A DNA stretch of 64,000 bases from assembly GCA_016125495.1 (NCBI GenBank), contig WGLQ01000015.1, forward strand, positions 62,001 to 126,000. Reading direction: 5' to 3'. The notes beneath the pieces were generated by a model. The model was not told the origin of the DNA and ran no database searches. It saw only the letters and a list, made by a program, of their open reading frames with translations. Of this stretch, positions 1 to 64,000 are shown piece after piece. Made by a program: the position numbers and the translations under genes. The stretch is from Hyphomicrobiales bacterium (GTDB lineage Bacteria > Pseudomonadota > Alphaproteobacteria > Rhizobiales > RI-29). The number at the start of each line of letters is the position of its first letter. Position 1 is the stretch's first letter.

Positions 1-1427
1 CAGGCCTTCAGCTGATTGCGAACCGAAGCGTCCGCCGTCACCTCGCTGGCGCGGTAGAACTCCTTCGCGATCGTCTCGATCTTGGCAAAGAGCGGCATGT
101 CGTCGGGATAGAGGACCTTGAAGTTCGACTTGCCGCTCTCGACGATGCGCACGACCTCGCGCGCGAGTTCCTCGGTTCCCTTGCTGCCGTTCGCCCAATG
201 CGAGGCGACGATCGCCTTGGCCCCGAGGCCTTCGGCGGTCTGGCTCACGGCCGCGAGTTCGGCCGGGGTATCCGTGATGAACTGGTTGATCGCCACCACC
301 GGCTGGAGGCCAAGCTTCTTCATGTTCTCGAGATGGCGGGCGAGGTTCGAGCAGCCGCGGCGCACCGCATCGACGTTCTCGTGTTTGAGATCGTCCTTTG
401 CGACGCCGCCGTGCATCTTGAGGGCGCGGACAGTCGCGACCAGGACCACGGCGTCAGGTTTGAGACCCGCCTTACGGCACTTGATGTTGCTGAATTTCTC
501 GGCCCCGAGGTCGGCACCGAAGCCGGCCTCGGTGACGACGTAGTCGGCGAGCTTGAGGGCCGTCTGCGTCGCCATCACGGAGTTGCAGCCATGGGCGATG
601 TTGGCGAACGGACCGCCGTGGATGAACGCGGGGTTGTTCTCCAGCGTCTGCACGAGGTTCGGCATCAGCGCGTCCTTCAGCAGGACCGCCATCGCCTCGT
701 GCGCCTTCAAGTCGCGGGCGCGGATCGCCTTCTTGCCGCGCGTGTAGCCGACGACGATGTTGCCGATGCGCTCGGTGAGGTCGGCAAGGCTGGTCGCCAG
801 GCAGAAGATGGCCATGATTTCGGAGGCGACGGTGATATCGAAGCCATCCTCGCGCGGGTAGCCGTTACCGGTGCCGCCGAGCGAGTTGACGATCTTGCGC
901 AGCGCGCGGTCGTTCATGTCCACGACGCGGCGGTATTGGACGCGTCGAACGTCGATGCCGAGTTCGTTGCCCCAATAGATGTGGTTGTCCAACATGGCGG
1001 CGAGCAGGTTGTGTGCCACGCCGATCGCATGGAAATCGCCGGTGAAATGGAGGTTGATGTCCTCCATTGGGACGACCTGTGCATATCCGCCGCCGGCCGC
1101 GCCGCCCTTGACGCCGAAGCATGGGCCGAGGGACGGCTCGCGCAGGCAGATCGCGGTCTTCTTGCCGATGCGATTGAGACCGTCGCCGAGGCCGACCGTC
1201 GTCGTCGTCTTGCCCTCGCCCGCCGGGGTCGGGTTGATCGCCGTCACCAGCACGAGCTTGCCGTCGGGCCGGCCCTTCAGCGAGTTCATGAAGTCGTAGG
1301 AGATCTTGGCCTTGACCGGGCCGAATTGCAGAAGTGCGTCGGCCGGAATTCCGAGCTTGGCTCCGATTTCGACCACCGGCTTCATCTTTGCCTCGCGGGC
1401 AATCTCGATATCACTCTTGACCGTCAT
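1..1427 (-). CDS. fhs: Formate-tetrahydrofolate ligase, C-terminus beyond left edge
   Basis: ATP-dependent ligation of formate to tetrahydrofolate, giving 10-formyl-THF in cytoplasmic one-carbon metabolism. The translation from ATG at 1427 begins [18 protein letters not shown] and has the family's nucleotide-binding stretch [13 protein letters not shown] near residues 65-77. The conserved [14 protein letters not shown] follows near residue 108, and [17 protein letters not shown] further on. About 475 of the usual ~557 residues are present; the rest lies outside the window. The start is set by a GGAGGAGA ribosome site about 7 nt upstream. The gene sits in a region that also holds a THF-dependent DmdA homologue (7607-8719), so two THF-linked C1 enzymes lie within 9 kb. 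That pathway link is an inference. Confidence 0.95.
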
Positions 1428-1781
1428 CGACTGTCTCCTCCCGACGCCATGTCGCCACCTCGCGCAGCGCTCACGTTGCTGAGCGCCCCTGGTATCACAA
1501 ATACCACTGGGATGCGAACTCGCTCGCGCGCCACGCGTTGGCGCAAAGGCGACCTCGAATGGCGCCCTGCGGGTGACGAGTCGTGGATTGCTCGATGCGT
1601 GGGAAGTCGATTTCGGAGAGCCCCCCCCAACGGGAAATCCGTTCGCCTCGGCAAGGGGTGCGCCGGAGCGGTCGGCCGGGGGGTCGAGAGCCGGAGTCGT
1701 CGGGCGGGCCGTCACGGCGATTGCGCAATCGCGAACAACCGTCGAGTGATTGCCCGAACCATCCCAATCGGCGGTCCGGGC
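1428..1781. other. Intergenic region without recognised gene
   Basis: This is the upstream side of fhs. It contains a C8 run near 1621-1628 and no ORF with a convincing ribosome site or recognisable product. The fhs promoter presumably lies here, but no clear -35/-10 pair stands out. Confidence 0.5.
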
Positions 1782-1931
1782 TCAGTTCACGGCGATCGGT
1801 AGAACGGGGTTGCTCGCCGCAGCGCCGGCCGCGCAGACGATCGCAAGGGCAACGGCACCGAGCACGGCCGCAAGACCTTGGACGAGGGTCATCGTCTCGT
1901 TCGTCACTGCGATCATCTCTTGGCGGTTCAT
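1782..1931 (-). CDS. Small single-pass membrane peptide (49 aa), unknown
   Basis: Reading from ATG at 1931 gives MNRQEMIAVTNETMTLVQGL followed by a continuous hydrophobic stretch (AAVLGAVALAIVCAAGAAA, about residues 21-39) and a short tail ending PVLPIAVN, then TGA. A GGGAG ribosome site lies about 8 nt upstream. The hydrophilic N-terminus plus one membrane helix is typical of small inner-membrane proteins. It is flanked by the fhs upstream region and the divergent MFS gene. I do not recognise a family. Support rests on the start context and the clean hydrophobic profile; it could still be a chance ORF. Confidence 0.5.
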   Translation of the reverse strand: MNRQEMIAVTNETMTLVQGLAAVLGAVALAIVCAAGAAASNPVLPIAVN

Positions 1932-2174
1932 CGTCGTTGCTCCCGGTTCGGCCAATCTGGTGCACGAATGGAAGGGCGAGAGGACATCGGTGCCCAGCCA
2001 CTGGATGGAAGCTGGTGGCCGACGACCGACAGACTAACCGATGCAGATGAACCGAAGCTGAGTGGCGCGGATGTCCGCGTGTCGCCTTCGCCGAGCGTTC
2101 TGTCGCTGGCTGGCGAGCGAAGACATCGATTGCCATCCATCAGATCGTCCTCGATGCCGGCAGTTGACCCGTGA

Positions 2175-3503
2175 GTGGCCCCGATGCGAACGCCCGATGC
2201 TGCCAGCCCACCCGTTGCCATCCTGAGCATCATGCTCTCGATGTCCTTGCTGGCGATCGGCAGCGGGCTGCTCTTTGCCTACGTGCCAGTCAAGTTGGCG
2301 GCGGGTGGCTACGATCCCTGGGTGCCGGGCGCGGTGTTCACGGTGATGTCCGTCGGCGCCTTCACCGGCTGCCTACTGGCCGGACCACTCGTGCGACGGG
2401 TCGGGCCGGCACGGGTTTTCGCCGCCATGGCCGCGTTGACACTCGTCTCGGCGCTGTTGCTGACAACGGGTGTCGACATCGCGACCTGGCTGCCTGCCCG
2501 GTACCTCTACGGCCTCGCGAGCACCGGGCTGTTCGTCGCCACACAGAGCTGGCTCAACGACGTCACCGGCAACGCGTGGCGCGGGCGCGTGATGGCGGGG
2601 TTCTACACAACCTACATCCTCTGCCAGGGCCTCGGTGGGTTCCTCATCCGGTATGTCTCCATCGAGGGGGCGCAGGCGCCGCTCCTGGCCATCTGGTTCA
2701 TCACGCTCGCCATCCTGCCGATCGCCCTGACGCGGCTTGCGACGCCGCCGCCACCGCTCGACGTTGCAATTGCCGTCAGACGCACCTGGCGGATCTCGCC
2801 GGTCGGGCTGGTCGGTCTCTTTGCCTCGGGTGGCCTTTCCACGACGCTGCATGGCTTCGGCCCGGTCTATGCGACGTCGCAGGGCATGGGTAAGGATGAA
2901 ATCGGCTTGCTCTTCCTGGCCATCCAGATGGGCATGCTCGGCGTTCAGATGCCGCTCGGAGCTCTTTCGGACCGCATCGACCGGCGCTATGTGCTGGTTC
3001 TCGCCTGTGGCCTCGTGCTTGCCATGGGCGCGTTTGCGCTCCGGCTCGACTTCACGTCCCTGCTGCTGGTCGGCCTCGTCTTTGCGATCTGGGCCGGAGC
3101 CACGGAGACGGTCTATTCGGTCGCAACCGCTCATGCCAACGACCGTGCCGGCCAGGCCGACTACGTCTCGCTCTCGAGCACGCTGCTGGTCGTCTGGTCG
3201 ACGGCGGCGATCATCGTACCCGCGCTGGCGACAGTTCTGACGGCCGCCTACGGGCCGCATGTCTTCACCTACGTCGCGATGGTGCTGGCGGCCGCCTACG
3301 CCGTTTTCGTCAGCTATCGCCTGACGCGCTCCGAAGCCGTACCCGCAGCCGATCAAGAGCCGTTCCAGCCGATGACCGGTCAGGTGCCGTTGACGCCCGA
3401 GGTCGCCGCGAGCGGCGCATCGGCCCCTGACCGGGCCGTCGCCCGCGAGGCCACGAACATCCCTGGGAGCGCGACACGTTCGAGCAGCGAGGTCGGCGCA
3501 TGA
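2175..3503 (+). CDS. MFS transporter (YcaD/CsbX-like)
   Basis: This is a major facilitator superfamily permease of about 12 transmembrane helices. The N-terminus (IMLSMSLLAIGSGLLFAYVP) is the first helix. The GxLxDRxxRR-like loop appears in the second half as GALSDRIDRRYVLVLACGL. Residues CLLAGPLVRRVGPARVF are the cytoplasmic loop between helices 2 and 3. The substrate cannot be told. The first possible start is GTG at 2175, with an ATG three codons later at 2184; both fit. The last about 45 residues are hydrophilic. The stop overlaps the next gene's start (ATGA at 3500), so it is probably cotranslated with the GNAT acetyltransferase. A second MFS gene of the same general subgroup lies at 48424-49710, also next to a GST. 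Confidence 0.85.
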   Translation: MAPMRTPDAASPPVAILSIMLSMSLLAIGSGLLFAYVPVKLAAGGYDPWVPGAVFTVMSVGAFTGCLLAGPLVRRVGPARVFAAMAALTLVSALLLTTGVDIATWLPARYLYGLASTGLFVATQSWLNDVTGNAWRGRVMAGFYTTYILCQGLGGFLIRYVSIEGAQAPLLAIWFITLAILPIALTRLATPPPPLDVAIAVRRTWRISPVGLVGLFASGGLSTTLHGFGPVYATSQGMGKDEIGLLFLAIQMGMLGVQMPLGALSDRIDRRYVLVLACGLVLAMGAFALRLDFTSLLLVGLVFAIWAGATETVYSVATAHANDRAGQADYVSLSSTLLVVWSTAAIIVPALATVLTAAYGPHVFTYVAMVLAAAYAVFVSYRLTRSEAVPAADQEPFQPMTGQVPLTPEVAASGASAPDRAVAREATNIPGSATRSSSEVGA

Positions 3504-4027
3504 GACCGGGGCCGGGGTCGCTGTCGATCGGACCGGCGCTCGCCGAGGAGGTGGCACGCCTGCACACCATCAACGAGGCTTCGACGCCGGGTGTTGGAAG
3601 CCTGCCGCTCGAGGATTTTCCGACACTGCTCGCGCTCGCCGACACGACCCTGGTCGCGCGCATCTTGGGCGAAGCCGCCGGCTTCATCCTGTTGATGGTG
3701 GAAGGCAACGGATACGCGAGCGAGAACTACCGCTGGATCTCGCAGCGACGGGCGCGATTCGCCTACGTCGACCGCATCGCGATCGCCCCTGAGTTTCGCG
3801 GGCAGGCGATCGGACATGCACTCTATGAGGCGGCCCTCGAGACCTATTCAGGACGGCGCGAAACGCTGATCTGCGAGGTCAACCTTTCGCCGCCCAATCC
3901 CGGATCGCTGCGCTTTCACGAGCGCCTCGGCTTTGCCGCGTTCGGCGAACGCTGGTCAGCGGACCGCACCAAGGGCGTGGTTTATCTGGAACTGGCGATC
4001 GCGCCGGGTGGAAACGATCACCGGTGA
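3500..4027 (+). CDS. GNAT family N-acetyltransferase
   Basis: This is a 175-aa acetyl-CoA-dependent acetyltransferase. The acetyl-CoA loop is in VDRIAIAPEFRGQAIGHALY (about residues 91-110; compare V-x-x-x-x-R/Q-x-x-G-x-G/A). It is followed by the typical beta5-alpha4 region ICEVNLSPPNPGSLRFHERLGF, where the asparagine/proline-rich turn and the FHERLGF strand are diagnostic. The acceptor is unknown. The start ATG overlaps the stop of the MFS gene by 4 nt (ATGA), which implies translational coupling. The downstream GST starts 38 nt after the stop. Confidence 0.85.
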   Translation: MRPGPGSLSIGPALAEEVARLHTINEASTPGVGSLPLEDFPTLLALADTTLVARILGEAAGFILLMVEGNGYASENYRWISQRRARFAYVDRIAIAPEFRGQAIGHALYEAALETYSGRRETLICEVNLSPPNPGSLRFHERLGFAAFGERWSADRTKGVVYLELAIAPGGNDHR

Positions 4028-4065
4028 TGACCGGCGCGGACAAGAACGCAGGGAGAGGAACGACA

Positions 4066-4680
4066 ATGAGCTACGTTCTCTACAGTCGCAACAGCACGGG
4101 GGGTTATGCCGTCGAGGCCGCCCTCGCCAAGGCGGGCGCCGCCTACGAGGTGGTCGAAATCTCCCGCGATACGGGCGGCGCGGACAACGCGGATTTCCTT
4201 GCGATCAGTCCGCTGCGACAGGTGCCCGCCATGCGGCTGCCGGACGGAACGGCGATGACGGAATCGGCCGCCATGGTGATCCATATCGCCGCCGTGTACC
4301 CCGACGCCGGGCTCGCACCACGTCCGGGCACGAGCGCGCACGCGCGCTTCCTGCGCTGGATGCTCTTCATGGCCTGCAACATCTACGAGGCGGACCTGCG
4401 CCACTACTACAGCGATCGCTACAGCAGCGATCCGGCCGGCGCGGCCGGGGTGAAGGAGGCGGCAGCCGCACACATGCGCCGCTCGCTCGACATCGTGGAG
4501 TCCGAGCTTTCGCCGTACCTCCTGGGCAAGGAGATGTCGATCGCCGACGTCTACCTCGCGATGCTCCTCACCTGGTTCCCCTATCCGATCCTGCAACCGC
4601 GCCTTCGGGCACTCGTCACCGACGTGTCCGGGCATGCCGTCTATGGGCCGATCTGGCGGGCGCACGGCATGACCACGTGA
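4066..4680 (+). CDS. Glutathione S-transferase family protein
   Basis: This is a 204-aa two-domain GST. The N-terminal thioredoxin-like domain starts MSYVLYSRNSTGGYAVEAAL and carries the cis-proline segment LRQVPAMRLPDG and the glutathione-contacting TESAAMVIHIA (E-S pair). The C-terminal helical domain contains LGKEMSIADVYLAMLLTWFP, where S-I-A-D is the N-capping box and hydrophobic staple. ATG at 4066 was preferred to one at 4024 because GGGAGAGG lies about 7 nt upstream and the family N-terminus begins there. The substrate is unknown. It lies downstream of the MFS/GNAT pair on the same strand and is convergent with ppdK, 15 nt away. Confidence 0.85.
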   Translation: MSYVLYSRNSTGGYAVEAALAKAGAAYEVVEISRDTGGADNADFLAISPLRQVPAMRLPDGTAMTESAAMVIHIAAVYPDAGLAPRPGTSAHARFLRWMLFMACNIYEADLRHYYSDRYSSDPAGAAGVKEAAAAHMRRSLDIVESELSPYLLGKEMSIADVYLAMLLTWFPYPILQPRLRALVTDVSGHAVYGPIWRAHGMTT

Positions 4681-4695
4681 GGCGTCGCTGGCGGG

Positions 4696-7455
4696 TCAGG
4701 CGGCGGCGCCCGCCTGCGACCTCGCCCGCGCGCGCAGCGCCGCCTGGGCGGCGGCGAGCCGCGCGATCGGCACGCGGAACGGCGAGCAGCTCACGTAATC
4801 GAGGCCCGCACGCTCGCAGAAATCGATCGAGTGCGACTCTCCACCATGCTCGCCGCAAATGCCGAGCTTGATGTCGGGGCGGACAGCCTGACCGCGCTCG
4901 ATGGCGATGCGCACCAGTTCGCCGACGCCGTCCTGGTCGACGGAGATGAAGGGATCCTGTTCGAGGATGCCCTGTCGCAGGTAAGTGTCGAGGATCGGCG
5001 CGGCATCGTCGCGGCTGAGGCCGAAAGTGGTCTGCGTGAGGTCGTTGGTGCCGAAGGAAAAGAACTCGGCGCGCCGCGCGATCTCGCCGGCCATCAGGCA
5101 GGCGCGCGGCAACTCGATCATGGTGCCGACCTGATAATCGATCGCCATGCCAGAGTTCGTGCGCACCTCGCCCGCGACCCGGTCGATGATACCTGCCAGC
5201 ACCTCGAACTCGGCGCGCCCGACGACCAGCGGCACCATGATCTCCGGGACGACGGGCGCGCCCGTCCGCCGTGCGGCCTCGACAGCCGCCTCGAAGATGG
5301 CTCTCGCCTGCATTTCCGGGATCTCGGGATAGCGGATGGCGAGACGGCAGCCGCGGAACCCCAGCATGGGATTGAATTCCGAAAGCTCCTTGACTCGATC
5401 CTTGAGGCGCACCGCCGAAACCCCCATGGAGCCGGCGACCTCGGCAATCTCGTGATCCTCGTGGGGGAGGAATTCGTGCAGCGGGGGATCGAGCAGGCGA
5501 ATCGTCACGGGCAGGCCGGACATCGTCTCGAAGAGGGCGATGAAATCGTCGCGCTGCATCGGCAGGATACGGGCGAGTGCAGTACGCCGGCCCTCGGGCG
5601 CCTCGGCGAGAATCATCTCGCGCACCGCCAGTATGCGCTCCTCCTCGAAGAACATATGCTCCGTGCGGCAGAGGCCAATTCCCTCCGCGCCGAAGTCCCG
5701 CGACTGGCGGGCGTCGCGCTCGGTATCGGCATTGGCCCGCACCTTCATGCGCCGGACACCATCGGCCCAGGCCATCAGCGTGCCGAAGTCGCCCGAGAGC
5801 TGCGGTTGACGCATCGGGACGGCGCCCTTGAGGACCTGCCCGGTCGTGCCGTCGATGGTGACGACGTCGCCGCGGTGGAAGACCTCACCTGCGATCGTCA
5901 TGGTCTCGCTCTTGGCGTCGATCCGGATCGAGCCGGCGCCCGAAACGCACGGCCGCCCCATGCCGCGCGCTACGACCGCTGCGTGCGAGGTCATGCCGCC
6001 GCGCGTCGTCAGGATGCCTGCGGCAGCGTGCATGCCGTGGATGTCCTCCGGGCTCGTTTCGACGCGCACCAGGATGCATGGGCGGTTCTGCTGGCGCATC
6101 GCCTCGGCGTCGTCGGCAGTGAAGACGATCTCGCCCGCGGCCGCGCCGGGCGAAGCCGGGAGCCCAGAGGCAAGAATCTGGCGCTCCGCAGCCGGATCGA
6201 GAGTCGGATGGAGGAGTTGGTCGAGCGCCTCGGGGGTAATGCGTAGCACCGCCTCGTCGCGCGTGATGAGGCCTTCGCTCGCCATGTCCACCGCGATCTT
6301 GATGGCGGCACTCGTGGTGCGCTTGCCCGATCGGGTCTGCAGCATCCAGAGCTTGCCTTCCTGGATCGTGAACTCGAGGTCCTGCATGTCGCGGTAATGC
6401 GCCTCGAGCCGCTCGTAGATCGCCGTCAGTTCGGCGAAAGCGGCGGGCATCAGTGCCTCGAGGGAGGGCTTGGTGTCGCCGGCGGCAAGGCGGGCGCGCT
6501 CGGTCAGGCTCTGCGGGGTACGGATGCCTGCCACCACGTCCTCGCCCTGTGCGTTGACCAGGAACTCGCCATAGAGGGCCTTGGCTCCGGTCGAGGGATC
6601 GCGGGTGAACGCCACGCCCGTCGCGCTCGAATCGCCCCGGTTGCCGAATACCATCGCCTGGACGTTGACGGCCGTGCCCCATTCGTCGGGGATGTCGTGC
6701 AGACGGCGGTAGGTGATGGCGCGGGCGTTCTGCCAGGAGGAGAAAACAGCGCCGATCGCGCCCCATAGTTGCGCTTCGGTATCCATGGGGAACGTCGTGC
6801 CGAGTTCCTCTTCCACGGCCGCCTTGTAGGCGTCGACGATCTGGCGCCAATCGTCGGCGTCCATGTCCGTGTCGTTGAGGTAACCGTTCTGGCTCTTGTG
6901 ATTGTCGAGGATGTCCTCGAAGACCCCGTGCTCGACGCCGAGAACGACGTCCGCGTACATCTGGATGAAGCGGCGGTAGCTGTCGTAGGCAAAGCGCGCG
7001 TCGCCTGACTTGGCGGCAAGGCCGGCGACGGTTTCGTCGTTGAGACCGAGGTTGAGGACGGTGTCCATCATGCCGGGCATCGAGGCGCGCGCGCCGGAGC
7101 GGACCGAGACCAGCAGTGGATTGGCGCGGGAGCCGAACTCGGCACCGACGGCGCGCCCTACCCCTGCGATCGCTTCGCGCACCTGGGCGGCGAGGCCATC
7201 GGGAAAGGCGCGGCCATTGGCGTAATAGGCCGTGCAGACCTCGGTGGTGATGGTGAAGCCGGGTGGCACGGGCAGGCCGAGGTTGGCCACCTCGGCGGGG
7301 TTGGCGCCCTTGCCGCCGAGCAACTCCTTCATGCTGGCGGCGCCTTCCGCCGCGCCGCCACCGAAGAAATACACCCACTTGCGGTCTGCGCCGATACCCA
7401 CTGCGGAACGCTCTGCAGCGCCATCGTTCCGCCTCGGCAGGTTGGTCGCATTCAT
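4696..7455 (-). CDS. ppdK: Pyruvate, phosphate dikinase
   Basis: Catalyses the reversible interconversion of pyruvate, ATP and Pi with PEP, AMP and PPi. The 919-aa length is normal for bacterial PPDK. The N-terminal ATP-grasp domain begins KWVYFFGGGAAEG with the GGKGANPAEVANLGLPVPPGF signature. The swivelling phosphohistidine domain has GGMTSHAAVVARG with catalytic His at about 491. The C-terminal PEP-utilising TIM barrel has the catalytic cysteine in LGICGEHGGES (about 867). The start is the only good candidate before the FGGG strand. The gene is monocistronic and convergent with the GST. The reaction links glycolytic and gluconeogenic flux; the direction used cannot be told from sequence. 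Confidence 0.97.
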   Translation of the reverse strand: MNATNLPRRNDGAAERSAVGIGADRKWVYFFGGGAAEGAASMKELLGGKGANPAEVANLGLPVPPGFTITTEVCTAYYANGRAFPDGLAAQVREAIAGVGRAVGAEFGSRANPLLVSVRSGARASMPGMMDTVLNLGLNDETVAGLAAKSGDARFAYDSYRRFIQMYADVVLGVEHGVFEDILDNHKSQNGYLNDTDMDADDWRQIVDAYKAAVEEELGTTFPMDTEAQLWGAIGAVFSSWQNARAITYRRLHDIPDEWGTAVNVQAMVFGNRGDSSATGVAFTRDPSTGAKALYGEFLVNAQGEDVVAGIRTPQSLTERARLAAGDTKPSLEALMPAAFAELTAIYERLEAHYRDMQDLEFTIQEGKLWMLQTRSGKRTTSAAIKIAVDMASEGLITRDEAVLRITPEALDQLLHPTLDPAAERQILASGLPASPGAAAGEIVFTADDAEAMRQQNRPCILVRVETSPEDIHGMHAAAGILTTRGGMTSHAAVVARGMGRPCVSGAGSIRIDAKSETMTIAGEVFHRGDVVTIDGTTGQVLKGAVPMRQPQLSGDFGTLMAWADGVRRMKVRANADTERDARQSRDFGAEGIGLCRTEHMFFEEERILAVREMILAEAPEGRRTALARILPMQRDDFIALFETMSGLPVTIRLLDPPLHEFLPHEDHEIAEVAGSMGVSAVRLKDRVKELSEFNPMLGFRGCRLAIRYPEIPEMQARAIFEAAVEAARRTGAPVVPEIMVPLVVGRAEFEVLAGIIDRVAGEVRTNSGMAIDYQVGTMIELPRACLMAGEIARRAEFFSFGTNDLTQTTFGLSRDDAAPILDTYLRQGILEQDPFISVDQDGVGELVRIAIERGQAVRPDIKLGICGEHGGESHSIDFCERAGLDYVSCSPFRVPIARLAAAQAALRARARSQAGAAA

Positions 7456-7606
7456 CGGCTCGTCTCCTGGCGATCTCTTCGACTCAACACCCCCTCGGCC
7501 TGCTTAGCAGTGACGACAGGGCCAGGCAAAAGTCTCGGGGCGGACGGCGTACGCGGCTGTGCACCACGCAACGCCTTGCGGACATGGAGCGCGGAGTGGG
7601 CTCACG

Positions 7607-8719
7607 TCATTTGCAGAAGGGCAGGCCCGTCATCCGAGCGGCACGCTCCTTGCCGTTTTCGAGGACGACGACGAGATCATCGGCTCCATCCTTGATGCGG
7701 CGATCGAGGAGTGCCATCGCGACATTCTGTTTGAGGCGCGGCGAGTGGGCGAGGGCGGTCAGCCAGCCGACCTGGCGCCCCTTGCGCAGCACCTTGAGGC
7801 GATGGCCGGTCGGATCGAGCGCACGCCCGGCGACGATCAGGCCGACCTGGCGGCGCTTGGGGCCCTCGTCGCGGATGCGGCGCAATGCCTCCTTGCCGAT
7901 GAAGGCCGCACGCTGGTCGAGATCGCAATAGTGCGCCAGCGTCAGCTCCAGCGGGTTGGTGTCGCCAAACGTGTCACCGCCGACGGAGATCAACCCGCTT
8001 TCGACGCGCTCGATGGCATTGGGGCAACCCGGGGCGATGCCGTGGCGCTTGCCGGCCGCCGCGACGAGCCGCCAAAGGTCGCCACCCCGACTCGCATCGA
8101 GAAGATAAAGCTCGAAACCGCCCTGCTTGGACCAACCGCTGCGCTGGATGATCAGTGGAATGCCGTCGATGGTATGGGGACGGAACCAGAAGTATTTGAG
8201 CTGCCTCACCCAATCGCCCACCAGACCGGCAACGACCTCCTCGGCGAGCGGACCCTGGACCGCGAGCGGGGAGGCGTCGGGCTCGCTGACCGCCACCTTG
8301 AAGCCGCGCTCGTTCGCGATGGCGCGCACCCAGAACAGAAGGTCGTTGTCGGCGATCGAAAGCCAATACTTCTCCTCGGAAAGCTTGAGGAGGATCGGAT
8401 CGTTGAGGAGAGTTCCGGCGTGATCGCAGATCGGCACGTACTTGCCCTGGCCCACCACCTGGCCCGAGAGGTTGCGCGGCGTCAGGTACTGCGCGAGCTT
8501 GCCAGCGTCCGGACCAGCGATCTCGACCTGGCGCTCGCAGGCCACGTCCCACATGCTGACGCCCTCGACGAGGCGCCAGTATTCGCCGAGCGGATCGCCG
8601 TACGAGACGGGCATGTACATGTGGTTGTAGATCGTGAAACCCGTCACTCCCGCCTTGACGGTCGCCTCGAAGAAGGGCGATTTGCGGACCCGCGGCCCGA
8701 TCGCGATGGAAAACGCCAC
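7607..8719 (-). CDS. dmdA: GcvT-fold aminomethyltransferase, DmdA-type (dimethylsulfoniopropionate demethylase)
   Basis: This is a 370-aa GcvT/DmdA-fold protein that uses tetrahydrofolate as methyl acceptor. The stretch WDVACERQVEIAGPDAGKLA, then LNDPILLKLSEEKYWLSIAD and SGWSKQGGFELYLLD, and the motif PGCPNAIERVESGL, match what I recall of marine DmdA much more closely than glycine-cleavage GcvT. The length also matches DmdA (~369 aa). The start was set at GTG 8719 (VAFSIAIGPRVRKSPF), with AGGGAG about 9 nt upstream; the longer frame upstream is arginine-rich non-coding sequence. No dmdB, dmdC or dmdD genes are in the window. The alternative is another member of the DmdA-like clade with a different methyl donor. 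Confidence 0.75.
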   Translation of the reverse strand: MAFSIAIGPRVRKSPFFEATVKAGVTGFTIYNHMYMPVSYGDPLGEYWRLVEGVSMWDVACERQVEIAGPDAGKLAQYLTPRNLSGQVVGQGKYVPICDHAGTLLNDPILLKLSEEKYWLSIADNDLLFWVRAIANERGFKVAVSEPDASPLAVQGPLAEEVVAGLVGDWVRQLKYFWFRPHTIDGIPLIIQRSGWSKQGGFELYLLDASRGGDLWRLVAAAGKRHGIAPGCPNAIERVESGLISVGGDTFGDTNPLELTLAHYCDLDQRAAFIGKEALRRIRDEGPKRRQVGLIVAGRALDPTGHRLKVLRKGRQVGWLTALAHSPRLKQNVAMALLDRRIKDGADDLVVVLENGKERAARMTGLPFCK

Positions 8720-8869
8720 GCCGAAAACACTCCCTGGTGCATGAACCAACCCGCCGGCCCGGCCGACGCTTCGACCAGTCCTTCGCACGACATTGGCGGG
8801 CCTGCAATCGCGGCGGGCGAATGACGAAGCGAGCGGTGAACGGCTGGTGGATCGCGGTCGACGGTCGAC

Positions 8870-8895
8870 AAAAAACCCGGGCCGAGGCCCGGGTT
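8870..8895 (-). terminator. Rho-independent terminator downstream of carD
   Basis: On the minus strand a 9-bp perfect stem, AACCCGGGC / GCCCGGGTT with a 4-nt loop (8874-8895), is followed directly by a run of six T (8870-8875 on this strand). It lies 63 nt past the carD stop and separates carD from dmdA. Confidence 0.85.
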
Positions 8896-8958
8896 CGTTG
8901 ATCATTCGTAAGGCGGCGCCAGCCACTTGCGGCAGGCCGGCAACAGCGGAAAGACGCG

Positions 8959-9531
8959 TCACGCAGCCTTCGTCGCGTCGTCGACCTCGCCTTCGCGCGC
9001 TTTACGGGCAGCGCTGGCGCTCTTGGCCAGGATGCCGGTGATCTTCTGGACTGCGCCGAGTTCGTCCAGGTTTTCCACGGCCGCAACCTCGCGAGCCATG
9101 CGGTCGAGAGCCTGCTCGTAGAGCTGACGCTCGGAGTAGGACTGCTCCGGCTGGCTCTCGGCCCTGTAGAGGTCACGCACCACCTCGGCGATCGCAACAA
9201 GATCGCCGGAGTTGATCTTGGCCTCGTACTCCTGGGCCCGCCGGCTCCACATGGTGCGCTTGACGCGCGCGCGGCCCTTCAGCGTCGAGAGCGCCTTCTT
9301 CATGACAGGATCGAGCGAGAGCTTGCGCATGCCGACGGACTCGACCTTAGAGGTCGGAACACGCAGCGTCATCTTCTCCTGCTGGAAATCGATGACGAAG
9401 AGCTCGAGCTTGTGGCCAGCAACCGTCTGTTCCTCGATGGCGACGATCTTGCCTACACCGTGCGAAGGATAGACGATGTGCTCACCAATCGCGAAACCAT
9501 TCTTCTCAACGGTCTTCTTTTTCGCAGCCAT
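8959..9531 (-). CDS. carD: CarD/CdnL family transcriptional regulator
   Basis: This 190-aa RNA-polymerase-binding factor stabilises promoter open complexes, chiefly at rRNA and growth promoters in the families studied. The N-terminal RNAP-interaction (Tudor-like) domain is IGEHIVYPSHGVGKIVAIEE followed by LFVIDFQQEKMTLRVPTSK (about residues 15-65). The C-terminal helical domain contains the W of the family (MWSRRAQEYEAKINSGDL) and a long coiled helix RAESQPEQSYSERQLYEQAL. ATG 9531 is preferred over an upstream GTG because the lysine-rich MAAKKKTVEKNGF is the usual start in this order. GAGAG lies upstream. It has its own terminator (8870-8895). The gene order carD-fdxA-S4-helicase is conserved in Hyphomicrobiales. 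Confidence 0.95.
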   Translation of the reverse strand: MAAKKKTVEKNGFAIGEHIVYPSHGVGKIVAIEEQTVAGHKLELFVIDFQQEKMTLRVPTSKVESVGMRKLSLDPVMKKALSTLKGRARVKRTMWSRRAQEYEAKINSGDLVAIAEVVRDLYRAESQPEQSYSERQLYEQALDRMAREVAAVENLDELGAVQKITGILAKSASAARKAREGEVDDATKAA

Positions 9532-9873
9532 ACTCGCTCTCACGTTCTGGGCGTAGCGATCGCCGGGGACGTATCAGCCCTGCAGCGGGGCGCCCGCTCC
9601 GCTGCTTCGACCCGGGCGCGACCCGGGGTTTTCATGTCGTGAAGCCGCACCCGAGCAATGCCCGAGAACGCCTCTAGATTGTCGGATGGCCATACCTTGC
9701 CGGCAGTTGCTGTTCAGACGGTCACCTCTCGTGGTGCCCTTTATTCAGCCGGCATCGGTTTGGCGGCCCGTTGAAAACCGGAACCGCCGGAGATTTCGTT
9801 CACGCCACTCCTGGCTCATCCATAGCACATCCCGCACGAGAAATGAAGTGGGTGCGACCATGGTGCAACACAA
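9532..9873. other. Intergenic region upstream of carD
   Basis: No ORF here looks real on either strand. It should hold the carD promoter. A GC-rich inverted repeat (CAGCGG...CCGCTG around 9581-9605) is visible, but no function is assigned. Confidence 0.4.
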
Positions 9874-9902
9874 GACCCCCGGAAGGCGAGCGCCCGGGGG
9901 TC
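9874..9902 (-). terminator. Probable terminator downstream of fdxA
   Basis: A perfect 9-bp stem GACCCCCGG / CCGGGGGTC (9874-9882 and 9894-9902) lies about 70 nt after the fdxA stop in the minus direction. It is followed on that strand by TTGTGTTG, a weak T tract. Confidence 0.6.
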
Positions 9903-9971
9903 GTGTCTCGGAGCGCGGGGCCGGTGGGGCAAACGCAACCCCGGCAGCCCGAAGCGAAAAACTTCGACTTA

Positions 9972-10310
9972 TCAATCACCTTCGCCGGGCGCTTCGCTGA
10001 AGTACTTCTCGTACTTGTTCGCCGCCCCCTCGAATTCCGCCGCCTCGGGCAGCGGATCCTTCTTGGAGGTGATGTTCGGCCACTTCTCGGCATAGATGCG
10101 ATTGAGTTCGAGCCACTTTTCGATTCCCGGCGCGGTGTCCGGCTGGATCGCGTTGGCCGGGCACTCGGGCTCGCAGACACCGCAGTCGATGCATTCGTCC
10201 GGGTGGATGACGAGCATGTTCTCGCCTTCATAGAAACAGTCGACCGGGCAGACCTCGACGCAATCGGTGTACTTACACTTTATGCAGCTTTCATTGACGA
10301 TGAAGGTCAC
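9972..10310 (-). CDS. fdxA: 7Fe ferredoxin FdxA
   Basis: This 112-aa soluble electron carrier has one [3Fe-4S] and one [4Fe-4S] cluster. The first motif, C-x6-C...C in [20 protein letters not shown], and the second, [16 protein letters not shown], are complete. The remaining C-terminal half ([17 protein letters not shown], then an acidic tail) is the typical long extension of this ferredoxin family. The start is GTG at 10310 with GGAG upstream. It lies between the S4 protein and carD as in other Hyphomicrobiales and has its own downstream hairpin. Confidence 0.95.
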
Positions 10311-10467
10311 GGCTCAACTCCGGCTCGCTCGTTCGGGGCGCGCGTAGGCTCATCCCCGCTCTCGCCCGCTTCCTAGTTGATGCGCTCGATGGTGGCAACC
10401 GACGGCAATCGCGAGGGGGCAATCATCCAGAGCGCGGTGGCGGCCCGTCCCAGAGTGCCGCGATAGG

Positions 10468-10908
10468 TCAGTCCATTTCGCCATCGCCCGAAAAGCGCTC
10501 GATGGCACGGCGCTCCTTCTTGGTCGGACGGCCGCGCCCGGCCGCTGGATGCGGCGCTGCGGCCTGGCCACCGGGGGGCGGTGGCGTCTCCTCGGGAGTG
10601 ATGTCTTCATAGAGACCGGCGGCCTCGGACGCGGGCCCCCTGCGGGTGCCGGTGGCGCGCACCTTGAGGATGCGAACACGGCGGGCGACGACGATCGTCA
10701 ATACGTCACCGGCGCGAATGGTCTGGGCGGGCTTTTCGGTCCTTGCGGTGTTGACGCGCACCTTCCCGGCAGCGACCAGAGCAGCGGCGAGGCTGCGGCT
10801 CTTGACGACCCGGGCGAACCACAGCCAGCGATCGAGGCGCTGCGTAGCTGCCGAGTGCGATGCACCGGAACTCGCCGTTTCGACAGGGTCGGGCGCCGTC
10901 TGGATCAG
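10468..10908 (-). CDS. S4-domain RNA-binding protein (Hsp15-like), apparent CTG start
   Basis: This 146-aa protein has an S4 domain: TQRLDRWLWFARVVKSRSLA, then AAALVAAGKVRVNTARTEKP (about residues 22-75). Hsp15-like proteins bind rRNA on stalled 50S subunits. The C-terminus is proline-rich then basic (GRGRPTKKERRAIERF). The frame has no ATG, GTG or TTG between the helicase stop and the S4 domain, nor for tens of codons upstream. The GTG at 10761 used by simple ORF callers would remove half of the domain. The likely start is CTG at 10908, overlapping the helicase TGA by 2 nt, with a strong GGGAGG 6 nt upstream. Coupling to helicase translation is likely. Confidence 0.8.
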   Translation of the reverse strand: MIQTAPDPVETASSGASHSAATQRLDRWLWFARVVKSRSLAAALVAAGKVRVNTARTEKPAQTIRAGDVLTIVVARRVRILKVRATGTRRGPASEAAGLYEDITPEETPPPPGGQAAAPHPAAGRGRPTKKERRAIERFSGDGEMD

Positions 10909-13900
10909 GTGCGGCCTCCCTTCTGCTTGGCATCGAGCTCGGCCTTGAGCTTGGCAAGCGCGGCAAACGGGGAATCCGGGTCGACTTCGCGGCGCCGGCC
11001 CGGCGCGGGCGAGGCGTGCGCCACCTGCGGACGGCTGTTGCGATCGTCACGGCGGGGCCGGTGTTCGCCGCGGTCCGGGCGTCCGTCACGCGGGGGACGA
11101 CCACCGCGCTCACCGGCGGCCGCGCCCGGCGCCGCATCACGATCAGCCCGCGGGCCGCGATCCTGTCCGCGACCTTGGCCGCGGTTGCGCCCCTCGCCAG
11201 CGCCCTCGCGGCGCGGGTGACGTGAGCGATGGTCCTTGCGGGCTTGCGCCGCCTCCGGACGATTTGCCGCGTTGGGGTCGGCATTTGCCTCGGCGGCGAC
11301 CGGCGCCGCCTCGGATGCGCCCTGGCGGGCGGGCCGCTGGCCACGCTGGCGCGGTCTGCCGCCGTGAGCTTCGGCGTGACGGCGACGCGGGCGCCAGACG
11401 TCGATCATCTGCGGCTCGCCAGCCGGCTCGGCCGCGGCGGGGCTGTCGGCATCGGCCGGCAACGCGCCGGGCGAACCATCCTGAGGTGTTTCCGGCGCGG
11501 CATCGCTCGTCGCCTGCCCCTCGTCGACAGGCGCAATGCCCGCTTCGATCGGCGGTTCGGGCTCGCTCGGCGCGCCGACCGCGATCTGCGCGGCAAGCGC
11601 GGCCGCAATCGCGGCGCTGACCGGCTGGTTCGTCGCCGCCGCCTCGTCGGAAGGGTTCGCCGCCTCGACCGGTTCGCCCTCCGCGCCTCGGGGTGTGCCG
11701 CGCGCGTCGGGTTCGCCCTTGCGCCTCGACGAACCGGCACCGGTACGCTGCAGAGTGAGCCCCGGCATGCTGGCGAGCGGGCGCTTTTCCATCCGGAAGC
11801 CGAGCGCGTTGAGAACCGCGCCAAGCTCATCCGACGAACAGCCGAGGATCGACATCATCTCGGGCAGAACCACGAACCCGCCATCGCCGGTGGCACCGCG
11901 CGGCGCGGGCTTGGCGCCGTCGTGCCCCTCGTCCGGACGCCGCCAGGCAACGAGCGGACGGATCATGTCGGAGAGACGCTCGAGCATGTCGATGCGCACC
12001 GCGCGTGGTCCACATAGGTGGAAGCCGGCGATGCGGTAGAACTCTTCGGGATGCGACGGACTTGCCGCGAGCGATGTCAGGCCCGGCCTCGGGCTCTCGG
12101 GCAGGCCTTCGAGGCCGCCAGGTCGCCGCAGGCCCCAAAGCACCCGCACCAGTTCGGTCGCGGCCGGCTTCAGGAGCATCGGCATGAAAATGTTGAAGGC
12201 GCCGAAACGAACACCATAGCGGCGAAGCTGGGCCCGGGCTTCCTGGTCGAGAGCGCGCGCATCGTCGGCGACGGTCTCGCGCTTGAGAACACCGAAGGCC
12301 TCGCGCAACCGGAACGCCATGCCACGAGCGAGGCCGCTTACGTCCTCGGCATTCGACAACTGAACCAGGGGGCGAAGGCGCTCGTTGACCAGCTCGGCAA
12401 GCCAAGCCTCGAGGCGAGCCTGGACTTTCTCGCGATCCGGACCCGAGAGATGCTCGTCGGCAAGCAGCGTCAGGGTCGGTTTCAGCGGATCGTCACCCGG
12501 TCCGAGGCGGGCGATGGAACTCTCCATCCAGAGGACAGTGCCATCGGGCGCGAGCGTGAAGGCGTCCGATTTGGCGGCGGCGATGCGTCGGGTCCGCATC
12601 GCAAGCTCGCCGGCGAGCACCTTGGCGGCAGCATTGCGCGCCGCCTTGCCGTGGATGCCCTCGCCGGCCGCATCCGCGACATAGCGCAGGCCGCTCAGCC
12701 GGCCGACGTAGTGCTTTTCGACCTCGATCGCGCCGTCCGCACCGATTTCGGCGAACAATTCCTCGTCGTCGCGCAGCCGGCGCATGAGGGCGCTCGTGCG
12801 CTTGTCGACGAAGCGCTGCATCAGTTGCTCGTGCAGCGCATCCGACAGTCGATCCTCGATCTCCCGGGTGCGCTCCTGCCAATGGTCGTGGTCAGCGAGC
12901 CAGTCGCTGCGGTGGGAGACGAACGTCCAGGTGCGCACGTTGGCGAGGCGATTGGAGAGCGTGTCGAGATCGCCGTCGGTGCGATCGTCGCCGGCTACCT
13001 GAGCGGCGAACCAATCCTCGGGGATTCGTCCGCCAGGGCCTTGCACGAAAGCGTAGAGGGTTTCGACCAAGTCGGCGTGCGCGGCGCTCGAGATCTTGCG
13101 GTAGTCGGGCACCTGGCAAACGTCCCAGAGGCGCACGACGTCGTCGCGCGTGCTCGCGAGGTCGGCGATGCGCGGCCGCCCGGCCAATGTCTCGAGGGCG
13201 GCGACGTCGTCAGCCATACGCGCACGGACCAACATCGACAGTCCGGGCACCATGCGGAGGCTGTCGCGCAGGGCATCGAGCGAGCCGAACTCGAGCGCCG
13301 AATTGCGCCATTGCAGCGTCTTGACGCCTTCGAAGTTGTGACCCTCGAGGCGCTCGATGAGATCGCTCGAGAACGGCTCCACGTCACCGGTCACGCCGAA
13401 CGTACCATCCTTCAAGTGGCGCCCGGCACGGCCTGCGATCTGGCCGAGCTCTCCCGGCGAAAGGTCGCGATGGCTTTGGCCGTCGAACTTGCGCACACCA
13501 GCGAAGGCAACATGGTCGACGTCGAGATTGAGGCCCATGCCGACCGCGTCGGTGGCGACGAGGAAATCGACGTCGCCCGACTGATAGAGCGCCACCTGGG
13601 CATTGCGCGTGCGCGGCGAGAGGGCGCCGAGGACGACAGCGGCTCCGCCCCGCTGGCGGCGCACGAGTTCCGCGATCGCATAGACGTCGCTGGCCGAAAA
13701 GGCGACCACGGCGGAGCGGCGCGGCAAGCGGGAAATCTTCTTTTGACCGGCGTAGGTCAGAGTCGAGAGACGGGGGCGCGAAACGAAGTTGGCGCCGCCG
13801 AGCAGCTGCTGGATGGGCTCACGCATCGTCTGGGAGCCGAGCAGCAAGGTCTCCTGGGCTCCCCGCATGTTGAGAAGCCGCTCGGTGAAGATGTGGCCAC

Positions 13901-14246
13901 GCTCTGGATCGGCGGCGAGTTGCACCTCGTCGATGGCGACGAAGTCGAGCTTGAGATCGAGCGGCATCGCCTCGACCGTGCAGACCCAGAAGCGCGGATT
14001 GTCGGGCTTGATCTTCTCTTCGCCGGTGACGAGGGCGACCTGGGCGGCACCGACGCGGGCCGCGACACGGTCGTAGACCTCGCGGGCAAGCAGGCGCAGG
14101 GGAAGCCCGATCATGCCGGTCTCGTGGCCGAGCATGCGTTCGATGGCGAGGTGCGTCTTGCCGGTGTTGGTCGGCCCGAGGACCGCCGTGACATTGCGCA
14201 CGCGGGCCGGGATGATCGTCGCCGTCTGGCTCGTGCCTGATGTCAT
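10905..14246 (-). CDS. SUV3/MgpS-type DExH RNA helicase
   Basis: This 1113-aa superfamily 2 helicase resembles mitochondrial SUV3 and the rhizobial MgpS group. Motif I is GPTNTGKTHLA (residues ~24-34). The DEVQ Walker B is in LDFVAIDEVQLAADPERGH. Motif III-like LLLGSQTMREPI follows. Motifs V and VI are VATDAVGMGLNLDVDHVAF and LGQIAGRAGRHLKDGTFG. The middle is the SUV3 C-terminal helical region. The last about 330 residues are low complexity, alanine/glutamate- then arginine/glycine-rich, as in an RNA-binding disordered tail. ATG 14246 has GGGAGA about 12 nt upstream. The stop overlaps the S4 gene. The role is probably RNA processing or translation; the precise substrate is unknown. Confidence 0.9.
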   Translation of the reverse strand: MTSGTSQTATIIPARVRNVTAVLGPTNTGKTHLAIERMLGHETGMIGLPLRLLAREVYDRVAARVGAAQVALVTGEEKIKPDNPRFWVCTVEAMPLDLKLDFVAIDEVQLAADPERGHIFTERLLNMRGAQETLLLGSQTMREPIQQLLGGANFVSRPRLSTLTYAGQKKISRLPRRSAVVAFSASDVYAIAELVRRQRGGAAVVLGALSPRTRNAQVALYQSGDVDFLVATDAVGMGLNLDVDHVAFAGVRKFDGQSHRDLSPGELGQIAGRAGRHLKDGTFGVTGDVEPFSSDLIERLEGHNFEGVKTLQWRNSALEFGSLDALRDSLRMVPGLSMLVRARMADDVAALETLAGRPRIADLASTRDDVVRLWDVCQVPDYRKISSAAHADLVETLYAFVQGPGGRIPEDWFAAQVAGDDRTDGDLDTLSNRLANVRTWTFVSHRSDWLADHDHWQERTREIEDRLSDALHEQLMQRFVDKRTSALMRRLRDDEELFAEIGADGAIEVEKHYVGRLSGLRYVADAAGEGIHGKAARNAAAKVLAGELAMRTRRIAAAKSDAFTLAPDGTVLWMESSIARLGPGDDPLKPTLTLLADEHLSGPDREKVQARLEAWLAELVNERLRPLVQLSNAEDVSGLARGMAFRLREAFGVLKRETVADDARALDQEARAQLRRYGVRFGAFNIFMPMLLKPAATELVRVLWGLRRPGGLEGLPESPRPGLTSLAASPSHPEEFYRIAGFHLCGPRAVRIDMLERLSDMIRPLVAWRRPDEGHDGAKPAPRGATGDGGFVVLPEMMSILGCSSDELGAVLNALGFRMEKRPLASMPGLTLQRTGAGSSRRKGEPDARGTPRGAEGEPVEAANPSDEAAATNQPVSAAIAAALAAQIAVGAPSEPEPPIEAGIAPVDEGQATSDAAPETPQDGSPGALPADADSPAAAEPAGEPQMIDVWRPRRRHAEAHGGRPRQRGQRPARQGASEAAPVAAEANADPNAANRPEAAQARKDHRSRHPRREGAGEGRNRGQGRGQDRGPRADRDAAPGAAAGERGGRPPRDGRPDRGEHRPRRDDRNSRPQVAHASPAPGRRREVDPDSPFAALAKLKAELDAKQKGGRT
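10915..10922 (-). promoter_or_regulatory. Shine-Dalgarno site for the CTG-initiated S4 gene
   Basis: AAGGGAGG on the minus strand lies inside the last codons of the helicase gene, and its GGGAGG core ends 6 nt before CTG 10908. Near-perfect complementarity to anti-SD is the main reason for choosing that start. Confidence 0.65.
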
Positions 14247-14499
14247 CGCAGAATGGTCTCCCGACGCGGCGCGGGGCGGTTCGAGCGCGCCTTGGCGCCA
14301 CGCTGTTGGCACGCGCACATGGCGATCGCGCCACGAGCCGGCCCTGTTGGGCCAGCGTCATAGACGGCTCGGTGCCCGGCGCCTAGTGCGCATAGGATTT
14401 CCGTACGCGAAATTTTCGCGCCCGACCGGTTCGATCGGGCGCCGGACGTCACCGGATTTGGGTTCTCGAAGACGACTTCGCGCCTGTCCGCGTGCAGCG

Positions 14500-15369
14500 T
14501 CAATAGACCATCGCGACCTGGCGATGACCATCCGTGTCGACGTGGATCTGGCGATTGGTGATGTGCGCCTCGCCGGCGACGGTCGGCAACACGATCTTGT
14601 AGGGCACGAAGAGCTTGGCGCGCGGGGCGGGCACGAGCCAGACCTCAATACCCGTGTTGTCCATCATATACTGCGTCTCGGTGTTCATCTTGTAGCCGGC
14701 GACAGGCTTGTAGCTCACCTGGCAAACGAACGCGGTGGTCGAAAGCCCATGGCCGTTACCGGCCGCGATCTGACTGCGCCCTTTGGCGGACAGGACGAGG
14801 TCGAAACGCTGCTTGCCATCGAACACCGGGATGGTGCCGGAGCAGGGATTGCCACTCGGCCGGTTGCCGGCGACGCCGCTCAGAGCGATGAGCGCGGTCA
14901 TCGGATCGAGCGCGTTGCGCAAGTGCGTGCGCGACACCGGAACACGGTCGCCACCCTGGCTCAGCGGCGGCGATGCCTTGACCTCGGTTGCCGAACGGAG
15001 CGGGAACTGCATCGCCACGTTGCCGCGCTTGCCGTTGTTGTCGAAACGGAAGTCGTAGCTCTTGGGCCGCGGGCGACCGGCACCGACGAGGCCGGAGGCC
15101 GATGTTTCGCTGCGCCAGCGGTAGAGCCCGAGGAGTGCCTGGATGTCGGCGCTGCCCGTCAACGAGTAGCGGCCGTCCACGATCCGGGAGGTGAAGCGGA
15201 AGCTGCCGGAAGCCAACGGGTGTTCGACGAGATAGACCGCATCGACCTTGACGGACTCGCCAGCGCGAGCGACCTCGGAGGCGAGCGGCGCGCCAAGCAG
15301 CACCGCAGCCATCGTTGCCGCGGCCGCCACGCGCCACCCCAAACCCGCGCGATGCTTCCCGATCTGCAT
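14500..15369 (-). CDS. DUF3108 domain-containing exported protein
   Basis: This 289-aa protein has a Sec signal peptide (about residues 1-36: basic start, MAAVLLGAPLASEVARA, cleavage near ARA-GES). The rest is a beta-rich lipocalin-like DUF3108 domain: VDAVYLVEHPLASGSFRFTS near the start, LGLYRWRSETSASGLV in the middle, then IEVWLVPAPRAKLFVPYKI and TVAGEAHITNRQIHVD at the end. The family has no defined function; it is periplasmic or envelope-located. It stands alone, 253 nt upstream of the helicase start on the same strand, and is divergent from accA. In relatives it often sits near rpmB, but no L28 gene is seen here. Confidence 0.8.
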   Translation of the reverse strand: MQIGKHRAGLGWRVAAAATMAAVLLGAPLASEVARAGESVKVDAVYLVEHPLASGSFRFTSRIVDGRYSLTGSADIQALLGLYRWRSETSASGLVGAGRPRPKSYDFRFDNNGKRGNVAMQFPLRSATEVKASPPLSQGGDRVPVSRTHLRNALDPMTALIALSGVAGNRPSGNPCSGTIPVFDGKQRFDLVLSAKGRSQIAAGNGHGLSTTAFVCQVSYKPVAGYKMNTETQYMMDNTGIEVWLVPAPRAKLFVPYKIVLPTVAGEAHITNRQIHVDTDGHRQVAMVY

Positions 15370-15781
15370 GTGGACCCCCTACCGACGCAGCACGCCGCGA
15401 ACAAGAACAACCGAACTGACGAGCCCATCGACGATGGGCCTAGGAGCCCTTTTCGTCAATTATGTGGCTCGGGCCATGGTGCCCCAACGTGGTAAACAAT
15501 TCGATAGCTTCCGTAAGAATTCGGGAGCGCCGTGCCCCACAGCCAGCAGTCGCGCGAAGCGCCGAATTCCTTCCCCAGTTTCCTGTGACGACGGATCGGC
15601 TTTCCAGAGTCGAGCCTTGTCATGGACTTGACGGCACGGCGAGCGGTTGCGAAGGCTTGCCGGTAAGGGTGCCGAACGAGCGAACCCGTACCGCGGTCCT
15701 CGACCACCGGCGGGCCGGCCGGTATCCGGAATTCCGTGGCGGTGCGTCTGGGCCGACACGGCCCCTGCCGAGGAGCGTTGC
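15370..15781. other. Divergent intergenic region between DUF3108 gene and accA
   Basis: No real ORF is visible. A perfect 7-bp hairpin GCCCATC-gac-GATGGGC lies at 15423-15439 and may be in the 5' untranslated region of the DUF3108 gene. Promoters of both flanking genes should be here; none can be named with confidence. Confidence 0.4.
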
Positions 15782-16735
15782 ATGCGGACCTACCTGGACT
15801 TCGAGAAGCCCGTCGCCGAACTCGAAAGCAAGGTGCACGAACTGCGTTCTCTGGCGGAAGGCGACGGTGGGGTCTCGATCGCCGACGAGATCGCCAAGCT
15901 CGAGCAAAAGGCGCGCGATGCTTTGCGCGACACATATGCCAAGCTCACCCCGTGGCAAAAGACGCAGGTCGCCCGCCATCCGGAGCGGCCACGCTTTCGC
16001 GACTACGTGCGCCGGCTCGTCGACGACTTCACGCCCCTGTCGGGCGACCGCTATTTCGCCGAGGACTATGCCATCGTCGGCGGGCCCGGGCGGATCGGCG
16101 ATCGCCACGTCATGATCCTCGGCCACGAGAAGGGCTCGGACACGCAATCCCGCGTTCGACACAACTTCGGCATGGCGCGCCCTGAGGGGTACCGCAAGGC
16201 GGTTCGCCTCATGGAGATGGCGGAAAAGTTCTCGCTGCCGGTGGTGGCGCTCGTCGACACGGCCGGCGCCTATCCCGGCATCGGCGCCGAAGAGCGGGGG
16301 CAGGCCGAAGCGATCGCCCGCTCGACGGATTGCTGCCTGGCGCTCGGCGTGCCGCTGGTGGCGGCAGTGATCGGCGAGGGCGGCTCGGGCGGAGCGGTGG
16401 CGATCGCCTCGGCCAACCGGGTGCTGATGCTGGAGCACTCCATCTACACCGTCGCCTCGCCGGAGGCCGCCGCCTCGATCCTCTGGCGCGATTCGGCACG
16501 CGCCATCGACGCGGCAACCAACATGAAGATCACGGCCCAGGACCTCAAGTCGATGGGCGTCATCGACGAGATCGTGCCCGAACCCGTCGGTGGCGCGCAC
16601 CGTGACCACGAGGGAGCGGTGAAACGAGCCGGCGAGAGGATCGTGGCTGCCATAGCCGAATTCGACGGCTGGCAGGGCGAGGCGATCCGGGAGCAGCGCC
16701 ATCGCAAGTTCATGAGTATCGGCAGGGCGGCCTGA
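15782..16735 (+). CDS. accA: Acetyl-CoA carboxylase carboxyltransferase subunit alpha
   Basis: This 317-aa alpha subunit of the AccAD carboxyltransferase moves carboxyl from biotin to acetyl-CoA to make malonyl-CoA, the first step in fatty acid synthesis. The N-terminus MRTYLDFEKPVAELESKVHE is typical. The catalytic crotonase-like core contains RHNFGMARPEGYRKAVRLM, then ALVDTAGAYPGIGAEERGQA and VIGEGGSGGAVAIASANRVL, with the oxyanion-hole glycine pair. The C-terminal AAATNMKITAQDLKSMGVID-type segment is present. The start is ATG 15782 with GAGGAG 6 nt upstream; the longer upstream frame is not family sequence. accD is not in this window. A gggcgc-TTCG-gcgccc hairpin at 16803-16818 may end the transcript. 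Confidence 0.96.
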   Translation: MRTYLDFEKPVAELESKVHELRSLAEGDGGVSIADEIAKLEQKARDALRDTYAKLTPWQKTQVARHPERPRFRDYVRRLVDDFTPLSGDRYFAEDYAIVGGPGRIGDRHVMILGHEKGSDTQSRVRHNFGMARPEGYRKAVRLMEMAEKFSLPVVALVDTAGAYPGIGAEERGQAEAIARSTDCCLALGVPLVAAVIGEGGSGGAVAIASANRVLMLEHSIYTVASPEAAASILWRDSARAIDAATNMKITAQDLKSMGVIDEIVPEPVGGAHRDHEGAVKRAGERIVAAIAEFDGWQGEAIREQRHRKFMSIGRAA

Positions 16736-17081
16736 GGCAGCCCAAAGACGGGACGGTCGGGCGCCGCCTTCATCGAAGGGGCGGAGTGCCAGCGGAGGGG
16801 CGGGGCGCTTCGGCGCCCATGGCGCGTGCCGGCCACGGTTCGCAGTCGCAATGGAAACCTGCCGCCCGACGCCATCAGAATGCGCCGCGAGCGCCCAACT
16901 CTCTCCCCAATGCGCCGGCTAGGTTGTCCCCAGGCATCACAGGAGTCGATTCGATCGCGACGATCGGCGGAACACTATTTCCATCGACACCGGCTATGCT
17001 TAACGAATGATTCACCAAACAGAGCAGATGGTGACACCTGTGCGCTCCACTTTTCCGCGTATGTGTTGGATCAGCTCCCAA

Positions 17082-18086
17082 ATGCCGTTGAAGCACCTGT
17101 TTCGCGTTAGCTTCTGCGCCGCATTCGCCGTGCTCACCGCCGGCTGCATGCAGAACATCCCGCCCCACCTCAAGCCGCTTTCCGCCGACGCCATGCACCT
17201 CATGGGCGAGCGCGGGATGGCGCCGAAGGACCCGATCTTCGTGCGCATCTTCAAGGCGGAATCGGAACTCGAGGTCTGGAAGCAGTCCGCGGACGGGCGC
17301 TTCTACCACTTCAAGACCTACCCGATCTGCAACTGGTCTGGCGAACTCGGGCCCAAGCTCGTGCAGGGAGACAAGCAGAGCCCGGAGGGCTTCTATACGG
17401 TCTCGCGGCCGCAAATGAACCCGAACAGCCAGTTCCACCTCTCCTTCAACCTCGGCTATCCGAATGTCTACGACGCCAGCCACAAGCGCACCGGCGCGCA
17501 TCTCATGGTGCATGGCGACTGCCGCTCGGCCGGCTGCTACGCGATGACCGACAGTCTCGTGGAGGAGATCTACGCGCTCGCTCGAGAAGCGTTCGCCGGC
17601 GGACAGGAGAAGTTCCACGTCCACGCCTTCCCGTTCCGCATGACGGACGAGAACCTCAAGGCGCACCGCAAGCACCGGTGGGCCCCGTTCTGGGCCGAGC
17701 TGAAGCCCGGCTACGACTTCTTCGAGGCGACGCGCACGGTTCCGGACGTTCATGTCTGCGGCAGGCGCTACCTCGTCGGCGTGGAGTTCGTCGACGGCGT
17801 TACGCGGCTCAACCCTGACCAGTCGTGCCCGCCCTACCGCAAGGTGGTCGCCGAGGCCTTCGCACCACCCCCCGAGCGGATCGCCTCGCCCGTCGTCCTC
17901 AAGGGCCGCAAGGTGCGCAATTATGCCGAATTGATGCCGGTGCCCGGCAGCCGGCCGAGTGGCGCCTATGGCCTGACGACCTCGGCGAGCGGCAATTCGC
18001 TCTTCCAGAGCCTCCTGCCCGGGCTGCGCCTCGGCGCGACGCGGGCCCAGCAGCGCGCGAGCAAGGGGTTGCGCAGCGGGCAATAG
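17082..18086 (+). CDS. L,D-transpeptidase (YkuD/YafK-like) lipoprotein
   Basis: This protein, about 334 aa, is predicted to be lipidated and to act on peptidoglycan in the periplasm. MPLKHLFRVSFCAAFAVLTAGC ends in a lipobox LTAGC. The catalytic domain has the stretch GPKLVQGDKQSPEGFYTV and the active-site motif HGDCRSAGCYAMTD, containing the H...SxGC of L,D-transpeptidases in the YafK/ErfK variant. The C-terminal third is proline- and arginine-rich and unrecognised. The same frame stays open to ATG 17007, and no candidate has a clear ribosome site. 17082 was chosen because it gives a normal-length lipoprotein signal. Family members cross-link peptidoglycan or attach or detach proteins. Confidence 0.8.
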   Translation: MPLKHLFRVSFCAAFAVLTAGCMQNIPPHLKPLSADAMHLMGERGMAPKDPIFVRIFKAESELEVWKQSADGRFYHFKTYPICNWSGELGPKLVQGDKQSPEGFYTVSRPQMNPNSQFHLSFNLGYPNVYDASHKRTGAHLMVHGDCRSAGCYAMTDSLVEEIYALAREAFAGGQEKFHVHAFPFRMTDENLKAHRKHRWAPFWAELKPGYDFFEATRTVPDVHVCGRRYLVGVEFVDGVTRLNPDQSCPPYRKVVAEAFAPPPERIASPVVLKGRKVRNYAELMPVPGSRPSGAYGLTTSASGNSLFQSLLPGLRLGATRAQQRASKGLRSGQ

Positions 18087-18113
18087 GCTGCGCACCGCAC
18101 GCCGCGCGGCTTG

Positions 18114-18138
18114 GCCGCCGCAAGCCGTTTCCGGCGGC
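18114..18138. terminator. Possible bidirectional terminator between convergent genes
   Basis: The stem GCCGCCG / CGGCGGC with an 11-nt loop sits in the 64-nt gap between the convergent L,D-transpeptidase and bdhA genes. There is no strong T tract on either side, so this is tentative. Confidence 0.35.
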
Positions 18139-18150
18139 GCTCCCCTCGAT

Positions 18151-18930
18151 CTACTGCGCCGTCCAGCCGCCATCCACGCTGACGTTGGTGCCAGTGATGC
18201 TGGCGGCGGCCGTGCTCGCGAGAAAGGCGACGGTGTCGGCGATCTGCTCTGTCGTGACGAACTCGCCGGTCGGCTGATTGGCGAGCATCACCTTCTCCTT
18301 GACCTCGGAAACCGGCATTTTGCGCGCCTTGGCGGTGTCCTCGAGCTGGTTGGCAACGAGCGGCGTCCAGACGTAGCCGGGTGAGACGGCATTGCAGGTG
18401 ATGCCCTGCTTGGCAACCTCGAGGGCAACGGTCTTGGTCATGCCGAGGATGCCGTGCTTGGCGGCGACGTACGCGGACTTGTAGGGCGAGGCGACCAGCG
18501 CGTGCGCCGATGCGATGTTGACGATGCGGCCCCAGCGCCGGCGCTTCATGCCCGGCAGCGCGGCGCGGATGGTGTGGAAGGCCGCGCTCAGATTGATCGC
18601 GATGATGGCGTCCCACTTCTCGACGGGGAACTCGTCGATTGGCGCGACGTGCTGGATGCCGGCGTTGTTGACTAGGATGTCGACGGCGCCGAAGGCCGCT
18701 TCGGCCGCCTCGACCATCTCGGCGATCTGCTTGGGCTGCAGCATGTTGGCGTGATCGAAGACGACGCGCGTGCCATGCGCGGCAACCGCATCGATCGCCG
18801 CCCGGTTGTCGGCCTCGCTTCCGAGCCCGTTCATCATGACGTTCACACCGGCCTTGGCGAGTGCGTGAGCGATGGCAAGACCGATGCCGGACGTCGAGCC
18901 GGTCACAATGGCGGATTTTCCCTGGAGCAT
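18151..18930 (-). CDS. bdhA: 3-hydroxybutyrate dehydrogenase (SDR family)
   Basis: This 259-aa classical short-chain dehydrogenase should oxidise D-3-hydroxybutyrate to acetoacetate with NAD, linking PHB or ketone-body use to central metabolism. The cofactor motif is TGSTSGIG (T-G-x3-G-x-G) at about residue 11. The NNAG motif is in VDILVNNAGIQHVAPIDEFP. The catalytic Ser and Tyr-x3-Lys are in IVNIASAHALVASPYKSAYV and the following AAKHG. The Q-x-x-H/IQHVAPI stretch and the C-terminal NVSVDGGWTAQ are characteristic of 3-HBDH. ATG 18930 is preceded by GGGAGGC. It stands alone, convergent with the L,D-transpeptidase. Confidence 0.9.
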   Translation of the reverse strand: MLQGKSAIVTGSTSGIGLAIAHALAKAGVNVMMNGLGSEADNRAAIDAVAAHGTRVVFDHANMLQPKQIAEMVEAAEAAFGAVDILVNNAGIQHVAPIDEFPVEKWDAIIAINLSAAFHTIRAALPGMKRRRWGRIVNIASAHALVASPYKSAYVAAKHGILGMTKTVALEVAKQGITCNAVSPGYVWTPLVANQLEDTAKARKMPVSEVKEKVMLANQPTGEFVTTEQIADTVAFLASTAAASITGTNVSVDGGWTAQ

Positions 18931-19070
18931 GATGCCTCCCAAGCTTGTCTCGGCCCCGATCGGATGCCGCCGCGAGAACGGCGACGTCCCGCAAGGGGTC
19001 CTTCGATGATCCTAGGGTCTCTGTGCTCCCGGCCGCCCATGATGGCAAGCCGGGGCCGGGCACTTCAGCG

Positions 19071-20576
19071 TTACGGCGGTCCGCGCCAGCCGGAAAGCCG
19101 CGACAGGAACAGCGTTCGCATGCCGCCGCCCGCACCGATGGGCGCCTCGACGGTGCCGAGATCCTCGACGACAGCGAACCGGGCATGGATATCGGCGCGC
19201 TCCTTGCGATGGTGGACCAGGAGCATCGGCTCGCCGTCGCCGGGTGCGAGTGCGGCGACCATCTCGTAGTGGTCGCGGAACCCGGGGCCATCACGCCAGG
19301 CGCGCACCGGGATCGGTCGGTCGCGGAGATAGTAGACGAGTTCGGCGAGCACGGCCCGGTCGTCGGCGAGGATCGTGGCGACCGGCCGTCCCTCAGCGGC
19401 AAGAGCATCGATGCGCTGCTCGAGGCGGTGGATCGCCTCGCTCCAGCCGAGCACGCGGGCGAAGGGGTCGGAGCGCGGGGGCAATGCCAGCAGGCCCGCC
19501 GTCGAGGTGCCGACAGCCAGCAGGCCGGCGAGCGCGAGGTGGATGGCGAGCGTCGCCCGGCGAGCCAGGACCGCCCCATCACGCAGCATGACGCTGGCAA
19601 CCAGGATGCTGGCGGGAACATAGGCGACCGCCGCCCAGTTGGCATGGGCGCGCGAGAGGAACGCCTGGAGTGTGACGGCAGCGATGACCGGGAGCGCGAG
19701 CAGCAGAAGCATGCGCTCGCTTTCGGAGATCGGTCGCGTGCCGCGGGCCCAGCGCCAGACGATGACGAGGAAGGCGGCGAACGTGACTGGCCCGAACACG
19801 CCGAACTGGGCAGCGAGGAACTCGAGCGCCTTGCCGGGCTTGAAGAGATCGCCGCCCCACTTGGCGTTGGCCGCCGTGTGGGAGAACGTCACACCGGAAT
19901 TCTGCCAGTTCCACCAGAGGTTCGGGGCGATGATGGCGAGCGCGACGGCGAGCGCGGCCGCGAGCTTGGGGCTTGCCAGCAGGCGACGGCGGCGGGGGGA
20001 GAGGGCGAGATAGAGCGCCGCGCAGCCGACGAAATAGGCCATCGCATACTTCGCCATGAGCCCGCCGCCGATGGCGACGCCGAGGAGCAGTGCGCTCGGC
20101 AAGTCCTCACGATCGAGGAATCGCACGAAGGCAAAGAGCGCGAGCGCGTAGAAGAACAGCAACGGTACATCCGTCGAGGCGATGCCCGAGGATACCGATA
20201 TGCCGGGCAAGGTGGCGAAGATCAGCCCCGACCAGAGCCCGGCGAGTGGCCCGGCGAGCCGCATGGCGGCCAGGAAAACGAGCGTCGCGGTGCCGGCATG
20301 GATGATCGGCGAGGCGAGGCGGATGCAGAACGCCGTCTCGCCGCAGACGTCCGTGACAGCCCGGATGATCCAGCCGATCAGCGGCGGCTTGGAAAAGTAG
20401 CCGAGTTGCAGACGCTCGCCCCAGAACCAATACTGGGCCTCGTCGAAGAAGAGATCGGTCCGATTGAATGCGAGGGCAACCACGCGAAACGCGAGCAGGC
20501 CAGCCATGGCGGCAAGGAACCACCAGAGGGCCTGGCGTGGCGAAAAGGCGCCTGCCGCCGCCGACGAGCCGACCAT
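19071..20576 (-). CDS. GT39-like (ArnT/PMT superfamily) membrane glycosyltransferase
   Basis: This 501-aa integral inner-membrane protein has about 10-12 helices. It is expected to transfer a sugar from a polyprenyl-phosphate donor to an envelope acceptor on the periplasmic side. The first periplasmic loop has the catalytic-type acidic motif FFDEAQYWFWGERLQLGYFS and the following KPPLIGW, as in ArnT and Glt-type GT39/GT83 enzymes. The C-terminal about 110 residues form a soluble domain (RPVATILADDRAVLAELVYY). The start ATG 20576 has GGGGGA upstream; the in-frame extension to 20777 is not membrane-like. It is divergent from a DPM1-type GT2 (20731) across 154 bp, a natural pair because the GT2 could make the lipid-linked sugar. 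Confidence 0.85.
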   Translation of the reverse strand: MVGSSAAAGAFSPRQALWWFLAAMAGLLAFRVVALAFNRTDLFFDEAQYWFWGERLQLGYFSKPPLIGWIIRAVTDVCGETAFCIRLASPIIHAGTATLVFLAAMRLAGPLAGLWSGLIFATLPGISVSSGIASTDVPLLFFYALALFAFVRFLDREDLPSALLLGVAIGGGLMAKYAMAYFVGCAALYLALSPRRRRLLASPKLAAALAVALAIIAPNLWWNWQNSGVTFSHTAANAKWGGDLFKPGKALEFLAAQFGVFGPVTFAAFLVIVWRWARGTRPISESERMLLLLALPVIAAVTLQAFLSRAHANWAAVAYVPASILVASVMLRDGAVLARRATLAIHLALAGLLAVGTSTAGLLALPPRSDPFARVLGWSEAIHRLEQRIDALAAEGRPVATILADDRAVLAELVYYLRDRPIPVRAWRDGPGFRDHYEMVAALAPGDGEPMLLVHHRKERADIHARFAVVEDLGTVEAPIGAGGGMRTLFLSRLSGWRGPP

Positions 20577-20730
20577 GTCCCGATCCCCCAACCCGGCCAC
20601 AGCCGGACGCAATGGCCTGGTGGCAATCCCTATAGGTGCTTGAGAGTGGCCTTGGAAGGCTGGTAAGGCAGGCGCGTCGAGCAGCCACCATCTTGCCGTC
20701 GCCGGCAGCCGGTCGAAGGGCCCGTCGTCC

Positions 20731-21489
20731 ATGCGCATGACCGTCGTCATTCCGGCGCTGAACGAGGCGGGCAACATCGGCCGCCTCGTCGAGGAGGCCT
20801 ATGGGGCAATTCCCGCCTCGATCCTCGGTGAGCTGATCGTGGTCGACGATGGCAGCGACGATTCGACGCCGGACGAAGTCATGGGGCTCATCGCCAGCGG
20901 CCGCCACCCGGGCCTGCGCCTCCTGCGCCATGCCAGGCGTTGCGGCCAGAGCACGGCGATCCGTTCGGGCATTCTCGCCGCCAGCCATCCCGTGATCGGC
21001 ACGCTCGACGGCGACGGCCAGAACGATCCGGCCGATCTGCCGCGTCTCATAGCCAAACTCGGCTCGCCCGGCGGCACGGGCCCGGCCCTCGTCGGCGGGG
21101 TACGCGTCAACCGCAAGGCCGAGGGCTCCAAGCGCCTCGCCTCCAAGGCCGCCAACTGGATCCGTGACGCGGTGTTGCGTGACCGCTGCCCCGACACCGG
21201 CTGCGGCACCAAGGTCTTCCACCGCGACGCCTTCCTGAGGCTACCGTTCTTCACCAGCCTGCACCGCTATCTGCCGGCCTTCTTCATCACCTATGGCCAC
21301 GAAGTCGCCTACGAGCCGGTGAACGACCGGCCGCGGACGGTCGGCAAGTCGAAGTATTCCAATCTCGTTCGCGCCCTGGTCGGCCTCTACGATCTCTTCG
21401 GGGTGAGCTGGCTCAGACGGCGCACGCGCGTGCCCGAGGTCGTCGAACCGGCAACGAGCGCGGCCGCGGCCGCCCGCGGCGAGGCCTGA
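20731..21489 (+). CDS. GT2 glycosyltransferase (dolichol/polyprenol-phosphate sugar synthase-like)
   Basis: This 252-aa GT-A fold enzyme resembles DPM1 and the catalytic half of ArnC. Motifs are VVIPALNEAGNIGRLVEEA at the N-terminus, LIVVDDGSDDSTPD (nucleotide-sugar/metal loop), and TLDGDGQNDPADLPRLI, where DxD-like D-G-D-G and Q-N-D-P are the family signature. The acceptor-side stretch is SLHRYLPAFFITYGHEVAY. There are no C-terminal membrane helices, so it is cytosolic and probably membrane-associated. It should make a polyprenyl-phosphate sugar used by a GT39 such as the divergent neighbour. The TVP38 gene follows after 5 nt, so they are cotranscribed. Confidence 0.88.
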   Translation: MRMTVVIPALNEAGNIGRLVEEAYGAIPASILGELIVVDDGSDDSTPDEVMGLIASGRHPGLRLLRHARRCGQSTAIRSGILAASHPVIGTLDGDGQNDPADLPRLIAKLGSPGGTGPALVGGVRVNRKAEGSKRLASKAANWIRDAVLRDRCPDTGCGTKVFHRDAFLRLPFFTSLHRYLPAFFITYGHEVAYEPVNDRPRTVGKSKYSNLVRALVGLYDLFGVSWLRRRTRVPEVVEPATSAAAAARGEA

Positions 21490-21494
21490 CCAGA

Positions 21495-22223
21495 ATGCCG
21501 ACGACCACGCCCGAGCGCCGCCGCTTCGACCTCGAAACGCTGAAGGCCGTGGCCTGGGCACTCATCGCCATTGCCGCCGTTTCAGCGCTCTTCATCGTCG
21601 TCGGCCGGATCATCGGTTTCGAACAGGACGGGATGCTGGCGCAGTTTTTCGGCCAATTGCGCGAGAGCTGGCTGGCGCTGCCGGCCGTCGTCCTCGTCTT
21701 CGTGCTGGCGGCCCTCGTCGGGGCCCCGCAGTTCCTCCTCATCGCCGTGACGGTGGCGGCGTTCGGGCCGCTCGCTGGGTTCCTCTATTCCTACATCGCC
21801 ACCCTCGTCAGTGCCTCGATCAACTTCGAGGCGGCCCGCCGGCTCGGCACCCGCTGGCTGGAACGACGCGCGCTACGGCGGCTCGAGGGGCTGCGCGAGC
21901 GGATCGGCGACCAGGGGTTCTATGCCGCGATGCTGGTGCGGATCGTGCCCTCGGCGCCCTTCGTCGTGGTCAATGCCGCGCTCGGGCTTTCGCGAACCCC
22001 CTATCTCGCATTCATCGCGGGCACCGCCGTCGGCATCATTCCGAAAACGGCCCTCATCGCGCTGCTCGGGAAGGTCGTCGAACAGGCTATTGCCGGCGAG
22101 GCTCGGGCGATCGTGACGCTCGTCGGGGCAGCGGCCCTCTGGCTGGCGCTGGTGGTCGGCGCCCGGGCGCTGGTGCGCGCCCAGCTCGGGCGGCGGCGCG
22201 GGACGGGGACCGGGGGCACCTGA
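21495..22223 (+). CDS. TVP38/TMEM64 (DedA superfamily) membrane protein
   Basis: This 242-aa polytopic protein contains the SNARE-associated/VTT domain. The core runs ALVGAPQFLLIAVTVAAFGP then LYSYIATLVSASINFEAARR. The R-x-x-P motif is in AMLVRIVPSAPFVVVNAALG followed by LSRTPYLAFIAGTAVGIIPK. VTT proteins act in lipid scrambling or undecaprenyl-phosphate recycling in studied cases. A role in flipping the polyprenyl carrier used by the adjacent GT2/GT39 pair is plausible but inferred. It starts 5 nt after the GT2 stop. Confidence 0.85.
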   Translation: MPTTTPERRRFDLETLKAVAWALIAIAAVSALFIVVGRIIGFEQDGMLAQFFGQLRESWLALPAVVLVFVLAALVGAPQFLLIAVTVAAFGPLAGFLYSYIATLVSASINFEAARRLGTRWLERRALRRLEGLRERIGDQGFYAAMLVRIVPSAPFVVVNAALGLSRTPYLAFIAGTAVGIIPKTALIALLGKVVEQAIAGEARAIVTLVGAAALWLALVVGARALVRAQLGRRRGTGTGGT

Positions 22224-22369
22224 ACCACCCGGCTCAGAGAGCGGATCACGAATCCGTCAGATGCCGCGCTCGGGCCATCCTTGCTAAGCAGGCTGATGAA
22301 ACGCTGGCCCGGTCGCTCCTTGCCCGCCGCTGCGAACCCTTGCGCCAACCTGCTCCCGAGAGGTCCCAT

Positions 22370-22858
22370 ATGCCGATGTTCCGCCGACTCCGCCTCACGC
22401 TCGCCCTTGCCGCGTGCCTCGCACTGCCGATCGCCTTCGGCGCTGCCCCCTCCCAAGCCGACGATGGCACCGTCACTCTCGGGCCCTCGGCCCACGACGT
22501 CGCCACGACCGCCGACCGAATGCAGGCCGCCATCGAGAGCAAAGGTGCCAAGGTGATGGCGCGGATCGATCATGCGGCCGGGGCCCAGTCGGCTGGCCTC
22601 GAGCTGGCGCCGACGACGCTGCTGATCTTCGGTAACCCGAAGCTCGGCACCGGCCTGATGCAGGCCAACCCCCATATCGCCCTCGAGTTGCCGTTGCGCG
22701 CCCTGATCTGGCAGGACAAGGACGGCAAGGTCTGGGTGACCTACAATAATCCCTCCTACCTCCAGAACCGCTTCGCCATGTCCGCGCAGGAAGAGACCTT
22801 CAAGCGGATGGCCGGTGCGCTCAACGGATTTGCGGGCGCGGCGATCGCCGGCCAGTGA
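22370..22858 (+). CDS. Exported DUF302 protein
   Basis: This 162-aa protein has a signal peptide MPMFRRLRLTLALAACLALP with cleavage near PSQA-DDG. A DUF302 domain follows: SAHDVATTADRMQAAIESKG, VMARIDHAAGAQSAGLELAP, and the family signature TTLLIFGNPKLGTGLMQANP. The end runs DKDGKVWVTYNNPSYLQNRF. DUF302 proteins are small dimeric alpha/beta proteins with no firm function. ATG 22370 has GAGAGG upstream; an in-frame TTG at 22340 would add ten residues before the signal and is not preferred. It stands alone. Confidence 0.85.
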   Translation: MPMFRRLRLTLALAACLALPIAFGAAPSQADDGTVTLGPSAHDVATTADRMQAAIESKGAKVMARIDHAAGAQSAGLELAPTTLLIFGNPKLGTGLMQANPHIALELPLRALIWQDKDGKVWVTYNNPSYLQNRFAMSAQEETFKRMAGALNGFAGAAIAGQ

Positions 22859-22951
22859 TGCCGGTCGCGTCCCCCAGGCGTTCGATGAGAGGTGTGGCGG
22901 GCGGCATGCGGTGGGTGTAGCCTGCCGCCGCCAGCAAAGCGGGAGGGGCGG

Positions 22952-23953
22952 TTGTCGCGGATCGAAATCGAATATCTCGGCGGCCCCGAAGTCGAACAGC
23001 TCGCACTGAGCAACGACGAAATCCTCGCTGCCGTCGAGGCGGGGCTCGTTGCGGCCGGTCGCGGTGAGACCGTGATCGAACCGCGCATGCACCTGATGCC
23101 GGGCGGCGACATCAATGGCCATTTCAATGTGCTGCGCGGTTACGTCGCCCCGCTCGGCTATGCAGGGGTCAAGATCGTCGGCGACTTCGTCGACAATTAC
23201 CAGAGGGGTCTGCCCTCCGAGATGGCCCTGCTCAATCTTTTTTGTCCGCGAACCGGGGCGCCGCGGGCGGTTATCGATGCCGCCGGCATCACGGACATGC
23301 GCACCGGCGCTCTCACGGCCCTCGGTGCCAAGTGGCTCGGTCCCCGCTCGCCCCGCATCCTCGGTCATGTCGGCGCGCGCGGCACCGCCTACTGGAACGT
23401 CCGGCTGCTCGACCATCTCTTCGATTTCGCGGAAATCCGCGTCCACTCGCGCCGGCCGGAAAGCCGCAACGCGTTCGCCGAGCGCCTCTCGCGCGACCTC
23501 GGCAAGAAGGTGGTCGCGACCGACGACTGGCGGAGCTGCCTCGAGGGCGCGGACATCCAGGTGGAAGCCTCACGGCTCGCCTCGCCGACGCCGCTGTTCG
23601 AGACGGCTTGGGTGCGGCCCGGCACGCTCGTCGTGCCCTATGGCACGATGAGTGCGCTCCCGCTCGATTTCGTCGACGTCTTCGACAAGCTCGTCATGGA
23701 CGACCTCGGGCAGATGGCGGCTGGTCCCTTCGGGGCGCTGCGCCCGCACATCAACGCCGGCAAGGTCACGCGCGAGAGCTTTCACGCCGAAATCGGGGAG
23801 ATCGCGGCGGGCCGCAAACCGGGCCGCGAGAATGACGGGGAGACCATCCTCTTCTGGCACCGCGGACTGGCGACCAGCGACATCGCGCTCGGGGCGGCGA
23901 TGCTGGAAAAGGCGCGCGGAATGGGACTCGTCAAATCGCTCGTCTACCGCTAG
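22952..23953 (+). CDS. Ornithine cyclodeaminase / mu-crystallin family protein
   Basis: This 333-aa NAD(P)-binding protein has the ornithine cyclodeaminase fold. The substrate domain has VIEPRMHLMPGGDINGHFNV and the conserved lysine in AGVKIVGDFVDNYQRGLPSE. The Rossmann domain has ILGHVGARGTAYWNVRLL (G-x-x-G-x-G variant) and IRVHSRRPESRNAFAERLS. The late segment KLVMDDLGQMAAGPFG is typical. The family includes alanine dehydrogenases, ketimine reductases and cyclodeaminases; which one cannot be told. The start is TTG at 22952, chosen from the GGGAGGGG site about 6 nt before it. The 20-residue in-frame extension lacks family similarity. The NUDIX gene follows 19 nt later. Confidence 0.85.
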   Translation: MSRIEIEYLGGPEVEQLALSNDEILAAVEAGLVAAGRGETVIEPRMHLMPGGDINGHFNVLRGYVAPLGYAGVKIVGDFVDNYQRGLPSEMALLNLFCPRTGAPRAVIDAAGITDMRTGALTALGAKWLGPRSPRILGHVGARGTAYWNVRLLDHLFDFAEIRVHSRRPESRNAFAERLSRDLGKKVVATDDWRSCLEGADIQVEASRLASPTPLFETAWVRPGTLVVPYGTMSALPLDFVDVFDKLVMDDLGQMAAGPFGALRPHINAGKVTRESFHAEIGEIAAGRKPGRENDGETILFWHRGLATSDIALGAAMLEKARGMGLVKSLVYR

Positions 23954-23972
23954 GCGAGGGAGGCGAAACGCG

Positions 23973-24470
23973 GTGGTGAGCAGCCCCCCTTCCGACCCGA
24001 TGCGCGCGATCGCCATCGACGTGCATCGCGGCGAACCGGACGCTTTCACGCGTGGCCCCCTCGTCAAGGCGACCGCCGGGGCGGTGCTCGTCGGGGACTG
24101 CGGCTCATTCCTCCTCCAGCAGCGCGACGACGTGCCGGGGATCGACCATCCGGGCCTCATCGGCCTCTTTGGCGGGCACGTCGAGCCAGGGGAGGGATTT
24201 CGGGCCTGCGTCGCTCGCGAGGTGGCCGAGGAGACCGGCCATGCGGCTGATCCGGATGCCTTCGAGATACTGACCGACCTACGGTTCGCCGACCCCGAGC
24301 GGGGCGAACTGGCGGTCGGCCTTTTCCTTCTTTCAAATGTGCCGACGGCCCGCCTCCAGGTGAGTGAGGGACGGCTTTTCACAGTCCCCCGATCGCAAGC
24401 GGGCACGCATTTCCCTCGCATGACGCCGGTCACCGCACTCGCCCTGCGTCTCGCGCTCGCGCGCTTCTGA
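23973..24470 (+). CDS. NUDIX hydrolase
   Basis: This 165-aa hydrolase of nucleoside diphosphates linked to another moiety has a complete NUDIX box: GHVEPGE, GFRACVA, REVAEETGHA fits G-x5-E-x7-R-E-U-x-E-E-x-G-U. AVLVGDCGSFLLQQRDDVPG is the first beta strand pair before the box. The substrate is unknown. The start was set at GTG 23973 with GGGAGG 9 nt upstream; GTG 23976 and ATG 24000 are in-frame alternatives. It follows the OCD-family gene in a short operon and is convergent with the surface-protein locus. Confidence 0.85.
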   Translation: MVSSPPSDPMRAIAIDVHRGEPDAFTRGPLVKATAGAVLVGDCGSFLLQQRDDVPGIDHPGLIGLFGGHVEPGEGFRACVAREVAEETGHAADPDAFEILTDLRFADPERGELAVGLFLLSNVPTARLQVSEGRLFTVPRSQAGTHFPRMTPVTALALRLALARF

Positions 24471-24505
24471 AACGTCTGCCAACGCCACGGACGTGCAGGT
24501 CCCCG

Positions 24506-27500
24506 TCACGGGTCGAGCTGCACCCTGAACCGCACCTCGCCCGACGTACCCGGTGTCATGGAGCCCGTGCAGACCCATTCGAGGGGCCCACGATAGCCCG
24601 CCGCCCCTCCCCCGGCCGGTGTGACGACGGTGCAGGTCATGCCGGCGGGCGTTGCCGTGATCGCCGGGAGCGCTGCGGAAAGGGATGTGAAGACCGGCGT
24701 CTTGTCGAGGACGCGGACATCGAAGGCCGGTCCCTTGCCAGGGTTGGTGAAGACGACGGAATATTCCAGCACTTCGCCGGGCCGGGCAGCGTTCGAGCTT
24801 CCGAACGAACCTGCCTGCGTGACGTTGCGCACGCGCTTGGCGATCTCCACTTCCGCGCGCTCGACGACGGTGACGGCGTCCGTGTTGCGCTCCTCGTCCG
24901 TCACGGCCGTGGATGTGAAAGCGGTTTGCGCCAGCACATCGTAGCCGAGCGTCGCGCCTTCCGGAGCCCCGGCCGCAACGACGACGCGGACGAGGAGGCA
25001 GACCACGTCGCCGGCAGCAACGGCAACGGGAGCCGCGACGGGACCTTCTCCGGCACCGACGGCGCCGTTGCAGTCGGCATCCAGAAAGAGCGTGGTGGAA
25101 AACGCCACCGGCGGCGCGCCGGTGAGGTCGGCGAGGGAGAAGGTTACGGCGGCGGCGCTGCTCGCGGTGTAGGTGTGGGCGAGCAGCAGCGTGCTGCCCG
25201 CCGTTGCGCTCGAGGCCCGCGAGACCGTCAGGGTCGGTTCGGCGATCTCGCCGAAATCGATCCCCGCGTAGGTCACGACCGCGGCCGGCGTGAAGGTTAT
25301 CTCCCCATCCGTCGTGGAGGGATTGACGAGACCGGGCAAGGCGCCGGGACGCTCCGATATGCGCAGGTGCGCCGCCGCAAGCCCCGTGCGGAGCGTCACC
25401 GCACTCCCGACCGCGGCCGGTGCGAGCACGATGCGATAGCTTCCGTCGCCGGCCGTCGTGGCCGAGCCGAGCAAGCCGCCCCCGCCATCGAACGCCTCGA
25501 CCTGGAGCCCGCCGAGACCGGTTTCACTCCCGTTGACAACGGCGTCGTGCGCGGTACCGCCTCCCGCGCCATTGTCGGCAAAGATGCGACCCTCGACGAC
25601 CAGATCGGTGCGAACGACGGTGACCTCCGCCTCGTCGTCGTCGGCGATCGTGTCGCCGAGATCGTCGTCGCCGAAGGAGAACGCCGGATCGCTGTCCGGA
25701 TCGCTCCGATCGCTCGCCGTGATCTCGGCGCGGTTCGTCAGGTCGCCCGTCGGGAGCACCGTGGCGACGATCTGGAGCGAGGCGGAGCCTCCGGCCGACA
25801 CGGCACCGACGGTCCAAAGTCCCGTCGCAGGATCGTACGTTCCGGCGCCCGCATGCGAGACGTAGGCGAGGCCGGAGGGGAGCCTGTCGGTGACCTCGAC
25901 GGCGCCAACCGCTGCCGGACCCGCGTTGGCGACGTTCAGCGTGTAGGTCACGGTTCCACCCGTTGCCGGTGTCGGATCATCGACTGTCTTGTGCAGCGAA
26001 AGGTCGGCGGTCGAGATGGGACAGATGTTGTTTGCCGCTAGTTCGACCTGCTGGACCGTGAGAGCAAAACCGCTCGTCACGTGGATCAGGCGCCTGTCGC
26101 CGGACGGCTCGGGGTCTCCAGGATTTGCCTCCACGCTCCCGGTATATGTGCCACCGGGCGAGGCGATCGCTGCAGCCGTGGCGACCGCGGCGTTGAAGGA
26201 GACGAACGAAAAGGTCGCACCCTGGCTCTTCATCGAGTTGTAGGTCGTAAAATTCGAACCGTCTCCCAGCTCCTCCGCCGAACCGGCCAGGTCGATCATC
26301 ACCGAGCAGCACGGCACCGCGGCATCGCGGACGGCATCGGTGAAGACGAGGACGTGCAGCGGGTTGGTCGTGGCCCTGTCCAGTTCCTTGATGGGGCTCG
26401 CGATCAGGGGCACGGTGCTCAACGCATTTCCGTCGAGCGCGTAGCGCAGGTGGTGGATGGCTCCCGCCATGTAGTCCTGGATGTAGCTGGTGTTGAATGC
26501 ACCACCGGTTCCGAACTGACGGATCGGCGCGCTCACCGGGGCGCTCGAGAAGTTGCGCTCGATGTAGACGTACTGGCCTCCATCCGTCGCGGCCGTCGTT
26601 GTAGGCCCGCCATAGTGTGCGATCGCGATGCGATGGTTGGGATTGCGTGAGAGGAATTCGGCGGCGACGCTCGTGATCGCCGTCTGCATCTGGGCATATT
26701 CTGCCGGCGAGATCGAGCCGGAGTTGTCGAGGATGAAGAGCGCATCGGTGCCCGCTTCGCACTGTGCGCCACCGCCGGCGATCGGGCCGGGCGGAGCGAG
26801 CGAGGCCGTGATCACGAGGCTCGTCTCGTCGTCGTCGGCGATGCCGTCGCTGCGATCATCCACCGTGAAACCGGCGTTGGTGGAGGAATCGGGGTCCGCG
26901 AGACTCGTCGAAATGATCTCCGCTTCGAATGTCGCGCTACCTGCCACGGTCACGTCGAGCGTCAAGACGATCTGGGCACTGCCACCCGCCGGAATAGCGC
27001 CGATCGACCAGACGCCGGTTCCGCTGAGATAGGTGCCGGTTCCAGCCTGGCCGGCCAAGCCATAGCCCACGGGAAGCGGAAGTCTCGCGGCGACGCCGGT
27101 TGCGGCATTCGGTCCGGCGTTCGAGACCGTGAGGGTCAGTGTCGTCTGTCCACCGACACTCGGGGTCGCGTTCGATGTCACCGCGGCAATCGAAAGGTCA
27201 GCGGTTGCATCATAGGAGGCGAAACACTGGGGATTGAGCAGGCGGCCCGAGAGCGCATCGGCCGCGAACTTGAAGACGTTGACGACGAACTTGGCCTGAT
27301 CGCTCACTGCCGTCGGTCCGGTCCCGATCGCGCCCGAGCCCGAGTTGCCGAACATGTCGGCGTCGGCCGTGAAGATGAACTTGGGCGTTGTCAGGCTGTC
27401 GGTGGTGGCCGCCGCCGAACCGCCGACGTTGTGCGTTGCAAGCACGCTGTCGGTAGGAACCGTGCCGATCGAGGTGGAGGCACCGCCGAACGTCGCAACC

Positions 27501-28018
27501 CCGAGTGCGCCGCCGCACGTCAGCGGGTTGTAGGAGAGGAGAGAATTTATCGAAACGCCGCCGTTCGCGATCGAGGTCAGGGAGCGACCGAACTGCAGGC
27601 ATGTGTTGTTGGTCGGATAGTCGCAACCGCCGATCACGAAGCGATTGCCGGCGTTCGCCCAGCTGAAGACCTCCGCACCCTCGGTGGCGTTCATCTGTGG
27701 AGAACCACCGCCGATGAATATGTCGCAGCCGGTCGATGCGAGATTGACCGCGGTGATGGTGGGAAGAGACGAAAAGACGAAGCTCTCCGGCGCGGCCGAA
27801 CCCGAGGACCCGAAGTAGGCGGGATTCTCCAGCTTGGCGCGTGCGTTGGCGAGAATGGCGAGGTTCATGTCGAGCTCGCTGTTCTGCTTGGCGCAGACCC
27901 TGTAGGTCTGGGCGAGAGCCTGACCTGGAGCGGCGAGGCTCAGAAGGACGAAGAGCAGGAGCCCCGCCAGGACGCTCGCGGCGAGACCGCCACAACGGAA
28001 TTTCTCAGCCATTGCCAT
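24506..28018 (-). CDS. Secreted DUF11-repeat protein with von Willebrand A domain
   Basis: This 1170-aa exported protein has signal peptide MAMAEKFRCGGLAASVLAGL plus LLFVLLSLAAPGQALAQ. Residues ~38-260 look like a class I glutamine-amidotransferase/ThuA-like fold (GCDIFIGGGSPQMNATEG, RFVIGGCDY); low confidence. A DUF11 repeat lies at ~275-390. A VWA domain (~430-650) has the MIDAS motif DNSGS in ALFILDNSGSISPAEYAQ and VFTDAVRDA. A second DUF11 is at ~670-790 and a SdrD-B/CNA-B-like domain at ~805-870 (GGLQVEAFDGGGGLLGSATT). The terminal DUF11-like module ends GEVRFRVQLDP. ATG 28018 has GGGGAG and overlaps the upstream stop (TGATG). It is probably cell-surface adhesive; the partner is unknown. 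Confidence 0.8.
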   Translation of the reverse strand: MAMAEKFRCGGLAASVLAGLLLFVLLSLAAPGQALAQTYRVCAKQNSELDMNLAILANARAKLENPAYFGSSGSAAPESFVFSSLPTITAVNLASTGCDIFIGGGSPQMNATEGAEVFSWANAGNRFVIGGCDYPTNNTCLQFGRSLTSIANGGVSINSLLSYNPLTCGGALGVATFGGASTSIGTVPTDSVLATHNVGGSAAATTDSLTTPKFIFTADADMFGNSGSGAIGTGPTAVSDQAKFVVNVFKFAADALSGRLLNPQCFASYDATADLSIAAVTSNATPSVGGQTTLTLTVSNAGPNAATGVAARLPLPVGYGLAGQAGTGTYLSGTGVWSIGAIPAGGSAQIVLTLDVTVAGSATFEAEIISTSLADPDSSTNAGFTVDDRSDGIADDDETSLVITASLAPPGPIAGGGAQCEAGTDALFILDNSGSISPAEYAQMQTAITSVAAEFLSRNPNHRIAIAHYGGPTTTAATDGGQYVYIERNFSSAPVSAPIRQFGTGGAFNTSYIQDYMAGAIHHLRYALDGNALSTVPLIASPIKELDRATTNPLHVLVFTDAVRDAAVPCCSVMIDLAGSAEELGDGSNFTTYNSMKSQGATFSFVSFNAAVATAAAIASPGGTYTGSVEANPGDPEPSGDRRLIHVTSGFALTVQQVELAANNICPISTADLSLHKTVDDPTPATGGTVTYTLNVANAGPAAVGAVEVTDRLPSGLAYVSHAGAGTYDPATGLWTVGAVSAGGSASLQIVATVLPTGDLTNRAEITASDRSDPDSDPAFSFGDDDLGDTIADDDEAEVTVVRTDLVVEGRIFADNGAGGGTAHDAVVNGSETGLGGLQVEAFDGGGGLLGSATTAGDGSYRIVLAPAAVGSAVTLRTGLAAAHLRISERPGALPGLVNPSTTDGEITFTPAAVVTYAGIDFGEIAEPTLTVSRASSATAGSTLLLAHTYTASSAAAVTFSLADLTGAPPVAFSTTLFLDADCNGAVGAGEGPVAAPVAVAAGDVVCLLVRVVVAAGAPEGATLGYDVLAQTAFTSTAVTDEERNTDAVTVVERAEVEIAKRVRNVTQAGSFGSSNAARPGEVLEYSVVFTNPGKGPAFDVRVLDKTPVFTSLSAALPAITATPAGMTCTVVTPAGGGAAGYRGPLEWVCTGSMTPGTSGEVRFRVQLDP

Positions 28019-31000
28019 CACTCCCCACCATCGAAAATGTTCCACGTCTCGCTATCGAGCTTGGCGCGCACGCGCACGTGGAAGCCCTTGTCCTGGATAT
28101 CCCTGATGCGCTCCTCCTCGATGTCCGCGAAGGTGTAGCCGACGCTCAGCAGCATGTTCTCGGTGACGGCAAAGCCGATCTCGGCACCGAGGCCGGTGTG
28201 CGTCGTGCCGACCCAGGGATCGTGGAGAACAACGCCATCGAGCGCGAGCGACAGGCGCTCGTCGAGGTCGATCTCGAGGCCCGCCGTCAGCAGCAGCGTG
28301 AGGCTGGTCGCATCGATGTCGTCGTGGCTCGCCGCGTGATGGCGACCCGCATGGCGCAGCCGAAGCCGCAAGTCGTCGCTCATCTGATACTCGCCCCCGA
28401 TCGACCAGGAGTGTGACTGCTCCCTGCGCTCCTCGCTCGCATCGTCGTCGTACTCGAAGCCGTACCAGGCGAGTGCCGACCAGGCGCTCGCCTCACCCGG
28501 CCGCCATGCCGCTCCGAGCCGCATGCGATCGCGGATACGATCAGCATAACCCTCCGTCACCGCCAGGCGGTTCTGCAGGAGAAGCGTGAAGTCGCCGAAC
28601 CGCCAGCCGAGGCCGGTGGCGAGGTACCAGGCATCCTCCTGCCGGCCGTGACGCCATTCGAGGTCCTGATCGAGGAGAATTCCGGCGATCACGTCATGGT
28701 GGGTGTAACCGAGGGCGACGGCCGTGTTCTCCTCGTTGCGCGCATCGTCGGAGACCGGTGCCACGTGCTCGACGTTGGCCCGCAGCCGGTCCACCTCGGT
28801 GATCTCCCACTGGCCCCGAACGCCGTTCGCGACGGCGCCGACCCCGATTTCCATTCCTTCCGCGCGGTACTCGACGAACTGGGATATCTGCGGGGACCAG
28901 GCATACTCGACGCCGAGCTTGGATGCGAAGCGCTCGCGTGCGTTCTCGGAGAGACCGAAAAGACCGCCATCGCTGGTCGACAGCTCTCCCGTGAAGTAGA
29001 CGCGCAGGTCCGGCGACCACTGATAGGCGCCCTCGAGCCGCGCACGATGCTGGTTGCCACCGTCGATCCTCCGTTCGCCCTCGATGCCGACGACGAGGCC
29101 CGGAACCTCGGCCGGACGCCACGTGGCGCCGACAATGGCCGAGCCGACCTTCTCCTCTCCGGCCGGACGCGCTGGGTCGCTGGTCCGCACGACACGCGCG
29201 CCGGCCCGCAACTCGATCTCGCTCGAGGCCTTCCAGTGCACGAGCCCCTCGACGCCGTCGCGGCGCGCCCCGCCGGTCGTGTCGCGGGAGTGGAGGACCT
29301 GCGCCGTCGCGCGCACGCCCTCCCCGAGCTGCTGCTCGGCGACCGCGCGCAGCTCGGCACGGCCCGGAGAAACGCGCGATCCCGGAACGTCGAAGCCGCG
29401 ATCGGTGCGGGCGGCGTCGAGCCTCAACCGGGTGCCTCCCGAGGTGACCTCGTAGGAAGCCCGCCAGCCGCTACCCTGCGCACCGACGGCGTTTTCGGTC
29501 CGCGAGAACTCCACTTCGGCACGGCCGTAGACGCCGAGGTCGGCGGCGGCGAATGCCGAGCGCACGGACCGGCGGTCGCCTGTCAGGGCATCGGCGCGCG
29601 CGTGGACCTCGCGGTAGCCGGCGACCAGACCGTCGGCGACCTCGATGCGAGCCTCGCCGCCGTAGAGCCAATAGCGCTTGCCGCCCCGGCGCGTCTCGTA
29701 CGTCACCCGAATGAAGAGCGGATCGAGACGATCATCGAAGGAGGCGATCGGGGTGTCGAAGAGAAGCGTTCCGGTGAAATAATCGATCGAGTAGTCGTTG
29801 CCGCGACGCAACGTCACGGCCTTGATGATCACCTCCGGCTGGTCGCGATCGCGGGTGACGATCTCGACGCGCTCGGAATTCTCGACATAGTCCGTGAGGT
29901 CGACTGCGTAGGGACCGGAGATGCCGCGTCCAGGGATCTCCTGGATAACCTGGTCGCTCGCCGTGCGGGCAACGAAAAGATCGATCGTGACCGGACCTTC
30001 CTCGACATGGGCGTGCGCGCCGGTTGCCGCGCGCCGGTAGGCGCCGAGGCCTATGGCATTGCTGGACGGTGCGATCTCGAGGTCGCCGTAGAGGATGTAG
30101 GATTGGCCCTTCTCCACCTTGACGAACAGCGGCCCGTCGGCCTCGGCCTCGAAGCCCCGCTCGGAATTGTCTCCATAGACGGGGTAATACTGATCCGGCC
30201 GGACGTCGCGGAACAGGCGGTCCTCGGTGTCACGGTCGCTCTGATAGCGCAACGTGAGCAAGGCCTCGCCGGCAATGCGCCCCTTGAGGAAAAGCTCTCC
30301 GCGCGCACCTTCGACGGTCTTCTCGAAGGCGCCGAGCCCGTCACGTTCGACCAGGTGATCCAGCCCGACACGCGAGCCGTCGAGGCGGATCGCGCCTTCC
30401 ACCACGCCGACCAGCATGCGCTGCTCGATGTGAGGCTCGAGACGAATGCGGGCGCGCGCCACGCCGAGGCCCGAACGCGCCACGATCTCGTGCGTACCCG
30501 CCAGAGCTGGTGGAATGAAATCCACGATCGCCTCACCATGATCGACGTAGATCTGATGACCCGGCTCGCTGTCCCTGATGTCGCGCGCATCGAAGCGGCC
30601 GCGCCGGGCCTCGAGGGTCAGCTCGACCGGCGCGGCAGTCGGGCGGCCGTGCGCATCGAGGATGCGGACCACGAGCGGGATGGGCGTCAACGGATCGGCC
30701 TTGGCCATGGCCGGCGCGATCAACTCGATGCGTGCCGGCGCGCCCGGAGCGTAAACCGTGATCGCGTGAGCACCGCGCTCGTTGCCGAAGGGGTCCGTGA
30801 CGACGAGCCGCAACGTCGTGCCCCCGCCGGAGAGCCGAACGGCGATATACTCGACGGCCTGCACGCCATTGGCGGAATCGACCACGCGCTGGCCGATGCG
30901 ACCGGAGGGAATACGTACACCGTCGACCTCGAGGGCGAGGCCGACCTCGGCCGGTCCCTTGACCCGGACGTTGACGACGCCCTGGGCGAGTTCGTCGCCA

Positions 31001-33786
31001 TCCACCAGATCGAGGAAGCCGAGGCTCGGCGAGAAGGATGAAATCTCCTGTTCGAGATCCCGGGTCGCCGGGATGACCCGCTGCGGCAGGCGCACGGCCG
31101 GCAGCTCGATCGCACGCCACTCGCCGCATGCGGCGGGTCCACCACGGATCTGGCTGTCGGTGGCGCGGCTCTGCTCGCGGCTCGCCCCGTTCGGACGGGT
31201 GACCGAACTGTCGAGCGGCAGGTCGGCTCGCAAGTGCTGCTCGTCGAGTTCGAGGGGCCGGAATTCAGCATTCCGTCGCGCGATCTCGTCGATCATGGCG
31301 GGCGAGCACGGACCGATCGGGAAATCCTCCTGGCGGATCTCGCCGCGGCGCAGGTCGACGAGCCGGGTGCCCGGGGCGCCCAGATCACGCACCCGCGCCT
31401 GCTTCACGAAGCCTCCCGACGGGAGTGTCGCACGGTCCACGGCAAGCGCCGAGGTGATGGCGCGCACGGCGGGAAGAGAATATTTTCCATCGATGTCGGT
31501 CACCACCGTGCGACCATCCGATAGCACGAGCCGCACGCCCGCGAGGCCGATCTCGTCCGGTCCCGACTGACGCGCGTCAGCGTCGCAGTCGAGGAATACC
31601 TTGCCGAGGATCACGCCTTCGCGCGCAAACACGCCGCCCTGCTCGTCGACGTCGACGGTGGCGAGCGCGGGGACCGACCGGACCGGCTGGGCGAGACCCG
31701 CCATGATGCCCTCGGCGACCGCCACATTGGTGCGCGGCCCCTGGCCGGCACTCGGCAGAACCTGGGCAATGTAGCTCACCGTCACGCGCCCGAGGCGAGC
31801 GATGTCCCCGACCTCGAACGTCAGTTCGCGCCCGGGCGCGCCCAACGGGTCCGCGAGCGCTGCGCCGTCGAGCCGGGCGCTGCCGGAGACGTAGGCAAAG
31901 CCGGACGGCAGCGTGTCCACGAGACGATTGCGCAGGAGCGCGAGATCAGAGCGGTTCGTCAGTGCCACCTCGTAGCGAACGAACTCACCGATCCTCACCT
32001 TCTGGCGGTTCGCAAGTTTTTCCACCACCAGGACACGGTCGGTCGCGGGATCGACGGGAATATCGACGCCGAATTGCGCCGTGGGCGCGGCCATCGTAAA
32101 GCTCCGCCCGTAGGACGCCTCGGCGTGAACGTTGCGCGCAAAACCAGTGAAAACCGTCCGCTGGGACGCGAATGTCAGCCGGTCGATGTCCGTGACCTCG
32201 ATGACATAGCGCGCTTGCCGCAGTTCGCGGAGGCGATAGAAGCCGTCGATGTCCGTGGTTTGCTGTGAAATGACGCCACCGGACCCGTTCCGCAGAATGA
32301 CGCGCGCGCCGGGGATCGGAGTGTTCGTCAGGGAATTGAAAACAAACCCGCCGGGGTTGACGATCAATTCGTCGTCGAGGGTCTCGCCACCGCAGACAGC
32401 GGAGGCCAGCACTCTGGTCGCCTTGGTGGCCGTCAGGGTTGCGTTTCCGGGTACGGCGGGTTGCTGCGGCTGAACGGGAAGCGGGGCGGCGCGGAAAACG
32501 CCCGAGTTCGGTGCGGTCTCGAACGCGATCACTGTCTCGCTGTCGCCATCTGGCGTCGAGCGAACGACGATGGTGACCTGATCCGCAACGGCGGCATCGA
32601 GGTTGCAGCGGCCATCCTCCAGCTGGAGATGCGCGTTGCCCTCGCCGGGGAGCGCGACCACATCCTCGAGATAAGTCCCGTCGACGAAGCGCAACCGGCC
32701 CGCAGGACCCGAAACCGGTGTCAGCACCTCGTTGGAGGAGAGACGAACGTGACCGCCCGTATCGTCCGGTTGCCAGGTTTCAGCGAGGTTTGCGATGGTG
32801 GTGGCAGCGGCGGTCGGATTGACGGAGACGGTGAAGGAGAGGTCCGTCGACTGGGCAACCGGATATGCGCGCTCGTAGAGGAAGGCCACGGCATCGACCG
32901 ATGCGGCGTTGGCGGGTGCTGCGGATACGAAAGAAAAGCGGGGCGCCCCGAAGAGGTGGTAAAGGGGCTTGAAGTCGACGCTGTCGTCGATGCGCACGAA
33001 GGCGGTGTTGCGCGGAATGTCGTCGCGCACGAGAACGCCCGTGACGGCGGCGCCGTCGACGAGGAGGGACTCCCCCTCGAGGTCGGCATAGGGAGCGACG
33101 TCGGTGACGCCGTTGTTGCGGATGGCAATCGTATAGGTCAGCAGCCCGCCGCTCTCGGTGCGGCCGGCCGATGCGCGCTTGGCGAGCGTCAGGCCAGCCG
33201 GAGCGATCGTGACCGCCAGGGGAGCGCTCGCGTCGATGGCGTGATCGGGATCACGCGCCACGAGATTCGAGAGCGAGGCCGCGCCGTTGGCAAGAGCGGC
33301 CGGTGTCCTGAAGCGGACGTTGAACGACAACCGTTCGCCGACGGCGAGGGGAAATCTCGCTCCGGCGGTGACCTCGGGTTCGCCCGGATCGATCGCGCCG
33401 TTGCCGTTCGTGTCGAGGAAGATCGACACATTCGCGAGGTCGAAGTCGTCACTGCCGCTCTGAGGGAATGAAATCAGCGGAGAGAGGGCAACGTTACCGC
33501 GATTGGTCACGGTAAAGACGGCCTCGGCGATCTCGTCGGGCGAGGCGGTCATGCTCTGCGCCCTGCCGACCTCGAGGGCGGCAACCGCATTGACGATGGC
33601 GGTGACGCTGTTGGAGACGATGCGCTCGCGGATGCCGAGCCGCTCGTTGAAATACGTGGCCTCGGCCTGCCCGATGATCAGGTCTCCGGGAAGGGCGGGT
33701 CGCGCCGCGGAGGCGGAGGCCGTTGCGGAAAGCGTCGCCAAGGCGAGCGCGAGTGTTCTCAGCGTGCGTTTCATGGTCGGCGCCAT
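28018..33786 (-). CDS. Giant DUF11/Ig-like repeat protein with C-terminal outer-membrane beta-barrel
   Basis: This 1922-aa protein has a signal peptide (MKRTLRTLALALATLSATAS ASA). Its N-terminal module, DLIIGQAEATYFNERLGIRE, is shared with the 910-aa neighbour. DUF11-type repeats follow (GLLTYTIAIRNNG; KVRIGEFVRYEVALTNRSD at ~590). Carboxypeptidase-regulatory/SdrD-like domains lie near 480 (TPIPGARVILRNGSGG) and 725 (GLAGVRLVLSDGRTVVTDID). An invasin-type Ig module is at ~1017 (RIELIAPAMAKADPLTPIPL). From ~1145 the protein is alternating amphipathic strands with VRPDQYYPVYGDNSERG, and strands such as WYLATGLGWRFGDFTLLLQN and GFHVRVRAKLD continue to the C-terminus, as in outer-membrane barrels. 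ATG 33786 or 33774 are both possible starts. It could be a displayer or secretor of the neighbouring proteins. Confidence 0.8.
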   Translation of the reverse strand: MAPTMKRTLRTLALALATLSATASASAARPALPGDLIIGQAEATYFNERLGIRERIVSNSVTAIVNAVAALEVGRAQSMTASPDEIAEAVFTVTNRGNVALSPLISFPQSGSDDFDLANVSIFLDTNGNGAIDPGEPEVTAGARFPLAVGERLSFNVRFRTPAALANGAASLSNLVARDPDHAIDASAPLAVTIAPAGLTLAKRASAGRTESGGLLTYTIAIRNNGVTDVAPYADLEGESLLVDGAAVTGVLVRDDIPRNTAFVRIDDSVDFKPLYHLFGAPRFSFVSAAPANAASVDAVAFLYERAYPVAQSTDLSFTVSVNPTAAATTIANLAETWQPDDTGGHVRLSSNEVLTPVSGPAGRLRFVDGTYLEDVVALPGEGNAHLQLEDGRCNLDAAVADQVTIVVRSTPDGDSETVIAFETAPNSGVFRAAPLPVQPQQPAVPGNATLTATKATRVLASAVCGGETLDDELIVNPGGFVFNSLTNTPIPGARVILRNGSGGVISQQTTDIDGFYRLRELRQARYVIEVTDIDRLTFASQRTVFTGFARNVHAEASYGRSFTMAAPTAQFGVDIPVDPATDRVLVVEKLANRQKVRIGEFVRYEVALTNRSDLALLRNRLVDTLPSGFAYVSGSARLDGAALADPLGAPGRELTFEVGDIARLGRVTVSYIAQVLPSAGQGPRTNVAVAEGIMAGLAQPVRSVPALATVDVDEQGGVFAREGVILGKVFLDCDADARQSGPDEIGLAGVRLVLSDGRTVVTDIDGKYSLPAVRAITSALAVDRATLPSGGFVKQARVRDLGAPGTRLVDLRRGEIRQEDFPIGPCSPAMIDEIARRNAEFRPLELDEQHLRADLPLDSSVTRPNGASREQSRATDSQIRGGPAACGEWRAIELPAVRLPQRVIPATRDLEQEISSFSPSLGFLDLVDGDELAQGVVNVRVKGPAEVGLALEVDGVRIPSGRIGQRVVDSANGVQAVEYIAVRLSGGGTTLRLVVTDPFGNERGAHAITVYAPGAPARIELIAPAMAKADPLTPIPLVVRILDAHGRPTAAPVELTLEARRGRFDARDIRDSEPGHQIYVDHGEAIVDFIPPALAGTHEIVARSGLGVARARIRLEPHIEQRMLVGVVEGAIRLDGSRVGLDHLVERDGLGAFEKTVEGARGELFLKGRIAGEALLTLRYQSDRDTEDRLFRDVRPDQYYPVYGDNSERGFEAEADGPLFVKVEKGQSYILYGDLEIAPSSNAIGLGAYRRAATGAHAHVEEGPVTIDLFVARTASDQVIQEIPGRGISGPYAVDLTDYVENSERVEIVTRDRDQPEVIIKAVTLRRGNDYSIDYFTGTLLFDTPIASFDDRLDPLFIRVTYETRRGGKRYWLYGGEARIEVADGLVAGYREVHARADALTGDRRSVRSAFAAADLGVYGRAEVEFSRTENAVGAQGSGWRASYEVTSGGTRLRLDAARTDRGFDVPGSRVSPGRAELRAVAEQQLGEGVRATAQVLHSRDTTGGARRDGVEGLVHWKASSEIELRAGARVVRTSDPARPAGEEKVGSAIVGATWRPAEVPGLVVGIEGERRIDGGNQHRARLEGAYQWSPDLRVYFTGELSTSDGGLFGLSENARERFASKLGVEYAWSPQISQFVEYRAEGMEIGVGAVANGVRGQWEITEVDRLRANVEHVAPVSDDARNEENTAVALGYTHHDVIAGILLDQDLEWRHGRQEDAWYLATGLGWRFGDFTLLLQNRLAVTEGYADRIRDRMRLGAAWRPGEASAWSALAWYGFEYDDDASEERREQSHSWSIGGEYQMSDDLRLRLRHAGRHHAASHDDIDATSLTLLLTAGLEIDLDERLSLALDGVVLHDPWVGTTHTGLGAEIGFAVTENMLLSVGYTFADIEEERIRDIQDKGFHVRVRAKLDSETWNIFDGGE

Positions 33787-33882
33787 CTCTGGTGGGTTGT
33801 GGACCGGAACTCGAACGCGCACTGACCCGGTGGCCGGGCGCGAACGCCCGACCATTTCTTCTCTCCAGCCTCGAAAGGCGGA

Positions 33883-36615
33883 TCAGTTGTCGATCTGTAC
33901 GTGGAACTCGAGCCTGCCGAACTGGCCGGGCGTCAGAGTGCCGATCGCGACGCTCAATTGCCCGGTGGCTTCGTCGGCCGGCGTGCTCGGGGCGACCGAG
34001 GCACCCGCACCGTTTCTCGCGCTCGCCGCGCAGCCGCCACCGCAGTTCTCGAAGGTCGTGTAGACCGGAACGCGATCGGTGATCTCCACGCTCGTGGCAT
34101 CAGCGGTGCCGGTGTTCGTCGCCGTCACCCGATAGCGGATGCACTGCCCGGGATCGGCGGTGAGTTGGGTCAGCTGATAGCCGCCGATCGCACCCGTGCA
34201 GTTCGGATCGAGCGCCTGCTCCTTGAGCAATTCGACGTCGCCCGAGACGATCTGCACCGTGTCGCGCAGGGACCCGTCAGCCGGATCAGCATCGCTCACC
34301 GTCCCGCCGTTGAGCGAGGTGGAGATGGCAACCGTTCCGATCTCCACCAACCCGGGGGCCGCTGTCGCGGGAACCTGGGTGCGGTTGAAAATCGTAACCG
34401 ACTGGCCCGGCGCGATGCCGCCCGGAATGTCGTCGATGTTGTCGATCGGCGGGTCCGTCGGATCGAGTTGGCCGTTGTTGTTCGCATCATAGAACAGTGT
34501 CGCCGACATCAGCGTGTTGCCGCTGACGCTGAGCGCACCCTCCGTGATGGTCACGTTGCCCTCGTTGGTGATCACGTGAGGCATGACGATCACCCCACCG
34601 GGAGCGGCCTGAGTGGTCTGAGGCACTTGGATCGACAGATCGACGATCTCGTTGACGACGACGCGATCGAGCTTGATGTCGAGGGAGCCGTTCGTCGGCG
34701 AGAACGCACGGAAGTAGATGTCGACGTTGCCCGGCGACGCGGTCGCCGGCACCCGAACCTCGGCGGTGAAATTCGCCGAGCCGCCGGCCGCAATGAGACC
34801 GGTATTGTTCACCTCGACGTTCGCGGCGTTGAGGAAGCGCACCTGGAAGTCGGCCGGCAGCCCCGCGCCAGGAGCAAAATTGCTGCCGGAGAAGGCGAGG
34901 TCGTAGCTCGAGGCACCGGCGCCGGAATTCTCCACCACGATCGGGAACACGGCCGTTGCGCCGGGGTCGAGCGTCACCGTCGTCCACGGATTGCCGGCGT
35001 TGTCGACGGCAGGGCCGTCGGCAAGGTTTCCGGCGTTCTCGATGTCGACCGTCTCACCGATCACGTCGGCCTCGAGCGAGGCGGTCGCCCCGTTCGAAAC
35101 GGAGGGGTCGCTGGAAGCGGTCGCCACGACCCTTGCCTGCCAGGCCGGATCCGTCGCGGCACGGATGCTCGAAGCGTCATTGGGAAGGTCGACGCGCAGG
35201 AAGACCGTTCCGAGATGCTCGGCGCCGGGCGTTGCGAGATTGTCGGGCGAGAGCACCAGGTCGGGCCGGCCGTCACCGTCGCTATCCGTCAGCGGGACAC
35301 CAGCCGCATCCGTCAACGTGAAGGTGGTCCCGGCCGGATACGCGTTGCCGGGCACGTTGTCGACGGAGAGGTTGAAGGTCTCGAGGACGTTCGAATGGTT
35401 GGTCAGGACGAACTCGAACGGAACCACCGCGCCCTGTGGGAATCCGCCGCCGACGATCGGCCCGCCGCTGCCATCCTCGCTGACGACGTCGTTGCCGAGC
35501 CCATCGGTGTCCGTCGAGGAGACCAGTGCCGTTCCGAGATTGGCTCCCTCGGGATCGGCTGCCGCGGCATTCGCCGAACGGTCGGCGAGCGAGACCGCGA
35601 TGAGATCGTCGACCGCAATGACGGAGATATTCGATTCCACGGGCGGCCCGCCGTTGATCGTGGAGGCAGCGGTGTTCTCGATGGTCCCGGCAGCGCCGGC
35701 AACAACCACGGCCGTGAACCTCAGCGTGCCCGTGCGTCCGGCCGGCACGGAGGAAATCGTCGCCGTGACGGTCGCGGCGGACGTGGCACCGAAGTCGTAG
35801 GCAATGGTCTGGCCGAGGCCATTGGTGCCGTCGGTGCCGTCGGCGGGATCGTCGAGCGTGCCGCCATCGGACCAGGTCGCCGAGCCGGGCGTGTAGCTCA
35901 ATTCCGCGGGCAACGTGTCGAGCAGCACGACGTTGGTCGCGCTGGCGAGGCCGACGTTGGCATAGGTGAGCGTCACGGTCACCGTGTCGCCGATCGCCGC
36001 GTTGGACGGCGTCATCGACTTGGTGAGTTCGATGATCCCGCTGGTCGTTACGCCGAGCGTATCGGTGACGATGTCACTCACGGTGTTGTCGTGCTGGCTG
36101 GTGGCGGTGACCGTGACCGTTTCGGTATCACCGGGAGCTGCGGTTGCCGGCAACTCGACCTCGATCACGATACCGAAGACGTCTCCCGGATCGAGCGACG
36201 GGGTTATGGTGATCGGGGTAAGGGTGTCGGGCACACCGTCCTTGTCCGCGTCGGGATAGATGCGGATGATCGGATCGATGGTGCCGGTATTGGCATCGAC
36301 GGCGGTCAGGTCGAAAATATCGGGACCGTTGCCGTCGTTCGATATCGTATGTGGATAATAAACCTTGCCTCCGGGGCTGCCGCTCTTGGTCGTATCGGTC
36401 GCCACGTCGACGCCGGCAACCTGGTTGACGATCGTCTCCACGAGATTGGACCTGACCGTGACCGTCTCTCCAGCGGAATTCTGATAGGTGGCGAGCGCCT
36501 GGTTGCCGATGATGGTGTCGGCTGGTGGCGGTGCCGCCAGAGCCGTGCTCCCCATCAGGACCAGTGCGATCACCGCAAGCCCCGTCCGGGCCCGGGTCAT
36601 CCTTCGCAGCTGCAT
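33883..36615 (-). CDS. Secreted DUF11 (TIGR01451) repeat protein, 910 aa
   Basis: This exported protein has a signal peptide MQLRRMTRARTGLAVIALVL plus MGSTALA. It then has PPADTIIGNQALATYQNSAG, which resembles the N-terminus of the giant neighbour, and a chain of DUF11/NEW3-type Ig-like repeats (for example IELTKSMTPSNAAIGDTVTV, then LDTLPAELSYTPGSATWSDG). Calcium-type D-x-D-x-D-G loops recur: DADKDGVPD, DSDGDGRPDL, DANNNGQLDP. The terminal module holds a cysteine-rich insert (TFENCGGGCAA) and ends GRLEFHVQIDN. There is no LPxTG, barrel or PEP-CTERM signal, so it must be held by another protein or be released. AGGGGAATTGAG precedes the ATG. It is the first gene of the three-gene operon, 96 nt before the giant's start. 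Confidence 0.82.
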   Translation of the reverse strand: MQLRRMTRARTGLAVIALVLMGSTALAAPPPADTIIGNQALATYQNSAGETVTVRSNLVETIVNQVAGVDVATDTTKSGSPGGKVYYPHTISNDGNGPDIFDLTAVDANTGTIDPIIRIYPDADKDGVPDTLTPITITPSLDPGDVFGIVIEVELPATAAPGDTETVTVTATSQHDNTVSDIVTDTLGVTTSGIIELTKSMTPSNAAIGDTVTVTLTYANVGLASATNVVLLDTLPAELSYTPGSATWSDGGTLDDPADGTDGTNGLGQTIAYDFGATSAATVTATISSVPAGRTGTLRFTAVVVAGAAGTIENTAASTINGGPPVESNISVIAVDDLIAVSLADRSANAAAADPEGANLGTALVSSTDTDGLGNDVVSEDGSGGPIVGGGFPQGAVVPFEFVLTNHSNVLETFNLSVDNVPGNAYPAGTTFTLTDAAGVPLTDSDGDGRPDLVLSPDNLATPGAEHLGTVFLRVDLPNDASSIRAATDPAWQARVVATASSDPSVSNGATASLEADVIGETVDIENAGNLADGPAVDNAGNPWTTVTLDPGATAVFPIVVENSGAGASSYDLAFSGSNFAPGAGLPADFQVRFLNAANVEVNNTGLIAAGGSANFTAEVRVPATASPGNVDIYFRAFSPTNGSLDIKLDRVVVNEIVDLSIQVPQTTQAAPGGVIVMPHVITNEGNVTITEGALSVSGNTLMSATLFYDANNNGQLDPTDPPIDNIDDIPGGIAPGQSVTIFNRTQVPATAAPGLVEIGTVAISTSLNGGTVSDADPADGSLRDTVQIVSGDVELLKEQALDPNCTGAIGGYQLTQLTADPGQCIRYRVTATNTGTADATSVEITDRVPVYTTFENCGGGCAASARNGAGASVAPSTPADEATGQLSVAIGTLTPGQFGRLEFHVQIDN

Positions 36616-37125
36616 TTCTCAATTCCCCTCAAGCATCTTCGGATCGTCTCGCGCCCGGTCGCGGACTTTTTCTCGAGCCGGAGGCGCACTCTCGGGGTAG
36701 GTGATTCATGGTGATAGCCACAACTATTGGTTGCATCACGGGATAAATTACGCCTCACCGACCGTGTGCTGCACGCAACAGTTGCGTACGCCGAACGTGG
36801 CCTGCCAGCATCGAGATCGCGGAGCGAAATGAAAAAGGCCGCCCGGGAGCAGGCGGCCGAGGGGAGCGATGATCATGCGGCAAGTCCGCGTGCACCCTCC
36901 CCGATCGACATTGAAGGGGCTTTTATTTGGACGCCAGCGGGCCGACAGAGACCGAGATCATCGGTCGGGACCCTTTCAATGGAAATTAAAGTAATGGAGC
37001 GGCAGGACCCGAAATAGCATCATGGCTGGGCCGAGCCCGATTTCGACGTGGCGACCGGGACGCCGCAGTTGCAGGCCGCGCGGCCGCGCGGCGCCAATCG
37101 ACGCACGGCCCCTGCGCCTGCCGGT
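36616..37125. other. Intergenic region between the two transcription units of the surface locus
   Basis: A relatively AT-rich stretch (36680-36770) just upstream of the 910-aa gene is the likely promoter region. It contains GTGAT...ATCAC and CAAC...GTTG half-repeats (36711-36739) with unequal spacing. A terminator hairpin at 36832-36858 points leftwards. The small plus-strand ORF here lacks a ribosome site and is not called. Confidence 0.5.
36832..36858 (-). terminator. Rho-independent terminator between surface-locus units
   Basis: The perfect stem GGCCGCC / GGCGGCC (36837-36843 and 36852-36858) is followed on the minus strand by TTTTTC. It would end transcription coming from the 171-aa gene (stop at 37126), so the operon starting at 36615 needs its own promoter. 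Confidence 0.75.
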
Positions 37126-37641
37126 TCATTCGGAGACCTGGACACGATAGGCGTTGGCGGTCGAGGCGCCCTCGGCCAGTGGCTCGGCCAACCGCCAGCG
37201 GATCGAGCGGTAGTCCTCGGGCAGCGCTTCGACGCGGCGCTCCGTGCCGTCCTCGTTCCGGACGGTCTTGAAGGCCGGGAGCGCCTGCCAGTCCTCGCCG
37301 TCGACCAGCACCTCGAAGACATCACCCGGAGCGCCCGTCGCGCTGCCGGCGACGAAGGTGGTGCCCGCTGGGATCGGCCCGGCAACGATGAAGCCGGAAA
37401 GCGATCCGGCCGAAGTGTTGTGGTGCGCGATGCGGTATTCGATCACGTCGCCAGGGTCGACATTGCGAGCCGGCCCGAATTGCTCCGTTCCCTCGCTCGA
37501 GACCTCGACGAGGAAGGCTTCGAGCGAACTCTCGACCGGCGAATCGGCGACGCTGGTCGTGGCGTGCGCCTGGACCGCGAGCACGATGAAAAGGGCAGAG
37601 AGGCCGGCAACGAGGCGCGGCACGATGGGTTTCGCGAACAT
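37126..37641 (-). CDS. Small secreted single-module DUF11-like protein
   Basis: This 171-aa protein has signal peptide MFAKPIVPRLVAGLSALFIV plus LAVQAHA and one DUF11-like module: NVDPGDVIEYRIAHHNTSAG, then FIVAGPIPAGTTFVAGSATG, and a C-terminal strand AYRVQVSE. That end resembles the terminal strands of the 910-aa (FHVQIDN) and 1170-aa (FRVQLDP) proteins, and the PIPAGTTF turn matches their RVPVYTTF and KTPVFTSL. So the whole mature protein corresponds to the last module of the large ones. GAGG lies about 8 nt before the ATG. It is transcribed separately, judging by the downstream terminator. It could be a subunit or capping protein of the surface structure; this is an inference. Confidence 0.8.
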   Translation of the reverse strand: MFAKPIVPRLVAGLSALFIVLAVQAHATTSVADSPVESSLEAFLVEVSSEGTEQFGPARNVDPGDVIEYRIAHHNTSAGSLSGFIVAGPIPAGTTFVAGSATGAPGDVFEVLVDGEDWQALPAFKTVRNEDGTERRVEALPEDYRSIRWRLAEPLAEGASTANAYRVQVSE

Positions 37642-37828
37642 TTTTCAGCCTCAGGTTGTAGAATATCAGAACGCTACACATGCGTGTATTTCGCATCGCG
37701 CCTGATTCGGCAACCTGGAAGTGTAAATTTTTCCTTATGCAACCCCTAAGGCGTGCCTCGATGCATGGCGTGCGCGCCAGTCCGCGGGAAAACGGCCGGA
37801 TGGGGGACGCTCGGCACCGGGGCGGCCG

Positions 37829-39199
37829 TCAATTACCGCGCGAGTGCGCAGTACCGGCGGCGCCGGTGCCGCCGGTGGCCGCCGCCGGCAATGGTGCCAG
37901 TCCTATCTCGGCCGTCCTGCCCGCTGCCGCTTCTTCGAAGGCCGTCAGGAAGCGGACGGACCCACAAAAGCTCATCTTCTTGGCGATGATGGAGGCGAGC
38001 CGCTCGCGCACCCCGCGGGCAGTGCGGCCGGCAACGACGGGGTTTCGCTCATAGCCGAGGCGCGAAAAGAAGTTCGACGAGGGAACATCGGCCGCGACCG
38101 GCTCCAGCATCTGGAGGCCCCGGCCATAGCCGACGAGGTTGAGCAGTTCGAGGTCGGCGGACGGCAGATTGCGGTAGCCCTTGTCGGCAGCGACCTCGAC
38201 GATCCGCTTCAACTTGCGCGTCTGGATCATCGGTCCAATGTGGACGTCGAGGTTGAGCGCGTGCACGGCATGGCCGCGGCGCGTCTTGCCGAAACTCACG
38301 TATTCCTTCCAACCATTGCGGCCCGAGATGCGGCGGATATAGCTGCCGATGTCGCGCACCATGCGGCGCACGACCCCCGCTTTGTCGCGCAGGTGACCCG
38401 CCAACCGCTCGTCGGCGCCGAGGGCGCGACGTTCGAGTTCGGCCGCGAAGTCGTCTCCGTGCAGGTGCGTCATGGCAGCGGAATTGGCCGCCAGGAGCTG
38501 GGCATAGCCGAGGGCTGTGGAAGCGGCCCTGCCCTTGGGCGCCTGCGGGCGGCACTGCTGATCCGTCACGAAGATGCCGGACTGGCGGAAGTAGGGGCCG
38601 AGGCCACCGGTCTCGAGGGAATAGACGCCGACGACCTGCTCGGCGGTGAGCCCGAGCGCGAGCGACTCGCTTGCGTACTGGCGCATATAGTCCATGTCCG
38701 AGACGTGATGCGGCACGAAGGCGTATTCCTTCTCGGCCGCCGAGAGGAAATCTGCCAGCACCGGAAGCTCGTCGCCGGGCTTGGAAGGCTGCGGGGGCTT
38801 GGCTTCCGGGTCGCGGCATCCGGGCTTTGCGCGGCCGGTGTAGTCGGGCGGGAAGTTCTGAACGAAATCGTTCGCAACGAGGGTCGCGCCACGCTTCACC
38901 TTGTCGGCCCGTGCGCGCTGCAATTTGGCGATCTCGTTCCAATAGGTCTCGAGCCGGCGTGCGTGGGTCGAGCGGTCCTTGCGGTAGGCCGTCCAGGCGG
39001 CCTTGCAGGCCTCCGGCGAGATCGCCTTGGCCGCGAGCGCGGGAGCAGCAGCGCCCGCGAGCACGACCACGAGCAACAAGCCGATCGCGATGCCGAGGAG
39101 CGCCGATCGAGACCGAACCGAACCCGAGCGGGTCTCGCCGCGGCACGACGGGCCCCACCATGGCGCTGGCAAGTGTTCGCGCCCGCTGTCGCCCAACAT
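37829..39199 (-). CDS. Lytic-transglycosylase-like membrane-anchored protein
   Basis: This 456-aa protein has an N-terminal membrane anchor or signal (about residues 33-57: LLGIAIGLLLVVVLAGAAAP). The central part looks like a divergent SLT fold. LTAEQVVGVYSLETGGLGPY carries a glutamate (E196) in the position of the transglycosylase catalytic ESGG. RAASTALGYAQLLAANS resembles the later S-x-A-x-G-x-x-Q motif. The remainder is unrecognised, with YAFVPHHVSDMDYMRQYASE before and RGLQMLEPVAADVPSSNFFS after. ATG 39199 has GAGGGAGG 6 nt upstream; the longer frame to 39340 is excluded. It is probably periplasmic peptidoglycan-related. It could help large surface proteins cross the wall, but there is no direct evidence of a link. 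Confidence 0.65.
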   Translation of the reverse strand: MLGDSGREHLPAPWWGPSCRGETRSGSVRSRSALLGIAIGLLLVVVLAGAAAPALAAKAISPEACKAAWTAYRKDRSTHARRLETYWNEIAKLQRARADKVKRGATLVANDFVQNFPPDYTGRAKPGCRDPEAKPPQPSKPGDELPVLADFLSAAEKEYAFVPHHVSDMDYMRQYASESLALGLTAEQVVGVYSLETGGLGPYFRQSGIFVTDQQCRPQAPKGRAASTALGYAQLLAANSAAMTHLHGDDFAAELERRALGADERLAGHLRDKAGVVRRMVRDIGSYIRRISGRNGWKEYVSFGKTRRGHAVHALNLDVHIGPMIQTRKLKRIVEVAADKGYRNLPSADLELLNLVGYGRGLQMLEPVAADVPSSNFFSRLGYERNPVVAGRTARGVRERLASIIAKKMSFCGSVRFLTAFEEAAAGRTAEIGLAPLPAAATGGTGAAGTAHSRGN

Positions 39200-39410
39200 G
39201 TCTGCCTCCCTCGCGGGCCATTCGGCCCGATGGCGCCGTTCGCCCGCCGAACGGCATGGGGCCTCGAACACCGCCACGCGGCCACTCGACGTGCCGGCCC
39301 GGGACACCGAATGTCGACAGTAAAGCCTAATGATATGCAAATCCTGTGGCAGAATTGCCCAGTTTCACGAATGTCTGCTGTCGATCAGACGGTAGCCGAG
39401 GGGGGATCGC

Positions 39411-39923
39411 ATGAAAGGTTTGTCGACAGTCGAACTCATGGCCGTACTGTTCACGGGCATCGCCGGGCTCGCGTCGGCGGTGCAGGCCTATGTTTCGTGG
39501 GAGACGCGCGGCGAAGTATCGAGAGCCATCGTCTTTGCCCAGCGGATCGATGCCTGCTCGAAAGCGATGGCGGCGATCGAGCCGTTCGTTGCCAAGGCGC
39601 GGGCAGAGGGACGGGCAATCGTGGCGTCCGGGCAGCCCGGCGGCAATTACTCGCTCCCGCAGTATTTCTACCGAATGGCGGCGGGCAGCGCGAGTTTCGA
39701 GGCGGAACACAACCCGCGCGTCGGCGCGTGGCGGATCGCCGCGGCCGCGTACCGCATCGTCAGCCCGGCCGGTGCCCAGGAAGCGGTCGAGGACCTCGAT
39801 CGCGCGATCACCGTCGACATCGCCGAAGGGCGCTATATGGACCAAGCCGAAATGCTTGCCTGGCTCGAGGGTCTCGAGGCGAACGCCGACCGGTTGACCG
39901 CGACATGCCGAGGCTGGGTCTAG
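39411..39923 (+). CDS. Small membrane-anchored protein, unknown
   Basis: This 170-aa protein has one N-terminal hydrophobic helix (MKGLSTVELMAVLFTGIAGL) followed by a soluble, mostly helical domain, e.g. RAIVFAQRIDACSKAMAAIE, AAAYRIVSPAGAQEAVEDLD and MDQAEMLAWLEGLEANADRL. The two cysteines (near residues 48 and 166) could pair. The start has GAGGGGGG upstream. I do not recognise a family. It is divergent from the transglycosylase-like gene and convergent with tRNA-Val. Confidence 0.7.
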   Translation: MKGLSTVELMAVLFTGIAGLASAVQAYVSWETRGEVSRAIVFAQRIDACSKAMAAIEPFVAKARAEGRAIVASGQPGGNYSLPQYFYRMAAGSASFEAEHNPRVGAWRIAAAAYRIVSPAGAQEAVEDLDRAITVDIAEGRYMDQAEMLAWLEGLEANADRLTATCRGWV

Positions 39924-39973
39924 GCGCAGGAGAACCCCGCTCCGGCGAATGGGCAACAGGGAGGGGCGACATC

Positions 39974-40048
39974 TGGTGGGCGCGGCTGGGATTGAACCAG
40001 CGACCCCTCGCGTGTGAAGCGAGTGCTCTCCCGCTGAGCTACGCGCCC
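39974..40048 (-). tRNA. tRNA-Val (anticodon CAC)
   Basis: This is a complete cloverleaf on the minus strand. The acceptor stem GGGCGCG / CGCGCCC has discriminator A and encoded CCA. The D arm is in GTAGCTCAGCGGGAGAGCA. The anticodon stem CTCGC / GCGAG encloses the loop TTCACAC, giving anticodon CAC (valine GUG codons). The T arm is TGGTTCAATCCCA. Total 75 nt including CCA. No integrase or duplicated 3' end was seen nearby, so nothing marks it as a used attachment site. Confidence 0.97.
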
Positions 40049-40289
40049 GCCGATGGACGGAAGATGACGCCTAGGCGAGGGGCACCGGACTGTCAAGTCG
40101 CGGTCCCAAGCGTGACAGATCCGCCGGAATGAGGCCAGATGCCGGCTTTCGCTGGCTCCAGTGTGCCCTCGGGTGTTGGCCGCCAAGGGGATTTTACGCC
40201 ACCTCGTCGGCGCCGCCCCGTCGCCTATTGCCAAGGCCGCGGGCCATGTGCTCGTCTCACCGCATTCCCAACATGGCGATCGAACAATC

Positions 40290-43160
40290 ATGCCCGAGGC
40301 CCGCCACGCGCACGTCGACACCTCACCCAAGGTGGCCGACGAGATCAAGACGACCACGTGCTACATGTGCGCATGCCGCTGCGGCATCAAAGTCTACCTG
40401 CAGGACGGGCAGGTCCGCTACATCGAGGGCAACCGCGACCACCCGGTGAACAAGGGTGTGCTCTGCGGCAAGGGCGCGGCCGGGATCATGCAGCACCTCT
40501 CGCCCGCCCGCCTCAGGGCACCGATGAAGCGGGTCGGCCCGCGCGGCTCCGGCGAGTTCGTCGAAATCGGCTGGGAGGAGGCGCTGGCGCTGGCCACCGA
40601 CTGGCTCGGCGAAGTCCGGGCGCGCGACCCCAAGCGCCTCGCCTTCTTCACGGGACGCGACCAGAGCCAATCGCTCACGGGCTGGTGGGCCATCCAGTAC
40701 GGGACGCCCAACTATGCCGCGCACGGGGGCTTTTGCTCCGTCAACATGGCAGCGGCGGGGCTCTATACCTTCGGGGGCTCGTTCTGGGAGTTCGGCGAAC
40801 CCGACTGGGAGCTGACCGAATACTTCATGCTCTGGGGGGTGGCCGAGGATCACGGCTCGAACCCGATCAAGAAGGGCCTCGGCAAACTCAAGGAGCGCGG
40901 CACCAAGGTCGTTTCCGTCAATCCGGTGCGCACAGGCTATGGCGCCATCGCCGACGAATGGCTCGGCATCCGGCCGGGGACCGACGGCCTGCTCGCCGGA
41001 GCCCTGGTCCACGAATTGATGGCAGCCGGCCGCATCGATCTCGACTATCTCGTGCGCTACACGAACGCCCACTGGCTGATCATTCAGGCCCCCGGGGCAG
41101 ACGACGACGGGCTCATCGCACGCAATGGCGCGGGCCGGCCGCTCGCCTGGGACAAGGGCACGGGCGGCCTCGCGGAGGCCACCGCGAGCGGCATCGTGCC
41201 GGCGGTTGTCGGATCGTACACGCTCGAGGATGGGCGGCGCGCGGTGCCGGTGCTCGAACTCATCGCGCGGCGCTTCCTCGGCGAGGATTATTCTCCCGAT
41301 GCGGTCGCCGGGCGGACCGGCATCCCGGCGGACACCATCCGGCGGATCGCGCGCGAACTCGCGGAGGCCGCCTTCGAGCGCGAGGTCGTTCTCGACGTCG
41401 CGTGGACCGATTGGACCGGCAAGCGGCACGACAAGATGATCGGCCGGCCGGTCTCGTTGCACGCCATGCGCGGTATTTCGGCCCACTCGAACGGTTTCCA
41501 GACCTGCCGCACGATCCACCTCCTGCAGATCCTGCTCGGCTCGATCGATTGCCCCGGTGGCTTCCGCTACAAGGCACCCTACCCCAAGAGCGTGCCGCCG
41601 CCCTTGAAGCCGCACGGTCGCCTCGACTCGATCAAGCCCAATACACCCCTCGGAGGACCGCACCTCGGCTTTCCGACGAGCCCGGCCGATCTCCTTCTTT
41701 GCGACGACGGGGTGACGCCCTGCCGCATCGACAAGGGCTTTTCCTGGGATGCCCCGCTCTCGGCGCATGGCCTCATGCACATGGTCATCACCAACGCCGG
41801 GCTCGGGGACCCCTATCCGATCGACGTCCTCTTCCTCTACATGGCCAACATGAGTTGGAACTCGGCCATGAACGTGCCGGATACGATCGGCCACCTCACG
41901 GCACGCGATCCTGTCACGGGCGACTATAAAGTCCCCAAGATCATCTATTCGGACGCGTACTATTCCGAGATGGTCGCCTATGCCGATCTCATCCTGCCCG
42001 ACACCACGTATCTCGAGCGGTGGGACTGCATCTCGATGCTCGACCGGCCGATCTCGGAACCGGACGCGCCAGCCGATGCGATCCGCCAGCCGGTGGTCGA
42101 GCCGGATCGCGACGTGCGCGGGTTCCAGAGCGTGCTCATCGACCTCGGAGCGCGGCTGGCTCTGCCCGGATTCGTCACGCCGGAGGGTTCGCCACGCTAT
42201 CCCGGCGGGTATTCCGACTACATGGTGAACCACGAGCGTGCACCCGGTGTCGGCCCGCTCGCCGGCTGGCGCGGCGCGGATGGAAAAAGCTTCGGCAAGG
42301 GCGCGCCCAATCCGGACCAGCTTTCTCGCTACATCGAGAACGGCTGCTTTCACGCCCACCACCTCGCGGAGGGCATGCGGTATTTCAAGCACGCCAACCG
42401 AGACCATCTCGAGTGGGCGCACTCGGTCGGCATGCACAATTCGACCGACCCGGTGATCTTCCAGCTCTACAGCGAGCCACTGCAGCGCTTCCGGCTTTCG
42501 GCACGCGGGCACGGGGCGCCACAGCCGCCGGCGAGCCACCGCGAGCGCATCGAGGCGTATTTCGATCCGCTGCCGTTCTGGTATCCGCCGTTCGAGGAGG
42601 AGATCGTCGGCGGGAGCGAATATCCGTTCCACGCGATCACCCAGCGCCCCATGCACATGTACCATTCCTGGGGCTCGCAAAACGCCTGGCTACGCCAGAT
42701 CACCGGGCAGAACCGGCTCTTCATGAACCGGCAGCGGGCGGAGGCACTCGCTATCGCGGACGACGACTGGGTCTGGCTGACGAGCCACGTCGGTCGCGTC
42801 AAATGCCAGGTGAGGCTGATGGAGGGCTGCAACGCCGATACGCTCTGGACGTGGAACGCGATCGGCAAGCGGGGTGGCGCATGGGGTCTCGATCCCGACT
42901 CCGCCGAGATCAAGAAGGGCTTTCTTCTCAATCACCTGATCGGCGAACTCTTGCCCGAACGCGAGGGGGGATACCGCTACTCCAACAGTGACCCGATCAC
43001 CGGACAAGCGGCCTGGTACGACCTGCGTGTCAGGATCGAAAAGGCCGCGCACGACGAACGCGAGACGAGTGAGCCGCGCTTCGAGCCAATCGCACCGATG
43101 CCCGACCGGGCGCCGGGTCTGATCCAGTACGGCCGGCAATTCGAGGACCAGAAACCGTGA
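40290..43160 (+). CDS. soeA: Molybdopterin oxidoreductase, probable sulfite dehydrogenase subunit SoeA
   Basis: This 956-aa DMSO-reductase-family catalytic subunit binds bis-MGD and one [4Fe-4S] at Cys24, Cys27, Cys31 and Cys59 (TTCYMCACRCG and GVLCGKG). There is no Tat signal, so it should be cytoplasmic, as in SoeABC of purple sulfur bacteria, which oxidises sulfite to sulfate at the inner face of the membrane. Cofactor-binding stretches include FFTGRDQSQSLTGWW, LWGVAEDHGSNPIKKGLGKL and, near the end, SWGSQNAWLRQITGQNRLFM. The gene order with a four-cluster FeS subunit and a DmsC/NrfD-like anchor also fits. The alternative is another cytoplasmic DMSO-family enzyme such as tetrathionate- or polysulfide-reductase-like. 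ATG 40290 was chosen because family sequence starts there; the ribosome site is weak. Confidence 0.72.
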   Translation: MPEARHAHVDTSPKVADEIKTTTCYMCACRCGIKVYLQDGQVRYIEGNRDHPVNKGVLCGKGAAGIMQHLSPARLRAPMKRVGPRGSGEFVEIGWEEALALATDWLGEVRARDPKRLAFFTGRDQSQSLTGWWAIQYGTPNYAAHGGFCSVNMAAAGLYTFGGSFWEFGEPDWELTEYFMLWGVAEDHGSNPIKKGLGKLKERGTKVVSVNPVRTGYGAIADEWLGIRPGTDGLLAGALVHELMAAGRIDLDYLVRYTNAHWLIIQAPGADDDGLIARNGAGRPLAWDKGTGGLAEATASGIVPAVVGSYTLEDGRRAVPVLELIARRFLGEDYSPDAVAGRTGIPADTIRRIARELAEAAFEREVVLDVAWTDWTGKRHDKMIGRPVSLHAMRGISAHSNGFQTCRTIHLLQILLGSIDCPGGFRYKAPYPKSVPPPLKPHGRLDSIKPNTPLGGPHLGFPTSPADLLLCDDGVTPCRIDKGFSWDAPLSAHGLMHMVITNAGLGDPYPIDVLFLYMANMSWNSAMNVPDTIGHLTARDPVTGDYKVPKIIYSDAYYSEMVAYADLILPDTTYLERWDCISMLDRPISEPDAPADAIRQPVVEPDRDVRGFQSVLIDLGARLALPGFVTPEGSPRYPGGYSDYMVNHERAPGVGPLAGWRGADGKSFGKGAPNPDQLSRYIENGCFHAHHLAEGMRYFKHANRDHLEWAHSVGMHNSTDPVIFQLYSEPLQRFRLSARGHGAPQPPASHRERIEAYFDPLPFWYPPFEEEIVGGSEYPFHAITQRPMHMYHSWGSQNAWLRQITGQNRLFMNRQRAEALAIADDDWVWLTSHVGRVKCQVRLMEGCNADTLWTWNAIGKRGGAWGLDPDSAEIKKGFLLNHLIGELLPEREGGYRYSNSDPITGQAAWYDLRVRIEKAAHDERETSEPRFEPIAPMPDRAPGLIQYGRQFEDQKP

Positions 43161-43738
43161 GCACTTCAGGCTACACCTCACTGCCGGCGGGATTGCCCGT
43201 GCCGCAGGACGATGGCGGCGCGCGGCACCTGCCGGGGATGCGCATGCCTGACATCGCGCTTTCCTCGACCAAGGGCGGCGCAGTTTCACTCGCCGCGCTA
43301 ACGGGCCGCTCCGTGGTCTTTTGTTATCCACGCACGGGTGTCCCGGGCGAGCCACTACCGGAGGGCTGGGACGCGATACCGGGGGCACGCGGCTGCACGC
43401 CGCAGGCCTGCGGCTTCCGCGATCTCGCCGAGGACTTCCGTCACCAGGGCGCGCGAATTCTCGCCGTCAGCACCCAGGACACCGCCTTCCAGCGAGAAAT
43501 GGCCGAGCGGCTGCACCTGCCGTTCCCAGTGCTGAGCGACGCGGGCCTCGAGCTCACCCGTCAGCTCTCCCTGCCGACGTTCGAGGCGGCTGGCATGACG
43601 CTCCTGAAGCGCCTCACGATGGTGCTGGACGACGGCGTCGTGACACACGTTCTCTATCCGGTGTTTCCGCCCGACCGGAGCGCGCAGGAGGCGCTCGCCT
43701 GGATCGCGGCCCATCCCGTGACGGGAGGCCGCTCATGA
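43157..43738 (+). CDS. PrxQ/Bcp-type peroxiredoxin within the soe operon
   Basis: This 193-aa thiol peroxidase has the motif GCTPQACGFRDL, with peroxidatic Cys80 and resolving Cys85 spaced as in Bcp/PrxQ. It is preceded by SVVFCYPRTGVPGEPLPEGW; the T and P around it fit the P-x3-T-x2-C environment. It is probably cytoplasmic, as no signal peptide is visible. It starts at GTG 43157, overlapping the soeA stop by 4 nt (GTGA), and ends in an ATGA overlap with soeB. It is therefore tightly coupled to both enzyme subunits. It may protect the FeS/Mo enzyme or handle sulfur oxidants; this is an inference. I know of no standard role for a peroxiredoxin in SoeABC. Confidence 0.85.
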   Translation: MSTSGYTSLPAGLPVPQDDGGARHLPGMRMPDIALSSTKGGAVSLAALTGRSVVFCYPRTGVPGEPLPEGWDAIPGARGCTPQACGFRDLAEDFRHQGARILAVSTQDTAFQREMAERLHLPFPVLSDAGLELTRQLSLPTFEAAGMTLLKRLTMVLDDGVVTHVLYPVFPPDRSAQEALAWIAAHPVTGGRS

Positions 43739-44490
43739 CCGCTCTGCCGGAACGTACGGATAAGAAACTCGGCCTCGTCATCGATCTCGACACCTGCGTC
43801 GGCTGTCAGGCGTGCGTGACGAGCTGCAAGGAGTGGAACACGTCGGGCTATTCGGCGCCGCTCTCCGACATCGGGCCCTATGGCAGCGACCCGCAGGGTG
43901 CCTGGCTCAACCGGGTGCACGGTTTCGAGGTCGGCGAGGGGGCGGCAAGCCGCACCGTGCATTTTCCCCGCTCGTGCCTGCACTGCGAGGAGCCGGCCTG
44001 CGTCACTGTCTGCCCGACGGGCGCTTCCTACAAGCGCGCCGAGGATGGCATCGTGCTGGTCAATCCGGACACCTGCATCGGCTGCAAACTGTGCTCGTGG
44101 GCGTGCCCCTACGGAGCCCGGGAATACGATCCCGCGCACGGTGTCATGAAGAAGTGCACGCTCTGCGTCGACCGCATCTATAACGAGAACCTCGAGCCCG
44201 AGGATCGCAAGCCCGCTTGCGTTCGCGCCTGCCCGACGGGGGCCCGCCACTACGGAGACCTCGGCGATCCGGGCAGCGCGGTTTCGCGGCTCGTGGCCGA
44301 CCGGGGCGGTTACGATCTCCTTTCGGAGTTCGGCTACAAGCCCGTCAACAAGTACCTGCCGCCGCGCCCCCGGCGCGATGCGACCGCGAACGCCGGGCGG
44401 ACGGATGCCTTCCTCGAACCCGTCGGGGTCGGCGACGGCTCGCTGACGGAGAAATTCTTCGCCTGGGCCGACCGGGTGCTGACACGCTAG
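43735..44490 (+). CDS. soeB: Four-cluster [4Fe-4S] ferredoxin subunit, probable SoeB
   Basis: This 251-aa electron-transfer subunit of the DmsB/NrfC/PsrB type contains four cysteine groups: CVGCQACVTSC (residues 21-31), the group in CLHCEEPACVTVCPTGA, CIGCKLCSWACPYGA, and the last in CTLCVDRI with CVRACPTGA. It passes electrons between the molybdenum subunit and the membrane anchor. The start ATG overlaps the peroxiredoxin stop (ATGA). The C-terminal tail (YKPVNKYLPPRPRRDA) is typical of this group. There is no signal peptide, consistent with a cytoplasm-facing complex. Confidence 0.85.
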   Translation: MTALPERTDKKLGLVIDLDTCVGCQACVTSCKEWNTSGYSAPLSDIGPYGSDPQGAWLNRVHGFEVGEGAASRTVHFPRSCLHCEEPACVTVCPTGASYKRAEDGIVLVNPDTCIGCKLCSWACPYGAREYDPAHGVMKKCTLCVDRIYNENLEPEDRKPACVRACPTGARHYGDLGDPGSAVSRLVADRGGYDLLSEFGYKPVNKYLPPRPRRDATANAGRTDAFLEPVGVGDGSLTEKFFAWADRVLTR

Positions 44491-44559
44491 TCGGACGCTA
44501 CCCGAGTTCGCACCAGGACCCCCTACCGCTACCGAGCGCCAGCCGAGCAGAGCGAGCCC

Positions 44560-45501
44560 ATGCATCCGGCCTATTCCGTCATCCTCTTTACCACCGCATC
44601 GGGCGCCGGCTACGGCCTCCTCGTGCTGCTGGCGCTGGCCGGCCTGTTCGGCTGGGTACCGATCGAGCAGGGATCGGGGCTCGCGGGCTTCGGGGCCGGG
44701 CTCGGATTGGTGACGGCGGGGCTCCTTTCCTCGACCTTCCACCTCGGGCGGCCCGAACGCGCATGGCGTGCGTTCTCGGAGTGGCGCACCTCGTGGCTTT
44801 CGCGCGAGGGAGTAGCGGCGGTGGCAACCTACGCACCGGCGGGCCTTCTCGCGCTGCTGTGGTGCTTCGGCGGCGGGCTCGGCGCGGTGGGTGGTGTGCT
44901 GGCCCTCCTCACAGTGGTTGCGGCTCTCGCCACGATCTACTGCACGGGGATGATCTATGCCTGCCTCAGGACAGTGCCCGAATGGAACCTCTCCATCGTG
45001 CCTTGGGTGTACATCGGGCTCGGGTTGGCGGGCGGGGGTCTCCTTTTCAACCTCTGGTGCGCAGCGGCGGGCTATGGCGGGGCCTGGAGTGGCTGGCTGG
45101 CGCTGGCGCTGCTGCTTTGCGGCCTCGCGCTCAAGGTCGCCTATTGGCGCCAGACGAGGGCACTCGGCGTGCGCTTCACGGCCGGCGATGCCACGGGCCT
45201 CGGCGCGCTCGGCCGGGTCAGACCGTTCGAGGCGGCGCACGCGACACCGAACTTCGTCATGCGTGAAATGGGCTATCGCGTCGGACGGCGGCACGCCATG
45301 CGGCTGCGGATCCTGGCGATCGTCGCGGGCTTCATCGCCCCGGCGGCGCTTCTATTGATGGGCGCGGCCTTCGATGCCGGCCTTACGGCCGCGCTCCTTG
45401 CGTTGGTGAGCGGGGCGCTCGGCGTGCTGGTCGAGCGCTGGCTGTTCTTTGCCGAAGCGCGTCATCTCGTCACGCTCTATTATGGGGCCGATGCGATCTG
45501 A
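44560..45501 (+). CDS. soeC: DmsC-type quinone-linked membrane anchor, probable SoeC
   Basis: This 313-aa polytopic protein has about 8 transmembrane helices of the DmsC family. It begins MHPAYSVILFTTASGAGYGL, with TAGLLSSTFHLGRPERAWRA and FSEWRTSWLSREGV, the conserved histidine/glycine-arginine-proline and tryptophan-serine-arginine-glutamate segments of DmsC proteins. It should exchange electrons between SoeB and the quinone pool. It starts 69 nt after soeB. Confidence 0.8.
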   Translation: MHPAYSVILFTTASGAGYGLLVLLALAGLFGWVPIEQGSGLAGFGAGLGLVTAGLLSSTFHLGRPERAWRAFSEWRTSWLSREGVAAVATYAPAGLLALLWCFGGGLGAVGGVLALLTVVAALATIYCTGMIYACLRTVPEWNLSIVPWVYIGLGLAGGGLLFNLWCAAAGYGGAWSGWLALALLLCGLALKVAYWRQTRALGVRFTAGDATGLGALGRVRPFEAAHATPNFVMREMGYRVGRRHAMRLRILAIVAGFIAPAALLLMGAAFDAGLTAALLALVSGALGVLVERWLFFAEARHLVTLYYGADAI

Positions 45502-45541
45502 CGGCGGCGGCCCGGCCGCCCCAATGGCAAGGAGTACGGTC

Positions 45542-47209
45542 ATGCGTCACGGCGGACAGGTTCTGGCGCGCCAACTGGCGATCAACGGCGTCGAGCGGGT
45601 GTTCTGCGTGCCGGGCGAAAGCTACCTCGCCGCCCTCGACGGGCTCTATGAAACCGCGGGCATCGCCACCATCATCTGCCGCCAGGAAGGCGGCGCGGCG
45701 ATGATGGCGGAGGCCGACGGCAAGCTGACCGGCCGGCCCGGCATCGTCTTCGTGACGCGGGGGCCAGGTGCGACCAATGCATCCGCGGGGATTCACGTCG
45801 CCCGCCAGGATTCGACGCCGCTCATCATGTTCATCGGCCTGCCCTCGCGCGACATGCAGGACCGCGAGGCGTTCCAGGAATTCGACGTCACGGCCGTTTT
45901 CGGAGCCCTCGCGAAACACGCGAGCGTCGTGCCCTCGGCGGACCGCATCCCCGAGTACGTCGGCCGCGCCTTCCACATCGCGATGTCCGGCCGGCCGGGC
46001 CCGGTGGTCGTCGGCCTGCCGGAGGACGTCATCAGTGCCGAAACCGAGGTCCGGGAGGCAAAACCGGCGAACCCGGCCGCCGCCCATCCCTCGCCCGGTG
46101 TCATGCGCGCCCTGGCCGAGCGGCTCGCGGCCGCCGAGCGCCCGTTGCTGCTGGTCGGCGGCCCGGGCTGGAGCGAGACGGTGCGCGGGCGGATCGAGCG
46201 CTTCGCGGCAACCGCTCGGGTGCCGGTGGCGACCGCCTTTCGCTATCAGGACTACGTCGACAATCGCCACCCCTGCTATGCGGGTCACCTCGGCATCGCG
46301 CCGGACCCGGCGCTCGCCAAACGGGTTCGCGCGAGCGACTGTCTCATCGTCATGGGGCCACGGCTCGGGGAGATGACGACCGGGGGATACAGTCTCCTCG
46401 AGGTCCCGAATCCGGAGACCTTCCTGGTACACGTGCAGCCGGGTCCCGACGAAATCGGCCGCGTCTACCGCGCCGATATCGCCATCGCGGCGACCGCGGA
46501 TGAATTCTCCGAAGCGCTCGCGGGGCTCGGCGAGGCGGGCGGTGAGTTGCGGGCCGGCCTCTGCGAGGAGGCGCACCGTGACTACGAACGCTTCATCGTG
46601 CCGCAGCCCTCGAGCGGGCCGGTGCGGCTCGAGCAGATCATGACGCTCCTCTCGGAGGCGCTGCCCGCCGACAGCATCGTCACGAACGGGGCTGGGAACT
46701 ACGCCGGCTGGCTGCACCGCTACTACCAGTGGAAACAATTCCGCACGCAACTCGCCCCGACGTCCGGCTCGATGGGCTACGGCGTTCCGGCGGCGATCGC
46801 GGCCAAGCTGCGCCATCCCGAGCGCCAGGTGGTGGCGCTCGCCGGCGACGGCTGCTTCCTGATGACCGCACAGGAAATGGCGACCGCCCTGCAGTTCGAT
46901 GCCCCGATCCGCATCATCGTGGTCAACAATGGCATGTACGGCACCATCCGCATGCACCAGGAGCGCGAATATCCTTCCCGTGTGATGGCGACGAGCCTCG
47001 TCAACCCGGACTTCGCGGCGATGGCGCGCGCCTTCGGCGGACATGGAGAAACCGTGCTGCATACGGGCGAGTTCGGACCGGCACTCGAACGGGCGCTCGC
47101 CGCGGAGACATTCTCCCTGATCGAAATCAGAACCGACGGAGAGGCGATCACCCCGACCTCGCGGCTCTCGCAAATCCGCGAAGCAGCGATGCTGCGACAG
47201 GGCTCCTGA
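45542..47209 (+). CDS. ThDP-dependent enzyme, acetolactate synthase-like
   Basis: This 555-aa three-domain thiamine-diphosphate enzyme has an N-terminal Pyr domain with FCVPGESYLAALDGLYETAG and the activating glutamate in IICRQEGGAAMMAEADGKL, followed by the GPGATNAS turn. The central domain lacks an obvious FAD function call. The C-terminal PP domain has the ThDP motif GDGCFLMTAQEMATALQFDA ending IIVVNNGMYG (G-D-G...N-N). It resembles ilvB-like carboligases or decarboxylases rather than a named enzyme; it is not clearly Xsc. AAGGAG lies 8 nt before ATG 45542. It starts 40 nt after soeC, so it is probably the last gene of that operon; its substrate is unknown. Confidence 0.8.
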   Translation: MRHGGQVLARQLAINGVERVFCVPGESYLAALDGLYETAGIATIICRQEGGAAMMAEADGKLTGRPGIVFVTRGPGATNASAGIHVARQDSTPLIMFIGLPSRDMQDREAFQEFDVTAVFGALAKHASVVPSADRIPEYVGRAFHIAMSGRPGPVVVGLPEDVISAETEVREAKPANPAAAHPSPGVMRALAERLAAAERPLLLVGGPGWSETVRGRIERFAATARVPVATAFRYQDYVDNRHPCYAGHLGIAPDPALAKRVRASDCLIVMGPRLGEMTTGGYSLLEVPNPETFLVHVQPGPDEIGRVYRADIAIAATADEFSEALAGLGEAGGELRAGLCEEAHRDYERFIVPQPSSGPVRLEQIMTLLSEALPADSIVTNGAGNYAGWLHRYYQWKQFRTQLAPTSGSMGYGVPAAIAAKLRHPERQVVALAGDGCFLMTAQEMATALQFDAPIRIIVVNNGMYGTIRMHQEREYPSRVMATSLVNPDFAAMARAFGGHGETVLHTGEFGPALERALAAETFSLIEIRTDGEAITPTSRLSQIREAAMLRQGS

Positions 47210-47224
47210 GGAACGGGACACCGA

Positions 47225-47260
47225 GTCGAGGGCGACGGGTGCAGGGCGCCCCGTCTCGAC
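47225..47260 (+). terminator. Probable terminator of the soe operon
   Basis: GTCGA...GACGGG pairs with CCCGTC...TCGAC (47225-47260, one bulge). It is followed by CTTTGCATTT and lies 16 nt after the ThDP-enzyme stop. Confidence 0.6.
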
Positions 47261-47583
47261 CTTTGCATTTACCTTCCATTAGCATTAAGCAGTTGGTCCG
47301 CGAGACATTAACGGATCGTTGTGTTAGAGATTCATCAACGTCGCGGTTCGGACTGTGACGGGATGGTGAGGAGATCGGCGATGCAGCCGGAAGCCGGGGC
47401 CGACGAAGGTAGCGCGGGCGCGCGCTGACCTTCACCTGCTTCACGATTGCAGCGGCACTCCTGCCGGCGAAACTCGAATGCGGCGTCGCTGCCCCGTACC
47501 AGGCGATGGCGCTCGAGCAAGGCGGAACCATCCGAGGCGCGATGAACCGACGTTAACTCTCCCTCCTCCGACTGCACATGCAC
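47261..47583. other. Intergenic, AT-richer stretch then non-coding sequence
   Basis: 47261-47340 is AT-rich for this genome, with several TTAA-containing words (e.g. CATTAAG, CATTAAC). No ORF or RNA gene is recognised up to the repeat array. Confidence 0.4.
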
Positions 47584-47735
47584 AACCCCCTGCCCTCTCG
47601 GGCAGGGGGTTGCTTTCGTCGTGACGATCCAAGGATCGTCGTCTCGGCCCCTGCCCTCCCGGGAAGGGGGGCGTCTTTCGTCGCGACGATCCAGGGATCG
47701 TCGCCTCGGCCCGTGCCCTCCCGGGAAGGGGGTTG
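47584..47735. repeat. Tandem array of about 2.5 palindromic 62-bp units
   Basis: Each unit contains a GC-rich hairpin around TGCCCTCYCGGG and a second palindrome around GACGATCCnnGGATCGTC, then CTCGGCC. Copies of TGCCCTC start at 47591, 47652 and 47714 (spacing 61 and 62 nt). GACGATCC copies start at 47623 and 47685 (62 nt). Unit 1 has a perfect 12-bp stem AACCCCCTGCCC-TCTC-GGGCAGGGGGTT (47584-47611). Unit 2 has a perfect 10-bp stem GCGACGATCC-AG-GGATCGTCGC (47683-47704). Unit 3 is truncated after the first hairpin. It lies between the ends of convergent genes. Confidence 0.85.
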
Positions 47736-47785
47736 TCTCTCCGCGGCACAGCCTCCCCAATGGCCGCCGAGGTCTGCGGGCGCGC

Positions 47786-48418
47786 TCACACCGGCATCGG
47801 GATGGAGGACTGGGCAACCGGGACATGGTAGCCGCGCTGGACAGCAGGTCGCCCCGCGATCGCCAGGTACCAGCGCCTCACGTTCGGGAACTCGGCGAGA
47901 TCGATCCGCTGCCATTCGAAGCGCGCGGCCCAGGGCCATGCGGCGATGTCGGCGATGGAATAATCACCCGCGATGAATTCGCTCCGGGCGAGCTGGCGAT
48001 CGAGCACACCGTAGAGACGGCGCGTTTCCTTGGAAAAGCGCTCCTCGGCGTAGGCCGAACTGCCGGGATTGAAGTGCAGGAAATGATGGGCCTGACCGAG
48101 CATCGGACCGAAGCCGCCCATCTGCCACATCAGCCATTGGAGCACGCGATAGCGCCCGGCGAGATCGGTTGGCCAGAGCTGGCCGGAGCGCTCGGCGAGG
48201 TAGGCGAGGATCGCACCGCTCTCGAAGAGGCCGACCCCGGTCTCCCTGTCGACGATGGCGGGTATGCGATTGTTGGGACTGATGGCGAGGAAATGCGGCT
48301 GGAACTGCTCGTCCTTGTTAATGTCGATCGGATGCACTTCGTAGGGCATGCCGGTCTCTTCCAGCATGATCGAGACCTTACGCCCGTTGGGCGTCGACCA
48401 GGTGTAGAAATCGATCAT
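47786..48418 (-). CDS. Glutathione S-transferase, YfcG/YghU (Nu-class) type
   Basis: This 210-aa GST begins with MIDFYTWSTPNGRKVSIMLE and has YEVHPIDINKDEQFQPHFLA, SPNNRIPAIVDRETG and the ESGAILAYLAERSGQLWP segment. The T/N residues near the start and the NPNNRIPA-type loop are characteristic of Nu-class GSTs, which have disulfide-bond oxidoreductase activity. The C-terminal domain contains WLMWQMGGFGPMLGQAHHFL. ATG 48418 with GGAG at about 10 nt is preferred over the GTG at 48427, which sits on the ribosome site. It starts just inside the end of the MFS gene region and is probably cotranscribed with it. Confidence 0.88.
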   Translation of the reverse strand: MIDFYTWSTPNGRKVSIMLEETGMPYEVHPIDINKDEQFQPHFLAISPNNRIPAIVDRETGVGLFESGAILAYLAERSGQLWPTDLAGRYRVLQWLMWQMGGFGPMLGQAHHFLHFNPGSSAYAEERFSKETRRLYGVLDRQLARSEFIAGDYSIADIAAWPWAARFEWQRIDLAEFPNVRRWYLAIAGRPAVQRGYHVPVAQSSIPMPV

Positions 48419-48423
48419 CGTTT

Positions 48424-49710
48424 TCACTCTCCTTTGCGGTGAATGTCAGGGGCCGGACGGATGGGCGCGGCGGCGGTCGGATCGGATGTTGCGGGCGGCG
48501 CGGAGGCGAGCCCTTGGCGAAGGACGACGACGGCCGTGCGCACCGGCACCATGGCCAGCGCGGCAACGAGGAGCGCGGCGTAGGCCCCGAAGATCGAGAG
48601 CGGAAAACCGTCGCCGCCGATCGCGTCCATGAGTGGGCCGGTGATGCCGGCACCAACGAGATTGCCGACACCCCACATCAGGCTGAATCCGGCATTGGCA
48701 GCGAGCAATTGCGGGCCGCGCAGGTGCTCGCCGACCAAGGTCATGGCCAGCGTATAGACGCCGAAGGCGAGCGCGCCCCAGACGACGAGGTAGGGCACCG
48801 CGAAGGCGCTCGAGAGATCGATCAGCGGCAGCCCCGCCGCCCCGCCCGCGCCGACGAGAGCGCAAACCACCAGCAGGCGGCGGCGCGAATAGCGATCGGC
48901 GAGATAGCCGAGTGGCAGCTGCAGGACGAGATTGCCGATGATGAGCGCGGTCAGGAGAAGGGCCGCGCGGTCGGCCGAGATGCCCTCACCCAGCGCATAA
49001 ACACTCCAAAGACCGAGGATGGCAGCGTCGAAATAGCCAAAGCAGCCGACCGCGAGCAGAAGGAGCGGAATCAGACGAACGGTGCGCGCCACATGGGAGA
49101 GGGCGACGTGTTCGACCTCGGGAGCACGGCCGCGCAGCAAGAGGACGGGCGAGCCGAGGACCGCGAGGGCGACGCCGACGACGACATAGGGAAATACACC
49201 CGAAAAGCCGATCACCGGGATCAGCAATGGGCCCGCGGCAAAGAGGCCCGCGATGACGGACGTGTAGATGCCGACGATACGACCGCGCAGGCGATCGGGC
49301 GCGAACTCGTTCAGCCAGGTCTCACTGACCACGAAAAGCACGGCACCGCTGCAACTGAGGATGAAGCGCAGGCCATACCAGACCTCGACGTCCGGGATGA
49401 AGCCGAACAGCATGATGGTGACGACCGTCGTCGCCATGCAGCAGATGACCGTCGGCCAGGCGCCGAAATGGCGCACGAGCACAGCCGCCGCGAACGAGCC
49501 GAAGGCGGTTCCAAGTCCCGACATGGCGGTCTGCAGACCGATCACCGTCGAGGAATAGCCACGGGCCTCGAGGTTGAAGGAGAGTGCAGGGTAGGTGTAG
49601 CCCACCGTCAACGAATAGACGCCAACCACCGCGACGACGCCGACGATGGCTTCGAGTCGGCCCGCCTCGTCGATCGGACGGCGCCCATCGAGCTTTCCAC
49701 CAGCGCCCAC
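48424..49710 (-). CDS. MFS transporter
   Basis: This 428-aa permease has 12 predicted helices. Helix 1 is EAIVGVVAVVGVYSLTVGYT. The loop between helices 2 and 3 has VRHFGAWPTV. The second-half signature is GYLADRYSRRRLLVVCALVG (G-x-L/A-D-R-x-x-R-R). FVVSETWLNEFAPDRLRGRI resembles the central loop of the MFS gene at 2175-3503 (TQSWLNDVTGNAWRGRV), so the two belong to the same subgroup. The substrate is unknown. The start is GTG at 49710. It lies directly upstream of the GST gene, with the stop 6 nt before the GST start. Confidence 0.85.
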   Translation of the reverse strand: MGAGGKLDGRRPIDEAGRLEAIVGVVAVVGVYSLTVGYTYPALSFNLEARGYSSTVIGLQTAMSGLGTAFGSFAAAVLVRHFGAWPTVICCMATTVVTIMLFGFIPDVEVWYGLRFILSCSGAVLFVVSETWLNEFAPDRLRGRIVGIYTSVIAGLFAAGPLLIPVIGFSGVFPYVVVGVALAVLGSPVLLLRGRAPEVEHVALSHVARTVRLIPLLLLAVGCFGYFDAAILGLWSVYALGEGISADRAALLLTALIIGNLVLQLPLGYLADRYSRRRLLVVCALVGAGGAAGLPLIDLSSAFAVPYLVVWGALAFGVYTLAMTLVGEHLRGPQLLAANAGFSLMWGVGNLVGAGITGPLMDAIGGDGFPLSIFGAYAALLVAALAMVPVRTAVVVLRQGLASAPPATSDPTAAAPIRPAPDIHRKGE

Positions 49711-50191
49711 CGCAGCCCCCCATCCATCACGCCCCCCCGCCGATTCCGGCGGCAGACCGAGCTAGCACCTCGCGCCCGCGTCCACCAGAACCAGCAAGGA
49801 AGTGGAGCCAGGGCGACAGCGCGCGACACCAATCGACAGAAAGGAGAAGGCGATGTCATACTGTGGACATGGCCAAATCATAAAGATGGATCAGCACTAT
49901 TTCGCGCCCGCTCGCGGACGCAAGGGATTGGAGACGATCTCGAAAGGTAAGTCGCGTACGGGATCCTTCCATGAGCGGCGCCGAGCAAAACTCGGCGCCG
50001 CAATTGTTTCGGCGGGACGCAGAGGCGTCGATCGTGCATGCCATTGGAGACTTGGCAGCGGCGGATCACCGCCAGGGTTGCGCCAGTTCGAAGCCGGGCC
50101 AGCTTGCCTCGTGATGCCAAGGCGCTATGACGGCAGCGCTCGGCGCGGTTGCGATCCATCGCGGCGGCCGGCCGAATGCTTCAGGTGCCGC
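49711..50191. other. Region upstream of the DUF1045 gene with open frame and hairpin
   Basis: An ATG at 49853 has an ideal AAGGAG site 6 nt upstream. It opens a frame (MSYCGHGQIIKMDQHYFAPA onward) that runs without a stop into the DUF1045 gene at 50192. A perfect hairpin, CGGCGCCGAG-caaaa-CTCGGCGCCG, lies at about 49979-50003. The 113 extra residues do not look like a folded domain (arginine/glycine-rich). It could be a 5' leader, a degraded small gene or a genuine N-terminal extension. Confidence 0.4.
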
Positions 50192-50884
50192 ATGTTCCAG
50201 AGATACGCCGTCTACTACGCTCCAGAGCCCCACACGCCGTTGTCGCGCTTTGCCGCCGCTTGGTTCGGCCATCGATCGCCGGGCGCAACGAGCCATACCC
50301 CGCGCGAAACACTCGGATTGCCGGAGGAACTGGTCGAACGCGCGACACGCGGACCGTCGCGCTATGGAATGCACGCGACGCTGAAGGCGCCGTTCCGCCT
50401 CGCGGATGGAAGCGATGAACGCCAACTCGCCCAAGAGGTGCGGGCGCTCGCCAAGCGACTGCAACCGGCCCGCACGGGCCCGCTCGAGGTGGCACGACTG
50501 GGCGATTTCGTCGCGATGATCGCGACCGGCGACACGTCCGGCGCCGATGCGGTGGCGGCCGCCTGTGTCACGGAACTGGACCACCTGCGCGCGCCACTGA
50601 CGGATGCCGAGCGCGCCCACCGCCAGCCGTCCCGGCTCGACGACAAGGAGCGGGCCCATCTCGAGCGTTGGGGCTATCCCCACGTGCTCGACCGGTTCCG
50701 CCTGCACATCACCGTCAGCGACCGATTGCCTCAGGACGAGGGAGAGGCCGTCGCTGCCGCCATCTCCCGCCGATTGAAGCCGATCCTCGCCCAGCCGTTC
50801 GAGATGGCGGCGATCTGCCTATTCGGCGATCCGGGAGACGCCCGCCCGTTCGTCCTCCTCGAGCGCTTCAGGCTCGGGGACTGA
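50192..50884 (+). CDS. DUF1045 protein, 2H phosphoesterase superfamily
   Basis: This 230-aa protein starts MFQRYAVYYAPEPHTPLSRF. It contains both HxTx motifs of 2H phosphoesterases: HATLKAPF (about residue 64) and HITVSDRL (about residue 172). DUF1045 genes usually lie in phosphonate (C-P lyase, phn) operons, but no phn gene is in this window, so its role here is open. The start was chosen at the family N-terminus, with CAGGTG upstream; the frame also extends to 49853 with a better ribosome site. It is convergent with the coiled-coil/barrel gene, 57 nt away. Confidence 0.82.
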   Translation: MFQRYAVYYAPEPHTPLSRFAAAWFGHRSPGATSHTPRETLGLPEELVERATRGPSRYGMHATLKAPFRLADGSDERQLAQEVRALAKRLQPARTGPLEVARLGDFVAMIATGDTSGADAVAAACVTELDHLRAPLTDAERAHRQPSRLDDKERAHLERWGYPHVLDRFRLHITVSDRLPQDEGEAVAAAISRRLKPILAQPFEMAAICLFGDPGDARPFVLLERFRLGD

Positions 50885-50941
50885 AGAACGGAGCGGCGGC
50901 GGCGAGCGAGCCCTGATCCGGCCCGTCGACGCCACCGGCGA

Positions 50942-53194
50942 TCAGAACCGCCACTTGCCTTCCAGGTAGACCAGGGCGTCCTCGCGAGTGCCGCGGCCGA
51001 GGTCGAGGCCGCCCGCGCCATCGTAGGCAACGGTCGGATCGGTCTCGATGCCATAGCGGGCGCCGAACGCCAGCAGGAAGCCGTCCAGGTCGAACTCGAT
51101 CTGAAGGTCGGCCTCGGCGCCGAAGCCGGCAAAGCCGCCACTCTCGGAAGCGTTTCCGGCGGAAAGCCCAGCGACCCGCAATTGGGCGTCCGCGTTCGCA
51201 TAACCGAGCTTCACGAACGCATCGGCATCGAGAACGAGCGTGGCAAAGCCGAGCGGGGTGCCGCCGAGCGGTTGGCGGACGTGGCCGAAGAAGCCCAGAA
51301 GCGCGGAATGCGAATCGAGTTCGCGGGCGAGCGAGAAGGCCGCCCCGTCGAGCGCGCGCAGACCAAGCACCTCCTCCTCGAGCGACGTCAACTGGAGACC
51401 GGCCAGCAGACCGAACCGGCAGCCGGCACCCGACGAAAGGCATGCGTGCTCCGGCGATCCGAGGCGCAGCTCGGTGCGCAATTCGTGGTAGTCGGCATCG
51501 TAGGCGATCGGCGTCGCGCCCGGACCAGCCGCAGCCAGGATCGAGCCGCCGGGGGCTTCCAGGGTCAACACACCGGCCAACCCGACCGCCGGGGCGATAT
51601 TCGCGTCGTCTCCGGCGTCGATGACTCGGACCTCCCACTCACCGATGGCGACAGCTCCGATAGCTGCGCTCGCATCGAACGTGCCGGACACCTCGACCGA
51701 CCAGCTACCCAGTGTGCCGTCGCCACCTGCCGGGCGGCGGCCAGGCAGGTCGATCTCGCCGACGCCGATCCGGGCGCGCAGTTCGTGGGGGCGGGCCATT
51801 TCGAGATCGGCGTCGAGCGAACGCTCGCGCGGGGCGGCCTGCGGCAGAGCCGGCGAGCGCGGAACACTGCGAACAGGGCGGCGGCCGGTCGCACCCGACA
51901 ATCGCACGGGAGCGCGGGCGATCTGCGGGCGGCCGAGGTCGACGTCCTCGTCCACCGGGAGAACCGGCTGCTCCGGCGGCAGGATCGGCGAAATCCGGGG
52001 CGCGGCATCCGCCGTCGAGGGAGTGCGCGCGGCAGGTGCGGTCAGGCGATCCTGGGACTTGCCGTCATCGGTCCCGCCGTTCGGGTCGGGCGTCGCGATC
52101 GGCTCGCGCCCCTGGCGCTGTGCGGTGCCGGCCGAGGGGCCGGTTTCACGACCACCGGTTGCCGGCTCGGTCGTGCCGCGACATTGCGCGATGCAACGGC
52201 GATTGCCTGCCAGCATGGTGTCATAGGCCTCGAGACGCTCTTCGATGCGGCGCGTCGCCGAGACCACCTGGCTCCATTGCTCGCTGCGGCGCTCGAGGAC
52301 CTGCCGGAAGTCGGGGGCGAGCTGCTCGAGGGCCGCACGCTGCTGGATGATCTGAGCGTCGATGCTGGCGCGCCGTTCGCGTGCTTCGAAATCCGCGAGA
52401 CCGCGAATGCTCTGGAGATAGCGCTCGATGCTGGCGTCGCGGGCACGGTCGGCGCCGGCGACCACTTCCTCGGTGCGCGCCAGACCGGCACGGGTCGTTG
52501 CGAGCTGGCGCCTCTCGTCCTCGATCTGACCGACCAGATTGTTCACCTCGAGGACCTCGGCGTTACAGTCGGCGCACTCGGTGGCCTCCAATCGTTCGAG
52601 AGGGGATTGGGCGATGCGCGCGAAGTTCGGGCGCGCCGCGCCGCGCTCGACGTCGAGGCACTGATCGGTGCAGCGGCCAGCCAGCCGGGTGAACGCCTGG
52701 CTCTCGCTGCGCAGCCGCTCGATGACGGCATTGTGCCATGTGATGCGCTCGAAAAACTGGGCCTTGCGCTCGAGTTCGTCGGCAAGGCGGCGATCGAGAT
52801 CGGCGGTCTCCTCACTCAACCGGCGCAGACGCGCTTCGATCTCCGGCAACCGGGCACGATCGCGGTTGCTGCGGCGCTCGCGAAGGACCTGCGAGACAGA
52901 ACGCTCGTTGGCATCCTTCGATGTCGTGAGGCTCGCGATGGCCGCATCGACTCGCTCGACCTGAGCGAGCGTTCGCGTGCGGTCCTGCTCGAAGCGTCTG
53001 AGGTCCGCGGCGAGACTTGCGCCGGCCGCCGAGACGGTCTGACAGCGCGCGCATGGCGTGGCGGTGCCAGCCTGAGCGAATGCGGAGCGCGGCGAAAGGG
53101 CCACTACGAGTGCCAGGATGATCCCGACGAGTACGAACGACGCGACTGATTTCGGCCTAGACGCGGCCGCAACCACGCAAACGCGACTCTGCAT
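50942..53194 (-). CDS. Exported coiled-coil plus beta-barrel protein with four cysteine pairs, unknown
   Basis: This 750-aa protein has a signal peptide with cleavage near AFA-QAG (residue 40). Residues 50-330 are charged heptad-like coiled coil. It is interrupted by four close cysteine pairs: C48-x2-C51, C175-x3-C179, C207-x2-C210 and C334-x3-C338. A proline-rich linker follows (~340-450), then about 280 residues of amphipathic strands and glycines (GEWEVRVIDAG, LLAGLQLTSLEEEVLG, LQIEFDLDGFLLAFGARYGI) ending ALVYLEGKWRF. The terminal aromatic phenylalanine fits a Bam-recognised outer-membrane barrel. ATG 53194 has GGGGG upstream. No known family was recognised. A periplasm-spanning barrel with metal-binding or disulfide-linked coils is an inference. 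Confidence 0.75.
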   Translation of the reverse strand: MQSRVCVVAAASRPKSVASFVLVGIILALVVALSPRSAFAQAGTATPCARCQTVSAAGASLAADLRRFEQDRTRTLAQVERVDAAIASLTTSKDANERSVSQVLRERRSNRDRARLPEIEARLRRLSEETADLDRRLADELERKAQFFERITWHNAVIERLRSESQAFTRLAGRCTDQCLDVERGAARPNFARIAQSPLERLEATECADCNAEVLEVNNLVGQIEDERRQLATTRAGLARTEEVVAGADRARDASIERYLQSIRGLADFEARERRASIDAQIIQQRAALEQLAPDFRQVLERRSEQWSQVVSATRRIEERLEAYDTMLAGNRRCIAQCRGTTEPATGGRETGPSAGTAQRQGREPIATPDPNGGTDDGKSQDRLTAPAARTPSTADAAPRISPILPPEQPVLPVDEDVDLGRPQIARAPVRLSGATGRRPVRSVPRSPALPQAAPRERSLDADLEMARPHELRARIGVGEIDLPGRRPAGGDGTLGSWSVEVSGTFDASAAIGAVAIGEWEVRVIDAGDDANIAPAVGLAGVLTLEAPGGSILAAAGPGATPIAYDADYHELRTELRLGSPEHACLSSGAGCRFGLLAGLQLTSLEEEVLGLRALDGAAFSLARELDSHSALLGFFGHVRQPLGGTPLGFATLVLDADAFVKLGYANADAQLRVAGLSAGNASESGGFAGFGAEADLQIEFDLDGFLLAFGARYGIETDPTVAYDGAGGLDLGRGTREDALVYLEGKWRF

Positions 53195-53774
53195 GACTAA
53201 ACCCCCGATCACCAACTTGCCGGCAGGCTAGGTGATTCGAGGCTGGCGCCTCAGGTTGATTGAGCAACGTTTCGCCAAAAGCACGCGGCTCGTGAACAAT
53301 CGGTCGAAAACCAGGGGACAAAATCGATCAACATTATGAAATTGCGCCCATAATCTACCGCCCGCGAATCCTGCGACAGGATTGTCGATTGCGGGGAGAT
53401 CACCACGGCCAGGGCCATTCGGGCCGGTGGGGCGGCAACCGGCGGGTCCGATCGCCCGGGCAAGTTGCGCATCGGCGGGGCGTTGCAGCGGGCGCGTTCC
53501 GCTCCACACCGGGCCTCCACATCGGGCTGGACAAGGCCCGGGCGATGCGTCACACGGGCCAGCATGGCCACTCTCGGCGTGAACCCGGGTGCGCGACGGA
53601 GCCATTGCCTCAGACCGTGCCCGGAACGCGTCGAGACGAACGGGATCACCCGAGTGCCGCATCCGGCCGTTGCCGAGAACCGGCGCCGGATGCGACGTCC
53701 GAGACGGGGGTGCGGCGGATGCCTCGAGCCCGGCCCGGACGAGATTGTCATTTCAACACCGCAAGGGGGTAGGC
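53195..53774. other. Divergent intergenic region
   Basis: No credible ORF is seen. 53260-53360 is AT-rich for this genome and probably holds the promoter of the coiled-coil/barrel gene. A short perfect hairpin AATCCTG-cga-CAGGATT lies at 53367-53383. Confidence 0.4.
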
Positions 53775-54434
53775 ATGTCCAGCGGACGCGCAGCCATCAT
53801 CGGGACGTTCAAACGGTGCCTCGAGACCACGGCGCCGAAAGAGACCCCCTATAAACATTGGATCCTCGAACGCTGCATCCCCGAGGAAACGGTCGACGCG
53901 ATCATCGGCCTGCCGTTCAAGGCACCCGACCTCGGTGGCGTCTCCGGCAAGCGCGAACTGCACAATGCCACTCGCACGTACTTCGATCGCGACAACAGCG
54001 CGCGCCACGAAGTGGTGCACGATTTCGCGGAGGCCTTCCAGGCGCGCGAGACCACCGATTTCATCGAAAAACATTGCGGGCTCGATCTTTCGGGCACGTA
54101 CCTGCGGATCGAGTATGCCCAGGACACCGGCGGCTTCTGGCTGGAGCCGCACACCGACCTCGGGGTGAAGAAGTTCACGATGCTGGTCTACATCTCGCGC
54201 GACCCGGCGCACGCCAATCTCGGCACGGACATCTACGACGGCGAGAAGCGTCATGTCGGGCGCTCGCCGTTCCGGCCGGGCGGGGCGCTCATCTTCGTGC
54301 CATCGAACAACACGTACCACGGCTTCGAGCCACGCGACATTCCGGGCGTTCGCCAGTCGGTCATCATCAACTACGTGACCAACGAGTGGCGCGCACGCGA
54401 GCAACTGGCGTTCCCAGATTCGCCGATCGCCTGA
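53775..54434 (+). CDS. 2-oxoglutarate/Fe(II)-dependent oxygenase
   Basis: This 219-aa protein has the double-stranded beta-helix oxygenase fold. The iron ligands are H and D in LEPHTDLGVKKFTMLVYISR and the distal H in NTYHGFEPRDIPGVRQS, where R (with S) should bind 2-oxoglutarate. The core strands YLRIEYAQDTGGFW and GGALIFVPSNNTYHGF are typical. The substrate is unknown; relatives act on proteins or small molecules. ATG 53775 has AAGGGGG about 6 nt upstream; the longer frame to 53589 is not family sequence. It stands alone. Confidence 0.85.
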   Translation: MSSGRAAIIGTFKRCLETTAPKETPYKHWILERCIPEETVDAIIGLPFKAPDLGGVSGKRELHNATRTYFDRDNSARHEVVHDFAEAFQARETTDFIEKHCGLDLSGTYLRIEYAQDTGGFWLEPHTDLGVKKFTMLVYISRDPAHANLGTDIYDGEKRHVGRSPFRPGGALIFVPSNNTYHGFEPRDIPGVRQSVIINYVTNEWRAREQLAFPDSPIA

Positions 54435-55000
54435 GCCCGTGTCGCCTGAGGCCATGCGCCAGCGTCCCAGAATGAAGCGAAAATGAATGTCGTGTTCATG
54501 ATCGCCTCAGGTCGGGTCGGTTATCCGTGAACCATCGAAGAGAAAGAGCCGGCTGCAACCGCTCGATCGAACAGGAACAAGAGAAGGATCGAAGGCAAGG
54601 CGGCTCGCCGATCATGAGACGAAAGCGCGGCCGACGACCTCGACCATCCATCTGGAGCTTGACGCACAACGGACCTCTGGAAGGCAATCGCCCCCAAATG
54701 CGAGCGCGGGGCTCCCCCCAATACCCCGCACTTCGCACCTTCCGACGCGCTGCCCCGGCCACCCCCCAAGGCCGGCTCCGCGACCGGGTCATCCCAACGA
54801 GACCGTGCGTCATGACGCGGCCGGGCCCCCCCAAGCCCGGCCGCTCTTCTTTTGCGATCGCCTCCTCGCATTGCCGACCGACGGCACCCATCGACCCTTC
54901 ACAATGCCATCCGATCGACTATGACGGTCCGGAGCCGACAGGCGCGGGGCCGAACCCCGCCGCGCGGCCGCGATGGTCGGGTGTGACAAGGAGCGTGACG
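54435..55000. other. Gene-free region holding a strong terminator
   Basis: The long frame here is only an upstream extension of the dehydrogenase frame and is arginine/proline-rich. No coding gene is supported. A plus-strand terminator at 54817-54854 suggests a non-coding or leader transcript, or a long 3' end of the oxygenase mRNA. Confidence 0.5.
54817..54854 (+). terminator. Rho-independent terminator
   Basis: The perfect 10-bp stem GCGGCCGGGC / GCCCGGCCGC (54817-54826 and 54835-54844) is followed by TCTTCTTTTG. It lies 380 nt past the oxygenase stop and 150 nt before the next gene. Confidence 0.75.
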
Positions 55001-55885
55001 ATGGCGAAGGTGGCGTGGATCGGGCTGGGCGTGATGGGTTTTCCGATGGCGGGGCACATCCGCACGAAGGGCGGGCACGAGTTGACCGTCTTCAATCGCA
55101 ACCGCGTCAAGGCGGAGGCCTGGACCCAGAAGTTCGGCGGTCGCGTCGCGAGCACACCGGCGGAGGCCGCGGCCGGGGCGGACTTCGTGTTCGCCTGTGT
55201 CGGCAACGATGACGACCTTCGGATTGTCACGACAGGCACGGACGGGGCATTCGGCACACTCGGCGCGGGCGCAATCTTCATCGACAACACCACGGCATCG
55301 GCGGCGGTCGCGCGTGAGCTGGACGCGGCCGCCCGGGCGCGTGGCGCGCACTTTCTCGACGCCCCCGTCTCCGGCGGCCAGGCGGGAGCGGAAAACGGCG
55401 TGCTGACCGTCATGATCGGCGGCGAGGCCGCCGTCTTCGAGCGCGCCAAGCCGGTGATCGACTGCTATGCGCGCATGAGCCGCCTCATCGGCCCGACCGG
55501 GGCGGGACAGCTCACAAAGATGGTCAACCAGATCTGCATCGCCGGGGTCGTGCAGGGCCTCGCCGAGGCGATCCATTTCGCGCAATCCGCCGGCCTCGAT
55601 ACCGACGCCGTCGTCGAGACGATCTCGAAGGGCGCGGCACAGTCCTGGCAAATGGAAAACCGCTGGAAGACGATCGCACGAGACGAGTTCGAGTTCGGTT
55701 TCGCCGTCGACTGGATGCGCAAGGACCTCGCCATTTGCCTCGAGGAGGCCAAGGCCAACGGCGTCAGCCTGCCGATGACGGCGCTCGTCGACCAGTATTA
55801 CGGCGACGTTCAGGCAATGGGCGGACGGCGGTGGGATACTTCGAGCCTGATCCGTCGGCTGCGTCAGCTCGGCAAGGCCTACTGA
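55001..55885 (+). CDS. 3-hydroxyisobutyrate dehydrogenase family (beta-hydroxyacid dehydrogenase)
   Basis: This 294-aa NAD(P)-dependent beta-hydroxyacid dehydrogenase has the Rossmann motif WIGLGVMGFPMAGHI (G-x-G-x-M-G). The substrate motif is FLDAPVSGGQAGAENGVLTV, and the catalytic lysine is in GAGQLTKMVNQICIAGV (G-x-x-x-x-K-x-x-x-N). The C-terminal stretch FAVDWMRKDLAICLEEAKAN, with conserved K-D-L, closes the active site. It could be 3-hydroxyisobutyrate dehydrogenase (valine degradation), tartronate semialdehyde reductase or a glyoxylate/succinic semialdehyde reductase; the sequence alone does not settle it. AAGGAG lies 8 nt before the ATG. It is convergent with the UDG-like gene. Confidence 0.87.
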   Translation: MAKVAWIGLGVMGFPMAGHIRTKGGHELTVFNRNRVKAEAWTQKFGGRVASTPAEAAAGADFVFACVGNDDDLRIVTTGTDGAFGTLGAGAIFIDNTTASAAVARELDAAARARGAHFLDAPVSGGQAGAENGVLTVMIGGEAAVFERAKPVIDCYARMSRLIGPTGAGQLTKMVNQICIAGVVQGLAEAIHFAQSAGLDTDAVVETISKGAAQSWQMENRWKTIARDEFEFGFAVDWMRKDLAICLEEAKANGVSLPMTALVDQYYGDVQAMGGRRWDTSSLIRRLRQLGKAY

Positions 55886-55895
55886 ACGCGCGACT

Positions 55896-56561
55896 TCAGG
55901 AACCGACAGATGGTTGGCCGACGCTCTCGAGGAGAGCGGCAACCTCGGACCGCAAGGTAGGGAGCAATTCTGCCGCGAACCACGGATTGCGCTTCAGCCA
56001 GCCGTTGTTGCGCCAGGAAGGATGCGGCAGCACAAGCGTGCGGGGACCCTTCCCCGACGCTTCCAGGTATTCGCGCCAGTTGGCAACAGTGGCCGTCAGA
56101 TCGGCAAGGCGCCGGGGACCGAGGTGCCACTCCTGCGCGTATTGGCCGATCACGACGATCAGCCCGATGTGCTCGAGCAGGTCGAACACCCTGGCGCGCC
56201 AGGCCGGGGCGCACTCGCGCCGTGGCGGCAGGTCGGCGCCGCGCACATCGTAGCCCGGAAAGCAAAAGCCCATCGGGATGATGGCGATGCGGCTCTCGTC
56301 GTAAAACGTCGCCTCGTCGATGCCGAGCCAATCGCGCAGGCGATCGCCGGACGGATCGGCGAAGGGGCGGCCGGCCACGTGCGCTCTGATGCCAGGAGCC
56401 TGTCCGACGATGCAGAGACGAGCGGTCGCCGAGAGCTGGAAGACGGGCCGAGGCGGATGCGGGAGGGGCGGTCCTTTCGGCGCCTCCATGCAGATCCGGC
56501 AGGCGCGCATGTCGCCTGCAAGTCGGGCGATCGCGGCAGCGGCCCCATCCTCGGCGCTCAT
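55896..56561 (-). CDS. Uracil-DNA glycosylase family protein
   Basis: This 221-aa protein of the UDG superfamily has an N-terminal CRICMEAPKGPPLPHPPRPV segment, motif A in LCIVGQAPGIRAHVAGRPFA, then DWLGIDEATFYDESRIAIIP, and the C-terminal HPSW motif in LVLPHPSWRNNGWLKRNPWF. GQAPG and HPSWR are the characteristic loops. The cysteines near the start are only partial for an FeS-type UDG. The activity may be DNA repair, or the protein may be one of the uncharacterised UDG-like proteins of this subgroup. ATG 56561 lies 13 nt downstream of the GST stop, so the GST-UDG pair is one operon. Confidence 0.8.
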   Translation of the reverse strand: MSAEDGAAAAIARLAGDMRACRICMEAPKGPPLPHPPRPVFQLSATARLCIVGQAPGIRAHVAGRPFADPSGDRLRDWLGIDEATFYDESRIAIIPMGFCFPGYDVRGADLPPRRECAPAWRARVFDLLEHIGLIVVIGQYAQEWHLGPRRLADLTATVANWREYLEASGKGPRTLVLPHPSWRNNGWLKRNPWFAAELLPTLRSEVAALLESVGQPSVGS

Positions 56562-56574
56562 GGTCGCTCGCGCC

Positions 56575-57186
56575 TCAGGCCTTCGCGCTCGGCCGCGCCG
56601 AAACCTCACCATGCCAGCGCCGGAGGTGAACCAGCTCCTCGGGGCAGCGCACCTTGGTTACCCGCATGAAGTCGAACGCGCAGAGCAGCGTGATGTCGGC
56701 AATGCTGAAGGCATCACCCGCCAGATAGCGGGCTTGCCCGAGCCGGCGGTCGAAGAAGGCGAGATCGTCCGGTATCCGATCTCGGCAAAGCTCCCCCCAT
56801 GGGGCGACCTGCGGTTTCTCCAGCTCGGCCATTGCCGGGTGGAGATGACGGAATGCGCCGGCGACGTGGGCGAGCAGTCCCAGCTCGGCGCGTCGGTTCC
56901 ACATCTCGATGCTCGCCTGTTCGAGAGGGGTGCGCCCGAAGAGTGCGGGCTCGGGTTGCAGAGCCTCGAAATAACGGCAGATGGCAACACTTTCGCTCAG
57001 CGCCGAGCCATCATCGAGCACCAGGATGGGAAAGCGCCGCAGGGGATTGAGGGCGACGATGTCCGGAGCATTCTGGCCGCCCGTGTTGATGTCGACCTGC
57101 TCATAGGTCATGGCGATGGCCTTCTCGGCCAAGAAGATTCGCACCCGCCTCGGGTTGGGCGCGCGGCCGTCCTCGATGATCTTCAA
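56575..57186 (-). CDS. Glutathione S-transferase family protein, TTG start
   Basis: This 203-aa GST has the N-terminal domain KIIEDGRAPNPRRVRIFLAE, then NPLRRFPILVLDDGSALSES with the cis-proline and E-S pair. The C-terminal domain has YLAGDAFSIADITLLCAFDF with the S-I-A-D capping box. The start TTG 57186 was chosen because a strong AAGGAG lies 7 nt upstream and the first beta strand begins there. The in-frame extension to 57234 is not GST-like. It is upstream of the UDG-like gene and divergent from a TetR regulator, which may control it. Confidence 0.85.
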   Translation of the reverse strand: MKIIEDGRAPNPRRVRIFLAEKAIAMTYEQVDINTGGQNAPDIVALNPLRRFPILVLDDGSALSESVAICRYFEALQPEPALFGRTPLEQASIEMWNRRAELGLLAHVAGAFRHLHPAMAELEKPQVAPWGELCRDRIPDDLAFFDRRLGQARYLAGDAFSIADITLLCAFDFMRVTKVRCPEELVHLRRWHGEVSARPSAKA

Positions 57187-57412
57187 CGGGTCGCTCCTTC
57201 CAGTTCGCTCGAGGTCCGAAGGGGGTCGAGCCAAGTTCGATCGACCACGCTATTGTGCACGCCCGACTGGGTCGCGCCAATCGGTTGCGCAGCGAGCCTC
57301 CCCTCCCGGTCGCTTCCGGACGGACCTCGGACGCAGGCGCGGCGGCGGATGTTCGCCGAAGCGCGCATGGACATGTGTCGCCGGAACCACGACCATGGCG
57401 GTGGCAGTTCCT

Positions 57413-57427
57413 GAAATCACATATTTC
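57413..57427. promoter_or_regulatory. Candidate TetR operator
   Basis: The 15-bp palindrome GAAAT-cacat-ATTTC lies in the divergent region between the GST and TetR genes, 37 nt before the TetR start. It stands out because the surrounding sequence is GC-rich. This is a position-based guess only. Confidence 0.35.
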
Positions 57428-57463
57428 TACGTGCCGGTCATTTTCGGGGAATGGAGATCATGC

Positions 57464-58105
57464 ATGGCGAGGGTGGGAACGGCACGCAACAAGATCCTCT
57501 CGGCCGCACTCGCTGTGATCCGCGAGAAAGGGTACTCGGCAACAACGGTCGAGGAGCTGTGCGCGAAGGCCGGGGTGACGAAGGGCGCCTTCTTCCATCA
57601 CTTCGCGAGCAAGGAGGAGCTCGCCGTGGCCGCCGCACGCCATTGGGCGGAGACGACGGGCGCATTCTTCGCCGGGGCCCCCTACCACGCGCACGACGAC
57701 CCGCTGCAACGATTCCTCGGCTACCTCGCCTTCCGTCGCCAGATACTGGTCGGCGAGCTGCCGGAGTTCAGCTGTCTCGCCGGCACCATGGTCCAGGAGG
57801 TGTTCGCGACACATCCAGCCATCCGTGAAGCCTGTGGGGCCGCGATCTGCGACCATGCCGAAACGCTGGTGCGCGATATCGAGGAAGCCAAGGCATTCCA
57901 CGGCATCGAGGCGGAATGGAGCGCGCGGAGCCTCGCCCTCTTCACGCAAACGGTGCTGCAGGGCGCCTTCGTGCTCGCCAAAGCCAAGGGCGGCCCGGAG
58001 GTCGCCGTGGCGAGTATCGATCATCTCATCAACTACATCTCGATGCTGTTCTCGACCGCCGAAAGGCCTGAAACGGACACACAGCGCCGCGCCGATCGGG
58101 CGTAG
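57464..58105 (+). CDS. TetR/AcrR family transcriptional regulator
   Basis: This 213-aa regulator has an N-terminal helix-turn-helix: ARNKILSAALAVIREKGYSA then TTVEELCAKAGVTKGAFFHH and FASKEELAVAAARHWAE, a complete TetR_N pattern. The C-terminal ligand/dimer domain is helical with LPEFSCLAGTMVQEVFATHP, resembling the TetR_C group with a conserved GCLxG-like loop. The ligand is unknown. ATG 57464 has GGAG upstream. It is divergent from the GST-UDG operon across 277 bp, its most likely target besides itself. Confidence 0.88.
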   Translation: MARVGTARNKILSAALAVIREKGYSATTVEELCAKAGVTKGAFFHHFASKEELAVAAARHWAETTGAFFAGAPYHAHDDPLQRFLGYLAFRRQILVGELPEFSCLAGTMVQEVFATHPAIREACGAAICDHAETLVRDIEEAKAFHGIEAEWSARSLALFTQTVLQGAFVLAKAKGGPEVAVASIDHLINYISMLFSTAERPETDTQRRADRA

Positions 58106-58144
58106 GGGCGTTGACCCGAGCATGGCAGCCGCGCGAGCGATCGC

Positions 58145-58666
58145 TCAGCCGCCGCGCTCCTCGGCGCGCCATTCGCTCGGGCGGCGGAACGTGCCGACCC
58201 AGATGCCACGCCGGGCCGTTCGGGCACGCGCCTCGGCATCGCGGTAGCGGCCGAAGGCGACGGCCCAACCCTCCTCGACCTGCCAGCGGTTGATCTCCGT
58301 GCCGCCGACCCGGCAGACACCGAGGAGGCGGCCGTGCTGGTCCCGCTTTTCGATGCGGCATTCGACATCACGACCGGCAATGAAACGCTCGAGTGCCTCG
58401 CGCGAAGCCTCCCCGCAGGCCCAATCGCGTCCGTCCCGCTCGCAGAGCTGCCGGCCCTCCGGCGCATCGATGCCAACGAGGCGCACCTCGTGGCGCGCGA
58501 TGTGGAAGCTGTCGCCGTCGACGAGGCGGGCCCGACCGGTCACGAGTTCGGGCACACCATCGCCGCCGCCGCCGAAGCCGCCGTCGCGGTAAACCTGGAG
58601 GAGGCCGAGCAGCACGGCCACCGCGAACGCGCCGAGCAAACGCTGGTTGCGCCGATTCAGGCGCAT
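58145..58666 (-). CDS. Membrane-anchored thermonuclease (SNase-like) protein
   Basis: This 173-aa protein has an N-terminal helix (LLGAFAVAVLLGLLQVY) that anchors it or acts as a signal peptide. The staphylococcal-nuclease domain follows: ARLVDGDSFHIARHEVRLVG, then IDAPEGRQLCERDGRDWACG, with D and R catalytic-type residues (VDGD, R in V-R-L-x-G-I-D-A-P-E). EKRDQHGRLLGVCRVGG and NRWQVEEGWAVAFGRY come later. The glutamate after DAP is present. It is probably periplasmic. It is convergent with the TetR gene. Confidence 0.85.
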   Translation of the reverse strand: MRLNRRNQRLLGAFAVAVLLGLLQVYRDGGFGGGGDGVPELVTGRARLVDGDSFHIARHEVRLVGIDAPEGRQLCERDGRDWACGEASREALERFIAGRDVECRIEKRDQHGRLLGVCRVGGTEINRWQVEEGWAVAFGRYRDAEARARTARRGIWVGTFRRPSEWRAEERGG

Positions 58667-58830
58667 GGGACGAGCCGCCCGTCGCGGGCGGCGACTACGG
58701 GTCCGCCGGCAGCCTCGTTCATCGTCGTCAACGCAAATTTAGGCAATGGCCTTCACCTTCGGGTAAGTCGACCGCGCGACCCGCACGCCCTTCGGCATGC
58801 CCGGGATCGAGCTTCATCGGATCAACGCCC

Positions 58831-60453
<1,623 letters not shown>

Positions 60454-60606
60454 CGGGCACCGAGCCATCGTCCCAGCGCAGCCCCCAGGGACATCTGGCG
60501 GCGATTGCCGTCGAAGGGCGGTTCGGGTAATGGGCGTCACGCTCCGATCGCGTGAGCGACGGTGGTCGGACCGACCGGCCGTGCATCGAGTGGAGATTCG
60601 CCCGCC

Positions 60607-60822
60607 ATGGAATCACCCTGCGTCGGCATCTGCGTCCTCGACGAGCGCATCGGGCTCTGCACGGGTTGCGGGCGCAGCCGGATGGAAATCGCCCGCTGGA
60701 TGGACCTTTCCGGTAGCGAACGCAGCGCCATCATGGCCGAGCTTCCGGCACGGCTCGAGGCGAACCGGCACCCCGAGCGGCGCGTGACGCGGCGGCGGGC
60801 TCGCGGGGAGCAGGGCATCTGA
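60607..60822 (+). CDS. DUF1289 small cysteine-motif protein
   Basis: This 71-aa protein has the family pattern SPCVGICVLDERIGLCTGCG, in which four cysteines (C-x3-C-x8-C-x2-C) could bind a metal or FeS cluster. It is followed by RSRMEIARWMDLSGSERSAI, the conserved R-x-x-x-E-I-x-x-W segment. The tail is basic. The function is undefined in the family. The start is ATG 60607; the in-frame GTG at 60562 is less likely. Confidence 0.85.
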   Translation: MESPCVGICVLDERIGLCTGCGRSRMEIARWMDLSGSERSAIMAELPARLEANRHPERRVTRRRARGEQGI

Positions 60823-60952
60823 GCCTAACGCGGGCCGGCCACGCCCACGCGCCACCAACCGGCTGTTGAACGTGCGTCTTCGGCAAGCAGCGCGGCGGGT
60901 GAATCGGTTAGTCTCGAACGAGATTGGCCGGACCCGTTACGTTGCGAGCGCG

Positions 60953-61777
60953 ATGGCGCGCCGAAGCGAACCGTTGCCCAGGCCGATCTCGCGTCACCGC
61001 GGGTATGCCGGCAACCGCGTCCCGCGCCAGCAATCGGGGGCAGCCTTGGGCGCCTGGATCGCACTCGCGATGCTCGTCGTCGCCGGACTCATGCTGGTGC
61101 TGCGTGAGGACACCGGACGCATGCTCGGGGTCGGAGCGACCGACGTGGCGGCGGCGATCGGCGGGATCGCACTGCTCATCTTCCTCGCCTCTCCGGTGCT
61201 CGGCCGCCCGAGGGGGCGTGTCGGCTCCCTGCTGCGGGATGTCGGCCTCTGGGGTGCCCTCGCCCTCCTCGTTTTCACGCTCTATCAGACCCGGGCCGAG
61301 ATCGGCGCCTTGGTCGCCTCCCTGCGCGGCGATCCGCCAAGTCAGGCAGACGAGGCAACGGGCAGCACTGCGATCAACACGCCGCCCGACGCTGCCCCGG
61401 TCGGGGATCGTTCCATCCGCGTTCGCGTCGCCGAGAACGGACAGTTCTTCGTCAAGAGCCAGATCAATGGCGCCAATGTGCGGATGCTGGTCGACACGGG
61501 CGCCTCGATCGTCGTGCTGCGCCACGAGGACGCCAGACTGATCGGTGTCGCGATGTCGGACCTCGACTATTCCATCCCGATCCGCACCGCCTCCGGGGAG
61601 GCGTTCGCGGCCCGCGTGCGGCTCGACAGCCTCGCTGTCGGGCCGGTGGGACTTCGGGACGTGGAAGCGCTGGTGGCGAACCCCGGAGCACTGCACATCA
61701 GCCTGCTGGGTATGAGTTTCTTAAGCCGTTTGCGGTCTTATCAGATCGAGGGCGCGTTCCTGACGCTGCGTGGCTGA
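60953..61777 (+). CDS. Retropepsin-like aspartic protease (TIGR02281), first of tandem pair
   Basis: This 274-aa protein has three predicted membrane helices (AALGAWIALAMLVVAGLMLV; ATDVAAAIGGIALLIFLASP; LWGALALLVFTLY), then a periplasmic retropepsin domain. The active-site motif is VRMLVDTGASIVVLRHEDA (D-T-G-A-S), and the flap/strand pattern RTASGEAFAARVRLDSLAVG and LLGMSFLSRLRSYQ is typical of the TIGR02281 family. It likely acts as a dimer. ATG 60953 was chosen as the first start before helix 1. The next gene encodes a second copy and overlaps the stop by 8 nt. Confidence 0.85.
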   Translation: MARRSEPLPRPISRHRGYAGNRVPRQQSGAALGAWIALAMLVVAGLMLVLREDTGRMLGVGATDVAAAIGGIALLIFLASPVLGRPRGRVGSLLRDVGLWGALALLVFTLYQTRAEIGALVASLRGDPPSQADEATGSTAINTPPDAAPVGDRSIRVRVAENGQFFVKSQINGANVRMLVDTGASIVVLRHEDARLIGVAMSDLDYSIPIRTASGEAFAARVRLDSLAVGPVGLRDVEALVANPGALHISLLGMSFLSRLRSYQIEGAFLTLRG

Positions 61778-62429
61778 GCGATCGAATCGGCTGGCGGCGG
61801 AGGGCCCTCGCGTTCTCGTCGACGCGACCGCTCTCCAGGCAACAGGCAACCGGGCGGAGACCGGCGTGAACCACCTTCTCAAGGAAATGGGGCTCTGGGT
61901 CCTGGGGTGTGGCCTGGTGTTCGCCAGCGTGTGGTATGCCGACGACATCGCCTCCGCGATCAAGCCGCTGACGCAGAAGGGCATCGAAATCGGCCAGGAC
62001 GTGGCGCGGGACATGGTCCAGCAGCCCGCCGAACGCGCCCAGGAGCCGACCGGCGACGGCTCGCGCGTCTATCTCACTGCCGACCACCACAATCAGTTCT
62101 TCGCAAAGGCCCGCATCAACGGCCGGCCGATCGATGTGCTGGTCGACACGGGCGCCTCGCACGTGTCCCTGCGCTACGAGGACGCCAAGGCCGTCGGTAT
62201 CCACCTCTACGACAGCGACTTCACGCACGAGGCCCAGACCGCCAACGGACGCACACGCGTCGCCCCCGTCGTGATCGACCAGATTCGCATCGGCAACATC
62301 GTCGTGCGCGACGTCAAAGGGCTGGTCGGCGAGCCCGGCAAGAATTTCGTGACACTGCTCGGGATGGCATTCCTCTCGAAGCTGAAGAGCGTGAGCATTT
62401 CCGGCCGCCGCCTCGAACTCGTCAATTGA
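61770..62429 (+). CDS. Retropepsin-like aspartic protease (TIGR02281), second of tandem pair
   Basis: This 219-aa protein has one membrane helix (MGLWVLGCGLVFASVWYADD) and a retropepsin domain. The active site is VLVDTGASHVSLRYEDAKAV, followed by AQTANGRTRVAPVVIDQIRI and LLGMAFLSKLKSVSISGR. The copy is clearly homologous to its neighbour (same D-T-G-A-S, R-x-E-D-A, LGMxFLSxL). GTG 61770 overlaps the upstream stop; GTG 61866 or ATG 61887 are shorter alternatives. The pair may form a heterodimer, which is an inference. Confidence 0.83.
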   Translation: MAERSNRLAAEGPRVLVDATALQATGNRAETGVNHLLKEMGLWVLGCGLVFASVWYADDIASAIKPLTQKGIEIGQDVARDMVQQPAERAQEPTGDGSRVYLTADHHNQFFAKARINGRPIDVLVDTGASHVSLRYEDAKAVGIHLYDSDFTHEAQTANGRTRVAPVVIDQIRIGNIVVRDVKGLVGEPGKNFVTLLGMAFLSKLKSVSISGRRLELVN

Positions 62430-62494
62430 CCGGGGACGTCACCACTGATCGGGACGTCACCGCGCCACACTCCCAATCGACCAGGAAGCCAGTC

Positions 62495-64000
62495 ATGCTA
62501 GACCACTACGACGATGCCTTGATGCCCGACGGGGATGTCGTCGAGCAGGCCCCAGGTCGAAGGAAAGACGGCATGTTCGCAAAGCCGAGGCAGGGCCTCC
62601 TGCCCAACACGGCCGACTTCGAGCGCTTGCCGCTGGTCAAGGCCACCGGCTTTCGCGAGTACGATGCCCGCTGGCTGTTTCCCGAGGAGATCAACCTTCT
62701 CGGCATGCAGGCCCTCGGCCTCGGCCTCGCGCGGCTCTTCGAGCGACGTGGGGTTGCCAAGCGAATCGTCGTCGGCCACGACTTCCGCTCCTATTCCAGC
62801 GCCGTCAAATCGGCCCTCGTCAACGGCCTGCTCGCCGGCGGCATGGAAGTGCACGACATCGGCCTCGCGCTCTCGCCGATGGCCTACTTCGCCCAGTTCG
62901 CGCTCGACGTCGAAGGTGTCGCCATGGTCACGGCGAGCCACAACGACAACGGCTGGACCGGCGTCAAGATGGGACTCGGCCGGCCGCTGACGCTCGGGCC
63001 GGAAGAGATGGGCGAGCTCAGGACGATCGTGCTTGGCGGCGACCTGCCGATGCCGGGCGGCGGGCGGCTGGTGATGGTGCCTGACATGGCCGAGCGCTAT
63101 ATCGCCGCGCTCTGCGACCGGAGCAAACTGTCGCGCCGGATCAAGGTGGTGGCGGCCTGCGGCAACGGCACGGCTGGGGCATTTGCGCCGCAGGTGCTCG
63201 AGGCGATCGGCTGCGAGGTGATCGCGCTCGATTGCAACCTCGACCACAGCTTCCCGCACTACAACCCGAACCCCGAAGACATGGCGATGCTGAACGCGCT
63301 GCGCGAGGCCGTGCTCGAGCACGGCGCCGAGGTCGGGCTCGCCTTCGACGGCGACGGGGACCGCTGCGGCGTGGTCGACAACAACGGCGAGGCGATCTTT
63401 GCCGACAAGGTCGGCGTCATGCTGGCGCGGGACATCTCCAGCCAGTTCGCGAATGCCCGCTTCGTCGTCGACGTCAAATCGACCGGCCTCTTCCTCACCG
63501 ATCCGGTGCTGAAGGCGAACGGCGCCGAGACCGCCTACTGGAAGACCGGGCACAGCTACATCAAACGCTACAACCACGAGCACGGCACGCTCGTCGGATT
63601 CGAGAAATCCGGCCACTTCTTCTTTTCCCCGCCGCTTGGCCGGGGGTACGACGACGGCCTCGTGGCCGCGCTCGCGGTTTGCGACATGCTCGACCGCAAC
63701 CCGGGGCGCAGCATGGCGGACCTCAAGAATGCACTGCCGAAGACGTGGCAGTCGCCGACCATGTCCCCGCACTGCGGCGACGAGGTGAAATACGGTGTCG
63801 TCGAACGCGTGGTGGCCCACTTCGAGGAAATGGCACGCAAGGGCAAGCCCCTCGCCGGTCAAGCGATTCGCGAGCTCGTCACCGTCAATGGCGTGCGTGT
63901 GGTGCTCGAGGATGGGACCTGGGGCCTGGTGCGCGCCTCCTCGAACAAGCCGGAGTTGGTCGTCGTCGTCGAGAGCCCGACGTCGGAAGCCAACATGCGG
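62495..64000 (+). CDS. Phosphomannomutase/phosphoglucomutase, C-terminus beyond right edge
   Basis: This alpha-D-phosphohexomutase interconverts hexose 6- and 1-phosphates for nucleotide-sugar and polysaccharide synthesis. About 502 residues are present with no stop before the edge. The active-site phosphoserine loop is VAMVTASHNDNGWTGVKMGL. The metal loop is GLAFDGDGDRCGVVDNNGEA (D-G-D-G-D-R). The sugar loop is LVGFEKSGHFFFSPP, where E-K-S-G-H is expected. The phosphate-binding R-A-S-S-N-K-P-E is visible just before the edge, so only the end of domain 4 is missing. ATG 62495 has AGGA upstream. It could supply sugars for the GT39/GT2 envelope genes; this is an inference. Confidence 0.92.
   Translation, partial: MLDHYDDALMPDGDVVEQAPGRRKDGMFAKPRQGLLPNTADFERLPLVKATGFREYDARWLFPEEINLLGMQALGLGLARLFERRGVAKRIVVGHDFRSYSSAVKSALVNGLLAGGMEVHDIGLALSPMAYFAQFALDVEGVAMVTASHNDNGWTGVKMGLGRPLTLGPEEMGELRTIVLGGDLPMPGGGRLVMVPDMAERYIAALCDRSKLSRRIKVVAACGNGTAGAFAPQVLEAIGCEVIALDCNLDHSFPHYNPNPEDMAMLNALREAVLEHGAEVGLAFDGDGDRCGVVDNNGEAIFADKVGVMLARDISSQFANARFVVDVKSTGLFLTDPVLKANGAETAYWKTGHSYIKRYNHEHGTLVGFEKSGHFFFSPPLGRGYDDGLVAALAVCDMLDRNPGRSMADLKNALPKTWQSPTMSPHCGDEVKYGVVERVVAHFEEMARKGKPLAGQAIRELVTVNGVRVVLEDGTWGLVRASSNKPELVVVVESPTSEANMR

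Follow-up and report, generated by a model that had tools for sequence, protein, structure and literature searches.

A protein of 750 amino acids, encoded in the window (the whole stretch of 64,000 nucleotides that was analysed), carries two copies of a helical hairpin module framed by cysteine pairs, followed by a proline-rich linker and a C-terminal region of the outer-membrane β-barrel type. The module is real, conserved and rare and its anatomy is well supported, while a function as spacer or scaffold is the best reading of it. Its motifs, their period, the conservation of the cysteines, the heptad hairpin model, the barrel-type fold and, in relatives, a sister architecture with a match to another kind of domain at the C-terminus were all obtained by computation. 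They are best explained, with about an even chance of being right, by a periplasmic array of disulfide-stapled hairpins which is anchored in the outer membrane and acts as a spacer or scaffold towards the peptidoglycan.

The proposed mechanism, for which we infer the disulfides and their pairing, the periplasmic location and the spacer or scaffold role, would run as follows. The protein would be exported and its mature chain would begin about seven residues ahead of the first CxxC, as judged by eye from the cleavage site. Two independent antiparallel coiled-coil hairpins would then form, with about 60 residues per arm and a length of about 9 nm, and at the base of each the CxxC of the first arm would meet the CxxxC of the second, such that two disulfides close the hairpin. 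The predicted pairing is outer with outer and inner with inner, for example C48-C179 and C51-C175. Because the chain enters and leaves each hairpin at the base, the short linkers would form a line from which the modules stick out as fingers. The proline-rich linker of 131 residues would tether the array to the barrel and, with the barrel in the outer membrane, the array would lie in the periplasm, where it could serve as a spacer or scaffold between the outer membrane and the peptidoglycan, its size being set by the number of modules.

More broadly, and with considerably less assurance, these proteins may belong to a modular envelope system of the alphaproteobacteria, undescribed before, in which a duplicating, disulfide-locked heptad hairpin of about 131 residues is combined with either a barrel or a peptidoglycan-binding domain, depending on lineage; module number would set the reach or stiffness of the connection between outer membrane and wall, and the disulfides would confer sensitivity to the periplasmic redox state. 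Only a few mechanisms are known that fix the distance between outer membrane and wall in Gram-negative bacteria. If the proposal is true, a hairpin of nearly fixed span, probably closed by disulfides and repeated two to eight times, would constitute a mechanical element, its length countable in the sequence itself; whether module number sets envelope spacing would become directly testable, and the arrays would be a bacterial tandem counterpart of the stapled helical hairpins of mitochondria. The features of the gene and its product are summarised in Table 1.

Table 1. Features of the window gene and its product; residues are those of the protein and positions those of the window.
Feature	Residues	Positions	Strand	Remarks
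Whole gene		50942..53194	(-)	750 aa plus stop
Signal peptide	1-40	53075..53194	(-)	cleavage after AFA by eye; hydrophobic helix 17-32 (AlphaFold2 model)
Hairpin module 1	48-179	52658..53053	(-)	CxxC 48/51, CxxxC 175/179; helices 49-109, 113-184
Hairpin module 2	207-338	52181..52576	(-)	CxxC 207/210, CxxxC 334/338; helices 208-265, 269-340
Proline-rich linker	339-469	51788..52180	(-)	mostly low model confidence
C-terminal β-barrel region	470-750	50945..51787	(-)	ends in WRF
Barrel cysteine pair	585/592	51419..51442	(-)	kept in 3/3 barrel proteins

The gene is read on the minus strand from an ATG at 53194 to a stop codon at 50942-50944. Its GC content by codon position (0.742/0.542/0.798) fits coding in this frame, and an open frame of 655 amino acids on the opposite strand, at 51182-53149 (+), has a GC3 that is nearly as high (0.747), so that composition alone does not decide between them. 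The gene frame is supported by conservation at the protein level and by an MQS start common to a relative, and the opposite frame is probably a by-product of base composition. Outside the modules, the only cysteines of the window protein are C6, in the signal peptide, and C585 and C592, in the barrel; a lipid anchor at the first cysteine was considered and rejected by eye, there being no lipobox. Covalent attachment of a mature N-terminus to the wall is known from Brucella and Agrobacterium.

Searches of Pfam, NCBIfam and PDB sequences with the window protein yielded nothing significant, the best weak family matches being to LEA_2 (E 0.2) and to a TrlF-type ATPase (E 0.075), and no significant match to a described family was found by sequence for module or barrel, which agrees with the sequence-only reading, where no described family had been recognised. 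Moreover, a module profile retrieved only three generic helical chains from the PDB sequences (E 0.005-0.009), and no description of a module of this kind was found in the titles and abstract beginnings of the open-access papers that literature searches retrieved.

Relatives are few. A search with the window protein (P0001) of 297 sampled genomes of the order gave four matches at E <=0.001, in its own genome, G009, G018 and G250, the last of which is false, its overlapping frames resembling parts of an ABC transporter by eye. The module profile matched nine of 397 genomes of the order; three of these (the window's own, G009 and G018) carry the cysteine motifs, which the remaining six (E 2.6e-5 to 9.6e-4, with locus L025 placed uncertainly) lack. 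When genome contigs were searched, P0001 alone found no relative and a barrel profile found G009 and G018 again. Only these two matched among 110 relatives each of G018 and G009, samples which appear to be one set, and only the window's own genome matched among 299 genomes of the phylum; plasmids gave no match to P0001 or to the protein of a further genome, G516.

The G009 contig comes from a Hyphomicrobiales MAG and encodes a protein of 817 amino acids with two modules and a barrel, which is 40% identical to the window protein and carries all eight of its module cysteines in aligned columns. The G018 contig derives from an uncultured Hyphomicrobiaceae MAG, and its protein, whose translation was joined across two overlapping contigs, has 1513 amino acids with seven modules and a barrel. 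The window gene and the G009 gene share part of their surroundings: the neighbour in the same place as the window's divergent neighbour is 68% identical to it over 207 residues, and a dehydrogenase-type gene farther on is 72% identical over 292 to its window counterpart. No functional hint was found in the genes adjoining the window gene. The divergent neighbour itself (53589-54434, +) is presumably oxygenase-like and matched nothing in Pfam at E 0.001. Directly beyond the 3' end of the G009 relative lies a frame that looks integrase-like by eye (L007 1-864, -), and the locus may therefore border a mobile element there.

Three weak matches to the barrel profile (L014-L016, E 2.9e-4 to 6.7e-4) were not counted as relatives; by eye, L014 looks non-coding and L015 and L016 look like outer-membrane barrel proteins without modules, L015 being also without a Pfam match. 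Twelve weak matches to the module profile (L022-L027, L032, L038-L042) were treated as generic coiled coils: in 11 of the 12, the open frame lacks both CxxC and CxxxC for 150 residues to each side of the match, and in L025, near a contig edge and uncertainly placed, it has one CxxC.

The modules are defined by their motifs, which lie exactly where the sequence-only reading had placed them, and in the window protein both the CxxC and the CxxxC pairs recur with a period of exactly 159 residues. In five proteins, from the window, G009, G018 and two genomes of a second order, G516 and G412, exactly four cysteines occur in 25 of 25 modules and none between modules, though these are not 25 independent cases, since G516 and G412 belong to one genus and three of the G516 modules are 99% identical. 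The modules were excised by their motifs, and the absence of additional cysteines is not a result of that construction; the four-cysteine invariance in alignments A4 (9 of the 11 modules from the window, G009 and G018 proteins) and A6 (16 of the 25 modules) is. The spacing between the first cysteines of the two motifs is 127 residues in 15 of the 25 modules and 86, 123, 126, 128, 128, 133, 133, 134, 143 and 143 in the remaining ten, and the second motif is CxxxxC in four modules, two each from G516 and G412. Linkers between modules measure 27 residues in the window protein and 26-36 in the Hyphomicrobiales proteins, with a single one of 82. Modules 1 and 2 of the window protein share 20% identity with each other, and identity to their G009 counterparts is 41% for module 1 and 31% for module 2; as they are nearer to these counterparts than to each other, the module duplication predates the split between the two proteins.

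An AlphaFold2 monomer model, built on a four-row alignment (A5) after an earlier one (A3) proved misaligned and was dropped, shows two antiparallel helical hairpins with turns at 110-112 and 266-268. The sequence-only reading had envisaged a single coil of 280 residues interrupted by the cysteine pairs; the model replaces it with two tandem hairpins, and the further suggestion that the coil is folded into hairpins, with the pairs at the ends of its segments, is supported. Block pLDDT is 83-95 over residues 51-170 and 78-89 over 201-340, with values of 50 (41-50) and 70 (171-180) at the base of hairpin 1, where its cysteines lie, and the pTM of the full-length model is 0.38. Counted from the first cysteine of each pair, CxxC and CxxxC lie at almost the same distance from the turn, 63 and 64 residues in hairpin 1 of the model and 60 and 67 residues in hairpin 2. 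A heptad signal was also obtained independently of the model: an ungapped stack of 11 non-redundant modules, from the 15 with a spacing of 127, gave a hydrophobic period of 3.50 in the first arm (reached in 0 of 500 column shuffles) and of 3.48 in the second (1 of 500), with arm limits that we set ourselves.

A fold search with the full model returned a mixture of long helical proteins, of which several had rmsd >25, and only local hairpin matches were used. Hairpin 1 of the model can be superposed on the hairpin of VIPP1 (7o3w; rmsd 2.0, 130 aligned), and hairpin 2 on the elbow of MukB (6h2x; rmsd 2.9, 139 aligned), similarities which speak for shape only. The modelling thus supports a helical part made of two tandem folded-back hairpins of about 9 nm, with the cysteine pairs predicted at their bases.

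With cysteine pairs facing each other at the predicted hairpin base, in an exported protein and in a genome that encodes DsbB (E 6e-30), two disulfides are the best explanation, as in the small Tims, whose antiparallel helical hairpin is held by two intramolecular disulfides (PMC3759932). The small Tims (twin CX3C) and CHCH proteins (twin CX9C) resemble the modelled module in that an antiparallel helical hairpin carries two cysteine pairs opposite one another. They differ in being small, soluble, single-hairpin proteins, whereas the present arms have about 60 residues, the motifs are CxxC and CxxxC and the modules form tandem arrays fused to a barrel; moreover, the window, G009 and partial G018 proteins have no such Pfam match, even with E values of up to 1 admitted. 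The IZUMO1/SPACA6 (IST) superfamily offers a second case, described in PMC9482655 as a helical domain in which two disulfides link a pair of CXXC motifs, but there the domain is a four-helix bundle of animal gamete proteins, its motifs join helix to β-hairpin hinge, and it gave no sequence match. Both groups share only the principle of stapling with the module.

The four cysteines which the model brings together in each of the 25 modules could alternatively form a CxxC plus CxxxC site for zinc or another metal at the hairpin base, with a stabilising or sensing role. Reduced small Tims, which have twin CX3C motifs, bind zinc 1:1 (PMC3759932). We nevertheless judge a metal-binding organiser improbable, because export brings a protein into oxidising surroundings, in a cell that encodes DsbB, and because no conserved histidine or acidic ligand was seen beside the cysteines in the module alignments; the CxxxxC motif of four modules does not separate the two readings. 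Of the two roles offered by the sequence-only reading, that of envelope spacer still reads best, and that of metal-binding organiser is possible, though less likely than disulfide staples. Given that the stapled hairpins of the small Tims act as chaperones (PMC3759932), the hairpins might also hold on to unfolded client proteins, or to a pump as partner, in the manner of small Tims or of efflux-adaptor hairpins, and the window gene and that of G018 do each have an MFS transporter gene in the vicinity, the two transporters being 52% identical over 371 residues. Such a periplasmic binding or chaperone array seems remoter still: the arms present no conserved surface, the four cysteines being the only invariant positions in the module alignments, and the MFS gene does not directly adjoin the module gene, nor did it turn up next to the relative's gene on the 8.9-kb contig of G009.

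Between the hairpins and the C-terminal region lies the proline-rich linker that had been noted from the sequence; it is 131 residues long with 16% proline in the window protein and 206 residues with 14% in G009 (limits set by us), values which would suit a flexible tether. The barrel was modelled from residues 440-750 together with two relatives, three sequences in all, and the model has seven long strands from residue 564 on, with a mean pLDDT of 59 and a pTM of 0.55; residues 440-562 have pLDDT <50. Foldseek gave no match to this model at E 0.001 (best 3.4e-3), and when its candidates were realigned with VIA-align all 50 entries listed were, by title, outer-membrane proteins or chains of their complexes. 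The best match among those listed was a Legionella porin (Z 14.2, rmsd 3.2, 190 aligned), and OpcA and omptins matched at Z 11.9-12.8 (OpcA 12.8). We conclude with moderate confidence that the C-terminal 280 or so residues form an outer-membrane-type β-barrel, as the sequence-only reading had proposed; the region was not predicted to be soluble. The model speaks for the fold class rather than for a particular family or number of strands, and its first strands have pLDDT <50.

Type Va autotransporters consist of a signal peptide, an N-terminal domain, a linker and a C-terminal 12-strand barrel with a pore helix, and they carry their passenger to the cell surface. The window protein has the same order of domains, the β-domains of EspP, AIDA-I, BrkA, EstA and NalP are among the fold matches of its barrel (Z 8.8-10.6), as is the adhesin barrel OpcA, and a changing number of modules would suit a stalk, so that the hairpins might be an outside passenger for adhesion or spacing behind an autotransporter-like translocator or adhesin barrel. 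We regard this as unlikely. The N-terminal part is helical and cysteine-rich here, omptin and OpcA barrels score higher than the autotransporter β-domains, and a Pfam search of the window, G009 and partial G018 proteins, with E values up to 1 admitted, gave no autotransporter match. Furthermore, the sole helix preceding the barrel strands comprises model residues 21-27 at a block pLDDT of 33, the four cysteines of each module would tend to fold before export, and in the sister architecture the array is paired with a match to a peptidoglycan-binding domain.

Closest in plan are SlpA of Deinococcus, with an N-terminal periplasmic part that includes a coiled coil and a C-terminal outer-membrane barrel (PMC9388160), and OmpM of diderm Firmicutes, an outer-membrane tether of the same plan (PMC10628300). 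These proteins carry SLH domains and trimeric coiled-coil stalks in place of the predicted folded-back hairpins with four cysteines each. As a search for SLH domains (Pfam, E up to 1; window, G009 and partial G018 proteins) came back empty, we do not file the window protein as a member of this group, although it may work like its members.

The periplasmic spacer reading draws further on proteins outside the order. A profile (A4), built without the G516 and G412 proteins, was run against 385 genomes of the class and hit eight of them at E <=1e-4, one being the window's own. On G516 and G412 the best match reached E 1.5e-11, with five and three separate near-full-length module matches, respectively, and five weak matches (G498, G362, G635, G548 and G634; E 1.2e-6 to 8.9e-5) were without the motifs. 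The G516 protein, from a second alphaproteobacterial order, has 1642 amino acids and eight modules, and the G412 open frame, from the same genus, has 1318 amino acids and six modules; the latter opens close to a contig end and no signal peptide was resolved. Three of 11 genomes in the order of G516 carry the module, the third being G779. Across all relatives module number ranges from 2 to 8.

Neither G516 nor G412 appeared among the barrel-profile matches in the class sample. Their C-terminal regions match PG_binding_1 instead, at 24.9 bits in G412 (cut-off 23) and at 22.2 bits, below the cut-off, in G516. For G516 a thioredoxin match, also below its cut-off, does just as well by E-value (1.7e-4, with no stretch that passes by itself, versus 1.6e-4, one stretch, for PG_binding_1), and the case for PG_binding_1 therefore rests on G412. 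The same region gave weak NCBIfam matches to families such as spore cortex-lytic enzyme, and in the window protein neither PG_binding_1 nor another recognised peptidoglycan-binding domain was found with Pfam. The pairing of the same array with this domain match would place the array between outer membrane and wall, and hence points to a spacer or scaffold.

Modules 5-7 of G516 (L049 4811-9739) are about 99% identical with a period of 165 residues, reflecting either an array that expanded recently in tandem or an effect of the assembly; their near identity suggests that the array grows by tandem duplication. After the last module of L049 and L050, six non-module cysteines occur before and around the PG_binding_1 match, in a region that looks β-rich and which we take to resemble the Ig-like repeats of alphaproteobacterial surface proteins.
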